Shown: positions 1-64,000 of the stretch, in pieces | Position numbering within the stretch: position 1 is the first letter of the stretch | How the letters are laid out: each line of letters begins with the position of its first letter | Assembly (NCBI RefSeq): GCF_027533505.1 | Contig: NZ_JAPZUB010000010.1 | Location: 1 to 64,000 of the forward strand | Direction of reading: 5' to 3' | Source of the DNA: Flavobacterium sp. | GTDB lineage: Bacteria > Bacteroidota > Bacteroidia > Flavobacteriales > Flavobacteriaceae | Length of the DNA: 64,000 nt | Made by a program: the position numbers and the translations under genes | Notes under the pieces: model-generated | What the model was told of the DNA's origin: nothing | The model's database searches: none | What the model saw: the letters and a program-made list of their open reading frames with translations, nothing else

Positions 1-154
1 GGTTTTATTTTGCCTAACATATTGCCACTATTTTATACTCAAATATACCATTTTTGGCAATAATTATCATCTATTTCTAGCTAAATTTTATTGTAATAAA
101 ATAACAATCAGGCGGTTATTTGTTTTTTAAGGGATGACTAAGTAAACCCTTTAA

Positions 155-576
155 ATGAGAAACTACTTTTTTTTAACCCTTATCTCCATTGCGCTGTTTG
201 TAGTCGCTTTTACATTTTATGTAAAAATTCAAGATGTGTTGTTGGGGACTTCTAACATAGTCTACGGCGCGATGAAAACACAAATTTTTGATTCACTAAC
301 ATTTGGTATTTTATGGGCCGTTTTGCCATTTATCATGAATATGGTTTGGAAAAAAATGGAAGTAAAAAAAAGACAACAAAAATTGTATCTATAGGCCTTA
401 TATTACTTACAGTTTTGCTATTTACAATCACAAAAAGTTTGCTCTTGTCAACAGGCATCCAAACTGTAGAAAGTATTAACTTACCCGGCTATTTCATAGC
501 TGGCACTATCACTGGATTACTAATTATGTACATATATTTAAAGATTACAAAAAGGACTTCCGCGAGTTTAGATTAG
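155..576 (+). pseudogene. small multi-pass membrane protein, reading frame broken by 1-nt indel
   Basis: ORFs 155..394 and 313..576 are hydrophobic and join if one A is added to the A8 run near 364-371 (GTAAAAAAAAG): ...WKKMEVKK | TTKIVSIGLILLTVLL... Confidence 0.55.
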
Positions 577-651
577 CATTGCAAAACCGCGTAGTCTATT
601 CTCCAACTTTTTTAAAAATCGTTTGCTGAAACTCAACCAAAAGAAATACTG

Positions 652-746
652 AACAACGTTTCGTAACAAGGCGAAGTAGCGGATGTAGCAGCACAAATTT
701 TCAATTTAGCACTGAACCCGCCATTTTGCTAAACTGCTGTTATAGG
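652..746. repeat. long imperfect palindrome, attC-like conserved element
   Basis: AACAACGTTTCGTAACAAGGCG...GCGGATGTAGC...GCACTGAACCCGCCATTTTGCTAAACTGCTGTTATAGG: outer arms pair imperfectly (AACAACGTTT with AAACTGCTGTT, CGTAACAAGGCG with CGCCATTTTGCT). Confidence 0.35.
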
Positions 747-1380
747 GTGTTTTTCTTTTTCGCTATTAGTATTGTATGTATGTCAAATTCTGCTTCTGAA
801 ATTTTGTACTTCACTTTAAATGTTTTTATTTCTTCCAATTTGAACTTATTCAGTTGTTCTTTTATGTTGTCCAATTGATAGTAATTAAAATATACTCGTC
901 CGCCACTACCAACTTAAAATCCGATTGGTCTGGCGCTCCTTCTACGAAACTTAAATATATCAAGCCATTGTCCCGTAACAAATCGTAAGAGTTAGATATT
1001 AGTTCTTTGCATTCTGTCTGCGATAAATATGGCAAACAAAATCCGCCAATAATTCCGTCAAATTTCGTGTCAAGAATGTTAATTTGTCGACAGTCCATAA
1101 TAGCAAAACGTGCCGTCGGATTGTTCTGTTTTGCAAGTTCTACCATATTTGGTGCTATGTCAATGCCGAAAATTTCAAAGTCAGGTCTTTTAGATAAAAG
1201 ATATTTTGTAATGTTTCCAGGTCCGCAACCGATTTCCAAAATTTTTGCTTTGGGTTTGTCGATAAAAGTACAGATAAAGTCGTAGGTGTCATTATACAAG
1301 TCCAAATCCATAAACTTGTCTTGGTATAATGAAGCAATTTTGTTCCAAGTGTCAAATGTTTCTTTGTATCTGTCCATCAT
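740..1380 (-). pseudogene. class I SAM-dependent methyltransferase, frameshifted near C-terminus
   Basis: ILEIGCGPGN SAM motif; ORF 862..1380 ends early but the shifted frame continues as YQLDNIKEQLNKFKLEEIKTFKVKYKISEAEFDIHTILIAKKKNTL* to 740 if one A/T is added at 887-890. Confidence 0.65.
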
Positions 1381-1465
1381 TGGTTTGTCGTCTTTTAAAA
1401 TGCCCTATACCATTAAGATATGCCTTATTCGCAAACCTTATGTTCAGTAGATTGCCCCATTAAGA

Positions 1466-1490
1466 ATTACCCCACCTGCCTGGCAGGTTG
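1466..1490. repeat. short perfect hairpin ACCTGCC-T-GGCAGGT
   Basis: ccacctgcctggcaggttg inverted repeat between genes. Confidence 0.4.
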
Positions 1491-1507
1491 CCGCATTGCA
1501 AACTAAC

Positions 1508-2088
1508 TTACTTCTCCCCTTTTGTGCTGCGGGGTTTGTAATTCTTTAAGTATTCGCCTTTCGGGGTGCCGTGATCAAATGAGCTAAACTGCACTGGGAA
1601 AGCGGCTTTTTTTCGCGCTTCATCGGGTGTCCATCCTTCATATTCGATACGATATAACGCCGAATACATTTGCGCACGACCAATGCCATGGTAACAATGC
1701 AAAAGCACCGGATAATTGGTCGAATCATCCATGATGGCAAAAACGTTTTCAAATTTTCCTCATTGGGCACTTGATCCGAGCCGTTGTTGAAGTACTTTAC
1801 GCCTTTTATTTTGGCCACCGCATCGCGTTCGGCAATTAATTCTTCCGGTAATTCAGGATTGTTGATTGTATCGCCCGTACCGGGAAAACGCAAATCGACG
1901 ATGGATTTAATCCCATACGCTTCCACATAGTCTTTGATTTCATCGGGTGGAATTACCCCACTTTTATAAACCTTTCCTTCCGTGATGGCCATAAAATTAT
2001 GGTTGATGTGACGGTCATACACGTATTTTCCGGTAGCCATTAATGCTACGGTAAGAAGAACAAGGCCAATTTTAGTTCGTAAACGCAT
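1508..2088 (-). pseudogene. protein tyrosine/dual-specificity phosphatase, frameshifted
   Basis: N-terminal part in ORF 1546..2088 and catalytic HCYHGIGRAQ (HCx5R) in ORF 1508..1732; joined by +1 T in the T5 run at 1739-1743. Confidence 0.7.
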
Positions 2089-2091
2089 GAC

Positions 2092-4019
2092 TTAGTTGGA
2101 TTTTGAGGTTAGTTTTTTATCAATAATTCGTTCCATATAATCTTGTAAAAAAGCCTTACAGCGCAGTTCCAGCTGGTTCATTTCGGCATTGCGTTGCTTG
2201 ATTAAGTTGGTTTTTAGCGCATAATCGTCTTTATGGTAAAAACCAACAGCCTTTTCCCCATCAAAAGTACAAATATAATTGCCACTCATCATTTGATACA
2301 AATCCGAAGCATACCGCATCACAAACGGTGGCACCTTGGGATCGCCCAAAAGACTTCGGCCCCAGCTGCGAAAGGGTTTGTCGTAACCAATCATATCCAT
2401 GAGCGTTGGGAAAATATCGATTTGCTGCGCCCAATCGCGGTTCACCCCTTTGTAGGTATGCTTAGGGGTATAAAATAAGATAGGAACGGTATGCGCGTAT
2501 TGATCGTTATAGTACAAATCATAGTGAATCAAATTATCGTGATCGGCTACCAATACAAAATTGTATTTTGATACCACGGCTGCTTTTGGGCTGCTTTAAA
2601 AAACTGTTTCAACGCATAATCCGTGTAGCCTATGGTTTGGTGAATGGGACTATCCCCTTTGGGAAACTTCCCTTTGTATTTTTCGGGGACAACATACGGT
2701 TCATGCGAAAAAACCGAAAACAAGGTCGCCATAAACGGTTGCTTTTTGGCCGAGATTGTTCGGTTAAAATACTGGAAAAAGGGTTCGTCCCAAATGCCCC
2801 ATACGCCATCGAAATCGGCATCATTACCGTACTCATTTTTACCGTAATAATGGTCAAAACCTAAAATGTTACTAAACCCTAAAAATCCCATGGAGCCGTT
2901 GGGCGCACTATGAAAAAAGGAGGTGTCATACCCTTCACTATTTAAAATGGAAACCAAGGATTCAATTTTTTGTTTGGGATACGGCGACGAGGTAAAGGCA
3001 TCTTTAAATGAGAGAATGCCCGACAACACCGACGACATCCCGTGAATTGACTTGTATCCATTGGCATAGCCGCGTGTGAAAATCAAACTGTGTTGGGCCA
3101 ACGAATCCACAAACGGCGCATACCCACGGTAGCCGGGAATTTTTTCATGGGTATTGAAAGAACTAATATATTCTCTTCCAAAACTCTCTAAAATCAGCAC
3201 CACAATATTGGGTCGGGTTTGGGGACGGTTTTGGTACTGTTTGATGGGAACAAGTAACGAATCTACTACAGCTTTATCGACCAAGTTCACCTTTTTAAAC
3301 GTATTGGCATTCCAGGTTCGAATGACGGCAAAAGGGGTATTCAACACAAAATCGGCTTGCGAGGCATCGGTCACAAAGCGATTGGCATCAATCATGTTGA
3401 TGGGACGCGTACTTTTACGAAAATCGCCTCGAATCCCACCCACACACAACACACAGACGAGCAAAAAAGTAGCGGTTGAGGCAAAAAAGTATTTTAAAGT
3501 ATATTTTTGTTGATGAGGCTTAACTTTTTGTTTTCCATAGAGATAAATCCATAAAAATAGTAACCCAAAAAACCACACGAAAACATGCCAATAGTTCACC
3601 AAAAAATTCCCCATCAACGCTGCTTTGTTACTTTCATGTTCCAAAATATCCAACGATGCTCGGGTGCTGCGATTGAACGAGTAGCGGTAATACACCAAAT
3701 CCACAAAATTCAATGCATAAAAAAGGGCATTGGTGGAAAAGTATAGTATTTTAAGTCCAAGCTGATACGATTTTCGCGTGTTCACCCCAAAAGGAAGGAT
3801 CGAAAAAACGATAAACAACGCATTGGCATAGAGGATCGCTGTAGTATCAAACGCCAAACCGTGATAGGCCAAGGGAACCAATTCGGTCCAAGACTCGATT
3901 CGAATTAAATTGGGATTATAGGCAAAAAATAAAAAACGAACCCCCATATAAAACAGGTAGGCCAGAAAAATCCTGTATGCCAATACTTTATATTCGTTGT
4001 ACCGCGGAAATCGTTGCAT
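2092..4019 (-). pseudogene. LTA synthase-like membrane sulfatase/phosphoethanolamine-transferase family protein, frameshifted
   Basis: ORF 2547..4019 (TM helices, NIVVLILESFGREYISSF...) continues in ORF 2092..2577 (FVLVADHDNLIHYD) if one T is added at 2557-2560. Confidence 0.75.
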
Positions 4020-4134
4020 AGAAAGGGTTGTCGAAATCGAAGCAAAACTACAAATTTGTATTTTATGGTCGGTATAGATTAAAAATTAATTGTAAAAGCA
4101 GTCGATTTTAATTAATTTGCAAGAAAAATTGACT

Positions 4135-5913
4135 ATGCAAACGATAAGCCGACTATTTGACTTTCCTTACTATCAGTTGTCTAAAAACAACAAAGCCGAT
4201 TGTTTGGTAACCAAGTATGGGAATGAATGGGTTAAAACCTCCACGCAAGAATATATCAACCAAGCCAATACGGTTTCAAGAGCGTTGTTGCGTTTGGGCG
4301 TGAAAAAAAATGATAAAATAGCCCTAATCTCCTCTACCAACCGAACCGAATGGAACATATGTGATATTGGTATTTTGCAAACTGGGGCGCAAACCGTGCC
4401 TATTTATCCGACGATTGCTGCAGAGGATTATGCCTACATCTTAAATCACTCTGAATCGCAATACTGTTTGGTTTCGGATGCTGTCGTTTTTGAAAAAATA
4501 AGTCAAATCCGCAGTCAGGTCCCCCATTTAAAAGAAGTGTATGCCTTTGACGATCTTTCGGATTGTACTTCTTGGAAAAGTTTGTTGGAGTTAGGAGCCG
4601 ATGCTTCCAATCAATCCGAAGTGGAGCAACGCATGAATGAAGTACAAACCACCGATTTGGCTACGATAATTTATACTTCTGGTACCACCGGGAAACCCAA
4701 AGGTGTGATGTTGTCGCATCAAAATATTGTCTCCAATGTGATTGACAGTGCGGAGCGGATTCCTTTTGAAGAAGGAAAGAGTCGTGCCCTTAGTTTCTTA
4801 CCGGTTTGCCATATTTTTGAGCGGATGATATTGTACATTTATCAGTATTACTCCGTTTCCATTTATTTTGCCGAAAACATTGAAAAACTATCGGACAATA
4901 TTAAAGAGGTAAAACCCAATGTATTTTCAGTCGTTCCGCGTTTGTTGGAAAAAGTATACGACAAAATTTACCAAAAAGGAGCCGAATTAACAGGAATCAA
5001 AAAGGCCTTGTTCTTTTGGGCGCTGAATCTTGGGTTGCGTTACGAACCCTATGGCGCTAATGGGGCGTGGTATGAGTTTCAACTCAAATTAGCCCGAAAA
5101 CTCATTTTTAGCAAATGGAAAGAAGGGTTGGGCGGCGAATTGAATGTAATGGTTTCGGGAAGTGCCGCTTTGCAACATCGATTGATTCGTGTATTTGCCG
5201 CAGCAGGAATGCCGGTTATGGAAGGGTATGGTTTGACCGAAACGTCGCCTGTAATCTCCGTAAACGATCAGAAAAACTTTGGATTTAAAGTGGGAAGTGT
5301 CGGACGCGTGATTCCAAATGTTACGGTAAAAATTGCTGAAGATGGTGAGATTTTATGCAAAGGCCCCAATGTCATGATGGGCTATTATAAAGACCCTGTA
5401 TTGACAGGAGAAGTCTTGAAAGACGGATATTTCCACACGGGCGATATAGGAGAAATTGATAAAATGGGCTTTTTGCGCATTACCGATCGTAAAAAGGAAA
5501 TGTTTAAAACCTCTGGAGGAAAATACATTGCGCCACAAATGATTGAAAATGCCATGAAACAATCGTTTTTTATTGAACAAATCATGGTGATTGGCGATGG
5601 TGAAAAAATGCCGGCTGCGTTAATTCAACCGAGTTTTGACTTTATTCGAGAATGGGCTAAACGCCACAATGAAACGGTGGGTACAACCCCAGAAGAAATT
5701 GCTCAAAATCCGCAAGTTAAAGCCCGAATTCAAGAGGAAGTCGATAAAATCAATGAACGTTTTGGAAATTGGGAACGCATCAAAAAATTTGAGCTTACGC
5801 CTACCCTTTGGAGTATTGATGGCGGGGAATTAACCCCTACTTTAAAATTAAAACGCAAGGCCATCAAAGAGAAATACCAGCACCTTTACGATGCTATTTA
5901 TCGGGAGGAGTAA
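4135..5913 (+). CDS. long-chain acyl-CoA synthetase (AMP-binding)
   Basis: IIYTSGTTGKPKGVMLSH and GYGLTET motifs; ATG at 4135. Confidence 0.9.
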   Translation: MQTISRLFDFPYYQLSKNNKADCLVTKYGNEWVKTSTQEYINQANTVSRALLRLGVKKNDKIALISSTNRTEWNICDIGILQTGAQTVPIYPTIAAEDYAYILNHSESQYCLVSDAVVFEKISQIRSQVPHLKEVYAFDDLSDCTSWKSLLELGADASNQSEVEQRMNEVQTTDLATIIYTSGTTGKPKGVMLSHQNIVSNVIDSAERIPFEEGKSRALSFLPVCHIFERMILYIYQYYSVSIYFAENIEKLSDNIKEVKPNVFSVVPRLLEKVYDKIYQKGAELTGIKKALFFWALNLGLRYEPYGANGAWYEFQLKLARKLIFSKWKEGLGGELNVMVSGSAALQHRLIRVFAAAGMPVMEGYGLTETSPVISVNDQKNFGFKVGSVGRVIPNVTVKIAEDGEILCKGPNVMMGYYKDPVLTGEVLKDGYFHTGDIGEIDKMGFLRITDRKKEMFKTSGGKYIAPQMIENAMKQSFFIEQIMVIGDGEKMPAALIQPSFDFIREWAKRHNETVGTTPEEIAQNPQVKARIQEEVDKINERFGNWERIKKFELTPTLWSIDGGELTPTLKLKRKAIKEKYQHLYDAIYREE

Positions 5914-5940
5914 CCGAAAACGAACCCGCATAAGCCGATG

Positions 5941-5980
5941 AAGCACCTATCTTGAAACCTCAAAATAGGTGCTTTTTTTT
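5941..5980. terminator. intrinsic terminator between convergent genes
   Basis: AAGCACCTAT-N14-ATAGGTGCTTTTTTTT. Confidence 0.75.
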
Positions 5981-7907
5981 ACTCATTGGCCCTTGTATTT
6001 ATAGCTTTGGGAAAGGCTACTTGTCTCAAAATGGTCTCAGCCATAGGAACTAAAACATGTTTCTCTTCACGCTTCTTAAGGGGATTCCACAAACGTACTT
6101 CCATTCCTCTTTTACTCATAATGGGAGAAAAATCTATCGCCTCATAAACCCTTTTCTCTTTTGCCTCATAATACTTATCTTTAAATTTTGAGCTGTAGTT
6201 TCGCCCCAACTTCATTTTTGATGCCACAGACAACGCATACACTTGAGGACCGTATTGATAGACAACTTCACCTTGTTGGGTGTAGTGAATTTTAGGAGCC
6301 GTTTTCCATGTAAAAGAGAATGAATCATTCGGTTGAAAAACACGTTGCACCACATAATAATCGCCTTCCGTTCTTATCGTTTCATTGGTTTCAAGTTGAG
6401 ACACCCAATTTGGTTTTCGAAGGTAAAATGTCAATGTAATCGGCGTTGAAGTAGTAACTCGATAAGTAAATGCAAAATTTTGAGGATATTGTGTTTGATT
6501 TTCTAAAATAACCTTTTGTCCTTGCACCTCATACGCTAATCGGAACGGTAGGGGTACATGGATGTAAAGGTGTCCCAATTCATTTTGCATGCCGATATTT
6601 TGAATTAAGTACGGTAAAAAGCGACCCGCATTGGGCGTGCAGCAAACGGCCACGTCTTGATGAACTGCCGAATATTTGTATCGCGTTTGAATCCGATCAG
6701 GTTCCGATTCTCCATTACGTGTTCCGTCCATTACCCACGAATTGTCCGTTTTCAAATAGGCAATCCCTTCATGATTAGGATGACGTGCTCCTAATCCTGC
6801 ATTGAAAAAAAGTTGCTCCATTTGAGCTGCCCATTTCGCTTCGCCCGTTTTTTGTAACAATTGTGCTAAACTGTCCAGTAACTCTTGTAAGGAACAATAT
6901 TCGTATCCAGTATTTGTTGCATCGGCTATACGACCTGCAATCCATTCATCACCAATAGCTCCTCCCGAAGTAGTAATCGACTTGTTGACTTGTTCCAAAT
7001 ACCGTGAAAGCATCAACGAATAGTTGGAAGCATTGGCCGTGTAAGCCGCTACGGCTAATGGTCGAATATGTTCGTACACATGAACTCCATGACCTTGTAA
7101 AGTAAAATCCGGCATTTGAATGCGTTGGAGTTGCGCATCCGACTCCGACTGATTACTGTTGGCATAGGATTGATATAAAAATAACGCATACTGACGGTAC
7201 TCGGGTTGTTTTGTTTTACGATACATATAATCCAATATATCGGTAAAGGTTAACCCATGGGATACACCTCCATTGAAGGCATTGCCTGTATCAAAAGGAT
7301 GCGAATTGCCCATAGGATAATTTTGCATCACATTGGTTACTGCACGCGTTATGGCTTGAAATACCTTTTCATCGCCAGTAGCTTCGTAGTAGGCAACGAG
7401 TCCACGAAGTAAGGTGGTTTTTGCCCAAAGTTCCCCATTCTCTGATTGAAAATTATAACGGGTTTGTGGGTCATAAATACCTAAATAGCCATCTGCATCT
7501 TGTGACGCTAAGATATGTCGAATGTAGGCCGCTACTTTGGGGGAATGGCTCGTATTTTGAGTTAAAAAAACATGGCGAATATACCCGTCCCACCAATTGG
7601 ATTGGGTTTCACTATTCCACCATTTGTATTGATCATCCCCTGCCGCGTCCCCTGATTTTAAATTGCCCAAGTCTTTGGCTTTGCTGTTTTTTCCCAAACG
7701 TTGTGTGGTATAAATTGAATCTTTAAAAAGAGTGGGGACCAACTGATCCAATTGACCAACATAATGCTCTAAATCTTGTTGCATGTACGACAATACCCAT
7801 CCTTGCGGTTGAATACGACCGAACGGTAAAGGCTGAAGTACTTCTGGTTTAAAATTACTTTGGGCGAGGGCAACGGTTGCCCATAAAAAGAAGATTATTT
7901 TTCGCAT
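5979..7907 (-). CDS. GH127/DUF1680-like glycoside hydrolase (beta-L-arabinofuranosidase family)
   Basis: signal peptide; AVCCTPNAGRFLPYLIQN cysteine motif; full-length ORF. Confidence 0.75.
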   Translation of the reverse strand: MRKIIFFLWATVALAQSNFKPEVLQPLPFGRIQPQGWVLSYMQQDLEHYVGQLDQLVPTLFKDSIYTTQRLGKNSKAKDLGNLKSGDAAGDDQYKWWNSETQSNWWDGYIRHVFLTQNTSHSPKVAAYIRHILASQDADGYLGIYDPQTRYNFQSENGELWAKTTLLRGLVAYYEATGDEKVFQAITRAVTNVMQNYPMGNSHPFDTGNAFNGGVSHGLTFTDILDYMYRKTKQPEYRQYALFLYQSYANSNQSESDAQLQRIQMPDFTLQGHGVHVYEHIRPLAVAAYTANASNYSLMLSRYLEQVNKSITTSGGAIGDEWIAGRIADATNTGYEYCSLQELLDSLAQLLQKTGEAKWAAQMEQLFFNAGLGARHPNHEGIAYLKTDNSWVMDGTRNGESEPDRIQTRYKYSAVHQDVAVCCTPNAGRFLPYLIQNIGMQNELGHLYIHVPLPFRLAYEVQGQKVILENQTQYPQNFAFTYRVTTSTPITLTFYLRKPNWVSQLETNETIRTEGDYYVVQRVFQPNDSFSFTWKTAPKIHYTQQGEVVYQYGPQVYALSVASKMKLGRNYSSKFKDKYYEAKEKRVYEAIDFSPIMSKRGMEVRLWNPLKKREEKHVLVPMAETILRQVAFPKAINTRANE

Positions 7908-10069
7908 GAAGTTGTCATGTTAAAGGTTAAATTTCCACCTTCAGTCAAAGAACGAAATGGGATAACTGGAGTTAGTAATGGCAATCCGTTCCATTGATAG
8001 GCTGTAGCGCCGCAGGTATTTGAAGAGAAAGAATCTGCCTTAATTGTTAATGGCTTTTTACCTGTTGTTACGATGGCTTTTTTTACTTGTGGCGCACCCA
8101 AAACAACTTCGCCTGAAGCGGGATTCACCGGATAGAACCCCAAAAGTGTACACAAATACCAAGCACTCATTTGACCGCAATCATCATTTCCAATTAACCC
8201 ATCCGGTTGGGGTTTATGAAATTCATTCATAATACGTTTTAAATACTGGTGTCCTTGCAATGGTCGATCACTGAATGCATATAAATAGGCAATATGATGA
8301 CTTGGCTCATTACCATGGGCATATTGACCAATCATTGCTTCTTGACCAAGAAATTTATTAGGGGCCACAGCAGTTGTTGTAAAAAAAGTATCCAAATGGG
8401 TGGTTAAAGCGGTTTTCCCGCCAAATAAAGCGACCACGCCATTAAGATCATGTTGCGCAGGTGTCCAAAAATATTGCCACGCATTGGCTTCGGTATAATC
8501 ACCCGGATTGTTTAATGGAGAGGTTGCTTTGAGCGGATCAAAAGGAAAACGCCAATTTCCAAATTGATCTTTCCCTCTAAAAAGGTGTGTTTCAGGATCA
8601 AATAAATTACGATAGTACTGACTCCGTTTATAAAATTGGTTCGCGGTTTCGATATCACCAATTAATTGTGCAAAATAGGCCACACACCAATCATCATACC
8701 CACTTTCTAGGGTTCGCGAAACGGATTCGTCGGGAATCAAATCAAATGGATAATACCCAAAGCGGTTATAGACTTCCCAATCGGAATGAATGTGCGAACG
8801 AGTAGACGTTTCCACCATAGCACGCAACGCCCGTTGGGTGTCTATTTGTGCAACACCATTGACATAAGCACTCACAATCATCGGGATGGCATGATTGGCA
8901 ATCATACAATAATTATCTTGCCCCCAAACGGTCCAAATAGGCAAAAACCCTTTGGCTTCATGATGCGCCAGCATGGACTCAACAAGATCGGGAATGATTT
9001 CGGGGGTTATAAGTTGCAATAATGGAAAAGCCGCACGATAGACATCCCAATTGGATAAAGTAGAGTAATATGCCCGATTTACCGCCGTTCGAATCGAATC
9101 ATCCACAGCACGATACTTCCCGTCAACATCAGCCATGTTCATGGGTTGCAATAAAAGGTGGTATAATGCCGTGTAGGCCATCACTTTCTTCGACCGTGGG
9201 GCTTTTAGCGTCAGACGATTCAAATAATTTTCCCAAGTGTCTCGATTGTTAGCATACACCCGTTGAAAATCCCAATGAGGAATCTCCGCCATCAAATTGG
9301 CTTTTGCCCCTTCCACAGCAACCGAAGACAGGGCCACTTTTATTAGCAATTCTTTGGAGGAATCGAGTTGAAAGTCAAAAGCATACAAAGGGGCCTTATC
9401 AGCCTGATTATGAGCAATACTTCGTTTGTTTTGAAAAGGTTTACTAAAGTGAATGGTAAAAAAATAAACTCGATTCACCCAGTTTTGCGTTCGACAATAC
9501 CCACTGATTACAGAGTCATTCTCAATGGTTACTTCACTAGAAATCACGAGCGGTTTTGTTTCTTTTTCATCAAAAACAAATCGAAGTCCGTGACGAAAAT
9601 CAATGCGCACATGGGCCGAACGCGAAGGATAGCGGTATCGATGAAAGGCCACCCGTTCGGAGCAGGTTAAATCGACCGTAACGCCATCATTTTTACGAAC
9701 ATGATACCACCCGGGTTTTCCCTTTTCGGAAGATTTATCATAGGACCTAGCCTTCACTGAATCGGGTTGATGGATGGGTAAAATCAAAATATCACCCAGT
9801 TCATTAATCCCAGTACCGCTGAGGCGTGTTTGTGAAAATCCGAGTAAAAGGGTATCTCGATATTGATACCCGCTGGTATGAGACCACCCCCGATCGCGAT
9901 TATCAGGTCCGGGTTGCACCATTCCAAAAGGCATCGATGGACCGGGAAAAGTATGCCCAGTACCCTCAGTACCTATAAAAACGTTGACGAAGGATGTGGT
10001 CTTCTGTCCAAATAATGAAAAACCTCCCAAAAGTAACCCGAGGAGGAGTAACCATTTTCTTAATTCCAT
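7895..10069 (-). CDS. GH92 family alpha-mannosidase
   Basis: GTGHTFPGPSMPFGMVQPGPD and GNDDCGQMSAWYLCTLLGFYPVNPASG signatures. Confidence 0.92.
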   Translation of the reverse strand: MELRKWLLLLGLLLGGFSLFGQKTTSFVNVFIGTEGTGHTFPGPSMPFGMVQPGPDNRDRGWSHTSGYQYRDTLLLGFSQTRLSGTGINELGDILILPIHQPDSVKARSYDKSSEKGKPGWYHVRKNDGVTVDLTCSERVAFHRYRYPSRSAHVRIDFRHGLRFVFDEKETKPLVISSEVTIENDSVISGYCRTQNWVNRVYFFTIHFSKPFQNKRSIAHNQADKAPLYAFDFQLDSSKELLIKVALSSVAVEGAKANLMAEIPHWDFQRVYANNRDTWENYLNRLTLKAPRSKKVMAYTALYHLLLQPMNMADVDGKYRAVDDSIRTAVNRAYYSTLSNWDVYRAAFPLLQLITPEIIPDLVESMLAHHEAKGFLPIWTVWGQDNYCMIANHAIPMIVSAYVNGVAQIDTQRALRAMVETSTRSHIHSDWEVYNRFGYYPFDLIPDESVSRTLESGYDDWCVAYFAQLIGDIETANQFYKRSQYYRNLFDPETHLFRGKDQFGNWRFPFDPLKATSPLNNPGDYTEANAWQYFWTPAQHDLNGVVALFGGKTALTTHLDTFFTTTAVAPNKFLGQEAMIGQYAHGNEPSHHIAYLYAFSDRPLQGHQYLKRIMNEFHKPQPDGLIGNDDCGQMSAWYLCTLLGFYPVNPASGEVVLGAPQVKKAIVTTGKKPLTIKADSFSSNTCGATAYQWNGLPLLTPVIPFRSLTEGGNLTFNMTTSCEK

Positions 10070-11424
10070 AATGCATTCATTTCTTCAAGGGTTAAATGCT
10101 TGGTTTCGGGTACTTTTTTCCATACAAAAAAGAAAGAAAGCAAACACAGTAACCCAAAAAAGTAAAAAGGAAAAGCGCCATTGAAATACCTATCAATCCA
10201 TACATTTTCTACCATAAACGGAAAAAATTGGGTCACTAAAAAATTGGCAATCCATTGTATAAAAACACTGATAGCCAAGGCTAAACTTCGAATCGAATTT
10301 GGAAAAATTTCAGCCAATAGAACCCAAACAATGGGGCCCCACGAAATACTAAAAGAGGCCATAAAAAGTAGTAAAAAAGGTAGAACAAAGGTTTTTTCCC
10401 ATTCAAAATAAATAAATAGACCTACGGTCAATAAAGCCAAAGCCATTCCAATCGACCCTAAATACAACAACGGTTTCCGACCTTTACGATCCACCCATCG
10501 AATCGCTAAAAGTGTAAAAAATAAGTTGATTACTCCCAAAGTACTCGTTTCCAATAAAGAAGCATCTGTAGCGCTCCCCAAACTCTTAAAAATTTCAGGT
10601 GCATAATACAAAATAGCATTGATTCCTGTTAACTGTTGCAAAAGGGAAAGGCCAATTCCAACGCCTAAAGCCTTTTTATATTTGGGATTTCGTAAAGACT
10701 TCCAAGCTTGTGGACGCTCCGACTGCAGGGATTTTTCGATGTCTTCACGCTCTTTTTGCACATCTTGCTCACTATTAATAGCGTGTAAAACGGTCATTGC
10801 GCTCTGTGCTTTTCCTTGCATGAACAACCAGCGTGGACTTTCGGGAATGAAAAAAATGAAAATGAAAAATAACACCGAGGGAATCAATTCAGAACCAAAC
10901 ATCCAACGCCATCCAACGGTTAAATTCCACTGTGCATTACCTTGTAAGGCAATACCATAATTCACAAAATACACCAAAACAATTCCGATTACAATGGCCA
11001 ATTGGTAATGGCCGACCAGGGCACCTCGACGTTGGGCGGGCGCAATTTCAGCGATATACATCGGTACCACCATGGAGGCCAACCCTACTCCTATCCCGCC
11101 TATAATTCTGTAAATTATAAATTCGGTAAACGTGTCCGGTATTGCGGTTCCAATCGAATTGACAATAAATAAAAGAGCCGCCAGTATCATTGCTTTTTTT
11201 CGGCCCCAACGCGAACTACAGAAATTTGAGATTAAAGCGCCCAGTAAGCATCCCAGCAAGGCACTTGAAATTGCCCAACCCGTTTCCATAGGCGTGAGTG
11301 TAAAGTACCGTGTTAAATCGCCAATTGCCCCTGAGATTACGGCAGTATCATAGCCAAACAACAACCCTCCGAGGGCTGCGCTCAGGGTGATAAACCGAAT
11401 TTTTGTTGAATGTGTTGATTTCAT
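10060..11424 (-). CDS. MFS sugar porter
   Basis: GGLLFGYDTAVISGA, RWGRKKA, PESPRWL, PETK motifs. Confidence 0.92.
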   Translation of the reverse strand: MKSTHSTKIRFITLSAALGGLLFGYDTAVISGAIGDLTRYFTLTPMETGWAISSALLGCLLGALISNFCSSRWGRKKAMILAALLFIVNSIGTAIPDTFTEFIIYRIIGGIGVGLASMVVPMYIAEIAPAQRRGALVGHYQLAIVIGIVLVYFVNYGIALQGNAQWNLTVGWRWMFGSELIPSVLFFIFIFFIPESPRWLFMQGKAQSAMTVLHAINSEQDVQKEREDIEKSLQSERPQAWKSLRNPKYKKALGVGIGLSLLQQLTGINAILYYAPEIFKSLGSATDASLLETSTLGVINLFFTLLAIRWVDRKGRKPLLYLGSIGMALALLTVGLFIYFEWEKTFVLPFLLLFMASFSISWGPIVWVLLAEIFPNSIRSLALAISVFIQWIANFLVTQFFPFMVENVWIDRYFNGAFPFYFFGLLCLLSFFFVWKKVPETKHLTLEEMNALWN

Positions 11425-11427
11425 ACC

Positions 11428-12270
11428 CTACAAATGTTGTTGTAAAAACTGTTTCATTTCCAAGTTAATGTCCCATTGCGAAGCCAAAGGTTGTTGGGTA
11501 AAAGGTGCCGAGGGCATATAGGGATAGGGACCAAATTCGGGAGTTACTGTAAAAATCGAGCAATGTTGTTTTTCATGAAAAGCCACTATTGCTCTCCACC
11601 ATTTCAAATACAACCTGCGATAGGATTCCCACTCGGGAGCGAAAGGATGGTTGACTTGTGGTCCTTGTTCAAATCCGATTCGAGCATGCAGATGTTTGAC
11701 AAAAGGAGTAAGACGATCCAAATGAGCTTGTTGGTCGTGTAATGTACTTTCGGAAACCACACAGAAATGGGAATAATCGGCGACCAGACCAAGAGCGGGA
11801 AACACTTCCAAATAATCCAAAACGGTTTTTAGATGAAACGAGAAACGACCGCGATGAATTTCATGCCAAATGGGTATCCCTGTTTTCTTTGCAATTTGTT
11901 GTGTCGTCTCGATAATTTGGCAATTTTCAGAAAAACTGTAGTAATCTTTTCCCGTGTGTGAATTGATGGCATAGGGTTGTAATGACGCTACCATTTCCAA
12001 CCGATCAATCAACCGTGCTGTGTAATCTGCCATTCCTTTTTCGGAAGGCGATACTACATTTTGGGCGATCACCATAAAATGAGGATGTGATGTCGAACGG
12101 ATGGTAGCGCAAGCCGCTTGAAACTCTGCAATAAATTGGTCATCATGCGGAAAATTAATCTCTACCCCATCATACCCGTGGGCTAGGGCGCGGTTTAAAA
12201 ATTCGGAAGCGGACATTGCTTCACAGCCCCAATAGGGACACAAATAGCGAATTTCCATGTTATTGCGCAT
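11428..12270 (-). CDS. sugar phosphate isomerase/epimerase-like TIM barrel
   Basis: GYDGVEINFP, HEIHRGRFSFH, DYSHFCVVSES motif pattern. Confidence 0.75.
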   Translation of the reverse strand: MRNNMEIRYLCPYWGCEAMSASEFLNRALAHGYDGVEINFPHDDQFIAEFQAACATIRSTSHPHFMVIAQNVVSPSEKGMADYTARLIDRLEMVASLQPYAINSHTGKDYYSFSENCQIIETTQQIAKKTGIPIWHEIHRGRFSFHLKTVLDYLEVFPALGLVADYSHFCVVSESTLHDQQAHLDRLTPFVKHLHARIGFEQGPQVNHPFAPEWESYRRLYLKWWRAIVAFHEKQHCSIFTVTPEFGPYPYMPSAPFTQQPLASQWDINLEMKQFLQQHL

Positions 12271-13087
12271 AAAGAACTGGATTCAACGGGGTATCAATCA
12301 CGGCATTTACTTGCGCTCCAGGGCACCAAGTCTCCCAATCTTTGACTTGATTTCGGTTCTCGGGATTTTTGAGAAGCATTTCATGATCCATGTAAATAAT
12401 CGTCATCACTTTTCGCATTTCGTGGGTGGTATTGGCCCCTGCACGGTGAAAAATCCATCCCGAATGAAAACTCACTTCCCCCAAATCGAAAGGCTCGATT
12501 ATATGTTCAAAATCGGTTACCCGTAATTTTCGGTTTAGGAAATCCTCACTTTCATCACTAATGGCCATTTCGCGCCCTTCCACGAGAATATGACTCCCGG
12601 CACTGAACTCCAAGGGGCCCATTTCCAAAGGGGTTGCTTGCAAGGGAATCCAGGCGGTTACCGTTTTATCGGACGCTAAGGGCCAATAGTATTGATCGGC
12701 ATGCCATGGGGTAATCCCGCCGCCGCCTTCTTTAAACAAGGCTTGATCGTGGTACAATCGCACTCCCGTTACCTGCATCAAATCGGCAGCAATTTTGGCC
12801 AATCGTTTGCTAAATACCAAGGTTTTTATGACCTCGTTTTCTTGCCATAAATTGAACAATTGTAAAAAAGCTTTTCCATAGGTAGTTCGGTCTTCCAAGG
12901 CTATTTGCTCGGTAGTCATCGCCGCTACTTGAACTCCAATTTCACGATTGAAAAAGGCGACAGTTTCGGCATTTAAAACCGACTTGAGTTTGATGAACCG
13001 ATGGGTCTCATAAAAATCCAATTGTTCGGTTGTGAGGGGCATCGGGGTGTCTAAATAGGTGCGAATAGCATCGGGTACGGTACGCAT
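12260..13087 (-). CDS. phytanoyl-CoA dioxygenase (PhyH) family protein
   Basis: HADQYYWPLASDKTVTAWIPLQ and SFHSGWIFHRAGAN Fe(II)/2OG ligands. Confidence 0.85.
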   Translation of the reverse strand: MRTVPDAIRTYLDTPMPLTTEQLDFYETHRFIKLKSVLNAETVAFFNREIGVQVAAMTTEQIALEDRTTYGKAFLQLFNLWQENEVIKTLVFSKRLAKIAADLMQVTGVRLYHDQALFKEGGGGITPWHADQYYWPLASDKTVTAWIPLQATPLEMGPLEFSAGSHILVEGREMAISDESEDFLNRKLRVTDFEHIIEPFDLGEVSFHSGWIFHRAGANTTHEMRKVMTIIYMDHEMLLKNPENRNQVKDWETWCPGAQVNAVIDTPLNPVLYAQ

Positions 13088-13240
13088 GGTTTTGTTCTGT
13101 ATTGTTTATGGATAAATAAACCGTTAACAGGAACAAAAATACCGCATGCTTATCCATTTCTTTTTTCGTAAAAAATCAAAAACTAATACTATATTGAATT
13201 TAATTACGCTATTTTTACGTATTTCTATTCAATAGAGACC

Positions 13241-14101
13241 ATGAAACCTATTTTTGAAAACATTCCACACGAGAAAGGCACATCGAGTTTTCATGCGTAT
13301 CGGATCGTGGTACCGCATTTTGAGTTCAAATGGCATTTCCATCCCGAGTATGAACTCACCTATATTGTGAAGGGATCGGGGTATCGGTTGGTGGGAAATA
13401 CGTATGAAGAATTCCAAGCGGGTGATTTTGTCTTGTTGGGGCGTCATGTGCCGCATACGTGGTCGGGGAAATCACTTGAGGGTGAGCCTGTTGAGGCGGT
13501 AGTCATTCAATTTACAAAAGAGCCCATGGATTCGATATTGTCGTGTCAAGAAGGCGTAGCATTGCAAAACTTATTGAATGAAGCGGCTTATGGCATTCGA
13601 TTTACAGTTCGGGAAGCATGGATACAACAACTCAACCATTTGGTAACCTTAGAGGGATTAAACCGCATGCTTTTGGGGATAGCGCTCTTGGAAGAACTGG
13701 CCCAAGCACCTTATGAAAGAATTAGTCCAAATCCAATACACCATTCCTTTTCCCCCCAACAAGAACTGCGTATCAATACCATTTGTCGTTATATTATCGG
13801 CCATTTCAGCGAACCTTTAACAGTAGAAAAGGTAGCCTCAGTGAGCGGCATGAGTACGAGTAACTTTTGTAAGTTTTTTAAAAAAGCAACGGGAAAAACC
13901 TTCTCTGACTATGTCAATGAAATTCGAATTCAAGAAGCCTGCATGTTGCTACGAGAAACGGAACGAAAAATCAGTACCGTTGCCATCGATTGTGGTTTTG
14001 AAACCTTAAGTTATTTCAATCGGGTCTTTTTGGCAAAAAAAAAATGCCGCCCGATGGCGTATCGGAAAAGCTATTTATCTATAAACACGCGTGCGCATTG
14101 A
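13241..14101 (+). CDS. AraC family regulator with cupin-type sensor domain
   Basis: N-terminal HFHPEYELTYIVKGSG cupin; C-terminal AraC HTH. Confidence 0.9.
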   Translation: MKPIFENIPHEKGTSSFHAYRIVVPHFEFKWHFHPEYELTYIVKGSGYRLVGNTYEEFQAGDFVLLGRHVPHTWSGKSLEGEPVEAVVIQFTKEPMDSILSCQEGVALQNLLNEAAYGIRFTVREAWIQQLNHLVTLEGLNRMLLGIALLEELAQAPYERISPNPIHHSFSPQQELRINTICRYIIGHFSEPLTVEKVASVSGMSTSNFCKFFKKATGKTFSDYVNEIRIQEACMLLRETERKISTVAIDCGFETLSYFNRVFLAKKKCRPMAYRKSYLSINTRAH

Positions 14102-14534
14102 GGTCGTTCTCTTTAAGATATTGAAACATCGTTATTTCATCCTCAACCACTTCAAAATAAATCCAAATCGCTTGGAAAGGTTTTCCGGATAAAAATAAAT
14201 GTTCCTCATCAATTACCCCACGGTCATGATAAACACGGCTCACTAATTCACAATGGAAATCGGTTTGTTGCAACCGGGGCATCAATGCCGAAACCAAGGC
14301 ATCGCGATTTGGATAAAGTAATTTGCCCTTGACATCGTACCCCCGAACATAGGTCGCAAAAGCACTTTCAAAAACAAGAATGTCTTTTGTATTCAACCCG
14401 ATATAATGCCGATCAATGCAAGGTACCGCTGATAAGGGGTTTGAAATTGTTTTTTTTATTTGCGACACGATCCAATTGTTTAATTTATGAATGGGACTTG
14501 AAACAGGAGCGCTTTCCTTATCGAACCACAACAC
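14079..14534 (-). CDS. hypothetical protein, possibly SnoaL/NTF2-like
   Basis: single ORF, overlaps AraC 3' end by 23 bp. Confidence 0.55.
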   Translation of the reverse strand: MLWFDKESAPVSSPIHKLNNWIVSQIKKTISNPLSAVPCIDRHYIGLNTKDILVFESAFATYVRGYDVKGKLLYPNRDALVSALMPRLQQTDFHCELVSRVYHDRGVIDEEHLFLSGKPFQAIWIYFEVVEDEITMFQYLKENDLNAHACL

Positions 14535-14707
14535 CCTAGGCCTACATTCAGTTGTTGTACTACTTTTTAAGAACTGTTACTGTTTGCGCGTTAGTGGTTG
14601 TATCCCTCCCAAAAACAGCCTATTGATAAATGCTTTTTACGTTTCGAATTACTCTTCAAATCACTACTAATTCAGCACTACTAATTCATAACTCATAATT
14701 CCCTAAA

Positions 14708-15769
14708 TCATTCCCATTTAAAAACATTCACCCCAATCGCATAGCCATATACTTTTTTATCAGCATCGGTATAGAAGCGAATTTTATTGCAAGCGCGGCC
14801 TAAATCGATTTTGGTCCAGGTTGTTCCGCCATCTTTGGTTTCAAATCCCGAATTCATTGTTCCCACAAAACCGTGGTTCTCATCGATAAAACCAATACCA
14901 AACTCCCGTGCCCCTGCCTCCTCTACGAGATTGATTTCGGTCCATGTTTCGCCCCCATCGGTCGTTTTGGCCACCCGTTGCTGCTTTACATTGGGATCAG
15001 GATTGTAGGATTGAATGGTAACATACCCCACTTTGGCCGTAGGAAAAGATACTTTCCAAGTGGTTTCAAAAGGCCGGTTGGATTCATAGACTTTTTTCCA
15101 AGTTTGTCCTCCATCGGTGGTTTTCAAAATCAAAGCATGCGACTGCGTAATGTCCTCACTCGTTGCTGCACAGGCAAACCCCGTATTTTTGTCTAGCATC
15201 TTTATGTCAAACAACATTTTACAATCGGCTTGCATGCTGCGGGAAGTCCACGTCGTTCCGCCATCGTGTGAAACCATGATGTTGGCCGGACTCCCGACTC
15301 TTCCTACGGCATAAATATGGGTTTTGTAATCAATCTTTCCGTGATTGATGTATTGCTCTTTAACCACATCAAAAGCACATAACCCCTTTACATAAGGGCC
15401 TTTGTAGGCGACAGGTTTCCATGTTTTCCCACCGTCTTGTGTCCCGTAAAGCGGAATGGTATCGGTCACATTTGGAAAATAATCAGTCCCAACGGTACCC
15501 ACAAATCCAACTTTTTCATCCAAGAAAACAAGGGTACGAAAAAACGATCCCTTTTGTTCAAGCTGTTTGGTCCACGTTTTACCACCATCTTGGGTGTGGT
15601 AAATGCGACCAAAACCATTAACATACCAACCCATATTGCGATCGACAAAGGTGATATCATCTTGTTTACCCGCATAGGGTTCGGTGGTCAATTTTTGCCA
15701 ACCGTTGGTTTGCGCCTTACTCCACAAGGCGGTTAAAATAAAAATCAGAGGAATAATAATTCGTTGCAT
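14708..15769 (-). CDS. secreted BNR/YCF48-like beta-propeller protein
   Basis: signal peptide; repeated DGGKTW/DGGTTWT motifs. Confidence 0.85.
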   Translation of the reverse strand: MQRIIIPLIFILTALWSKAQTNGWQKLTTEPYAGKQDDITFVDRNMGWYVNGFGRIYHTQDGGKTWTKQLEQKGSFFRTLVFLDEKVGFVGTVGTDYFPNVTDTIPLYGTQDGGKTWKPVAYKGPYVKGLCAFDVVKEQYINHGKIDYKTHIYAVGRVGSPANIMVSHDGGTTWTSRSMQADCKMLFDIKMLDKNTGFACAATSEDITQSHALILKTTDGGQTWKKVYESNRPFETTWKVSFPTAKVGYVTIQSYNPDPNVKQQRVAKTTDGGETWTEINLVEEAGAREFGIGFIDENHGFVGTMNSGFETKDGGTTWTKIDLGRACNKIRFYTDADKKVYGYAIGVNVFKWE

Positions 15770-15787
15770 TTCAATGTTTTATTACGA

Positions 15788-17122
15788 TTAAGGTTGCACT
15801 AACGCCAAAGCCCAAGCCACTGCTTTTTGTGTCACTTCGGGATTGAAGGCTTGAAATAATTCTTGTATTTTTCCTTGACTAAACGTGTCATAGGCTTGCT
15901 GCATGGTTCCAGAACGGGCAAAGTAATGGTCGGTTAACGGAAAAGAAAGCAAACTGGCATTTCCCGAATGGTAATGATTGACGGTCTGTACAATCTGTTC
16001 GTGATCGGCTAGTGAAAAGGCCTGGAAATCGGATTCGCCATACAATACCAAAACTTTACCCGTAGTATTTTTCCAATTGTCCAAAAGCGGGTAATCTTGT
16101 ATTTGACGCCAATATTCCTGATTGCGATCAAAAATACGGTCTTTCCCATCGTATTGCCAATCCGACTCCAATATGGCTTTCTTCTCTGGGTCGGCGGCAA
16201 TCGCCTCTAAACTTTTTTTACGAATAAAATAGTCAAACGCAATACCAGCCTGAATGCGGCAACGTTGTTCGTATTCCAAGGGTGGTGTTTTGGCCAATTT
16301 CAACTGCAACCGGTTCATTTCCAATTGGTATTCAAACCAACTTTTGGCCGTGGTACCGTACACCATAACCCCGCGTACTTTTTCACCAGCACTGATCGCA
16401 GGGGCAATAATACCGCCCATCGAGTGCCCAAAAATGAAAAGTTTTTCGGTATCAACATACGGTAACGATTTCATTTTTTGAAAACCGGCCTTAAAACTTT
16501 CCACTTCGTCATACAACGTAGTCGTACTGCAATCGGGGGTGTTTTGGCTATCGCCTAACCCACTTTTTTCTACGCGTACGACCACAAATCCGGCATCATG
16601 AAACGCTTGCACCACGCGTCCATACGGATGATCGGGCGTCAAGCCATCCACCGAACTACAGGTATAACCCGGAATAAAAAGTACGGCAGGGAGTTTACCC
16701 GTTCCCTCGGGTTTGTTGATAATGACACTGAGCTGTCCGCCCTTAAAAGGAACCCGATCATACGCAATCGACCCCTTTGCCACCGATTCCCGATCACGTC
16801 CCACCCAAGTGGTTTTGATTTGTTGTGGCGAACCTGCCCGTCGTATGGTAAAAGTAACCACTTGTTTTTCGGTGTATTGGGCTATTGCCGTTGCCACTTC
16901 GCTCGGGTGATGGAGTACTTTGCCGTTGATTTGTAACAAAACGTCTTCCGGTTGCAATCCAGCGGCTTTGGCAGTACCCCCAACCACTTGATTGAGTAAA
17001 ATACCCCCTTTAGGATCGGCACTGAGTCGGGCACCCAACCAAGGACGCCGCGGCAACGGTTGCGCAGTAGCCATCGCAATTCCAAACCCAATTAATCCAA
17101 TATAGACTCCTAATTTTCGCAT
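15788..17122 (-). CDS. secreted PDZ-alpha/beta hydrolase
   Basis: PDZ-like GGILLNQVVGGTAKAAGLQPEDVLLQING plus GHSMGG nucleophile elbow. Confidence 0.85.
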   Translation of the reverse strand: MRKLGVYIGLIGFGIAMATAQPLPRRPWLGARLSADPKGGILLNQVVGGTAKAAGLQPEDVLLQINGKVLHHPSEVATAIAQYTEKQVVTFTIRRAGSPQQIKTTWVGRDRESVAKGSIAYDRVPFKGGQLSVIINKPEGTGKLPAVLFIPGYTCSSVDGLTPDHPYGRVVQAFHDAGFVVVRVEKSGLGDSQNTPDCSTTTLYDEVESFKAGFQKMKSLPYVDTEKLFIFGHSMGGIIAPAISAGEKVRGVMVYGTTAKSWFEYQLEMNRLQLKLAKTPPLEYEQRCRIQAGIAFDYFIRKKSLEAIAADPEKKAILESDWQYDGKDRIFDRNQEYWRQIQDYPLLDNWKNTTGKVLVLYGESDFQAFSLADHEQIVQTVNHYHSGNASLLSFPLTDHYFARSGTMQQAYDTFSQGKIQELFQAFNPEVTQKAVAWALALVQP

Positions 17123-17145
17123 CGCTTTTTCTTTTTTTTAAAAAA

Positions 17146-17385
17146 TTAAAAATAACTGGAAAAGAACAACAGCACCCCTAAGACAAGAACAAGAGTTAAT
17201 TCAGAAAGCAAAACCGTTTTTTGCCAAAGGGGCTTGTCGTTCCATTTTTGTGCGGGAGCAAAAGGATCGAAGGCTAATCCCAACCCAAAGTAGAGTAAGG
17301 CCTGTCCCCAATCGTTTCGCACTATAAAAAAAACACCAATACATACAAACAAGAGGTGTAATCCACGTCCGAAGGTATTTTTCAT
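17146..17385 (-). CDS. small membrane protein
   Basis: hydrophobic helices; 79 aa ORF. Confidence 0.5.
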   Translation of the reverse strand: MKNTFGRGLHLLFVCIGVFFIVRNDWGQALLYFGLGLAFDPFAPAQKWNDKPLWQKTVLLSELTLVLVLGVLLFFSSYF

Positions 17386-17442
17386 TGCTTTTTTTAAACA
17401 AAAATACCCGAAGAGGAGGTCGCAAAAGGTGTCAAAAATTGC

Positions 17443-18288
17443 TTATTTCACTGCAGTGGGTGTCTGTCCAAATTTCTTTTTAAACGCTTTACAAAAGGCT
17501 GATTTATCGGCAAAACCCGTTTGAAAAGCAACTTCGGCAACAGTAAGTCCTTGTTGCATTAAATTACGGGCCTGTTGTAAGCGCAAATGCAACACGTATT
17601 GGTAGGGTGTTCGTCCAAATAATTTTTTAAAAAGGCGAATAAAATGATACTCTGATAAATGGGCCTCTTGGGCAATAGAAGCGAGAGCTATAGGGTCCAA
17701 AAAATGCCGCTCGATGTACAAACGCGCTTCGTGTACGAAATCAAACAACCGCTTACTGGTTTCTTGTTTGACCGATTTTAGTCGCGAAAATTGCTGCCAA
17801 AGGTCCACTTGATCTTTGACCATACATTCGCCCAAGGTATATAACAACTCGTGGTGTAACACGGCTTCATCGCGGGTTAAGGCTTCAAAATGGTGTTCGA
17901 TCTGGCGAATGGCATAGCCCAAATGCGTGTGCGCTGCTGTGTAGCGGTTGACCATTTGCTCTTGTTGTAAAATGAAAGCGGCCAACTCAGGTTGGGTTCC
18001 GTATTCAAAATCCAAAATCTCTTGAATCACTTTGGGTTGGATGTCCAAACAAATGCCCAAAACGGGTTGCGCACTGTCAATAATGATATGTGAGGTTGAA
18101 GTGGCATTACCTACGATATACTCGCCCGATTCCACGCGGTAGGTTCGGTTGTTGATTCGGTATTGCTCACAACCGCGTACCACATATTTGGCAGAAAATG
18201 CTGTAAAATCAACGCTACTGTCGAAGGTTTGTACCCCCGAGACCCGAATTTCGCCATTATGCGGCGCTGAAAGTACCACTTTGTTCAT
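17443..18288 (-). CDS. AraC family transcriptional regulator
   Basis: C-terminal AraC HTH (ARLYIERHF...GFADKSAFCKAFKKKFGQTP). Confidence 0.9.
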   Translation of the reverse strand: MNKVVLSAPHNGEIRVSGVQTFDSSVDFTAFSAKYVVRGCEQYRINNRTYRVESGEYIVGNATSTSHIIIDSAQPVLGICLDIQPKVIQEILDFEYGTQPELAAFILQQEQMVNRYTAAHTHLGYAIRQIEHHFEALTRDEAVLHHELLYTLGECMVKDQVDLWQQFSRLKSVKQETSKRLFDFVHEARLYIERHFLDPIALASIAQEAHLSEYHFIRLFKKLFGRTPYQYVLHLRLQQARNLMQQGLTVAEVAFQTGFADKSAFCKAFKKKFGQTPTAVK

Positions 18289-18522
18289 AGGACCGCTTTT
18301 CTTCTTTAGTCCAACACCGCCTCATTTTGTTACAGCAAAACAGCAAAAAAACCAATGGATTTATGGTAAAAAACAAGCTGAGGTGGCGCGTTCCTTTTTT
18401 TACATAAATTAACATAACTTCATAAAATTATGTCAATTAACAGTTGTTTTTCTCTGTCAGTACCCGCGTACAGTACATTTGTTAGCTATTGCCTAATTAC
18501 CCATTCCAATCAACACTTACCT

Positions 18523-19587
18523 ATGAAAATTCCACCCTCAATACAGCACTGGCGTAAGAAAATAACCCAAGCCCTAACGGGTCGTTTGGGGCAATCCCGT
18601 CGTCCTATTCACAATCCTACTAATTGTAGCCCCACGCCTATCCACCGCATTTTGATTATTCGACCCAACCATCGTTTGGGGAACACGCTGTTGATTACCC
18701 CTATCGTTGCCGAAATGCAGCAACTTTTTCCCACAGCCACGGTGGATTTATTTGTCAAAGGCGGCATTGCCTCTGAAGTGTTTCGCGAATATCCTCAGGT
18801 AGATCGCATCATGGCCTTGCCCAAAAAACATTTTAAAGCATTGGGCACCTACCTTTGGACGTGGATACGGTTGCGGATGCGTTCGTATGACTTGGTGATT
18901 AATAGTGTTTCGCATTCGTCATCGGGGCGCTTGGCCACAGCTTGGGCGCGTGGAACGTACAAATGGTATGGCGATCGCAACGATAGTTTACAAGCGCTTC
19001 GCACCCAATTAATTCCCCACATGGCGCATGGTTTAGTGATGGATTTTCGGACGTTTTGGACCCCCCAAACCCTTTTTATGACGCCACGTCCTTTGCCTTT
19101 GATGGACCTAAAACTCTCGGCGGCTGAGAAAGCGGTGGGGAAAGCGATATTGTCTACATTAGTCCCTACTGGAAGAAAAACCATCGCCTTATTTACATTT
19201 GCTACGGGTGCCAAATGTTATCCTCCTGAATGGTGGATTCCATTCTACCAACGTTTGCAAACCGAGTTTCCAGAGTACAATTTCATCGAGATTCTTCCAG
19301 CAGAAAACGTTTCACAAATCGACTTTGCGGCTCCAACATTGTATTCAAAATCCATACGTGAAATGGCAGCGGTCATTGCCAACTGTTCGTTATTCCTTGG
19401 TGCTGACAGTGGCGTAATGCATTTGGCTAGTGCCGCGCTAACCCCTACTGTGGGACTCTTTCAGGTGACCGACCCCGCCCTGTATGGCCCCTACGGAAAC
19501 CATAGTTTTGCCGCTGACACTCGGGTGATGACTACAGCATCGTTGTTGGAACAGATGCGTCAAACGTTACTCCTTATCGAGCGTTAA
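18523..19587 (+). CDS. GT9-family glycosyltransferase (heptosyltransferase-like)
   Basis: ILIIRPNHRLGNTLLITPIV and LGADSGVMHLASA. Confidence 0.85.
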   Translation: MKIPPSIQHWRKKITQALTGRLGQSRRPIHNPTNCSPTPIHRILIIRPNHRLGNTLLITPIVAEMQQLFPTATVDLFVKGGIASEVFREYPQVDRIMALPKKHFKALGTYLWTWIRLRMRSYDLVINSVSHSSSGRLATAWARGTYKWYGDRNDSLQALRTQLIPHMAHGLVMDFRTFWTPQTLFMTPRPLPLMDLKLSAAEKAVGKAILSTLVPTGRKTIALFTFATGAKCYPPEWWIPFYQRLQTEFPEYNFIEILPAENVSQIDFAAPTLYSKSIREMAAVIANCSLFLGADSGVMHLASAALTPTVGLFQVTDPALYGPYGNHSFAADTRVMTTASLLEQMRQTLLLIER

Positions 19588-19638
19588 AATGCACAACGCA
19601 GGTGGCCGAAAGTGGCGTAAATAAAGAATCGCTTTTCT

Positions 19639-20166
19639 TTATCTACAGTAGTATTCCCCTATCACTTTGCGAATAGAGATAAACCCTATCGCATTCAAAT
19701 CCATCGTAGGCGGATGGCACCATTGTAACGCAGCGATCTCGTCGGCGGCTGCGATGCCAATTTCAGGATTTTCAAGTTCGTATTCGTAAAAGATATCGAG
19801 GGTTTTGTAGGGAATCGTTTTATACAAATAGTTATTGGCGGCAGTGGTAATGTACTTGAGCTTCCGCATATCGAGCACCACTCCCAATTCTTCTTTAATT
19901 TCGCGACAAGCGGCAGCTTCGGCCCGCTCACCGGGATCAATAAATCCGCCCGGTAAATCGAGCGTACCCGCGTCGGGATCTTTTTGTCGAACGGTAAACA
20001 ACACCTGGTCTTGGTACCGCAACACGACAGCGACGGCCGCAGCCACATTGTGATAATATACAAAACCACAATGGGAACACGCGATGCGGTATGCCTTGGT
20101 TTCGGTGATTTTGGTGGACGTACAACGGGGACAAAATTGAAAAAGCATGGATGGGTATTTGTTCAA
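19639..20166 (-). CDS. NUDIX hydrolase with N-terminal zinc ribbon
   Basis: CPRCTSTKI...CSHCGF; Nudix box GGFIDPGERAEAAACREIKEELGV. Confidence 0.9.
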   Translation of the reverse strand: MNKYPSMLFQFCPRCTSTKITETKAYRIACSHCGFVYYHNVAAAVAVVLRYQDQVLFTVRQKDPDAGTLDLPGGFIDPGERAEAAACREIKEELGVVLDMRKLKYITTAANNYLYKTIPYKTLDIFYEYELENPEIGIAAADEIAALQWCHPPTMDLNAIGFISIRKVIGEYYCR

Positions 20167-20215
20167 ATGTAAAAAAAACTACCGTATTTTGGTTACCTTG
20201 CTCCAAATTTGAAGC

Positions 20216-20791
20216 ATGAGTTACGTTTTTACCCACGACCAAAACTTTACCCAACAAACCTACACCCAAGCCGATTTACAGCATACCGAATTTGAGCAAT
20301 GTACTTTTACCGATTGCGACTTTACGGCTTGTTTCTTTCAAAACGTGACCTTTGTCGATTGCAATTTTGTGCGTTGTAACTTCAAAGGAACTAAGCTCAA
20401 TCATACCGCCTTACGTGGTGTATGGTTTACCGATTGCAATCTTACCTCGGTCAATTTTGCCATGACAGATCAAGTGATTTATGAATTTCACTTCAAAGAT
20501 TGCTTACTCGATTACAGTCAGTTTTATAAATTGAAATTACGGCAAATTCAGTTCATTCATTGCAGTATGATTGCCACTGATTTTATGGAAACCGATTTAT
20601 CAGGTGCTTTGTTTGACTCGTGTAATTTACGGCGTACGGTTTTTAGCAACACCAATTTGGAGAAAGCCGATTTCTATACGAGTTATGAATACCGGATCGA
20701 TCCCGAAAAAAATAAAATGAAAAAAGCCATTTTCAGCGCACAAGGGCTGCATGGCTTATTGGAAAAATATGCTTTGGTTATTAAACCGTAA
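20216..20791 (+). CDS. pentapeptide repeat protein
   Basis: repeated A(D/N)F/CNF-type pentapeptides. Confidence 0.85.
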   Translation: MSYVFTHDQNFTQQTYTQADLQHTEFEQCTFTDCDFTACFFQNVTFVDCNFVRCNFKGTKLNHTALRGVWFTDCNLTSVNFAMTDQVIYEFHFKDCLLDYSQFYKLKLRQIQFIHCSMIATDFMETDLSGALFDSCNLRRTVFSNTNLEKADFYTSYEYRIDPEKNKMKKAIFSAQGLHGLLEKYALVIKP

Positions 20792-20796
20792 ATAAA

Positions 20797-21372
20797 TTAT
20801 TTCTTTTTGGCCTGCACCATTTCCATTTTGGTAGCATCAAACGTCCAGGTTAAGGTTGTCGATTTATTCTTTTGGGTGACCGTACCATCGGGGTTGAGGA
20901 CCAATTCATAGCCCTCACGACGCACCCGCATTTGGGTTTCACTCGCATTTTTATTGCGGTCTAAATACACTTTTTCGGTGATGTTATTGGTGACTTGTGT
21001 GTTGAAAAAAACTTGCTTCTTACTCGTCCATTCATAAATAGCGTGGGTAACGGTGGTAATTTCTTCCGTTTTATCGGTGGTGGTAACCGTCTTTTTTTCG
21101 GTCCAAGACACGGCATACAATTTTGTTCCAGAAGCGGTAAAGGGGACGATTTTACAATCTACAGGCTTTAATGCTGTGGCATTGGCTTGCACCACAACCG
21201 TTTCTTTTACTTTGGCACCTTCCATTTGAACCAACTGTAAATTTCCTGCTTTGAGTTCTAAGACCAGGTTTTCGACTTTGGCCAATACAGGCGTAGCGGC
21301 AGGTGCTTTTTTCTTTTGGGCGTTGACCAACGAGAGGGAACATAACATACAGAAGAACACGATTTTTTTCAT
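20797..21372 (-). CDS. secreted hypothetical protein
   Basis: signal peptide MKKIVFFCMLCSLSLVNAQ; ATG at 21372. Confidence 0.6.
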   Translation of the reverse strand: MKKIVFFCMLCSLSLVNAQKKKAPAATPVLAKVENLVLELKAGNLQLVQMEGAKVKETVVVQANATALKPVDCKIVPFTASGTKLYAVSWTEKKTVTTTDKTEEITTVTHAIYEWTSKKQVFFNTQVTNNITEKVYLDRNKNASETQMRVRREGYELVLNPDGTVTQKNKSTTLTWTFDATKMEMVQAKKK

Positions 21373-21424
21373 GGTGAAAAGGATTTTAGTGTTCCGAATG
21401 TACAAATTATTTTGGTGTAAAAAA

Positions 21425-21462
21425 AACAGACGAACCTCAAGTTGAAATTCGTCTGTTTCTCT
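21425..21462. terminator. intrinsic terminator
   Basis: ACAGACGAA-N-TTCGTCTGTTT with A/T tracts. Confidence 0.65.
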
Positions 21463-21477
21463 ACAGGGAAAAAAGGG

Positions 21478-22203
21478 TTAGTCTTTGCTTGACTTCACGG
21501 CCAAATTGTAGATCACCAAACCGAAACCGATTTTGTTAATCGCATCGGCAATGTTGTAGGCTACATCTACATTTCCTTTGCCCAACATAGAGGTGTACCA
21601 GCCTTCGGTACCCAACATGTAGCCCAACGGATATATGGCCCAACCTACCAATACAAACCAGCATAAAATCTTGTGGGCTTCCAATACCGAACCGCCCGCC
21701 GCTTTGGCCAACTTGGAGGCTTCGCCCAACCAAATTTCATACACAATGATGAAGTATGCCAGACCTGATACTAAGCCCCACAACCAAGCATTAGCTGGAT
21801 CAACGGCTTCTCCAAAGTACCCCGTAATCAACATCACTAAGGAATAACCAATCATTTTCCATAATAAAGAGGTTTTGGCTCCGGCTACTTTGAGAATCAA
21901 ATAGAATTCCAAACACATCAACGGCACCGTCAACACCCAATCCACATACCGGAAAAAGGTAGGCGATTCTCCAAAAGCACTCCAATAATCACGCATGTAA
22001 AAATAGTGTACCGCTGCAATGAAGGTAATTAACCCAGAAACCAACACGGAGGTACGCCACTTTTTGTCAAACTGACTTAAGGATAAGAAGAAAAAGGCCG
22101 AAGCCGCCATCATAGCCATACATCCGATGAAAAATGTAAATCCAATGTAATCGGTGGGCATCATCTTGGCTACCCAACCGGTCAATAAACTGAAGTTTGT
22201 CAT
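21478..22203 (-). CDS. proteorhodopsin, DTE-type proton pump
   Basis: RYVDWVLTVPLMCLEFYLIL (D97/T101/E108 pattern, M at 105); Schiff-base Lys in DAINKIGFGL; HYFYMR. Confidence 0.95.
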   Translation of the reverse strand: MTNFSLLTGWVAKMMPTDYIGFTFFIGCMAMMAASAFFFLSLSQFDKKWRTSVLVSGLITFIAAVHYFYMRDYWSAFGESPTFFRYVDWVLTVPLMCLEFYLILKVAGAKTSLLWKMIGYSLVMLITGYFGEAVDPANAWLWGLVSGLAYFIIVYEIWLGEASKLAKAAGGSVLEAHKILCWFVLVGWAIYPLGYMLGTEGWYTSMLGKGNVDVAYNIADAINKIGFGLVIYNLAVKSSKD

Positions 22204-22327
22204 AATTTGTTGTTTTAGTTGTTATTACTTGTTATTGTTTAATTAAAATTACAAAACATTAAACAAATATTCTTTGTTTTGTTTAACAATTTAACTATAT
22301 TTATTAAACAATTTAAACAACCCAACG

Positions 22328-23230
22328 ATGGAAAATTCCCTTCACCTCCGCATTTTACTGACTTTTTTCATGTTATGGTTGGCCAATTTTATTTCTGTTG
22401 AGAATCAGCAGCTTATTGGTTTTGTAGGAATAGCCTTACTAGGAATTGTACACGGAGCCAATGATTTAACGATTGGGCAGCAATTAAAAGAGAGCGGGTC
22501 CAAATCTTGGGAGGTAACATTGTTGTTGAAATACATTACTATTGTATTGATAGGGATGGTGGTATTTACGCTTCTTCCCTCCTATGGCTTACTGCTTTTT
22601 ATACTTATCAGTGGGTATCATTTTGGCAATCAGCACTGGACGTTGGAAATACCCTTTTTACAGAACCGCCTAGGGATGTTGTTTCAAGGAAGTTATGGTT
22701 TGTTGGTGTTGGGCATTCTTTTTTGTTTTCATGAAAAAGAAGTACAGGCGATTGTTCAAACGATTACACGAAAAACGTATGCTACCTTGTGGATTCAAGA
22801 AATAACGCTGTTCCTCGGGCTGTCGGTGTTGGTGTTAGGAAGTCTTTTGGCCCAAAAAAGTAGCGCTTTTCGGGCGCGGATAGGTCGGAATCTATTTTAC
22901 CTAATGGTGTTTACGCTTATTTTTTATCATGCTGGATTGATTTGGGGATTTAGTATGTATTTTGTGTTATGGCATAGTGTACCTTCAATTCAAGAGCAGA
23001 TTCGGTTTTTGTATGGCACAGAAAATAGACGCTCGTGGGGACATTATTTTAAATCGAGTGCCTTGTATTGGTGTTTGGCGGTAGGAACGATGGGTATTGC
23101 GTATTGGGCCATTGCCAATGATACGGTATTTAAAGCCTTATTCTTTTCCTTGATGGCCGCTATTACATTTCCGCATACCTTAATTATAGCGCAAATGAAA
23201 AAGGCGATGCAAAAAAAAAGTCGGACCTAA
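22328..23230 (+). CDS. blh: Brp/Blh-type beta-carotene 15,15'-dioxygenase
   Basis: GIVHGANDL, GYHFGNQHW, multi-pass; divergent from rhodopsin. Confidence 0.88.
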   Translation: MENSLHLRILLTFFMLWLANFISVENQQLIGFVGIALLGIVHGANDLTIGQQLKESGSKSWEVTLLLKYITIVLIGMVVFTLLPSYGLLLFILISGYHFGNQHWTLEIPFLQNRLGMLFQGSYGLLVLGILFCFHEKEVQAIVQTITRKTYATLWIQEITLFLGLSVLVLGSLLAQKSSAFRARIGRNLFYLMVFTLIFYHAGLIWGFSMYFVLWHSVPSIQEQIRFLYGTENRRSWGHYFKSSALYWCLAVGTMGIAYWAIANDTVFKALFFSLMAAITFPHTLIIAQMKKAMQKKSRT

Positions 23231-23243
23231 CATCCGACTTTTA
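23212..23243. terminator. bidirectional terminator between blh and dnaK
   Basis: AAAAGTCGGA-CCTAACA-TCCGACTTTT. Confidence 0.75.
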
Positions 23244-23264
23244 TTGCTATTTGTTTTACACGGT

Positions 23265-25151
23265 TTATTTCACTTCTTCAAAATCCACGTCTTGCGTTTG
23301 ATCGCCGGTCGCTTCTTGCTGGGGCTGCGCTTGGTGGGTTTGTCCTTCGGCTTGGGCTTTGTACAATTCCTCAGAAGCATTTTTCCAAGCTTCATTGATT
23401 TTGTCTAAAGCGGGCTGAATCGTATCGATGTCTTTGGTTTCGTAGGCCTTTTTCAAGTCCTCTAACGCCGCTGTAATGGCCGTTTTATTGCCTTCTGACA
23501 ATTTATCGCCAAACTCGGTCAATTGCTTTTCGGTTTGGAAAATCATACTGTCGGCTTCGTTCAACTTGTCGGCTTTTTCTTTGGCCTTGCGGTCGGACTC
23601 GGCATTCATTTCGGCTTCTTTCTTCATGCGCTCGATTTCTTCGGGTGTTAATCCTGAAGACGCTTCGATGCGAATGTCGTGGGACTTGCCTGTTCCTTTA
23701 TCGGTCGCCGACACTTTGATGATTCCGTTGGCGTCAATATCAAAGGTCACTTCAATTTGTGGTACCCCGCGTGGTGCTGGTGGAATGCCGTCTAAGTGGA
23801 AACGCCCAATGGTTTTGTTATCGGCCGCCATGGTGCGCTCGCCTTGCAACACGTGAATTTCTACACTGGGTTGGTTGTCGGCTGCGGTTGAAAACACTTG
23901 CGACTTTTTAGTCGGAATGGTTGTGTTGGCCTCGATTAACTTGGTCATCACATTCCCCATTGTTTCTATTCCCAAGGACAATGGCGTTACGTCGAGCAAA
24001 AGAACATCTTTTACATCCCCTGTTAACACCCCTCCTTGAATGGCAGCTCCAATCGCTACTACTTCATCAGGGTTAACGCCTTTGGACGGTTTTTTACCGA
24101 AGAATTTTTCTACTTGCTCTTGAATAACCGGAATACGCGTAGAACCTCCTACCAAGATCACCTCATCGATATCGGAGGTCGATAAACCGGCATCTTTTAA
24201 GGCTTTGGCTACAGGCTCCATCGAGCGTTTCACCAAGGTGTCGGCCAATTGTTCGAACTTCGCACGGGTTAGTGTTTTGACCATGTGTTTGGGTCCGCTG
24301 GCAGTCGCTGTAATATAAGGTAAGTTAATTTCGGTTTGTGTCGACGATGACAACTCGATTTTGGCTTTTTCGGCGGCTTCTTTCAAACGCTGTAAGGCCA
24401 TTGGGTCTTTGCGTAAGTCGACGCTTTCTTCACTCATAAATTCGTTGGCCATCCAGTCGATGATTACTTGGTCGAAGTCGTCTCCTCCTAAGTGGGTATC
24501 CCCATTGGTAGACAATACTTCAAACACGCCGTCGCCCAACTCGAGGATTGAGATATCGAAGGTTCCCCCTCCTAAGTCGTATACCGCAATTTTTTGGTCT
24601 TTTCCGGCTTTATCCAAGCCATAGGCCAAGGCCGCTGCGGTGGGTTCGTTGATGATACGCATGACCTTCAAGCCGGCAATCTCTCCCGCTTCTTTGGTCG
24701 CTTGACGTTGTGCATCGTTGAAGTAGGCCGGTACGGTAATTACCGCTTCGGTCACGGCTTGACCTAGGTAATCTTCGGCGGTTTTTTTCATTTTTTGCAG
24801 CGTCATGGCCGACAATTCTTGTGGGGTATACAAACGCCCATCAATATCGACCCGTGGCGTGTCGTTATCGCCTTTCACTACTTTGTATGCTACCGTTGAG
24901 GCCTCTTTGGCACTTTCGGTGTATTTATTTCCCATAAAGCGTTTGATCGACGCAATGGTTTTGGTCGGGTTGGTGACGGCCTGACGTTTGGCAGGATCAC
25001 CTACTTTGATTTCGCCGCCTTCCACAAATGCAATGACTGAAGGTGTGGTGCGTTTCCCTTCTGCGTTAGCAATTACTACGGGTTCGCCCCCTTCCATAAC
25101 GGCTACACATGAATTGGTTGTACCTAAATCGATACCAATAATTTTTCCCAT
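23265..25151 (-). CDS. dnaK: molecular chaperone DnaK
   Basis: [22 protein letters not shown]...; full length. Confidence 0.98.
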
Positions 25152-25287
25152 GATGTTAATCTCCTTTATTTTATTTCTGTTGAATGACCTCTCTAAGAGT
25201 AGGCCGTGCGTTGGCACGCTTCGTCCATGACAACTTTTGTGCCAAGGGCAATTGGAGTCGTTTTTGTCAGGAGTTGGGTGACAAGAT

Positions 25288-25775
25288 GGCAGTGTTCAGC
25301 CCCGAAGGGTCGGGATCAGTATACAGTAAACAGTGTACAGTATACAGCCCCGAAGGGTCGGGGCAGTGGACAGTGTTCAGTAAGGGCTCAGCAGCTCAGC
25401 TTCTCAGCGGCTTAGGAGCTTAAAAAAACAGTGTACAGTGGGCAGTGTTCAGTAAGGGCTCAGCCCCGAAGGGTCGGGATCAGCTTCTCAGCGGCTTAGG
25501 AGCTTAAAAAAACAGTGTACAGTGGGCAGTGTTCAGTAAGGACTCAGCAGCTCAGCTTCTCAGCGGCTTAGGAGCTTAAAAAAACAGTGTACAGTGGGCA
25601 GTGTTCAGTAAGGACTCAGCAGCTCAGCTTCTCAGGAGCTTAGCAGCTTAAAAAAAACAGTGTTCAGTAAGGACTCAGCAGCTCAGCTTCTCAGGAGCTT
25701 AGCAGCTTAAAAAAACAGTGTTCAGCCCCGAAGGGTCGGGAGCAGCTTCTCAGTGCCTCAGTAACTCAGCAGCTT
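25288..25775. repeat. composite intergenic repeat array A (7-bp CAGTNNN and 8-bp GCTYAGNN modules, CCCCGAAGGGTCGGG hairpins)
   Basis: repeated cagtgtacagtgggcagtgttcagtaagg + gctcagcagctcagcttctcagcggcttaggagcttaaaaaa. Confidence 0.9.
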
Positions 25776-25797
25776 TTCACCCCTACAAATGGAGTCA

Positions 25798-25834
25798 AAA
25801 AAAACCGCCTCGATGATGAAGCGGTTTAAATTAA
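25798..25834. terminator. intrinsic terminator downstream of M16 peptidase
   Basis: AAAACCGCcTC-gatgat-GAaGCGGTTT. Confidence 0.6.
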
Positions 25835-25852
25835 GGCATACCCAAGGTATTG

Positions 25853-28651
25853 TTATTCTGGAAGGAGCTGGCCGATGACTTTATCTTTGCTTAGATACTT
25901 TTGTGCTACTTTTTGGAGATCGCTCACCGTAAGAGCTTGTATCACCGCTTCCATTTTCAACAACTCTTGTGGATCGGTACCGTTGATGTAACTGCGGGTT
26001 AAATGATTCAACCAATACTCATTTTCCTTCAACTGTTTTTTATGCTCGAGCAGTTCGGCTTCTTTGAACTTATTCAAGTCTTTTTCCTCCGGTCCCTGCG
26101 TAATAATTTTTTGAAGTTCCTGCAAAGCTGAAGCCGTCAGTTTCTCTACATTTTCAGGGCCACAGGGGAAATTGATATTGAAATTATAATTTGGATACGG
26201 ATATTTATTCATCATCCCTCGTGCGCTAACACCATATACGCCACTTTCGGTTTCGCGCAATTGTTCGACCAATTTAATCGTCAACACTTCTCCCAAAGCA
26301 CGAAGTTGTAAAGCTTCTGTTGCACTGTAAGGCGTTTCGCCAAAAAACATGATTTGCACGTTACTTTTGGGATCTTTTCCTTTTCGAACTACCTTCTTGA
26401 TATCGCCCGAGACCATACGGTAGCCCGTATCGCGAATGGTTTCCTTGTTTTCTGAACTCGGTAATGAAGCGATATAGGTTATCGCAAAGTTTGCTAAGGC
26501 TTTTTCATCTATATTACCTACCAAGAAAAATTCAAAATCACCTGCATTGGCGAAACGCTCTTTGTACTTTTGGTAGGCTAATGCGTAGTCGGTTTGGGCC
26601 CATTTTTCAGCATTGGGGAACATCCCATTAAACCTTGGATTTTTGGCATTTAAAGCGGTATATAACTCTTGTTGGAAATACATGGTGGGCTGCGCAATCA
26701 AGTTCTCTAAAAAGGCTGATTGCTTCTTTTTGTACCCCTCAAAAGCGGCGGGGTCAAAATTCAAATCGGTAAAGTACGCATGGATCATTTGAAACACATA
26801 CTCCAAGTCTTGGGGCGTTGCCTCTCCACGAAATCCCTCCGTTTGGGGTTGGATGTAAGGCGTAACACTTGCAATTTTACCCATCATAAACTTGGTAATA
26901 TCGTTGGTTTTTAAGCCTGAAAATCCGGCTTCCGACAATCCGTAATTGGCAAATTGTGTCTTTTTAAAATCGGCATCGTTATACGCATTTGTTCCTCCAT
27001 AACTCACCGCTTCAATTACTACTTCCTCATTTTTGAAATCGGTTTTTTTATAGGTTACTTTTGCACCATTGGACAACCATAACGTTTTGGTACCTATAGC
27101 CGTATTTTCGGTGGTTTTTACAATACTTCCTGGTTTTGGCGTAGTGCGCAACAATCCTTTGGCCACCGCGGTATCTTCATAGGGTTTAAGGGTTTTGGGA
27201 TCAACGGTGAGTGCCGCTAATACTTCTTTCTCGGTAATTGGAGCCAACGATTCTTTTTCGGGAGCCGTCATCACAACCACGCGATTCTCGTCTTTGATGT
27301 ACTCGTTTAAAAAGCTATTCACTTCTTGCAAGGTGATTTGTGGCAGCAGTTTTTGCGTGGTTTCATACGACCAAGCTACATCGGTACAAGGCGTGTTTTC
27401 AAGAAAATGGGATTGGTATTGCCAAACATAATTTTCTGACTCCTGCTTGTCTTTGTCTTTCAAGCGACTCTCCAACTGTGAGAGGATTGTTTTTTGAGCA
27501 CGTTCCAATTCGCCAGGAGTAAATCCATATTTTTTGGCACGTTCATTTTCATACACCAACACGCGTAAAGCGTCAAGTAGTTTATTTTCTTGTGTCATGG
27601 CAAACGATTGGTAGGCTTCTTTGGTGCGGGCAAACGTCGAACCATGGTAGGAATATCCAAATGTAAAGGGTGGTTCTGCTGAATTAACCAACTCTTCCAA
27701 ACGGTTATTGAGCATCGTAGAAAACAAGCCTTCGGTAAGGTTTCGCTTGTAATCGCCAAGGGTGCGGGTTACTTTGGGGGCTCCAAAATCTTTGTACAGT
27801 AATTGCACTTGGGTGCTTGTTGCTTCTTTATCGCGTTCAATGGCAATCAGGGTTTGCTTATGGTTGGGTACTTCAAACAGTTTTCGCGGTTTTTCGGGAA
27901 CGGGATTCTTGTAGGCACCAAAATGTTCCTTTATTTTTTGCTCCATCGCGTCTACATCAATGTCCCCTACAACAATGACACTCATCAGGTTGGGTCGGTA
28001 CCAATCCTTGTAAAAAGCAGTCAGTTTATCGTAAGTAAAATTCTCCAAAATTTCTTTTTTACCAATGGGAAGCCGCACGGCATATTGGGAATTGTACATC
28101 ATTTTGGGAATGTAGCGGTCTTCCATACGCTTGTCGGCGCCCAATCCTAGGCGGTATTCCTCCAAAACGACACCGCGCTCTTTATCGATTTCCTCAGGCG
28201 TTAAGTTGGCATTAAAAGCCCAGTCTTCCAAAATCTGAAATCCTTTTTCAATTTTCTCAGGACTGTCTGCGGGAATAGGTAAAAAATAAACGGTTTCATC
28301 AAAACTGGTGTAGGCATTCAAATGCTGTCCAAACTTTACCCCGATACTTTGGAGGTAATCGACCAACTGATTTTTAGGGAAGCGTTTGGTCCCGTTGAAG
28401 CACATGTGTTCCATGAAGTGGGCTAACCCTTGCTGGTCGTCGGCTTCTAAAATTGAACCGGCATTGATGACCAAACGTAAGTCGACTTTTTTCTCAGGTT
28501 TGGCATTCTTGCGAATGTAATACGTCAGTCCGTTGGACAATTTTCCGGTACGAACTGCGGGATCAAAGGGAATGGGGGCGCTTAAGTCTTGAGCGGTGCT
28601 GAAAAAAGATACAAACAATACGGCCCATACAAATTTGTTTACATGTTTCAT
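25853..28651 (-). CDS. M16 family zinc metallopeptidase (PqqL-like)
   Basis: HFMEHMCFNGTKRF HxxEH motif; two M16 halves. Confidence 0.92.
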   Translation of the reverse strand: MKHVNKFVWAVLFVSFFSTAQDLSAPIPFDPAVRTGKLSNGLTYYIRKNAKPEKKVDLRLVINAGSILEADDQQGLAHFMEHMCFNGTKRFPKNQLVDYLQSIGVKFGQHLNAYTSFDETVYFLPIPADSPEKIEKGFQILEDWAFNANLTPEEIDKERGVVLEEYRLGLGADKRMEDRYIPKMMYNSQYAVRLPIGKKEILENFTYDKLTAFYKDWYRPNLMSVIVVGDIDVDAMEQKIKEHFGAYKNPVPEKPRKLFEVPNHKQTLIAIERDKEATSTQVQLLYKDFGAPKVTRTLGDYKRNLTEGLFSTMLNNRLEELVNSAEPPFTFGYSYHGSTFARTKEAYQSFAMTQENKLLDALRVLVYENERAKKYGFTPGELERAQKTILSQLESRLKDKDKQESENYVWQYQSHFLENTPCTDVAWSYETTQKLLPQITLQEVNSFLNEYIKDENRVVVMTAPEKESLAPITEKEVLAALTVDPKTLKPYEDTAVAKGLLRTTPKPGSIVKTTENTAIGTKTLWLSNGAKVTYKKTDFKNEEVVIEAVSYGGTNAYNDADFKKTQFANYGLSEAGFSGLKTNDITKFMMGKIASVTPYIQPQTEGFRGEATPQDLEYVFQMIHAYFTDLNFDPAAFEGYKKKQSAFLENLIAQPTMYFQQELYTALNAKNPRFNGMFPNAEKWAQTDYALAYQKYKERFANAGDFEFFLVGNIDEKALANFAITYIASLPSSENKETIRDTGYRMVSGDIKKVVRKGKDPKSNVQIMFFGETPYSATEALQLRALGEVLTIKLVEQLRETESGVYGVSARGMMNKYPYPNYNFNINFPCGPENVEKLTASALQELQKIITQGPEEKDLNKFKEAELLEHKKQLKENEYWLNHLTRSYINGTDPQELLKMEAVIQALTVSDLQKVAQKYLSKDKVIGQLLPE

Positions 28652-28832
28652 AAAAAAATGGTTTATACGTGAAAATAATAGAGAACTTAAATTTAGTAAA
28701 AAAAGTATAAGCTACCATAAACTTTATAAAAAATCCATGATCATCGCCCCTTGAACCAGTACTTTACCTAGAAACTTCCATTTGATTTTTTTTTTGACCC
28801 TCCATAAAACATGCGTCACATCACACAATTGC

Positions 28833-28846
28833 TTGATATGCATCAG
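28833..28846. promoter_or_regulatory. candidate Fnr/Crp-type box TTGAT-ATGC-ATCAG
   Basis: palindromic TGAT-N4-ATCA arms about 90 bp upstream of the GH130 start. Confidence 0.5.
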
Positions 28847-28934
28847 CTTTTGCCCCAAGGGAAACAAGCAACTTTGTCTTGTGGAAGCTTAACCGATACT
28901 GCTGTCGATTAACTTTTCCTCCACCCTCCAACCC

Positions 28935-29981
28935 ATGTTGCCTTCCCTTAAAAAACGCGGCATTCTTTTAGAGAAAACCACCCACGGTTTTGAAAACCTC
29001 GGGGTGCTTAATCCCGCCGTACTCCGCAATAGCGAGGGCATTCATCTGTGGTACCGCGCCCTGAGTAAAACCCATGGTTCTGTAATTGGCTATGCGCATT
29101 TTGATATCCAAGGACAGCTTCTTGGCCGGGATGAAATTCCAACCTTATACCCACAAGCTTCCTACGAGTGTCAGGGTGTTGAGGACCCCCGTATTGTGCT
29201 CATGGATGGGGTGTTTTACCTTACCTACACGGCCTTTGATGGCCATAACGCCCGAGGTGCCCTTGCCATCTCCAACGATAGGATTCATTGGGAAAAACAA
29301 GGCTTAATCGTTGCCGACATTCGCTTTGCCGATTTTATTCTTCTGGCGGAATCCAACCGCCCACTGAATGAAAAATACCACCGTTACAACCAACCACCGC
29401 AGGGGTTACTCAATACCCAAGACTGGAAGTTGTGGGACAAAAACGTAATCCTTTTTCCTCGACGCATCCACGGAAAACTCTATTTGTTGCACCGCATCAA
29501 ACCCGATATTCAATTGGTCATCATTCAAGAATTCAGCGACCTTACCACATCCTTTTGGGAAAACTACTTCTTGCATTTTACCGAAGGAATTCTCCTAAGC
29601 CCAAAGTATGATCACGAAGTTAGCTATGTTGGAGGCGGCTGCCCCCCTATTGAAACCGATTTGGGTTGGCTATTGATTTACCATGGTGTACACGATACCA
29701 TCGACGGTTATGTATACAGTGCCTGTGCGGCTTTGTTGGACCTAGAAAATCCAAAAATTGAACGGGGCCGATTGCCTTATCCGCTCTTTGGTCCCGAATA
29801 CGAATATGAAGTTCACGGAATTATAAACAACATTTGCTTTCCCAGTGGCGCAGTGGTCGTTGACGAATTGCTCTATATTTTTTATGGCGCCGCCGACAAA
29901 CGTATTGCTTGGGTTACCCTCTCGCTACCCTCATTACTGGAAGAACTACAACGTAACCCCCTCGAAACCCATGCGACTTAA
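28935..29981 (+). CDS. GH130-like mannosyl phosphorylase/hydrolase
   Basis: NPAVL, GVEDPRIV, YHGV motif set. Confidence 0.8.
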   Translation: MLPSLKKRGILLEKTTHGFENLGVLNPAVLRNSEGIHLWYRALSKTHGSVIGYAHFDIQGQLLGRDEIPTLYPQASYECQGVEDPRIVLMDGVFYLTYTAFDGHNARGALAISNDRIHWEKQGLIVADIRFADFILLAESNRPLNEKYHRYNQPPQGLLNTQDWKLWDKNVILFPRRIHGKLYLLHRIKPDIQLVIIQEFSDLTTSFWENYFLHFTEGILLSPKYDHEVSYVGGGCPPIETDLGWLLIYHGVHDTIDGYVYSACAALLDLENPKIERGRLPYPLFGPEYEYEVHGIINNICFPSGAVVVDELLYIFYGAADKRIAWVTLSLPSLLEELQRNPLETHAT

Positions 29982-32298
29982 AATGCAACATCCGCAGCGG
30001 CTCCTCTTGCCGCAGTATACACAACGTATTCCCGCACAACAACCTGTTCCGGTTTTTGAAGTGCAACCCGATTTGGTGATGATAACCACTTACCCCCCAC
30101 GGGCTTGTGGCTTGGCTACCTTTGCCTCCGATTTGATGGAGGCCATGCAAACGCAGTACGAACAGGCTTTTAGCGTTAAAATTTGTGCCCTAGACGCTCC
30201 AGAAGCTGTTTACCCAGCTAGCGTGTTTCATGTATTACAACCCGAAAGCAGTGCATCATACCACACGCTCCTTACCAAAATGAAACAACTGCATCAGCAA
30301 GAATGGGTGGTGGTACAACATGAATTTGGACTCTACCGTACGCACGAATACAAGCTGTTGGACGCCTTAAACCAAATGGAGAAAAAAATCATGGTGGTCC
30401 TTCATACCGTCTTGAGTCAACCCGACGAAGCTACCTTGTTGTTTATGAAACGACTCGGTTTCTTGGCGCACACCTTGGTCGTTATGACAAACCATTCCAA
30501 AAAACTATTGATCGAACGCTATGGAATGCTGGCTTCCAAAATTATTGTCATTCCCCACGGTACGCATTTGGTCGATCATTTGCCAAAGGCCGACCTCAAA
30601 AAACGGATGGGTTGGGAACAACGCACCTTGCTTACCACTTTTGGATTGCTCAGCTCAGGCAAAAATATTGAAACGACACTTCAGGCCCTTCCCTTAGTAA
30701 TCGAACAGTTTCCAGAAGTTTTATTCTTGATTGTAGGACAAACACATCCCGGGGTGGTTGCGCAAGAAGGCGAACGGTACCGGACCTTTTTGGAAGATCG
30801 TATCGCCGCTTTGGGATTGCAATACCATACCCATTTTATCAACGAGTATGTGGCATTACCGAAGCTTTTGGACCTGTTACAAATGACGGACATCTATTTG
30901 TTTACCTCCAAAAATCAGGAGCAAGCTGTGAGTGGCACCTTTGCCTATGCCTTAAGTTGTGGCTGCCCCATCATCACAACTCCTATTCCACATGCTAAAG
31001 AACTTGTGCAAAAAGGGAGTGGCCTCCTCTTTGATTTTGAACAACCCGTACAATTGGCGCGACAACTTGTTGCGTTACTTGCACAACCCGAATGGCAAGA
31101 GGAATTGCGGGGCAACGGTTTACATCAAATGGAGCCCACCGCCTGGGAAAACACAGCCATGCACTATGTCAATTACCTACAACAGCAAAGTACCACGCAA
31201 ATGTCCCTCACCCTTCGTCTTCCTTACATCACCCTAAAACACGTTTGGGCAATGACCACCGGCAAAGGAATCTTACAATTTGCGCGACTCAACCAACCCG
31301 ATACAAGTTCGGGATATACCCTCGACGACAATGCCCGGGCGCTTATCGTTACCGTACAAAACTATCAAATCACGCGTAATCCAGCTTTGCGGAACGCTAT
31401 GGAACGCTACCTTCAGTTTATGCTTTTTTGCCTCCAACCCGACGGTCGTTTTTTGAACTACCTGTCCTACACCCATGAATTCACCCCCCAAAACAATGCG
31501 GTCAATTTGGAAGACGCATTCGGACGGGCCCTTTGGGCTTTGGGGTATTGCGTTGCATTTGCGCCCACCGATCAAGCCTCATTGCAGCAACTCATGCAGG
31601 ACTTGTTACAAGCGACTCGGAACCCTCGTTTGACCCTTACCTCCCCTCGGGCGATAGCGTTTACCCTCAAAGGACTCTATTTTGCACACGAGTCGGGAAA
31701 CGCTGATTACAGCACCGAAATCGAAATCCTTGGCGATCGCTTGCAGGGGATTTACGGGCAAACGGCTTCCGACACCTGGCCATGGTATGAATCCTACCTC
31801 ACCTATGGCAATAGTGTGTTGCCCGAAGCGCTTCTTATGGCATGGAAAGTAACCCACCGAAAGGATTTTAAAACCACAGCGGTTCACTCCTTTTCGTTTT
31901 TAGTAAGCATCTTGTTTCGCGATACCTATTTGAGGGTAATCCCCAACAACGGTTGGTTGCACCGCGGACAAGCGTGGTCACAATTACCTTTAGGAGGCGA
32001 ACAACCGATTGATGCTGCTTACACGGTATTGGCCTTGGATACGTTTTATCGGCTACTCCAACAACCCGAATATGCTAAACGGATGGAAACGGCCTACCGG
32101 TGGTTTCTTGGATTAAATCATCGGGGCGAACTACTCTATAATCCCAAAACCGGGGGCTGTTATGACGGCCTCGAAGCCGATCATGTTAATCTTAATCAAG
32201 GCGCCGAATCGACCTTGAGTCATCTTTTGGCCCGGCAAGCACTGGAACTTCACCGAAACAAATACTCCCATCAACTTCAAAATCAAATTCACACATGA
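29972..32298 (+). CDS. GT4-type glycosyltransferase with C-terminal alpha-toroid-like domain
   Basis: TYPPRACGLATFASDL, PHGTHLV, GLLSSGKNIETTLQAL; ATG at 29972 overlaps upstream stop. Confidence 0.8.
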
Positions 32299-32978
32299 GT
32301 CCCGACGAATCATTACAATTTACGGTGCAACAAGCCTTGCGCTGGGAACCTCAAATGCAGGACGCTCAACTCGGCGTAACGGCCCACCAAGGCATTATCA
32401 CCCTTATGGGGATACTACCCAATTATTTCCTAAAAGTAGAAGCTGAACGCATTGTCAAAAACATTGATGGCGTACGCGCAATTATTGAAAAAATAGCCGT
32501 GGTTTTTCCGAAAGAACACTGTTTAACCGATGAAAAATTGGCTGAAAACATCTTGCACTTGTACCAATCGAGTTTTACCATCCCCGATGAGCGGATTCGC
32601 TTTAAGGTTGAAAACGGTTGGGTTACACTGGAAGGCACCTTGCATTGGAACTACCAGAAAAAAGCCGCAGAAGCCGCGTTGAGCAGTATCAAAGGGATAC
32701 GGGGAATTTCTAATTTACTGCATACCCAATCCGATCGCGAAAATGAGCTGTTGCAAGAAACAATCGAGAAAGCCCTTCACCATAGCGCTTTGCTCTCGGA
32801 TGCAGTGATAGCCGTGACCCTCGATCACCGTAAGGTTACCCTTACCGGTAGTGTTAATAATCTTTATGAAAAAGAAGAGGCGGAGCGCTTGGCTTGGAAT
32901 GCTCCGGGGATCGCCTCAGTAGCCAATGCACTTGAAATACGACCCTTAATCAACGTTTTTAGCGATGAACGCGAATAA
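32295..32978 (+). CDS. BON-domain protein (three BON-like repeats)
   Basis: repeated GWVTLEGTLHWNYQKKAAEAALSSIKGIRGISN units; ATGA overlap with upstream gene. Confidence 0.85.
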   Translation: MSPDESLQFTVQQALRWEPQMQDAQLGVTAHQGIITLMGILPNYFLKVEAERIVKNIDGVRAIIEKIAVVFPKEHCLTDEKLAENILHLYQSSFTIPDERIRFKVENGWVTLEGTLHWNYQKKAAEAALSSIKGIRGISNLLHTQSDRENELLQETIEKALHHSALLSDAVIAVTLDHRKVTLTGSVNNLYEKEEAERLAWNAPGIASVANALEIRPLINVFSDERE

Positions 32979-33618
32979 CGACCTTCAGCAAAAAGTGCAA
33001 TTCGCCCTGTTTTGGGAGCCGCATCTCACGGGGGCTGCCATAGGGGTAACCGCGCATGACGGAATAGTTACCTTGAGTGGTACGGTGGCACGCTATGAAA
33101 TGAAAGTAGACATTGAGCAAACCGTCAAAAAAGTTCGGGGCGTTCGAGCCGTAGTCATGCACATCAACGTGCAAGACCATCTAGAAGCTACCGACGAAGA
33201 ACGATTGGCTGAGGAAGCCTTACGAGCCTTGGAACTGCATACTTCTATAACGCCCGAACACATTAAAATCGTGGTAGCCAACGGGTGGATTTACCTTGTG
33301 GGTTCGGTCGATTGGCACTACCAAAAACAAGCCGCCGAAAAAGCCGTATCGCGAATAATGGGCGTAAAAGGGGTAGTCAATTCATTGCTTATTCATTCGG
33401 AACGCACGGATATGTTGGAAACCAAAGCCCTTTGTGACGCTTTTGACCGCAGTAGTATTTTGCGTGGAAAAACCATTGAGGTAGCGGTTCACCAAAACGA
33501 AGTCACCCTTACCGGGGTTGTCGATTCACTACTTCAAAAAGAAGAGGCCGAACGGATTGCCTGGAATGCTCCTGGCCTTTGGCGTATTCATAACCAACTG
33601 GAAATTGTTCATCCCTAA
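32965..33618 (+). CDS. BON-domain protein, paralogue of preceding gene
   Basis: GWIYLVGSVDWHYQKQAAEKAVSRIMGVKGVVN; same architecture as 32295..32978. Confidence 0.85.
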   Translation: MNANNDLQQKVQFALFWEPHLTGAAIGVTAHDGIVTLSGTVARYEMKVDIEQTVKKVRGVRAVVMHINVQDHLEATDEERLAEEALRALELHTSITPEHIKIVVANGWIYLVGSVDWHYQKQAAEKAVSRIMGVKGVVNSLLIHSERTDMLETKALCDAFDRSSILRGKTIEVAVHQNEVTLTGVVDSLLQKEEAERIAWNAPGLWRIHNQLEIVHP

Positions 33619-33648
33619 CCGGTGGAATTTCTATAAAAATCAAAAGCT

Positions 33649-34491
33649 ATGGGAAAAATTCTTGTTACTACCGACTTTTCCGGTCATTCGCGGAAAGGCA
33701 TTCGTTTTGCCTTTCAATATGCCCAACAAACCCAATCGAGGGTAGTGTTATTGCACGTCCTCAATCTTTTTGACCCCGAAATTGCCATCGACTCGCGAAC
33801 CGCGACACCGCAACTGCGTTGGGAGGAAGCCCTACAACTCAAAACCAACCAACTCAAGAAGTACATTCATGTTGTATTTCCGTCGGGGATTCCGAAAGTT
33901 GACTATGAAATTGTATGTCTTAAACTCGAGCGGAGTTTGGCCGCCACCATTATCCATTACTCCAAAACACAGGCCATTGAAATGGTTTTTTGTAGCGAAA
34001 ATGGAGCCTCTATTTACAAAACATTGTTGGGCAGTCTCCCCGAAGCTTTGCTACACCATTGTCCCGTTCCTTTGTGCATTGTGCCCAATCGCTACCGAAC
34101 GAGACCTATACAGTCGCTTTGTTACCTCACTGACATGGCGCATATCGATGATGAAATGGCCCAGATTACAACGCTTCAACGCCGCCTGGAAGCTCGGGTG
34201 GAAGTTTTGTTTTTTGCTTATGAACTCGAACTAAAAGCGCGGTTTACCCAATTGCATGAAACGGCAAAAGGGTATGAAGGCGACACGGTACGGTTTCAAT
34301 ACATTCAACTGATTCCGCAAACGCCGTTTAAAGAATTGTTGCATCGGTTGTTGCACCCTTTAAAACCCTCGATGGTGGTGTTGTTTCGAACCCCCAACCG
34401 TTCCTTATTGAGTCGGATGCTTTTTCCCTCCAAAACTTCGGCTTTGGTACTCGAAAATCATCTTCCCCTTTTGGTCATTCCTAAACTTTAA
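33649..34491 (+). CDS. universal stress protein (UspA family, two domains)
   Basis: KILVTTDFSGHSRKGIRFAFQYAQQ; GSLPEALLHHCPVPLCIV. Confidence 0.85.
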   Translation: MGKILVTTDFSGHSRKGIRFAFQYAQQTQSRVVLLHVLNLFDPEIAIDSRTATPQLRWEEALQLKTNQLKKYIHVVFPSGIPKVDYEIVCLKLERSLAATIIHYSKTQAIEMVFCSENGASIYKTLLGSLPEALLHHCPVPLCIVPNRYRTRPIQSLCYLTDMAHIDDEMAQITTLQRRLEARVEVLFFAYELELKARFTQLHETAKGYEGDTVRFQYIQLIPQTPFKELLHRLLHPLKPSMVVLFRTPNRSLLSRMLFPSKTSALVLENHLPLLVIPKL

Positions 34492-34500
34492 CCGCATACG

Positions 34501-35259
34501 ATGGCTTTCCGTCCTTATGAAAACGAACTGGTCGGCTTGGGACAGTTTACGTTGTTTTTCGGTCGCTTTTTTCGGGAACTGCATTTCAAATCGCTATCGG
34601 GGCGCGAACTGCTCAAACAATGCTATACATTGGGGTACCGCTCACTCCCTCTGGTCACAACTACGGGATTGATCATGGGTTGGGTGCTCACCATACAATC
34701 CCGACCTGCCATGGCAAAATTTGGCGCTGAGTCATGGATTCCGGGTATGGTAGGCCTTTCCTTGGTACGGGAAATTGCCCCAGTGATTACTGCCTTGATT
34801 TGTGCGGGACGAATGGCCTCGGGTATTGGCGCCGAACTAGGTTCGATGCGCGTCACCGAGCAAATCGATGCTATGGAGGTAAGTGCTATCCGCCCTTTTC
34901 AATATTTGGTAATCACACGTACCTTGGCCACTACCTTGATGCTGCCAATCCTCGTGTTGTATGCCGATGCCGTTGGACTCTTAGGGGGGTATTTGGGTAT
35001 TTCAAGGCATTTAGACCTTACGCTTGGGCATTACCTTCGGCAAGTTTTTGACTCCTTAGCCTTTAGTGATTTGATTCCTGCTGTGATGAAAACCTATTGC
35101 TTCGGATTTTTTATTGGCTTGGTAGGATGTTTCAAAGGATTTCATGCCCAGGGAGGCACCGAAAGTGTGGGACGTGCGGCCAATGAAGCGGTGGTCACGG
35201 CCTCACTAAGTATCTTTTTTGTCGATTTAATTGCAGTGCAACTCACCGATTTGTTATGA
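34501..35259 (+). CDS. mlaE: MlaE-type ABC transporter permease
   Basis: SLVREIAPVITALICAGRMASGIGAELGSMRVTEQIDAMEV. Confidence 0.92.
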   Translation: MAFRPYENELVGLGQFTLFFGRFFRELHFKSLSGRELLKQCYTLGYRSLPLVTTTGLIMGWVLTIQSRPAMAKFGAESWIPGMVGLSLVREIAPVITALICAGRMASGIGAELGSMRVTEQIDAMEVSAIRPFQYLVITRTLATTLMLPILVLYADAVGLLGGYLGISRHLDLTLGHYLRQVFDSLAFSDLIPAVMKTYCFGFFIGLVGCFKGFHAQGGTESVGRAANEAVVTASLSIFFVDLIAVQLTDLL

Positions 35260-35987
35260 CCCCTATCCTAGCCTTAGAACATGTATACAAAGCCTATGGT
35301 TCCAAAGCCGTACTGGTCAACCTAAGCTTGGCGGTAGAAGCAGGGGAACATGTGGTGGTGTTGGGCCGCTCTGGCTCGGGAAAATCGGTTGCCATTAAAT
35401 GCCTGGCCGGACTCACCAAAATCGACCAAGGCGTCGTGCGTTTAATGGGACAAGACATTACTCATAGCGATGAAAATGCCTTGAGCGCCTTACGCCAAAA
35501 ATTGGGCTTCTTGTTTCAAAGTGCAGCGCTTTACGACTCGATGACCGTGGGGGATAACTTGGCGTTTACACTACAACACAACCAACCCAAACTGGCTCTA
35601 GAAATAATCAATCAAAAGGTGCGCGCTACCCTACGCAATGTTGGCTTGGAGTCGGCTATGGACCTTATGCCCGGTGCATTGTCGGGAGGCATGCGGAAGC
35701 GCATTGGACTTGCCCGTGCCTTAATCATTGACCCTGAAGTATTGCTGTATGACGAACCTACGGCCGGACTCGACCCTATTACGGCCAAAGAAATTATCGA
35801 CTTAATGTTGCGTATCAAAGCCGACTACCATCCTACCGCTGTGATTATTACCCACGATTTGGTTTGTGCAGCGCATACCGCCGATCGGATAGTCGTGTTG
35901 CATGAAGGGCAAATCATTCAATCAGGAACTTATGAAACCTTGGCACAAAGCAAACATCCGATGGTGCATGCTTTTTTTAATCCTTAG
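35256..35987 (+). CDS. mlaF: MlaF-type ABC transporter ATPase
   Basis: GRSGSGKS, LSGGMRKRIGLARAL, DEPTAGLDP. Confidence 0.93.
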   Translation: MTPILALEHVYKAYGSKAVLVNLSLAVEAGEHVVVLGRSGSGKSVAIKCLAGLTKIDQGVVRLMGQDITHSDENALSALRQKLGFLFQSAALYDSMTVGDNLAFTLQHNQPKLALEIINQKVRATLRNVGLESAMDLMPGALSGGMRKRIGLARALIIDPEVLLYDEPTAGLDPITAKEIIDLMLRIKADYHPTAVIITHDLVCAAHTADRIVVLHEGQIIQSGTYETLAQSKHPMVHAFFNP

Positions 35988-35990
35988 GCT

Positions 35991-37025
35991 ATGAAAAACG
36001 ATACGACACACTATTGGAAAGTGGGACTCTTTAGCCTATTCGGGTTACTGCTTTTGGTTATCGCCGTCTATACGTTGGGGTTTAACCAAAATATATTTCG
36101 ATCGAGTTTTGTGGTCTATGCTCGTTTTCAAACGGTAAGTGGACTTCGGCAAGGGAGTACGATACGGTTGGCGGGGATTGGCATTGGTACCGTTTCCCGT
36201 ATTGCATTTGAACCCGACGGAACGGTATTGGTTAAACTGGCTCTCGACACCGAGGTGCAAACCCATTTGTACCGCGATGCCATAGCCACTATTGGGAGCA
36301 ATGGTTTGGTGGGCGATAAAGTATTGGAACTCACCGCGGGTTCCCAAGCGTCGGGTATTTTACATCCGAATGACACGCTTCAATCGGTAGCCCCGATCGA
36401 AGTAGAAGTCATTATGGAAAGCGTATGGCAGAGTGCCAAAAATGCTGCGGCGATAACGTCCGAATGGCAAACGTTTAGCCACCGATTGAATCGCGAAAAC
36501 GGATTGGTTTCACGATTGATTCGCAGTCGAACATTTGCCGATAAAATCGAACGGGTTGTTGCTCAATTGGAACAGAGTACTAGCGCTTTGGCACAATTTA
36601 CTCCGCAGTTGAACAATCCGCAAGGATGGGTCCATCGCGCGTTGAGTGACCCCACGTGGAGTGCGCATTGGAGCGCGAGTTTACAAGAACTGCATACCAC
36701 AAGTACAGCCTTACGGGAATTTTCGACCCGGTTGAATGAATCGGATGGATTAGTGCAGCAATTGATACAAAATGATACGTTGCGGGATTCATTTACGCAA
36801 ACCGTTTACCATATCGAACAAACTGCCCAAGGATTGCACACCCTCACCCAACGGTTGAACCAACCCGATACAGTGCTCTCCAAACTCATTAACGACCCCC
36901 AATTGGGCCAATCGGTTGATAGTACTTTGAACCAATTGGAGCAGAGTATTCGTGAATTTCGAACCCTTGAAGCCGCTGCACGTGAATCGTTTTTACTGCG
37001 GGGCTATTTTAAAAAAAAATTCTAA
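35991..37025 (+). CDS. mlaD: MlaD/MCE family protein
   Basis: TM anchor; GLRQGSTIRLAGIGIGTVSRIAF MCE domain. Confidence 0.9.
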   Translation: MKNDTTHYWKVGLFSLFGLLLLVIAVYTLGFNQNIFRSSFVVYARFQTVSGLRQGSTIRLAGIGIGTVSRIAFEPDGTVLVKLALDTEVQTHLYRDAIATIGSNGLVGDKVLELTAGSQASGILHPNDTLQSVAPIEVEVIMESVWQSAKNAAAITSEWQTFSHRLNRENGLVSRLIRSRTFADKIERVVAQLEQSTSALAQFTPQLNNPQGWVHRALSDPTWSAHWSASLQELHTTSTALREFSTRLNESDGLVQQLIQNDTLRDSFTQTVYHIEQTAQGLHTLTQRLNQPDTVLSKLINDPQLGQSVDSTLNQLEQSIREFRTLEAAARESFLLRGYFKKKF

Positions 37026-37042
37026 CCTAATTCCTTTTAAAC

Positions 37043-37432
37043 ATGAAAAATGAACGAATCTTGGCTATTTGGATGGATTATTCCAAAGCCTTTCTCATTG
37101 AATTTACCGACAAAGCACGGGAAATCGACATTTTGGAGGTCCAACCCATAAAAAACACCTATGGCAATGGATTACACAGTTACCATAAAGACCAAAAGCG
37201 GAAAGAAAATCGACATGCCTTTTTTAAAAAAATTACCGACAAAGCCAAGGCCTATTCCCATGTTGTTTTGTTTGGCCCTTCGAATGCCAAAGTAGCACTC
37301 GCAAACCAATGGCAACAAGAGGGTTTGTTTTCTGATCAAGGATTGGAAGTCTTTACCACAGGGCGCCTGTCTGAAACCCAACGGTGTCATTGGGTGAACA
37401 ATCACTTTACCCCGCCAGCAGTAGCTTCTTGA
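37043..37432 (+). CDS. hypothetical protein, possibly eRF1-domain-like
   Basis: 129 aa ORF; VVLFGPSNAKVALAN. Confidence 0.55.
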   Translation: MKNERILAIWMDYSKAFLIEFTDKAREIDILEVQPIKNTYGNGLHSYHKDQKRKENRHAFFKKITDKAKAYSHVVLFGPSNAKVALANQWQQEGLFSDQGLEVFTTGRLSETQRCHWVNNHFTPPAVAS

Positions 37433-37451
37433 CCGTTGGAGTATTCGCCAC

Positions 37452-37492
37452 AAAAAAAGTCCGATACGGTGGAAGGTGTCGGACTTTTTTAT
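37452..37492. terminator. bidirectional terminator
   Basis: AAAAAAAGTCCGATACGGTGGAAGGTGTCGGACTTTTTT. Confidence 0.75.
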
Positions 37493-37509
37493 TTGAAATA
37501 GGGGGCTTT

Positions 37510-38169
37510 TTAACGTTGCCATAGTGCCTCGGACTCGGGAACTTCGATCAATACAAAGTAGATTGAACCGCCGAGTACGAGAGCCACTATTGGACTAAAG
37601 AAGATAAAATCATAGGGGTTTAGGTACCGCATTATTGCATAGGACAAGGCTAGGGTAAGTCCTACAATCCACATTCGTTTGGTGTACGAAATCAAGGTGG
37701 GCAACAAGGTAACACTCATCCAAAGATAGGTGCCATAGGCTTGAAAATAGCTGTCACCCTTTTGAATAAAACGCATATCGTCGCCGTCGAGAGTAACCGT
37801 TACTTCATAAAAAATATAATCCCAAGTGGTAAATAACGCCACAAGCACTCCTAAGTATACAAAGAAAAGCAAGAGGCGTCGGATGGCCCATACCCGCTCC
37901 ATGCGTTGGAGGGCGAAGGGAATCCACACCGGCCAAATGATTTGGGACAAAATCAATAAGAAAAGTGTAAAAAAACCTTGTAAATAATCGTAGGCTGGGA
38001 AATCAACCGCAAGGGCTATTAGGGCGGTGCAAAACTGTTCTATTGCCAGGATTAGCGGAATCATGGCAAAGGGAAAGTAACGTGGGTGGTTGACCCGTTG
38101 TACTGTGGCGAAGGCCATAAGCGCTAGGATTACCCCAGAAAAAATCGGAAAAAGGATGTTGTAATGCAT
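37510..38169 (-). CDS. multi-pass membrane protein (DUF6629-like)
   Basis: seven-helix-like hydrophobic profile, FYEVTVT. Confidence 0.6.
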   Translation of the reverse strand: MHYNILFPIFSGVILALMAFATVQRVNHPRYFPFAMIPLILAIEQFCTALIALAVDFPAYDYLQGFFTLFLLILSQIIWPVWIPFALQRMERVWAIRRLLLFFVYLGVLVALFTTWDYIFYEVTVTLDGDDMRFIQKGDSYFQAYGTYLWMSVTLLPTLISYTKRMWIVGLTLALSYAIMRYLNPYDFIFFSPIVALVLGGSIYFVLIEVPESEALWQR

Positions 38170-38225
38170 ATGCTATTGGTTTGGGTTTGGTTGTTCTAAA
38201 GTAACACAACACCAACGCGTGAAGC

Positions 38226-38239
38226 TTGATTAAAATCAG
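38226..38239. promoter_or_regulatory. candidate Fnr/Crp-type box TTGAT-TAAA-ATCAG
   Basis: identical arms to the site at 28833; lies between divergent 37510..38169(-) and the REC-Crp regulator. Confidence 0.5.
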
Positions 38240-38365
38240 AAAAAACAGGTGATTGCCCTCAGGGTACTTTTGTACTAAGTGCCTCATTTTTGTACGTAAC
38301 TGTAAAAAAAATAATGTTAAATAATCTGTAGGGTTGTTTAATTGCCTACCTTAGACTCGATTATT

Positions 38366-38379
38366 TTAACAATTGTTAA
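38366..38379. promoter_or_regulatory. perfect palindrome TTAACAATTGTTAA upstream of REC-Crp regulator
   Basis: 14-bp inverted repeat 17 bp upstream of ATG 38397. Confidence 0.4.
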
Positions 38380-38396
38380 CCACACCCCTCTCGCCT

Positions 38397-39452
38397 ATGC
38401 CTGCGTACCGAATTTTAATTATCATGGAACAGCACGACGAAGACCATTATCTTCGTGAGTTATTGACCATGGCAGGCTATGAGGTTTTGATGGCGTTTAA
38501 TGGAAAATCGGGCATCGCTATGGCGCAAGCTGAACAACCTGATGCGATTCTCTGTGAGGTGTTTATGCCTGAAATGGATGGATTTAGTGTGTTGGTTGTT
38601 TTATCCAAACAGGCGGAGACGGCGACAATCCCGTTTGTCTTTTTTGCCCATACCTACCACAAAGCCGACATCCGTAAAGGGATGGAATTGGGCGCTGACG
38701 ACTATTTATCGCGGCCGTTTAGCGATGTACAACTCTTAAATGCCTTGGCGGTACGCATTCAGAAGCGGGAAAATCAACTCGATTATTTTAAAAACACTTA
38801 TCGTATTGACCAAAACAAACCCTTGTATCAACAGGGAAAATTAGCTTTGGAACTGCTTAAGGACCAATCGATACAGCGGAAAATAAAAAAGAAACAGATT
38901 TTATTCTACGAGGGCGACAAGGTAATCGGCATCTACTATGTGCGCAAGGGGGCGATTAAAGTGACCAAAATTGCGCAAGACGGTCGGGAGCTAACGGTGC
39001 GTATCCACTCGACGGGCGATTATATCGGGTTGCACAATTTATACAACGAGCATACGCATACCGATAACGCCGAGGCGATGTCGGACTGTGAAATTAGCAT
39101 CTTACCTATTCAGGAGTTTGAAAAATTAATCGAGCATCATCCTGAAATGGCGAGTAAATTTATCCATTTGTTATCACAGGAATCGAGTAAAACCGAGGAG
39201 CATTTGATTCGTATTGCTTACGACTCGGTACGAAAGCGCATTGCCAATTCGTTGATTAGTTACTTCAAAACCTACTGTCCCCATGGCGAAAGTATTCATT
39301 TGAGCCGAAACGAATTGGCCAATATTTCGGGCACTACTCCGGAAACGGTAAGCCGCACCCTCACCGACTTTGAGCAGGAAGGGCTTATACGGAAAGACCA
39401 AAACCGCATTGTGATTATCAATGCTGAGAAACTGCATTATTTGAAGAATTAG
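38397..39452 (+). CDS. receiver-like domain fused to Crp/Fnr regulator
   Basis: REC-like fold ILIIMEQHDED...AILCEVFMPEMDGF...GADDYLSRPF; cNMP-binding domain; HTH with ETVSR recognition helix. Confidence 0.88.
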   Translation: MPAYRILIIMEQHDEDHYLRELLTMAGYEVLMAFNGKSGIAMAQAEQPDAILCEVFMPEMDGFSVLVVLSKQAETATIPFVFFAHTYHKADIRKGMELGADDYLSRPFSDVQLLNALAVRIQKRENQLDYFKNTYRIDQNKPLYQQGKLALELLKDQSIQRKIKKKQILFYEGDKVIGIYYVRKGAIKVTKIAQDGRELTVRIHSTGDYIGLHNLYNEHTHTDNAEAMSDCEISILPIQEFEKLIEHHPEMASKFIHLLSQESSKTEEHLIRIAYDSVRKRIANSLISYFKTYCPHGESIHLSRNELANISGTTPETVSRTLTDFEQEGLIRKDQNRIVIINAEKLHYLKN

Positions 39453-39497
39453 GTTGCAGTTTGCATTCTTCGAGCGGGGATTTAAAAGTCTTTTAGT

Positions 39498-40428
39498 GTT
39501 CAGCCCCGAAGGGGCGGGAGCAGTAGGCAGTGGGCAGTGTACAGTATACAGTGGGCAGTGGGCAGTGGGCAGTGGACAGTGGACAGTGTACAGTGGGCAG
39601 TATACAGTGTACAGTGTACAGTGGGCAGTAAGGGCTCAGCCCCGAAGGGTCGGGATCAGTATACAGTGTTCAGTGTACAGTGTACAGTGGGCAGTAAGGG
39701 CTCAGCAGCTCAGCTTCTCAGCGGCTTAGGAGCTTAAAAAGCAGTGGGCAGTGTTCAGTGTACAGTGTACAGTGTACAGTGTACAGTGTACAGTAAGAGC
39801 TCAGCTTCTCAGCTTCTCAGGAGCTTAGCAGCTTAAAAAAACAGTGTTCAGTTAGAGCTCAGCAGCTCAGCTTCTCAGGAGCTTAGCAGCTTAAAAAAAC
39901 AGTGGACAGTGTACAGTGGGCAGTGTTCAGTGTACAGTGTACAGTAAGAGCTCAGCAGCTCAGCTTCTCAGGAGCATAGCAGCTTAAAAAACAGTGGACA
40001 GTGTACAGTGTACAGTTAGAGCTCAGCAGCTCAGCTTCTCAGGAGCTTAGCAGCTTAAAAAAACAGTGTTCAGTAAGAGCTCAGCAGCTCAGCTTCTCAG
40101 GAGCTTAGGAGCTTAAAAAAACAGTGTACAGTGTACAGTGGGCAGTGGACAGTGGACAGTGGACAGTATACAGTAAGGACTCAGCAGCTCAGCTTCTCAG
40201 CGGCTTAGGAGCTTAAAAAGCAGTGTACAGTGGGCAGTGTTCAGTGTACAGTGTACAGTGTACAGTAAGAGCTCAGCAGCTCAGCTTCTCAGGAGCTTAG
40301 CAGCTTAAAAAAACAGTGTTCAGTTAGAGCTCAGCAGCTCAGCTTCTCAGCGGCTTAGGAGCTTAAAAAAACAGTGGGCAGTGTACAGTGGGCAGTAAGG
40401 GCTCAGCAGTTCAGCATCTCAGGAGCTT
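39498..40428. repeat. composite intergenic repeat array B, same module set as array A
   Basis: long runs of CAGTGTA/CAGTGGG heptads alternating with GCTCAGCAGCTCAGCTTCTCAG(G/C)... octads and AAAAAA tails. Confidence 0.92.
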
Positions 40429-40436
40429 TCAAATCC

Positions 40437-40524
40437 GTGCTATATCAGTGCTATATCCGTGCTATATCTGTGCTATATCCGTGCTATATCAGTGCTATAT
40501 CCGTGCTATATCCGTGCTATATCG
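40437..40524. repeat. 8 tandem copies of 11-bp GTGCTATATCN
   Basis: units start at 40437, 40448, 40459, 40470, 40481, 40492, 40503, 40514. Confidence 0.95.
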
Positions 40525-40559
40525 CTGGGGGTGGTCCCTACCCTTTCCGTGGTGATTTT

Positions 40560-40664
40560 GTGGTGCAAACGGGTTGGGAAAGGGAAAAATACCGAAGTGT
40601 AAGGGGAAAAATACCTGCTCGGGCGGGGAAAAATACTTTGCGAAATGGGGGAAAATACTGCTTT
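40560..40664. repeat. 22-bp-phased GGGGAAAAATAC element, copy 1
   Basis: four A-tract units with 22-bp spacing (40582, 40604, 40626, 40648). Confidence 0.85.
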
Positions 40665-40760
40665 GAAATATGAAATAAATCCCTAATTATGAGTACGTTT
40701 GATTATATTTTTCCCACTTTGCTTAGCCACTTTGTTTTTTTTTAAGTAATTCATTATTGT

Positions 40761-41801
40761 ATGGCGCTACCGAATATTCTTGAACTTCTGATTGCACTAG
40801 GCATGTTTTACTTCTTGTTTAGTACTCTAGTATCTATTCTTTTTGAATGGTATGCACACAAAACTGAAAAAAGAGGACGCTTTCTATATGAAACGTTACA
40901 TCGCTTGCTGCAGGATCCCCTCAACAAAAACTATGGCGCTTTGCTTTACAGCCATTTTAGTATTGTTAACCTCCGCAAAGACGGGCACTCCCATCCGCAG
41001 TATATCTCGGCAGAAATGTTTGCGGACGTGCTTATTGATGTTATCGGAAAACAAGCAGAAGAAGTTCGTTTTCCGTTAAACATGTCAGCGAAAAATCCGA
41101 CGCAATTACAGCATGTGGCCCTTGTGGAGAACCGAATCACCGACCCTTTTGAGCGCTACTGCAAGGGCGTAGAAACCATGCATTACAGTCCGCTGAAAAG
41201 TATGTTGCGCGGCTTTGGTGAAAAATCAACCAACTATAACGAATTGAAAACGTTGCTCATGAAGTGGTATGAAGACTATATGGCGCGTGTCACGGGCTGG
41301 TATAAAATCAAAATTAAAAATACATTAATCGGAATTAGTGCCTTGGTATGCGTTGCGCTCAATGTTGATTCGATTGCTTTTATCAAGAAGGTTAACAACG
41401 ACGATCAATTTCGCCAATCGCTTGTAACACAAGCTGAGAAATTGGTCGCCCAACGTCTTGCCCAACGTCGTGAGGACAGTATTGTAAAGGGTTCGTCTAC
41501 CGAACATATTACTTTTGTGGTAGGCGATAAAATGATACAACGGACCCTTCCCCTCTCGGCGAATGACTCAACCTATGTGGCGCAAATCAACGCGGTGGTT
41601 AAAGAAATTCAAAGCAATGCTATCCCGATTGGGTATACCGAGGATTTTCATTGGAAGCAAATGACTTGGAAGGATCGTCTGCTATGGGTGTTGGGGCTTT
41701 GTCTCTCGACCCTCGCTTTAAGTTTTGGCGCTCCGTTCTGGTTTGAAGTCCTCGTAAAAGCCGTAAACATTCGTAGAGCGGGTATTAAACCTAATGCATA
41801 A
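40761..41801 (+). CDS. hypothetical membrane protein
   Basis: N- and C-terminal TM helices, 346 aa. Confidence 0.7.
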   Translation: MALPNILELLIALGMFYFLFSTLVSILFEWYAHKTEKRGRFLYETLHRLLQDPLNKNYGALLYSHFSIVNLRKDGHSHPQYISAEMFADVLIDVIGKQAEEVRFPLNMSAKNPTQLQHVALVENRITDPFERYCKGVETMHYSPLKSMLRGFGEKSTNYNELKTLLMKWYEDYMARVTGWYKIKIKNTLIGISALVCVALNVDSIAFIKKVNNDDQFRQSLVTQAEKLVAQRLAQRREDSIVKGSSTEHITFVVGDKMIQRTLPLSANDSTYVAQINAVVKEIQSNAIPIGYTEDFHWKQMTWKDRLLWVLGLCLSTLALSFGAPFWFEVLVKAVNIRRAGIKPNA

Positions 41802-41806
41802 ATCCT

Positions 41807-43036
41807 ATGGAACCTAAATACAACATCCACACCCATATTTTCACGGGGAAATGTGCCCCAAAAGATTTTTTACAAGTCGCGCTCCCTTTGGGCGACGGGG
41901 TATCGGTTTTTTTAAAATGGCTTTTTGTCACACGTCCTGTATCGTGGCTGATCAAACGGTTGGGGGGACGCGTGCACAACCGGATGGTGCAGTTTTTGAA
42001 AATTGGGGTGATGACTTCACAACAGGAGATTTTTGAAACCCTCTGCGACAAGTATCAAAACAGTCCTTACAGCGACCTGAAGTTTATAGCGCTCACTATC
42101 GATATGAACTATATGACGGATACGAAGAACAAGCCTTATATCGATTTTCAAGCGCAGCTGCAAGAAGTGCTTGAAATAAAAAAAGCCTATCCGGCTCAGA
42201 TTTTTCCGTTTTATGGCGTTGACCCGCGCAATTCGGCTACGGTATCCTTGTTGCCCGTACAGCGGGCTTTGGAAAGTGGAGCTTTTAGTGGGTTGAAACT
42301 TTATCCGCCTAACGGGTTCTTTCCTTTTGACCCGCGTTTGGATGCCTTGTATCGCTATGCAGAAGAAAAAGGGATTCCCATCATGACGCATTGCACTCGG
42401 GGAGGCAGTTATTATTTGGGAGAAAATGTATTGGCTTTACTTCCCGATGTGCCGCCTTCGTTAAACGATTCGCATCCTATTATGCCCAAGGTGGTGGAAC
42501 GGATTAAAGCGTATAAAAATGCTTCGGACAAAGCCTTTCGTAAGGCTGCCTATGCCTGTAATTTGTTTACCCATCCTGAGAATTATTTGCCCGTATTGGA
42601 CAAGTACCCTCGATTGAAATTGTGTATTGCACACATGGGAGGTGATATTGAAATTTTGGGGCCGACTAATGCCAACCGGAAACACGCCCAACGATGTGTT
42701 ACGGCCATGCATTTGGAAGGCAGTACCGATACTTGGTATGGATTGATTAAATCAAAGTTGTTAATTCCCGCGTACCCCAATACGTACACCGATATTTCAT
42801 ATTCGTTGTGTGATGCGGCGTGTATGGCGGTGTTGCAAAGTGACTTGGCCAAAGGGGAAATTCCTCGTGATCGGGTATTGTTTGGTACGGATTACTTCAT
42901 GGTGACCAAGGAGAATAGCGAATTGACCGTTACGGCAATTGCACAGCAGGCCCTGAAAGCCGATTTTGTCCCGATGATGACCGTTAATAATGCGCGTTAT
43001 TTGTTTAAAGGGCAAACGGCCGCCCCCAAAGTATAA
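41807..43036 (+). CDS. amidohydrolase family metal-dependent hydrolase
   Basis: NIHTHIF, MTHCTRGG, CIAHMGG, FGTDYFM. Confidence 0.8.
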   Translation: MEPKYNIHTHIFTGKCAPKDFLQVALPLGDGVSVFLKWLFVTRPVSWLIKRLGGRVHNRMVQFLKIGVMTSQQEIFETLCDKYQNSPYSDLKFIALTIDMNYMTDTKNKPYIDFQAQLQEVLEIKKAYPAQIFPFYGVDPRNSATVSLLPVQRALESGAFSGLKLYPPNGFFPFDPRLDALYRYAEEKGIPIMTHCTRGGSYYLGENVLALLPDVPPSLNDSHPIMPKVVERIKAYKNASDKAFRKAAYACNLFTHPENYLPVLDKYPRLKLCIAHMGGDIEILGPTNANRKHAQRCVTAMHLEGSTDTWYGLIKSKLLIPAYPNTYTDISYSLCDAACMAVLQSDLAKGEIPRDRVLFGTDYFMVTKENSELTVTAIAQQALKADFVPMMTVNNARYLFKGQTAAPKV

Positions 43037-43217
43037 AGTTGTCATGTAGATAAATACCTTCTAAATAAGCAACGCCCCAAGACTACTTTATCTGTTAATC
43101 TATTTTCTTACAATCGTATTGTGTCTTCTATTTTAGACGTGTAGACACCCCATGACATCATTCACAATTTTAAAGAAAACATGAACCAAAAAAAAAGAAT
43201 CTCTAAACACCTGAATT

Positions 43218-43565
43218 ATGAAAACAGATCAAATTGCAAGAGTAATTATTGAAGACAATAGTGATGTAATTTTAAACATTACGATTGGGAATGCTCAAAT
43301 TGGTGGTTCATTGATCCGCTGGAAAAATGAAAATACTAATTTGGGTAAAGGAAAAATAACCCATTTAACACTTGGACGAGGTAGCGTAATCAAAGGAAAA
43401 ACGCTTGAAATACTAACCAATTTAGTGGATATAAATGAACAGACAAATAAACTAATTGTTACTTATTTCCTTCAAAACGTCACAGATCCAGTGTACACTT
43501 TAATTGACCAATTCGAAAATGAAGGCGCTCATTTTAGTTTTTCACTTTCAATAACTTTTAATTAA
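43218..43565 (+). CDS. hypothetical protein
   Basis: 115 aa ORF, co-oriented with next gene. Confidence 0.6.
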   Translation: MKTDQIARVIIEDNSDVILNITIGNAQIGGSLIRWKNENTNLGKGKITHLTLGRGSVIKGKTLEILTNLVDINEQTNKLIVTYFLQNVTDPVYTLIDQFENEGAHFSFSLSITFN

Positions 43566-43574
43566 ATAATCAAA

Positions 43575-44507
43575 ATGAAAAAAATCAAACTCCTATTCAT
43601 ATTTACAGCAACTATTTGCTTCGGTCAAACTGATTTTCAATTTGATGAATTAAACATCCCTAGTGCTCCGGGTCTTGTTTTATTGGACCAATCGCCTTCA
43701 AGTATTGAAAAACCAACAAATCCAAAAGATGTTACATTTACAATGCTCTCTATAGCAAATGGAGGTGGAGCCGTAGAATTTTCACCTTATTGGTTGAAAA
43801 ATCATGCTGACTATACTGTAGATAAAGATTTCAAGAAAAAGTTTCCAATTCTGCAAACTTTAGCATTTTCATTTACTTCAATAACTAAAAATGACACGCT
43901 TCAAATTGGGGGCGGTTTTCGATTTCAACTTTATCGTGAGTATCAAAAAGAAGTAAGTGCATTAAAAAAGTTAGAAGAAAAAATTTCAACTTTATTAGCA
44001 AATGTGACCTACGACCGCGCTGAAGTAGATAAACTTATTGAAGAACTAAAAGATGCTCGAAAAAAAATAAAATGGAATATCGAATTTGCAGCTGCCATGA
44101 CAGGTTTTGGAACAACCTATTCCAATCTATCAATATCAAAAATTGGTGCATGGTTAAATTTTAGACATACTCCCATAAATTCATTCTTAGATATTGTACT
44201 TTTAGCCCGATACTCCAAAGAATTTAATGAACATTTTACGCCATTCAATTCAGAAAATTTTGATTTTGGTGTAAGTCTTTCCCATCAAGGAAAACGATAT
44301 GACATTAATTTTGAATACATTCACAGGAGTGATTTAACAATTAGCAAAAACTTTAATCGCTTGACTGCTGTACTGAATTACGAATTATTCAAAGGTGTTT
44401 ATGGTGTTGCCTCATTTGGTAAAAATTTTAATATTGTAGAAAATCTATTCACTATCGTTGGAATCAAGTTTGGTATATCCCGTCAAAAAATGAAATTAGA
44501 GAACTAA
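43575..44507 (+). CDS. secreted/outer-membrane hypothetical protein
   Basis: signal peptide MKKIKLLFIFTATICFGQ; beta-rich C-terminus. Confidence 0.65.
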   Translation: MKKIKLLFIFTATICFGQTDFQFDELNIPSAPGLVLLDQSPSSIEKPTNPKDVTFTMLSIANGGGAVEFSPYWLKNHADYTVDKDFKKKFPILQTLAFSFTSITKNDTLQIGGGFRFQLYREYQKEVSALKKLEEKISTLLANVTYDRAEVDKLIEELKDARKKIKWNIEFAAAMTGFGTTYSNLSISKIGAWLNFRHTPINSFLDIVLLARYSKEFNEHFTPFNSENFDFGVSLSHQGKRYDINFEYIHRSDLTISKNFNRLTAVLNYELFKGVYGVASFGKNFNIVENLFTIVGIKFGISRQKMKLEN

Positions 44508-44613
44508 TTTAAAATAAATATAACTTACTTCGCTTTAACGCTTAATACCTGTTAATTTCATAAGTGCTGTAAGCGGTCTAAAGCGAACTCGGTACCTTCC
44601 CCACATGGGTGTT

Positions 44614-44716
44614 TTGTGTTGCAAACGGTTGGGAATGGGTAAAATACCGAAGTATAAGGGGAAAAATACCTACCCGGGCGGGGGAAAATACTTTGCGAAA
44701 TGAGGGAAAACCCTAG
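44614..44716. repeat. 22-bp-phased GGGGAAAAATAC element, copy 2 (diverged direct repeat of 40560..40664)
   Basis: gttgcaaacggttgggaatgggtaaaataccgaagtataaggggaaaaatacctacccgggcgggggaaaatactttgcgaaatgagggaaaa. Confidence 0.85.
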
Positions 44717-44812
44717 TGATTTATTGAAAACGATTTCTCACCTTTGTGATGGTTAGTTAAAATACGACACGCGTACCCTTGCGTAAATCGCTTTTATTGG
44801 CCTTGCGTTAAT

Positions 44813-44852
44813 TGAAATCCCCTATCGGCTTGACTGGTTGGGGATTTTTTGG
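44813..44852. terminator. terminator-like hairpin immediately upstream of hsdM
   Basis: AAATCCCC-N17-GGGGATTTTTT. Confidence 0.5.
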
Positions 44853-44882
44853 TAGGTTTGGGGGAATAAGAATAGATATAAA

Positions 44883-46475
44883 ATGGCCGATAAAAAAGTA
44901 AAAGCAGATATTAACTTCGAACAAGAATTATGGAAGGCAGCCAATGAGTTACGTGGAGCTGTCGCCGAAAATCAATATAAAGACTTTGTGCTTCCCATGA
45001 TTTTCTTGAAGCATATGTCGGAACGTTATGAGATACGCCGCGAGGAACTGCAGTCGTTAATGGAGGATAAAACGTCCAGTTATTACACTGAAGATCGAGA
45101 CGAACGCCATTATGTCTTAGAAGACTCTGATGAATATCTTTCGCAAAACATCTATATTGTTCCTGAAAAAGCCCGTTGGAATTATTTAATGGCGAATGCC
45201 GAACAAGATAATATTAAAGTTTTGGTTGATGATGCGTTCGAACTACTGGACGCTACACTTGGTCAGTCTCGACCTGACTTAAAAGGAATACTACCCCGTA
45301 TATTTGTTAAGAGTCAGTTAACTGCTCGACAAGTTGGCGGATTGATTAATTTACTATCTCACCCCAAGTTATCGCAAAAAGAGAATCCCGAAAGTGATGT
45401 ATTGGGTCGTGTGTATGAATACTACATTGGTAAGTTTGCCTTGGCAGAGGGCTCTGGTGCGGGACAATTCTTTACTCCCGGGAGCATTGTGCGTTTGATG
45501 GTTGAAATGATTGAACCTTATGAAGGAAAAATCTTTGATGCCGCCTGTGGTAGTGGCGGTATGTTTGTTCAGTCCTTAAAATTCTTGGAATCCCATGGTG
45601 GTGACAAACGCAAAATTTCTATTTATGGGCAAGAGCGATATGACGGTACATTGCGCTTGTGCAAGATGAACTTAGCTTTACGGGATTTATCCTTTGATGT
45701 CCGCTTGGGCGACTCGTTGTTGCAAGATAAGTTTCCTGATTTGAAAGCAGATTATATCATCGTTAATCCGCCTTTCAATGTGAGTCAATGGCATCCCGAA
45801 GACTTACCGGAGAACGACCCCCGCTTGTTTGGACCCAAAGAAGAATTTACTACCGATGGCAATGCCAACTTTATGTGGATGCAAACCTTTTGGAGTCATT
45901 TGAGTGACCGAGGAACCGCCAGTGTAGTGATGGCAAATGGGGCTATGACCTCAAACAATAAGGGAGAGAAGAATGTACGGGAGTTTATGGTAGACAACCA
46001 CATGGTAGATTGTATTGTACGTTTACCCGATAAGTTATTTTTAACGACGGGAATACCGGCTTGTATTTTTATTTTGAGTAAAAACCGGGATGGTAAAGAC
46101 GGCGAGCACCGCGAACGCAAAAATGAAATTCTCTTTATTGATTGCAGTAAAATGGGAACCATGGAAAGCCGAAAGCTACGGATATTTACCGATGCCGATA
46201 TCGATCGTGTGGCAGCGACCTACCATGCTTGGCGCAATGTGAATGCTGACAAGTATCAAAATATTGACGGCTATTGCTATGCAGCCTCATTAGAGGAAGT
46301 ACGCCAACAGGACTATAAACTGACCCCCGGAATTTATGTAGGTACCGAAGAAGTGGAAGACGATGGGATTCCCTTTGAAGACAAGATGGCAGGTTTACAG
46401 GCTACCTTGCAAGAGCAGTTTACCAGAGGGAATGAGTTGCAAGCAAAAATATTGGAGAATTTTGAAAAGTTATAG
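44883..46475 (+). CDS. hsdM: type I restriction-modification DNA methyltransferase subunit
   Basis: GQFFTPGSIVRLMVEM, DAACGSGGMFVQS, IIVNPPFN. Confidence 0.95.
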   Translation: MADKKVKADINFEQELWKAANELRGAVAENQYKDFVLPMIFLKHMSERYEIRREELQSLMEDKTSSYYTEDRDERHYVLEDSDEYLSQNIYIVPEKARWNYLMANAEQDNIKVLVDDAFELLDATLGQSRPDLKGILPRIFVKSQLTARQVGGLINLLSHPKLSQKENPESDVLGRVYEYYIGKFALAEGSGAGQFFTPGSIVRLMVEMIEPYEGKIFDAACGSGGMFVQSLKFLESHGGDKRKISIYGQERYDGTLRLCKMNLALRDLSFDVRLGDSLLQDKFPDLKADYIIVNPPFNVSQWHPEDLPENDPRLFGPKEEFTTDGNANFMWMQTFWSHLSDRGTASVVMANGAMTSNNKGEKNVREFMVDNHMVDCIVRLPDKLFLTTGIPACIFILSKNRDGKDGEHRERKNEILFIDCSKMGTMESRKLRIFTDADIDRVAATYHAWRNVNADKYQNIDGYCYAASLEEVRQQDYKLTPGIYVGTEEVEDDGIPFEDKMAGLQATLQEQFTRGNELQAKILENFEKL

Positions 46476-46477
46476 TA

Positions 46478-46514
46478 ATAAAAAAAGCAACTCTAATAGA
46501 GTTGCTTTATTTCC
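46478..46514. terminator. bidirectional hairpin after hsdM
   Basis: AAAAAAAGCAACTC-TAAT-AGAGTTGCTTTATTT. Confidence 0.65.
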
Positions 46515-46636
46515 TAGGAACTAAGAAGTAAACTTTAAATACTAGAAAAACCTAATAATTAAGAGGAGAACTACTGTAGTTCCTTTATGTATTTTTACAA
46601 TAAATGTTCATAATAATGGTACAAATATAACAAGTT

Positions 46637-48394
46637 ATGATTAAAGTTAGACCAAAAATTGTATTAAATTTAATAGAAAGTTTTTTCTATGAAAAATCAT
46701 TAGAACTATTACATAGAAATACAATTGATACAAATAGACTTAAACTAAGTAATCCTTTATTAATAATAAAGGAACTAGTAAGTGTTTGTAGTGATTTATC
46801 AAAAAATAAACTTAAAAATCATGATTATGCAACTAGTGTAATAAAAGAAACTTTAAAGTTAACTAAAGATAATCATCATTTAAAATCGACAGTTATTAGC
46901 ATAGATTACTTTAATGCTTTGATTGAGAAATCAAATAAAAATGATTATTTAAAAATTGTTCATGCTGGAAATTTAATTCTAAATGATAATAAAGATTACA
47001 TAAACACGCTTTTTGAAGAGATTCATAAAGTAATAGTCGCAAAAAGAACAGATTTAGTCTTGGACTATAATGACATGAAAAAGTTCAGCAGACTAATTGA
47101 GTATTTATACGTTGAACTTTGTTCAATCGGATATTCAAAATTTTATTTATATCGTTTTTTAACTGCAATATTTTCTGGCGTTGATGCATTAGATTTTGAT
47201 GCTCGATACAGTATCATGAAATCATTAAAAGATAGGTCATTAGAGAAATTCGAGGTGATTTTTGGTTTGGATTCTACAAAATTTCATAAAACAAAAGTGA
47301 AATTATTAACAAATGATTTAAAGATTTTAAATAAAAGTGAAAAAACGAGGATTTCAGTTATTACAAAAAGTAAAATTGATCCATTTTTTACTGAGAACGA
47401 TGAACATTTATTATTATCAATAAATGTAAAGACAAAAGACTATTATCAAGCTTTAAATTTGTCAAGAAGTAAGCTATTAAATATTTTAGATGTTTTGTAT
47501 TTGGGACACAGTGACAAAAATCTATCATTAATAAAGGATTGTTTCATTGTTGGTGCCAATCAGCCTGATAAAGCTAGTTCATTACCTACAATGTATCAAA
47601 TTGATGGTTATTATAAGAGTAATAATAAAGTTTACAAAGTGTTAATTGAAAAATTTAAAAAAATTAATAATTCAAACGTAAACGAAGAAACAAAAAATAA
47701 AATTAATTCTGGCATTCGATATTTGAGAATGGGAGGTGAATCAAGTGAAATAATTAATAAATATATAAATTATTGGATAGGTTTAGAATATATATTTTCA
47801 ACTTATGAAGCAGACTCTTATACAATTGGCAGATTAAAAGAATATTTTAAAAGAGCTCATGCACTTATTTACATAAAAAGAAATATTAATGATTTTCATA
47901 AGGATATAAAAACACTTAACGAACATCACTTAATTCCTGATTATAATGATGATTTGGAATATTTAAAAATAGAAAACAATTACAATTTACTTATAGCGTC
48001 TTCAGCCTCTCCATTACTTAGATTTAGAGCAGAATATTTTAAGAATTTACTAATGGATATTGAAAAAGTTAGAGCCGCATTAGAGAATCATCAAAAAAAC
48101 CTTGAATGGAATCTAACTAGGATTTATAGAATAAGAAATGAAATTGTTCATAACGCTGCAATTAAAGAAGATATTGCCGTGCTTACTTCTCATTTACGAT
48201 ATTACCTAACATTCATTATAAATGGCTTAATAGACTTTATAATTAACAATCCAAAAGATGTAAATAATGATGATCAAATTACTATAGATGATTATTTTAT
48301 CTTTCAAGATTTAACATTGTCAAGTTTAGAAAAAAAAGGAGTTGAACTAAATGATTTAATTACCATAAAAAACCCTTTGGAAGTAATAATATAA
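46637..48394 (+). CDS. large HEPN-like protein embedded in type I R-M locus
   Basis: C-terminal RIYRIRNEIVHNAA (Rx4H HEPN-type motif); AT-rich coding sequence. Confidence 0.7.
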   Translation: MIKVRPKIVLNLIESFFYEKSLELLHRNTIDTNRLKLSNPLLIIKELVSVCSDLSKNKLKNHDYATSVIKETLKLTKDNHHLKSTVISIDYFNALIEKSNKNDYLKIVHAGNLILNDNKDYINTLFEEIHKVIVAKRTDLVLDYNDMKKFSRLIEYLYVELCSIGYSKFYLYRFLTAIFSGVDALDFDARYSIMKSLKDRSLEKFEVIFGLDSTKFHKTKVKLLTNDLKILNKSEKTRISVITKSKIDPFFTENDEHLLLSINVKTKDYYQALNLSRSKLLNILDVLYLGHSDKNLSLIKDCFIVGANQPDKASSLPTMYQIDGYYKSNNKVYKVLIEKFKKINNSNVNEETKNKINSGIRYLRMGGESSEIINKYINYWIGLEYIFSTYEADSYTIGRLKEYFKRAHALIYIKRNINDFHKDIKTLNEHHLIPDYNDDLEYLKIENNYNLLIASSASPLLRFRAEYFKNLLMDIEKVRAALENHQKNLEWNLTRIYRIRNEIVHNAAIKEDIAVLTSHLRYYLTFIINGLIDFIINNPKDVNNDDQITIDDYFIFQDLTLSSLEKKGVELNDLITIKNPLEVII

Positions 48395-48396
48395 GT

Positions 48397-49680
48397 ATGC
48401 CAAACAACCGGAAAACATATAAACTAGGAGATATTGCTGATATTCAAAACGGTTATGCTTTTAAAGCGGCTGAATTAGTGGATAAAGGAATTCCTGTGAT
48501 TAAAATTAAAAATATAATATCTCCAAATGTATCCATAGAAGATGTTAGTTATTATAATGGGAAATTAACAGATAATATAAAAAGGTATATTATCGAAAAA
48601 GGTGATTTTTTAATTTCAATGACTGGTTCTACTGTGAATGTAATGAGTTCGGCAGTTGGCAAAATGGGTAGGTATAGATTAGATGACAGATCATTAATTA
48701 ATCAGCGAGTTGGTAAAATATATTTGACTAAACCAGATATTGCATCATTTGAATATGTATGTCAATATTTAAATAGATATGAAATTCATTATAATTTAGC
48801 ATTAAACGCTACAGGTAGTGCAAATCAAGCAAATATTTCACCTGCACAAATAAAGGATATTGAAATATCATTACCTTCATTAGAAGAACAAAAATCAATA
48901 GCCGCTATCCTCTCCGCAATCGACGACAAAATCGAAAACAACCTCGCCATCAACAAAACCCTTGAAGAAATGGCTATGGCGTTATACAACCACTGGTTTG
49001 TCGATTTTGGACCGTTTCAAGACGGTGAGTTTGTGGAAAGTGAGTTGGGAAGAATTCCTATGGGTTGGGAAGTGAAGAGGTTGGATGAGATTTGTAATAT
49101 TACCATCGGTAGAACTCCACCCAGAAAAGAACCAAAATGGTTTTCTCAAAATGAAGGAGTAAAATGGATTTCAATAAAAGATATTGGTAACTCTGGTATA
49201 TACATTTCAAAAACAAGCGAATATTTGTCTGAAGAAGCCATAAAGAAGTTCAATGTGCCTGTTATTAATCCTAATACAGTTATATTGAGTTTTAAACTAA
49301 CCGTTGGAAGAGTAGCAATCTCTTCTGAAAGAATGCTTTCGAATGAAGCAATAGCTCATCTAAATAGAAAAGATTCCGAAATTCCAGTAGAATATATATA
49401 TTCATACTTAAAGTTATTTGACTATAATTCATTAGGTAGTACTTCATCAATTGCTACTGCTGTTAATACGCAGACGATAAAAGCAATGAAAATAATAATT
49501 CCGGATAAAAAACTATTGAATAGTTATTTTGAAAAAGTAAATACAATTTTTGAACAAATAAAAATAAATCAAAATGAAAACCAAACCCTAACCCAATTGC
49601 GTGATACGTTGTTGCCTAAGTTAATTAGTGGTGAGGTGCGGTTGAAAGCGTTTCGGGAGGAAAATGAAAAAAGGGCTTAA
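48397..49680 (+). CDS. hsdS: type I restriction specificity subunit
   Basis: two TRDs; LPSLEEQKSIAAILSAIDDKIENN and TLTQLRDTLLPKLISGEVRL conserved regions. Confidence 0.93.
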   Translation: MPNNRKTYKLGDIADIQNGYAFKAAELVDKGIPVIKIKNIISPNVSIEDVSYYNGKLTDNIKRYIIEKGDFLISMTGSTVNVMSSAVGKMGRYRLDDRSLINQRVGKIYLTKPDIASFEYVCQYLNRYEIHYNLALNATGSANQANISPAQIKDIEISLPSLEEQKSIAAILSAIDDKIENNLAINKTLEEMAMALYNHWFVDFGPFQDGEFVESELGRIPMGWEVKRLDEICNITIGRTPPRKEPKWFSQNEGVKWISIKDIGNSGIYISKTSEYLSEEAIKKFNVPVINPNTVILSFKLTVGRVAISSERMLSNEAIAHLNRKDSEIPVEYIYSYLKLFDYNSLGSTSSIATAVNTQTIKAMKIIIPDKKLLNSYFEKVNTIFEQIKINQNENQTLTQLRDTLLPKLISGEVRLKAFREENEKRA

Positions 49681-49689
49681 CGCCCTTTT

Positions 49690-50574
49690 TTAATACTGTA
49701 TTTCTGCCAGATAGTCTGTAAACTTTTTGTTATTGGAGTTGGCGATTTTCTCTGTTTGCTGCTCCAATATATCAGGGGTAATGAATTCAAAGTTCGCTTT
49801 TAAATTTGAATAGGTAATCTCAAACAAATTGTGTGCTGGGGTGTGCAATGGCGGCTCTTCAAATACGATTTGAATGGGTTTAACCCCTACTCCCGTTTTT
49901 TTGGCAAAATATTGTAAAGCTGCGTGTATCGACTGGGTTTCATAGACATTATTGACCACACTGTGTTCTGTCAAATTGAAATCTAAGGTTTGTATCGCGC
50001 TAATGTCCCCGTTCTTGGTAATTAATGCCACATCGGTATCTTTAAAAACTCCAAGAAAATGTAACGGATCAAAATAGAATTTTAAATCGGCTTTATCTTC
50101 TAAACCTTCTTTTTCAAAAGCCGGTTTAATTTTCTGCGCAAAGGTCTGCGTTTTTACTTCGACAACTTCAAAAGGCTCCCCTACAAAGTGAAGAAAATAG
50201 CTTTTAAACTTTTCAATTGTAAAATTAAAGGGTAAAGAAGCAGGCTCTGAAAAACTCAGTATACCGTTATTGTAGGCATTCAAATAGGAAAAGTATTCTT
50301 TGGAAAAAATAGACTTTTCAAATTCAATGGTGATTTGATTTTTTTGGAGTGCTTTATTGGTTTCGTTAACGCTATTTTTAATTTGCTGAATACTCTTTTT
50401 CGCTAATGTGCCAATGCCTATTTGCGACGGAGCTAATTTATCGAGCAAATTCAATTTACTTTTAGAATAATGAAAAAAAACTTGGTTCTCGGTTACAGCC
50501 AATAACGCCACCACCACTTTCTCTAGAGAGACTGGATTGGTTTGAATGCTAATGGTACTGAAAAAAGTTTTCAT
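49690..50574 (-). CDS. hypothetical protein, likely partner of the HipA-like gene
   Basis: 294 aa, immediately downstream of HipA C-terminal fragment on the same strand. Confidence 0.5.
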   Translation of the reverse strand: MKTFFSTISIQTNPVSLEKVVVALLAVTENQVFFHYSKSKLNLLDKLAPSQIGIGTLAKKSIQQIKNSVNETNKALQKNQITIEFEKSIFSKEYFSYLNAYNNGILSFSEPASLPFNFTIEKFKSYFLHFVGEPFEVVEVKTQTFAQKIKPAFEKEGLEDKADLKFYFDPLHFLGVFKDTDVALITKNGDISAIQTLDFNLTEHSVVNNVYETQSIHAALQYFAKKTGVGVKPIQIVFEEPPLHTPAHNLFEITYSNLKANFEFITPDILEQQTEKIANSNNKKFTDYLAEIQY

Positions 50575-50576
50575 TA

Positions 50577-50795
50577 TTAAAAAAAATCTTTTGTTACTAA
50601 AATAGTTTCTCGAACCGTATTTATTCGTGCTTCGTTATTTAGATATAGGTGAATCCGCTGTGCTAAATTAGGTGTAAGATCCCAAATATCAGTTAATTGT
50701 TCAATAACCCCATCAATAATCGGCTGATGAGAAACTTGGAGCAAAGGTATAAAATTATCTACAGTTTCCACGTTCCGTCAAGACGACAATAGCGA
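50577..50795 (-). pseudogene. C-terminal fragment of a HipA_2-type kinase-like protein
   Basis: frame reads ...RLDGTVETVDNFIPLLQVSHQPIIDGVIEQLTDIWDLTPNLAQRIHLYLNN...; no good start codon; N-terminal piece found at 52367..52681. Confidence 0.5.
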
Positions 50796-51037
50796 AAAAC
50801 GAAACTGTTATATACATACTAAAATAAACGTATTTCGTGTAATTCAAACGCCAACTTTATACTTACTAGCCATAGATATTAGGGGATATTTTAATTTTAC
50901 TAACAATTCAAAAATTTTATTAAAATTTAGAAAAAATAGGCATGTATTTTGTAGAAGTTCTTTTAAAACAATTGTACTTTTAGAATTTATTGATTGTAAA
51001 AAAATATTCCTATTATTGTATAATATTTTACATATTT

Positions 51038-51571
51038 ATGTTTGAAACCATCGTTCATCAAACTCTACAAAATAAAAACAATAATGAAGAAGTAGAGGCT
51101 AATGGCCCTTATCCAACAACGGACTTAAAAAATTCTTTTTTAGGTACGGGTTATTATTTTTGGGATTATCATATTGAACTAGCTAAGTTTTGGGGTAAAG
51201 TTAGATGTAATAACAAATACATTATTTGTGAAGGTGAATTAAAAGTGGATAAAAATGATTTTTTAGATCTAGTTGGTAGTAGAGCTGATCAGATTCATTT
51301 TTTAAATTTAGTTTCAACTTTAAAGATGCAAAATCAATCAATTGGAAAAACAATAGAAGCACTAAAAGCTCTAGAAAAAGAGCAAAAAGGAATTTTTCCT
51401 TACAAGGTAATAAGAGTTATGGATAGTTTACCCAAAAAGAAATTTCCTCAAACTCAACATAAATTTTCAAACAAGGAAAATTACTCAATTTTGACACCAA
51501 TGTACATTATTTGTTTGTTAGAGAAAAATAAATTAATTTTGCCGACGTTTAAAGTTATTTTTTCTAATTAG
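51038..51571 (+). CDS. putative ADP-ribosyltransferase-fold toxin (CmdT-like)
   Basis: FLGTGYYFWDYHIELAKFWGK resembles the G-x-G-x-YFW...A..WA segment of ART-like domains; ATG at 51038. Confidence 0.55.
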   Translation: MFETIVHQTLQNKNNNEEVEANGPYPTTDLKNSFLGTGYYFWDYHIELAKFWGKVRCNNKYIICEGELKVDKNDFLDLVGSRADQIHFLNLVSTLKMQNQSIGKTIEALKALEKEQKGIFPYKVIRVMDSLPKKKFPQTQHKFSNKENYSILTPMYIICLLEKNKLILPTFKVIFSN

Positions 51572-51589
51572 ATTTAATACCTTTACATA

Positions 51590-51967
51590 ATGGTTATGGA
51601 AAAAAAAATAATGCAGAGCAACGCAATAGATTTATTGAATAAACTTATTGCAAAAAAACCACAAAAGGTTCAGGAAATCATTGAGTTCAGTTCAAATACT
51701 GATATCGATGGACCAACCTATGAAGAATATTTATCTTCATTACATGAGCATTCTATTTTAAATAATTGTTCTGTTAGCTCCGAAGTAGAAGTTGATTATA
51801 TGCGTATTCAGTCAGCATACATAGATATACCTTTAACTTTTGAAGTAGAACAGGAGCCACCTATCCTGATTAAGACACGTAAAAGAAAAAAAGACTCTGT
51901 AATTTCACAGAGTCTTTTTTTTTATATAATATTGTACAATGTTAGAAGCAAAAAGAGCAGAATTTAA
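51590..51967 (+). CDS. putative antitoxin of TAC module
   Basis: small ORF between ART-like and SecB-like genes, overlaps chaperone start by 29 bp. Confidence 0.5.
   Translation: MVMEKKIMQSNAIDLLNKLIAKKPQKVQEIIEFSSNTDIDGPTYEEYLSSLHEHSILNNCSVSSEVEVDYMRIQSAYIDIPLTFEVEQEPPILIKTRKRKKDSVISQSLFFYIILYNVRSKKSRI
51886..51923. terminator. terminator-like hairpin inside antitoxin 3' end
   Basis: AAAAAAAGACTCTGTAATTTCACAGAGTCTTTTTTTTT. Confidence 0.7.
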
Positions 51968-52370
51968 ATTTGTAAAGTTTCATATTCCTCGTTTCAATTA
52001 TAATGAAACCAGAGAAAATCAAGGTGAGCTAAAAATGCAGTTTAGTCCCCGAGGAATATATTCTCCAAAAGAAGGTAAATTTGAACTTTCAATATCTTTT
52101 ACTGGATTCGAAAAAAATAAAAAGAGAAAACCTGTTATTTCTCTTGATTGTGTTGCGGAGTTTATTTTTACTAATAAAATAGGCTTTGAAGAAATTCCTG
52201 ATTATTTTTATACAAATTCGGTTGCTATAGTTTTTCCATACCTCAGGTCTTTTATCAGTACTGTTACATTACAAGCGAATACAGGTGTAATTATGCTTGG
52301 AGTTATGAATTTTATGGAAATTACTCAACCACTTAAGGAAAATACAACTGTAGCAGAAAGTACTATTTAA
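51939..52370 (+). CDS. SecB-like chaperone of TAC module
   Basis: NSVAIVFPYLRSFISTVTLQANTGVIMLGVMNF resembles the SecB FPY-R..IS.........L...NF segment. Confidence 0.65.
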   Translation: MLEAKRAEFKFVKFHIPRFNYNETRENQGELKMQFSPRGIYSPKEGKFELSISFTGFEKNKKRKPVISLDCVAEFIFTNKIGFEEIPDYFYTNSVAIVFPYLRSFISTVTLQANTGVIMLGVMNFMEITQPLKENTTVAESTI

Positions 52371-52681
52371 TTAAATAGGAAATATATCGATTTACAAAAT
52401 CCTTCTCTTAATCGACGGTTTACTCTAATCTTGGTATTATCTAAAGTCCCCTGTGCTACTTCTACTAGCGCAATTTCAGGTGTAGGAATTCCAAGTTCTT
52501 TTAAAAGAAAATGCGCCACGACTTCATAAGCGAGACAGTTGATTTCAGTCCTATCAAACTGGGTCAGGTATTTACAATAATACGTTGCATCATCATCGCA
52601 AATAAATTTGAGGGGAGCGTGTCCAGAGGTATTTAATTCTTCGATTAAAAATTCTGTACTTACTCTTGGAATAGCTATCAT
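52367..52681 (-). pseudogene. N-terminal fragment of a HipA_2-type kinase-like protein
   Basis: MIAIPRVSTEFLIEELNTSGHAPLKFICDDDATYYCKYL...LAYEVVAHFLLKELGIPTPEIALVEV then stops right at the TAC boundary. Confidence 0.6.
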
Positions 52682-52753
52682 AGTTGTGCGTATAATTAAG
52701 TAAATGTACATTTTTTATAAAAAAAATACTATTTTTAGACTTTAATTCCCTCC

Positions 52754-55753
52754 ATGACCACAGAAGCCGTAATAGAACAAGCAACCATTGACTGGTTAAC
52801 CGATTTAGGGTATACACACAAACACGGGACAACCTTTACCTTTCCTGAAAATGAAGTCGTAGATAAAGCTACTTTGTTGGCATTTATACAGCAGCAACAC
52901 CCGCATTTGCCTGCGGAGTTGTATCCCTTAATTGTAGCGGAGTTTGTCAATAACAAAGGCGCTGATTTGTTGTATCGCAACCGTGATTTTCATTTGAAGT
53001 TAACCAAAGGTTTGGACTACGAATACCAAGATGCTAACGGTAATGAAAAAGCAGTACACGTCTACCCTATTGATTTTCAAAACCCTGAAAAGAATACGTT
53101 TTGGGTAGTCAATCAATTGAGCATTAAAGGCAAAAACAAACGCCGTCCAGATGTGATTGTGTACATTAATGGTTTGCCTTTAGTTGTTTTTGAATTAAAG
53201 AATTGGTTTGATGAAAACACTAATTTGCAAGAAGCATTTAATCAAATTCAACATTACACCAAAGATATTCCGTTGTTGTTTGAATACAACGTAGCCACAA
53301 TTGTAAGTGATGGTAACGAAGCCCAACACGGTATGTATAATGCTTCTAACGAATGGTATGCGGCCTGGAAAAGTATTGATGGGACGACCATTGTTGATAA
53401 CGATTTTCAAATGCATACATTGTTATTTGGTTTGTTCCCCAAAGAGCGGTTATTGAATTACATTAAAAACTTTGTCTTTTTTGAAGACCATAACGGCACC
53501 TTGATTAAGAAAGGCGCTAAATACCATCAATTCTTTGGCGTTAACTTTGCTGTTGAAGCCGCTATAAAAGCCATTCGTCCCTATGGAGACGGTCGTATTG
53601 GAGTGATTTGGCATACCCAAGGAAGCGGAAAAAGTATATCCATGGCTATCTATGCCGGAATCTTACGCAGCTTACCCGAATTGAAAAACCCCACTATTGT
53701 AGTACAAGTTGATCGAAGTGATTTGGATTTTCAATTGTATGAAAACTTTGTATTGGCCAAAGACTTAGTAGGCGATGTACAACATGCTGATTCTACGGAT
53801 GATTTAAGACGACTGCTTTCGGCAGGAAGTGGTGGTGTCCTATTTACTACCATAGAAAAATTTCGATTGAAATCAGGTAATGAGGATTCGTTAGGCGAAT
53901 TAGAACATCCTATTTTATCGGAACGTGAGAATATCATTGTGATGGCGGATGAAGCCCACAGAACGCAATATGGCTTACTAGATGGTTTTGCCTCTAATTT
54001 ACGTAAGGCCTTGCCGAATGCTTCGTTTATTGGATTTACAGGAACGCCAGTAGATAGCAAAGATGCTGATACGCAAGAAGTGTTTGGAGAAACCATTCAC
54101 GTGTACGATATTAAACAAGCAGTAGATGATAAAGCGACGGTTCCGATTTATTACGAACCTCGATTGGCCAAACTGCATTTAGCCAATGAAAATTTAGACT
54201 CCGAAGTCGATGCTTTAACATGGGAACAAGAAGACAGTTCTAACTTAAAATGGGCGGCTTTAGAAGATGCCGCAGGTTCGCAAGAACGAGTAGAAAAGAT
54301 TGCTAACGATATTTTAAAGCATTTTACTAATCGTACCGAAACCTTACCCGGGAAAGCGATGATTGTTTGTATGAGTCGTCGGAACAGTGTGAAAATGTAT
54401 GATGCCCTTACACAACTTGAAGGCTGTCCTGAAGTTGCGGTAGTAATGACCGGGAATATTTCTAAAGACCCTGTGGAATGGAATCCGCACATTAGAACAC
54501 AAGAAGCTACAGAAGCTTTGAAAAAGCGCTTTAGAAATCCGAAAGACCCTTTACAGTTAGTAATAGTTCGTGATATGTGGTTGACTGGTTTTGATGCACC
54601 TTGTGTGCATACGATGTACGTCGATAAGATCATGAAGGGGCATAATTTAATGCAAGCTATTACGAGAACCAATCGCGTATTTAAAGACAAACCTTCGGGC
54701 GTAATTGTAGATTACATTGGAATTGGCGACCAGTTACGAAAAGCAACCGATAAGTACACTGGTGGCGGTGGTAAAGGAGAGCCGACTATTGATATGGAAC
54801 AAGCGATGCATATGTTTTTCAATCAAATAGAGGCTTGCAAAAATATGCTACCCGAAAACACCGATTACAGCCAGTGGAAAGCCTTGCGAGAAAGTGATAA
54901 AATGTTGTTGGTAAAACAAGCTTTAAATGCCTTATTGAAATACGATGAAGTGGCGGAGCGATTCATGGTTGAAGAAAAGAAACTGACTGGTTTGTTATCT
55001 ATTGTAAAATCGCAACCTGAAATTCAGGAATATGCCATTGATATTTTGTTTTCGCAACATGTATCGAAAGCGATACGAAATGCCAAAACACCTGGGGGAA
55101 ACATCAGATCGACACAAAACGAGATCAAAGAGTTGATTAGTAGAAGTATCGAATCGGATGATATTATCGATGTATTTGCCATGGCAGGTATTGAAAAAGC
55201 CGATATTTCTATTTTAGACGAGCAGTTTTTGTTGGGTGTAAAAAAAGACAAAGACAGTATTGCTATCAAAATTGAATTATTGAAGAATATTTTGAAAGAC
55301 GAAATTAGAATGCGTTTACCTCAAAATATCAAGAAATATACTTCGCTAAAAGAAGAATTAGAAAAAGTAATCGACCGTTATCATGCCAATGCTATTGATT
55401 CGTACACCACAATTGCCGAATTAGTAGAGCGTGCCAAAGAAATGCAAGACGAAGACAAGCGTAAATCGGAATTAGGTTTGTCGGATGAAGAGTTGGCATT
55501 CTATGATATTCTAGCGGCCAAAAAAGACATCATCAACGAAGCTGGCCCCATTCAAGACGTGGTACACAACGTAGTCAAAGCCGTAAAAAGCAACTTACAA
55601 ATCGACTGGACCAACAAAGAAGACGCTAAAGCCGCGATTCGTTTGGCTGTTAAAAAAGAACTACGTGGAAAGGTCAGTATGTTAGAATTAAACGCTATTC
55701 TTCAAGACATTATGGAACAGGCAGAAGGGCAGTTTAAAGAGTGGAGGGCTTAA
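52754..55753 (+). CDS. hsdR: type I restriction endonuclease subunit R
   Basis: VIVYINGLPLVVFELKN, HTQGSGKSISM, DEAHRTQYG, GFTGTP. Confidence 0.95.
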   Translation: MTTEAVIEQATIDWLTDLGYTHKHGTTFTFPENEVVDKATLLAFIQQQHPHLPAELYPLIVAEFVNNKGADLLYRNRDFHLKLTKGLDYEYQDANGNEKAVHVYPIDFQNPEKNTFWVVNQLSIKGKNKRRPDVIVYINGLPLVVFELKNWFDENTNLQEAFNQIQHYTKDIPLLFEYNVATIVSDGNEAQHGMYNASNEWYAAWKSIDGTTIVDNDFQMHTLLFGLFPKERLLNYIKNFVFFEDHNGTLIKKGAKYHQFFGVNFAVEAAIKAIRPYGDGRIGVIWHTQGSGKSISMAIYAGILRSLPELKNPTIVVQVDRSDLDFQLYENFVLAKDLVGDVQHADSTDDLRRLLSAGSGGVLFTTIEKFRLKSGNEDSLGELEHPILSERENIIVMADEAHRTQYGLLDGFASNLRKALPNASFIGFTGTPVDSKDADTQEVFGETIHVYDIKQAVDDKATVPIYYEPRLAKLHLANENLDSEVDALTWEQEDSSNLKWAALEDAAGSQERVEKIANDILKHFTNRTETLPGKAMIVCMSRRNSVKMYDALTQLEGCPEVAVVMTGNISKDPVEWNPHIRTQEATEALKKRFRNPKDPLQLVIVRDMWLTGFDAPCVHTMYVDKIMKGHNLMQAITRTNRVFKDKPSGVIVDYIGIGDQLRKATDKYTGGGGKGEPTIDMEQAMHMFFNQIEACKNMLPENTDYSQWKALRESDKMLLVKQALNALLKYDEVAERFMVEEKKLTGLLSIVKSQPEIQEYAIDILFSQHVSKAIRNAKTPGGNIRSTQNEIKELISRSIESDDIIDVFAMAGIEKADISILDEQFLLGVKKDKDSIAIKIELLKNILKDEIRMRLPQNIKKYTSLKEELEKVIDRYHANAIDSYTTIAELVERAKEMQDEDKRKSELGLSDEELAFYDILAAKKDIINEAGPIQDVVHNVVKAVKSNLQIDWTNKEDAKAAIRLAVKKELRGKVSMLELNAILQDIMEQAEGQFKEWRA

Positions 55754-55764
55754 AAGTTTTAACT

Positions 55765-56427
55765 ATGTTTACAACCGAAAAAATTAAAAAATTCCAAGCC
55801 TTTCTAAATCAAGACCCCCACAATCGTTTTAATTCTTGGAAACATTGTTACATGGCTTTTGAAAATCAAAACCTTGAGGCTGATTATCTTGCTTTGCATT
55901 TGGGTTTCTATTTAGCTAGTTGGGGTATGTATAGAGGTTCAACGGGCTTACTTCAGAAAGATTATAAAATTCATGTTGAGGCTGTTCAATTGATAAAGAA
56001 ATATTATCATTTGCGTTGTACCTCAACATTTGAAGTTAATAAACAGCATATAGAGGATATACTAAATTTAAAACAACAATTATACGAGTACTACAATAGC
56101 TTTACTTATCAAAATAAAGAAGCCTACAAAGCAAAGCCCCCTACTGATACCTTACTTTCAAAAATTATACTGGGTACTTTAGGTTGTACACCCGCGTTTG
56201 ATCGATACTTTAATGAAGGTATAAAACAACATCACCACAAGGCTTATAAATTTGATAAGAAAGCAATGTTTGCGTTATTTTCATTCATTGAACAGCATTA
56301 TCAAGACCTAATCGAATTACAAACCTACTTAGCCCGACTAGAGGGAGTACATTATCCGCTATTTAAATTAATTGATATGTATTTTTGGAATGAGGGGTAT
56401 ACTATGTCACAAACAAAAGATATTTAG
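55765..56427 (+). CDS. hypothetical protein associated with R-M locus
   Basis: single ORF immediately after hsdR. Confidence 0.6.
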   Translation: MFTTEKIKKFQAFLNQDPHNRFNSWKHCYMAFENQNLEADYLALHLGFYLASWGMYRGSTGLLQKDYKIHVEAVQLIKKYYHLRCTSTFEVNKQHIEDILNLKQQLYEYYNSFTYQNKEAYKAKPPTDTLLSKIILGTLGCTPAFDRYFNEGIKQHHHKAYKFDKKAMFALFSFIEQHYQDLIELQTYLARLEGVHYPLFKLIDMYFWNEGYTMSQTKDI

Positions 56428-56446
56428 TAATAAAGACGCTTTTACT

Positions 56447-57052
56447 ATGAAACTATCCGAATTCATCGCCAAACCCACAATATCTTTTGAATCTATTTTT
56501 GAACAAGATATTCAATTGTACTCATTTACTATTCCCTGTCAATCGTTGTTTACCCCTAACTTTGAAATCGAAAAAGATAAACATCCGCCTATTTTAAGTG
56601 AAATTATTGCTACACTTAATCAGGTTCACAGTCCTACCCTATACTGGTTTGAAACAGAAACTGCTGAAGAAGTGATGCACTTGAATGAAGCCTTAAATCA
56701 ATTTCGATTACTACAAAAATCTGATGATCCAAATAGAAGAGTAGTACCTGCTGTCAATAGGAAATTTTTAAATAAATCTCTTGAACCAAGTAAAATATTG
56801 TATGTTGGAAAGCGTCATGAAGGTCATCGCAAAAGAGATGGGTTAACCAATATATCGGGTAGAATGGTTATTCATTTTGGATACTATCCTAAAGGTACTA
56901 CTCAGGGATTACAACTAGCTCATTGGTGCACTACATATACAGGTACACTTCGACTAAAGGTTATCGCTCTTCCTAATGAAGCAAAAGAATACTTAGAGTT
57001 ATTGGAAAAAACATTAGCAAAACAACTGCGTCCCCTTTGTGGGCAACATTAA
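56447..57052 (+). CDS. hypothetical protein with degenerate GIY-YIG-like region
   Basis: SKILYVGKRHEGHRKRDGLTNISGRMVIHFG. Confidence 0.5.
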   Translation: MKLSEFIAKPTISFESIFEQDIQLYSFTIPCQSLFTPNFEIEKDKHPPILSEIIATLNQVHSPTLYWFETETAEEVMHLNEALNQFRLLQKSDDPNRRVVPAVNRKFLNKSLEPSKILYVGKRHEGHRKRDGLTNISGRMVIHFGYYPKGTTQGLQLAHWCTTYTGTLRLKVIALPNEAKEYLELLEKTLAKQLRPLCGQH

Positions 57053-57061
57053 ACTACAATT

Positions 57062-57922
57062 ATGAAATTCGGTAAAACCATAAAACTATTTCTTATTGAC
57101 GGGGATCCCAACGGACGCATGACTTGTGAATTGTCAAATTGGACGGGGAAAGCCTATAAAATTCCGCGTATCAAAGTAAAGGATTGCACTGACCGTCCGG
57201 ATTTAAATAGTACGGGGATTTATCTTTTGTGTGGCAAAAATGATGAGGGAAAAGATATTGTGTACATCGGTGAGGCGGAATCTGTGTTGAAACGCCTCAA
57301 CCAGCACATCGCCCAAAAGGATTTTTGGAATGAAGCCATCGTATTTATTAGTAAAGATGAAAACTTGAATAAGGCCCACATCAAATACTTGGAGAATCGT
57401 TTGCATGAAATTGCCAAAAAGGCCAATCGTTATGCTATAGAAAACTCGGTTATCCCTACCCTGCCCGCTATTGCTGAATCGGATCGCGCCGAGATGGAGG
57501 AGTTTATTGAGAATATAAAGTTACTTATTAATACTCTAGGACATAAAGTCTTTGATGAAAAGCGAGAAATTACAACACAGAAAAAGCAAGAACTTTTTGT
57601 AATCAAAGCAGCCCGAGGGGCAGATGCAAGTGGTGAACCAACTGCAGATGGCTTTGTTGTTCTTAAAGATTCAAAAATTGCTACTACTACCACTGCCTCC
57701 ATGAGTCCATCACTACTTAAACTTCGACAAAAATTAATTGATGAAGGGACTATTGTTCAAATTGAAAATCAATTATCACTCAATGAGGATTACATATTCA
57801 CGAGTCCTTCACTTGCAGCTGCAATCGTAATGGGCAGAAATGCTAATGGCTTGGAAGAATGGAAATTGAAAAATGGACAAACGTTAAAAGGCTTTGAATT
57901 AACGAATCAAAATGTGGAGTGA
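57062..57922 (+). CDS. GIY-YIG nuclease family protein, DUF4357-like C-terminus
   Basis: GIYLLCGKNDEGKDIVYIGEAESVLKRLNQH. Confidence 0.8.
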   Translation: MKFGKTIKLFLIDGDPNGRMTCELSNWTGKAYKIPRIKVKDCTDRPDLNSTGIYLLCGKNDEGKDIVYIGEAESVLKRLNQHIAQKDFWNEAIVFISKDENLNKAHIKYLENRLHEIAKKANRYAIENSVIPTLPAIAESDRAEMEEFIENIKLLINTLGHKVFDEKREITTQKKQELFVIKAARGADASGEPTADGFVVLKDSKIATTTTASMSPSLLKLRQKLIDEGTIVQIENQLSLNEDYIFTSPSLAAAIVMGRNANGLEEWKLKNGQTLKGFELTNQNVE

Positions 57923-58049
57923 AAAAAGATGCATCAATCAATCGTCTTCCGAAAAAGAATGTGCTGTGATTAGTTTGGATGTAAATCCGAAGATTCGAGT
58001 TTGGCAAGAAGAGATACGAGAGAAGATTAGAACTTATTTACATGATTAA
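57912..58049 (+). CDS. small ORF (45 aa) overlapping GIY-YIG stop
   Basis: MWSEKRCINQSSSEKECAVISLDVNPKIRVWQEEIREKIRTYLHD. Confidence 0.25.
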   Translation: MWSEKRCINQSSSEKECAVISLDVNPKIRVWQEEIREKIRTYLHD

Positions 58050-58114
58050 AATATGGCCTAATGTATTGATTCTATTTTTATCTTTATAATCTAATCGATA
58101 TATATCCATTAGCC

Positions 58115-58864
58115 ATGAATTTACAAGCCAAAAAATACTTCCTTTTTATTGATGAGAGCGGTGATCACGGATTAGTAACTTTAGATGCTTCTTTCCCTGT
58201 ATTTTTATTGTGTGGCATGTTAACGAGTGAGGAGAACTACGCCGTCATTCATGAAGAAATTAATACGATTAAAAAAGAATTTTGGGGTGACAAAGATGTG
58301 ATATTGCATTCCAGAGATATTCGAAAATGTGAAAAAGAGTTTCAAGTATTGTTCGATTTAGAAATAAAAGCTCGATTTTATGAACGAATTAATGCTTTGA
58401 TTGAAAATAGTAGGTATCGAATTTTGGCCTCGGCTATTCAAAAAGCGAAATACATCAAAATGTATGGTAAGTTATCCAATGATGTCTATGAATTGGCTTT
58501 ATCATTTATTATTGAGCGGGCTATCTTTTGTTTGGATGAAGTAAAAGGAGTTTCCAAACAATTGGAAATAATAATTGAAAAACGAGGTAAAGTTGAAGAT
58601 AAAAAATTAGAGGAACATTTTCAGCGATTAAAAGCTAGAGGAACTGGTTATATTTCTGCTGAACGATTGGAAGAGGTTTCTTTGAAAATTACATTTAAAG
58701 ACAAGAAAGAAAATTGTAATGGACTACAACTTGCTGATTTGATAGCCTATCCGATAGCACGCTATGTCATTGACCCCAAAAGAGCTAATCCAGCATTTGA
58801 TAAACTAGCCCCAAAGATTTATAGAAAAAATGGAAAGCGATATGGGCTCAAAGTTTTCCCCTAA
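58115..58864 (+). CDS. DUF3800 domain protein
   Basis: YFLFIDESGDHGL...LCGMLTSEENY...LQLADLIAYPIARY. Confidence 0.88.
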   Translation: MNLQAKKYFLFIDESGDHGLVTLDASFPVFLLCGMLTSEENYAVIHEEINTIKKEFWGDKDVILHSRDIRKCEKEFQVLFDLEIKARFYERINALIENSRYRILASAIQKAKYIKMYGKLSNDVYELALSFIIERAIFCLDEVKGVSKQLEIIIEKRGKVEDKKLEEHFQRLKARGTGYISAERLEEVSLKITFKDKKENCNGLQLADLIAYPIARYVIDPKRANPAFDKLAPKIYRKNGKRYGLKVFP

Positions 58865-58865
58865 A

Positions 58866-58894
58866 AACAAAAGCCAAACAAGTGTTTGGCTTCT
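58866..58894. terminator. intrinsic terminator after DUF3800 gene
   Basis: AAGCCAAACAAGTGTTTGGCTT. Confidence 0.6.
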
Positions 58895-59091
58895 ACTCGA
58901 CCGGGGACACCCCAATCCTTTTATCGTTGATACTGAATATCAATTTTATACTGCAAATATAGTAAAGAATTGAATAGAATAGAACGCGTTACCAAAAAAA
59001 TGTTCTAATACAGTATTCCAGTGAAACTCCGATAAAAGACAGCATACTTAGTTAGGCTAATAACTCCACACTTTAAGTACCTACTTCCCTC

Positions 59092-59206
59092 TCAATAATT
59101 ATCAAAAAGTGTCTGTTGATAGACATTCCCATTAAACTTATTGATCAATTCCAGGATAAAATCGTAGTGTTTTACGTAAGGGTTGGGCAGGGTAATGCGA
59201 TAAGCT
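59092..59206 (-). pseudogene. duplicated 3'-terminal fragment of SF1 helicase-nuclease gene
   Basis: reads ...LPNPYVKHYDFILELINKFNGNVYQQTLFDNY*, matching VPNPYVKHYEFIRELINKFNGNVYQETLFDGY* of the gene at 61326. Confidence 0.85.
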
Positions 59207-59230
59207 TATTTCAACATTGCCCCATTTCAC

Positions 59231-59764
59231 TTACCTAATTAAGGAATTGATTAGTACCTTCATATCTTCCGATGGTCGTCCATATTTTCTTCTTTCATTT
59301 CGACCTGCTCTCGTAATTGAGTCATTGATTAGACTATTCAGTTCTCCTAGATTTGCATCACACCAAACGGGATGATTACGGTATACTTCGTAGTTAAAAA
59401 TATAGTGATTTATGGTTCCTATTACCCTTTTGTTATTATTGGTTGGACAAAATACTATGGGTTGGTGCTTTTGGATTATGATTTGCGCTAAATTTCGCTC
59501 GATTAAATTATCAAGTGTCAACTGGTCTATCAAACGCGTTAAAAATAGATTATCGAGGTTTTTAAGGTCTGACTTTTTAACGTTTTCAAGAATAACACAA
59601 TAGAATGATTTATTGTTTACAAAAATCAAATTTTTTGCTCTTTTATAAAAAAACAGGTGTGCATTCCAATCTCCAATTTCGCTACTGCCTATTCCATCAT
59701 CTAAAGTATGTGAAATCTTTATCATCAGTTCATTTAACTTTTTTGAACAGTATATTTTTGCCAT
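59231..59764 (-). CDS. DUF6933-like hypothetical protein
   Basis: IYCSKKLNELMI...DWNAHLFFYKRAKNLIFVNNKSFYCVIL. Confidence 0.55.
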   Translation of the reverse strand: MAKIYCSKKLNELMIKISHTLDDGIGSSEIGDWNAHLFFYKRAKNLIFVNNKSFYCVILENVKKSDLKNLDNLFLTRLIDQLTLDNLIERNLAQIIIQKHQPIVFCPTNNNKRVIGTINHYIFNYEVYRNHPVWCDANLGELNSLINDSITRAGRNERRKYGRPSEDMKVLINSLIR

Positions 59765-59973
59765 GTGAAAAATTTTAAATCGTTAGTTTTTTTTCATACC
59801 ATTTCAAGTAGTGCGATTTATCTCCCTTGCTATAATTCTATTTAATGAAGATGCTCACTTTACAACCCACATTTGATTTAAAATAGTTTTATGAAATGGT
59901 AACTATTTCCCCTTACTTTAATTATAATCGTTTATAAATCTAATTGATTTTATTACCGTTTTTAAACAGATCG

Positions 59974-60663
59974 CTACCTTGTAATCATTTCTATTTTCTC
60001 CATCAAAATATTAAACCGTTGTTCTCTAATTAGGGGATGAATATGCATTGCTAAGATTTCATCTGCTTGTTTATGATTTTTGATTGTGGACAATTCCGCT
60101 TTTATAAAGTGAAGAACTTCCTCATCGGCTGCTAAAATTTCATCTACTATTGTTGTGCAATTGTCTATAAGATAGATAATGTCTTCGAAATCGTGACTGC
60201 CGTAAAAATCATTTTTCCCTCTATCGTTGAAAGCTTCTAACTTGGTAGCTAAAAAATAAGGTGAAGGCAATATATTTATGCTTGTTCCGTCAGCTAATGC
60301 TATTTTTTGTAAGTACTTAAAACCAGGTTTATACCATCTATTTGAAATACCAATACTACTATCATCCGCAGGCATAATGTCTACTGCAATATTTTTATAT
60401 TGGTATGAACATATGGATTGGCCTTGTGGATCTGGATAGAATTCTAATGCTGCAAGGCGTTCTTGCATTTGAGCCCATTCGTTATAATTGGCTAAATTAA
60501 TGGTCATGTCAATATCAACCGTAGGACGAATTTCTTCAGCTGCTGGATCATCAGTATATAAACTGATTACCGCTCCACCAATGAATACCATTTTATCGTT
60601 CAATTCTTGTAAACCTTGCGCAACTTGAGCCACTAAAGCCAGATTTATTACTTTGTTATGCAT
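59974..60663 (-). CDS. nucleotidyltransferase (AbiEii/toxin-like family)
   Basis: VFIGGAVISLYTDDPAAEEIRPTVDIDMTI NTase motif. Confidence 0.75.
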   Translation of the reverse strand: MHNKVINLALVAQVAQGLQELNDKMVFIGGAVISLYTDDPAAEEIRPTVDIDMTINLANYNEWAQMQERLAALEFYPDPQGQSICSYQYKNIAVDIMPADDSSIGISNRWYKPGFKYLQKIALADGTSINILPSPYFLATKLEAFNDRGKNDFYGSHDFEDIIYLIDNCTTIVDEILAADEEVLHFIKAELSTIKNHKQADEILAMHIHPLIREQRFNILMEKIEMITR

Positions 60664-61177
60664 TTAGAATTCTTTTTTCAAGCTCTTTTTTTGCGATTTC
60701 TTTTTCTCTAATTCGTCCAACTCTTATCGCATCCACCATTGTAAGTAATTCATATAGTTCTTTATCATTTAAAGTGGCCTCGACCACAGTACTATATAGG
60801 GGTTCAATAGCTTGGCCTCTTTCCAATCCCCTAGCATAGGGCCAAACATACTTTTCGTGTGATTTAACAATTTGATTTAAAGGTTCTGCTGCATGTGCCG
60901 TTAAAACTCCCCTTACGATAGCTCCAGGTTGCTGAGGAAAAGCATAAGCAACACCATGAAGTAAAAACTCAGTTAATGCCAATTTGTTCACTTTTTTTCT
61001 TGTATCATCAATTAATCCTGCATATCTAGAACGATTCAGGGATTGACTGACTTCAGATTGACTTATCCCAAGTTCTTGAGCGACCGTATGATGAAACCAT
61101 GTTTTTTTATCAAGTGCTATGATTTTTAATAAAATTACAATGTCTTGAGGTTTCAAATTATTTTTAGCTTGTGCCAT
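60656..61177 (-). CDS. winged-HTH protein, likely antitoxin/regulator paired with nucleotidyltransferase
   Basis: HTVAQELGISQSEVSQSLNRSRYAGLI; 8-bp overlap with toxin gene. Confidence 0.7.
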   Translation of the reverse strand: MAQAKNNLKPQDIVILLKIIALDKKTWFHHTVAQELGISQSEVSQSLNRSRYAGLIDDTRKKVNKLALTEFLLHGVAYAFPQQPGAIVRGVLTAHAAEPLNQIVKSHEKYVWPYARGLERGQAIEPLYSTVVEATLNDKELYELLTMVDAIRVGRIREKEIAKKELEKRILNA

Positions 61178-61184
61178 ATACTTT

Positions 61185-61270
61185 ATATTGCAATATGCAA
61201 TATTATACATTATTTTCCTCTAAAACAACATTCTAACGGCCTATATTTCATATTGCGATATACGATATTT
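61185..61270. promoter_or_regulatory. paired operator-like repeats upstream of HTH gene
   Basis: ATATTGCAATATGCAATAT and ATATTGCGATATACGATAT. Confidence 0.5.
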
Positions 61271-61325
61271 CATTGCAAAGGCTTGTGACTTTAATGAATC
61301 TTGTTTTCTTCCTGCAAGAGAGCTT

Positions 61326-64000
61326 TTAATACCCATCAAACAACGTCTCTTGATAGACATTCCCATTAAACTTATTAATCAATTCCCGGATAAACTCGTA
61401 ATGTTTGACATAGGGGTTGGGAACCATGATCAATTGTACATTTTTTCGTTGAATTAGCTCCTTTTTGAGTTTGTCGGAGGTCATGGTTCTTTTGTTGTGG
61501 TAATGCTCTGACCCATTTAATTCAAAAATGACTTTGGGTTGGTTGTTTTCGTAGAGTACGCCATCGAATTCTTTTTTGTTGACTAATGGGTTATCGCGCT
61601 CTTCGGGAAATACCGTGCTTACTTTTACATTTCTGCGAAATTGGGTGCCTTTGATCGAACAGTACTGGTGCATGGTTTTGTAGAATTCATCTTCAAACTT
61701 CGAATTGTTGGAAAAACCAATCGTCAACTTATTGACTTGGCTTTGGGCTACTTCTGTAGTCCCATTATGGTAGGCATAGGCAATCAATGCATATAAATCG
61801 TCGTCTTTTTGGGACAAGGTTTTAATGGCGTCAAAGTCGGCAACCACAATTAAATTTTCTTTGGCACGGGTAACTCCCACATTCAACAATTCACTATTGT
61901 TTTTAATCCAATCATAGGTCTTTGGAGACGTTTTGGTGGACAAGGCCGTAGAGATAATTATCGTTTTGTTTTCTTGTCCCTGTACTTTGTGAATGGTACC
62001 ACAACTTACCGAGGGATGAATGGTGCCGGCTTTTTTGGCTTCATTGAGATAGTAATTGATGACTTCCTCTTGATGGCGGAAAGGCGTTAGAATAAATACA
62101 TCCGATAAATTATTGTTTTGGATATAGTCGACTATAGCTAAAGCTTCTTCTACCTGTCCATTTTTATTTTTTTGATGGACATTGGCTACCGAAAGTAATT
62201 TAACCATGCCCGTGTTCCCCACAGCCGTCAGGTTTAAGCGCTGGTCGTAAAAACGCTTGTTTGAATAGTTAATGATTTTTTGGCCGCAACGGTAATGGTA
62301 GCTCAATAAAATCTCTCGCGAAATGGCGTCTATTTTTTTATAGGCCGAGAGTATCGAATTATGGTAATAGTCGTATTCCTCTTTGATTTTAAACTGTTGT
62401 ACCAGTTTACTGTTTTTCTCTTTATCAAAAACGATGATGGGTTTCAGTTGGTTGGTATCCCCTATCAACACCATATTTTTACACTTGGATATGGGAATCA
62501 AACTGGTAGGAATTTCGCATTGCCCTGCTTCATCGATGGTCAACAAATCAAACTTAAAGCGCTGCCCCAAACGTCGGCTCGAAATATTGGTGGTGAGGAT
62601 GATGGGAAATACTTTGGTTAGCTTTTCCAGATTCTTATCGTTTGATAGCCAAGTATTGAATTCTTTGACTTGTTCGTTCTCCTCTTGGATATGCAAAATT
62701 TCAATTAATTCGATATAGTCTTTCGTTCGTAAACGTTTGATGTATTTCAGCGACTCGAAATAAAAGTACTGGAGTAAACTGTAGTTGTCTTTGATGATTT
62801 CGAATATCCCTTTGATATCTTCATCGGTCGTTTCGGGAATAGTATTGATTTTGTTGAGTAGTCTCTCGCGTTCTTGCTCTAATAGCCAGTACTTCCCTTT
62901 GGCCAACAAACCGTCAATAAACTCTAGGTTTTGCAATAAATCGGTACGCTCCTCGTATTGTTGAAGCTTACGTACCAACTGTTGGTTTTTGGCTTTTGAA
63001 TTTTCTTTCAGGTTATGCAATAGCGTTTCTTTGGGCACATCATTAGTTTTGTAGTCGTACAATTTTTTGATGGTTTGCAGGGCTTCCAGTGTGCATTGCT
63101 TATTTCCTAGGCGAAGAAAAGGAATTAAAATCTCTTTATTTTTATAGGTGCCAAGATGCAGTTTTTCTTTGATCCCATCAATAGGTACATTGTTATTGGA
63201 GGTAATAAGCACCGTTTTATTGTTGGTTAAACAGTTCACTACGATATTCAGAATCGTTTGTGTTTTCCCGGTGCCAGGAGGGCCTTGCACATAGGTAACG
63301 GGATATTTCAACGAATTGTAAATGGTGCGTAGTTGGTCAATATTTACATTTTTATCGTACAATACGATGTGGGGTTCAGCCCTATTCTTTCGGTCCAACA
63401 ACGAAGAATTTTTAAAAAATGCTTTTAAAGGGATTTGCATTTCTTGGTTTTCATATTCGTTATGAATCTGCTCAAATATGGGGGCAATGTCAATTTTGGA
63501 ATAGCCAAGTACGACAATTTCGGGTCGGGTGTTGGGCAATTCGCCTTGTTTGAAATTTTCGCTAATGGAGTGTATCGTTTCGGCGGGGGCATCCAAATAC
63601 TGTTCTTCAAAATCGGATGGATTCAAATCCGTATAATACGATAAGGAATATTTGATGTCTTTGATGTAAAAATTGGGATTGAAGTGCGTAGCAGTTCCTA
63701 CCCGTAGGGTTTTCTTTACGGGGTCGTAGGTCAGTTCGCGATAGGCAACCACAAATTTACCTTTGGACTCTAGGTCAATTGAAAATTCGCATAGTGCTAA
63801 TTTATAGTCGTAATGTTTTGTATAATCATCATGGTAAATTTTCTTGATAATTTGTTTTTGCTGCTCGCTTGAAAGTGGATAGGGATTATTGTCCTTTAGG
63901 ACTGACAAATCAATTGCTTCAATAAGATGTGTATTGTGCAAAAAGGGGTCGTTATTGGCTTTGTGGCATTCGAGATAATAATTCAAAATATCATTGTTGT
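61326..64000 (-). CDS. SF1 (Upf1-like) helicase with C-terminal PD-(D/E)xK-like nuclease domain; 5' end beyond window
   Basis: YVQGPPGTGKTQTI, LTIDEAGQCE, GTIHKVQGQE, NVGVTRAKENLIVV; KEFDGVLYENNQPKVIFELNGSEHY; frame remains open to 64000. Confidence 0.88.
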   Translation of the reverse strand, partial: NNDILNYYLECHKANNDPFLHNTHLIEAIDLSVLKDNNPYPLSSEQQKQIIKKIYHDDYTKHYDYKLALCEFSIDLESKGKFVVAYRELTYDPVKKTLRVGTATHFNPNFYIKDIKYSLSYYTDLNPSDFEEQYLDAPAETIHSISENFKQGELPNTRPEIVVLGYSKIDIAPIFEQIHNEYENQEMQIPLKAFFKNSSLLDRKNRAEPHIVLYDKNVNIDQLRTIYNSLKYPVTYVQGPPGTGKTQTILNIVVNCLTNNKTVLITSNNNVPIDGIKEKLHLGTYKNKEILIPFLRLGNKQCTLEALQTIKKLYDYKTNDVPKETLLHNLKENSKAKNQQLVRKLQQYEERTDLLQNLEFIDGLLAKGKYWLLEQERERLLNKINTIPETTDEDIKGIFEIIKDNYSLLQYFYFESLKYIKRLRTKDYIELIEILHIQEENEQVKEFNTWLSNDKNLEKLTKVFPIILTTNISSRRLGQRFKFDLLTIDEAGQCEIPTSLIPISKCKNMVLIGDTNQLKPIIVFDKEKNSKLVQQFKIKEEYDYYHNSILSAYKKIDAISREILLSYHYRCGQKIINYSNKRFYDQRLNLTAVGNTGMVKLLSVANVHQKNKNGQVEEALAIVDYIQNNNLSDVFILTPFRHQEEVINYYLNEAKKAGTIHPSVSCGTIHKVQGQENKTIIISTALSTKTSPKTYDWIKNNSELLNVGVTRAKENLIVVADFDAIKTLSQKDDDLYALIAYAYHNGTTEVAQSQVNKLTIGFSNNSKFEDEFYKTMHQYCSIKGTQFRRNVKVSTVFPEERDNPLVNKKEFDGVLYENNQPKVIFELNGSEHYHNKRTMTSDKLKKELIQRKNVQLIMVPNPYVKHYEFIRELINKFNGNVYQETLFDGY

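Follow-up and report, generated by a model that had tools for sequence, protein, structure and literature searches.

As a HEPN ribonuclease of phage defence, ApeA was reportedly introduced by Gao et al. in 2020, and structures of Ec1ApeA to Ec4ApeA make up PDB entries 9hxb-9hxn. In the literature searched, ApeA is a one-gene system, and no account was found there of what keeps it harmless or of how it assembles. AbiF, which is thought to be the ancestor of Cas13, belongs to a different HEPN family. This ribonuclease is neutralised through direct binding by a neighbouring ncRNA, RCd22 (PMC12373285). Another HEPN ribonuclease, PrrC, occurs in a type I restriction-modification (R-M) locus together with EcoPrrI. 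Type I R-M operons also harbour other defence genes, including the rlo genes, TgvAB and DarTG2 (PMC11411939, PMC12255303), and ApeA was noted inside epsilonproteobacterial R-M operons in 2013 (PMC3710099), so the R-M embedding of ApeA is not in itself new. In short, ApeA, the pairing of a HEPN protein with an ncRNA (AbiF) and the presence of defence genes inside R-M operons are already known separately.

The locus described here lies in a stretch of 64,000 nucleotides from Flavobacterium sp. (contig NZ_JAPZUB010000010.1, positions 1 to 64,000), which is called the window below. Its relevant features are the following.

44883-46475, plus strand: hsdM, type I methyltransferase subunit, 530 aa (N6_Mtase, E 3.2e-95; HsdM_N, 1.2e-21)
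46476-48396, no strand: inserted cassette (ncRNA gene and apeA), exactly from the hsdM stop to the hsdS ATG
46480-46506, minus strand: predicted intrinsic terminator of the ncRNA, 9-bp stem and T-run, from the sequence and conserved in locus L054
46480-46586, minus strand: putative structured ncRNA, body and terminator, about 110 nt (model R1, 22.4 bits; model R2, 24.5 bits; fold z -4.59)
46622-46629, minus strand: predicted -7 box of the ncRNA, TATATTTG, of Bacteroidota type (TAnnTTTG pattern)
46637-48394, plus strand: apeA, predicted HEPN ribonuclease, 585 aa (matches to PDB Ec2ApeA 9hxd, by profile and to PADLOC)
48134-48151, plus strand: HEPN active-site motif RNEIVH (R500-H505), with invariant R500, N501 and H505
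48397-49680, plus strand: hsdS, specificity subunit, 427 aa (Methylase_S, E 1.3e-35)
50990-52370, plus strand: PD-T4-9 system in a second slot, between hsdS and hsdR (PADLOC PD-T4-9_A, 2.6e-38; PD-T4-9_C, 8.2e-39; the middle ORF is called B from its position alone)
52754-55753, plus strand: hsdR, restriction subunit, 999 aa (TIGR00348, 584 bits against a cut-off of 284.6)

A preliminary description of this DNA had noted an AT-rich ORF of 585 codons between hsdM and hsdS, and this is correct: 46637-48394 is a real ORF with an ATG start and a GC content of 24.3%, compared with 40.6% for the window. The gap before hsdS, given there as 3 nt, is in fact 2 nt (GT). The same description took the product for an ApeA-like HEPN ribonuclease in a type I R-M locus, which homology now bears out. 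With the single sequence as query, phmmer matched Ec2ApeA (9hxd) in the PDB at E 5.6e-13 over residues 16-572, and a profile from 31 relatives matched Ec1ApeA, Ec2ApeA, Ec3ApeA and Ec4ApeA at E values of 1e-30 to 1e-39 (best 1.1e-39). The PADLOC ApeA model recognised the window protein (4.7e-5) and 23 of the 31 family members. In a search of its own genome the gene was found once, and no relative of ApeA was found among viral contigs or INPHARED phages.

The Rx4H motif that had first suggested a HEPN protein is present, within RIYRIRNEIVHNAA at residues 495-508; it does not stand at the very end of the protein, as had been stated, since about 77 residues follow it. R500, N501 and H505 are invariant in the alignment of 31 relatives, and RNEIVH aligns with RNLIVH of Ec2ApeA; judged by this conservation, Rx4H is not a chance motif. 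The motif arginine reads alanine in chain 9hxe_A. The HEPN assignment had been made to depend on a helical bundle at the C-terminus, and the AlphaFold2 model (pLDDT 87.2) predicts a helical C-terminal part, with RNEIVH at the end of a helix spanning residues 475-506. A Foldseek search of the PDB with the full model gave no significant match, the 9hx ApeA entries being absent from its results. By sequence homology, therefore, the product is a full-length ApeA that shares with Ec1-Ec4ApeA the C-terminal HEPN region with RN-x3-H and has a predicted ribonuclease activity in phage defence.

The R-M genes around apeA are intact in length and domain content. Orthologues of hsdM in nine other Flavobacterium loci are about 83-89% identical, and one more reaches 71%. 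Across the Flavobacterium loci compared, nucleotide identity extends to, or nearly to, the end of hsdM, breaks, and restarts at the start of hsdS, where the first 29 bp (in several loci) and the central and end repeats are conserved while the target recognition domains (TRDs) vary. What lies between the two genes differs greatly from locus to locus. For instance, OLD-like ATPase/TOPRIM proteins are found in L037, L038 and L041, another ATPase (AAA_15) in L040, a Schlafen AlbA_2 protein in L042, a KAP NTPase in L043, an AbiE pair in L046 and, in L039, an ApeA that is only 26% identical to that of the window. The 777-aa protein in L045 has no family assignment, and its gene may be a new defence gene. 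In L044 the junction is empty, the hsdM stop codon TAG abutting the ATG of hsdS, and it is from this that the insert of the window can be set at 46476-48396. Furthermore, the first TRD of L044 is 80% identical to that of the window, so cargo and TRD are not linked. Two Flavobacterium species have in this slot ApeAs that fall into separate, well supported clades of the tree. From these comparisons, the hsdM-hsdS junction is a cargo slot with exchangeable defence genes; the rlo genes, TgvAB and DarTG2 are likewise cargo of hsd operons, whereas the slot here is hsdM-hsdS and the defence gene is swapped between related species.

A second variable slot lies between hsdS and hsdR (window 49690-52370) and holds PD-T4-9 with two minus-strand genes of 294 and 64 aa, neither of which gave a confident family match; in relatives this slot is empty or contains a GIY-YIG-like gene, a different ORF or a transposon-like pair. 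Elsewhere in the window, arrays of the heptamer CAGTGKA in units of 58-99 nt occur at 39521-40396 and at 25480-25725, the two places being related, and an eleven-base tandem repeat, ATCCGTGCTAT, is present in 8.3 copies at 40433-40523.

The cassette holds more than apeA. A hairpin at 46478 had been assigned to hsdM as its own terminator, an assignment that does not survive comparison with other loci. The leader of apeA in the window, with this same hairpin, is shared with the closest stand-alone ApeA (L054); in five loci with other cargo (L038, L040, L042, L043 and L045) a few nucleotides separate hsdM from the cargo, and in the empty L044 hsdS follows hsdM directly. The long T-run of the hairpin is on the minus strand, where it closes a structured RNA that is read away from apeA. 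Judged from this layout, the hairpin ends an ncRNA gene opposite apeA, whose transcript would probably run from about 46615 to 46480 on the minus strand.

Of 35 Bacteroidota apeA genes, 33 are preceded by such a gene on the opposite strand, the 33rd (L087) having been found by a model; of the two exceptions, L080 has an apeA lacking its 5′ half, and L064 has an intact one. In 32 loci the minus-strand leader consists of a closing stem, a variable apical part, a short linker and a terminator. Promoters of Bacteroidota are laid out as TAnnTTTG with a TTTG upstream, and in 28 of the 32 loci a TAnnTTTG box precedes the stem by 31-67 nt, where chance would give about 10%; many of these boxes have a TTTG another 23-24 nt upstream. 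In the paired positions, G-U cells outnumber A-C cells 31 to 4, which indicates that the functional strand is the minus strand, the one with the terminator T-run. Two other identities for this gene were considered and dropped: a small protein-coding gene, as stops break all three minus-strand frames, and a mimic of tRNA, as the RNA folds into one long hairpin with no cloverleaf.

Covariance models support the same boundaries. Model R1 was built from nine sequences of one clade, the window copy being left out of training, and in a scan of 769 kb it matched the window at 46480-46586, exactly the predicted ends. It also found untrained copies upstream of apeA in L054, L056, L059, L060, L063, L066, L068, L071, L074, L076 and L079. 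In whole genomes the apeA site was its best match in 12 of 14 cases, with no match in the other two; a second match of 35 bits in L093 lies between unrelated genes and was rejected as chance. Under strict filters R1 found nothing in 396 genomes of the phylum, in a search that also missed the window's own copy. Model R3 recovered the untrained L057, L058, L061, L062 and L084, and the apeA site was its best match in 9 of 10 whole genomes, three of them untrained. The ncRNAs of L065, L082, L083 and L085 were not recovered by the models, and that of L086 was recovered weakly. The RNA subgroups behind these models were first recognised by eye, and 9 of the 12 group-B sequences were used for modelling with RNAalifold, three register-shifted ones being left out.

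Changes on both sides of a pair are seen in 13 of 22 pairs in alignment A7 (16 sequences) and in 17 of 22 in A8 (23 sequences, window included), counts that are raised by the fitting of both alignments to the model structure; none of 500 shuffles reached them, and slid controls were far lower. Without the terminator, the folds have a mean z of -2.59, 84% lying below -1.64, and the z of the window copy goes from -4.59 to -2.30. No Rfam family scored above threshold, sub-threshold sRNA matches being the only ones returned. These results bear on a further explanation, in which the upstream element is no more than a terminator working in both directions and shielding apeA from the genes around it. 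A hairpin resembling a terminator is almost invariably there, and that of the window is also followed by TTTATTT on the plus strand; nevertheless, the covarying closing and inner stems lie outside the terminator and are accompanied by a conserved promoter, which makes this explanation highly improbable.

It is also conceivable that a real ncRNA regulates apeA in cis, by promoter interference or as an antisense of overlapping 5′ ends, without binding any protein. No more than about 60 nt separate the ncRNA promoter from the start codon of apeA. In many loci the TTTGCAT motif is on the other strand the ATGCAAA of the apeA start, so that the two 5′ ends could overlap. However, the conserved part that covaries is the body of the hairpin, away from apeA and with conserved loops specific to each group, and an antisense role requires no such structure. 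Regulation in cis thus appears rather unlikely, if worth keeping in mind.

The types of RNA track the clades of ApeA whether or not the genes are embedded in R-M loci, and the moving unit is thus the RNA together with apeA. Among 34 close ApeA relatives surveyed in GTDB genomes, the order hsdM-apeA-hsdS recurs in F. amnicola and in Lutibacter and Algibacter, the latter two in a different R-M family. The apeA genes of L061 and L083 adjoin hsdR, and that of L081 sits, frameshifted, between hsdS and hsdR; the remaining relatives have no hsd gene nearby. In L081, from Chryseobacterium, the gene is split in two ORFs (9971-11762) and the ncRNA is kept. On the ApeA tree the R-M label requires 6 changes for 6 labelled rows, equal to shuffled labels. 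Even in the nearest relative of the window ApeA (59% identical), the flanking sequence retrieved contains no hsd gene. Within this survey, ApeA is thus not regularly associated with type I R-M.

This distribution is important for the function proposed in the preliminary description, which saw in the protein a guard of R-M integrity. According to such a model, the R-M complex would hold ApeA off and release it when a phage disables R-M, as in the precedent of PrrC (PMC3710099). The position of apeA within hsdM-hsdS, here and in F. amnicola, Lutibacter and Algibacter, would suit this model, and the 2013 HEPN survey put the idea forward in general terms. Nevertheless, embedding that is repeated but not obligate is evidence against a dedicated guard: most relatives are outside hsd loci, and the few in or beside them are scattered over the tree. 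Moreover, unrelated defence genes occupy the same slot, and the cassette carries a putative RNA partner of its own. PrrC also differs in having an ABC NTPase domain and being held by its own R-M complex, whereas no Pfam NTPase domain was found in the window ApeA or 30 relatives, and ApeA mostly stands alone. A PrrC-like guard is therefore improbable.

RNA genes are also found beside ApeA outside Bacteroidota. The ApeAs of Enterobacterales plasmids have in common, on the strand opposite apeA, a promoter (TATAAT), a core conserved as CTGTGG...TCCCGGA within GGCTCT...AGGGCC, and a terminator, at which conservation stops. Among these proteins, that of L089 gives an end-to-end match to Ec4ApeA of 1168.6 bits, so that the gene for an RNA, absent from descriptions of ApeA as a one-gene system, accompanies a close homologue of Ec4ApeA too. 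Hairpin RNAs occur at the same place in Pelobacter (L090), Burkholderia (L098) and two Bacillota (L088 and L091). The RNAs of different phyla are alike in layout, a likeness that does not imply common descent. In both Bacillota loci the upstream hairpin carries CTGAGCGAATGCCTGCC and is read away from apeA, possibly as a further RNA type. The three Enterobacterales plasmid loci L089, L092 and L099 all have the anti-phage gene ppl next to apeA. Across four bacterial phyla, nearly every ApeA examined thus has a small structured-RNA gene as its neighbour. This RNA gene is apparently undescribed: no conserved ncRNA partner of ApeA was found in the literature searched, the coverage of which was incomplete.

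A close parallel is AbiF/AbiD with the abiF RNA motif (RF03085; RCd22 in C. difficile), likewise a HEPN ribonuclease with an adjacent structured ncRNA and its terminator. The abiF RNA, located upstream, is directed towards the toxin gene, but the ApeA RNA points away from apeA; the abiF motif has 36 nt, compared with about 100 nt for the ApeA RNA. RF03085 gave no match at E values up to 5 for the window copy and L070, and none at the gathering score in eight loci. By analogy with AbiF and its RNA antitoxin, ApeA is probably a system of RNA and protein, in which the ncRNA most likely binds ApeA and restrains or organises the ribonuclease. Hence our preferred reading, with a probability of about 0.55, is that the cassette in the hsdM-hsdS slot is a single abortive-infection module composed of a HEPN ribonuclease and a divergent ncRNA that controls it. 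That ApeA is a ribonucleoprotein defence in general, across several phyla, each with a dedicated and co-diversifying ncRNA that binds and controls the HEPN ribonuclease, is a broader claim for which the odds seem about even.

In such a module, binding of the ncRNA would keep the ribonuclease off or assemble it in a switchable form, as the AbiF ncRNA does. Infection would then activate ApeA, perhaps through deoxydinucleotides from degraded phage or host DNA, and the activated enzyme would cut RNA and stop growth. According to its title, a preprint (reference 19 of PMC13405049) reports that deoxydinucleotides activate ApeA, which would be a trigger other than the R-M integrity that a guard would monitor. 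If this is so, the breakdown of DNA during infection, aided by restriction, could set ApeA off. Cleavage by R-M could add to the deoxydinucleotide signal, and ApeA would consequently back up R-M without touching it.

The hsdM-hsdS junction is a simple place to mine for new defence systems. In addition, a conserved ncRNA beside nearly every ApeA would make ApeA the second HEPN family, after AbiF, to be paired with an RNA. Such a partner would change how experiments on ApeA are read, especially those in which the protein alone is overexpressed; and if ApeA is generally a two-component system, the RNA would have been overlooked because the native upstream region would carry it along in cloning.
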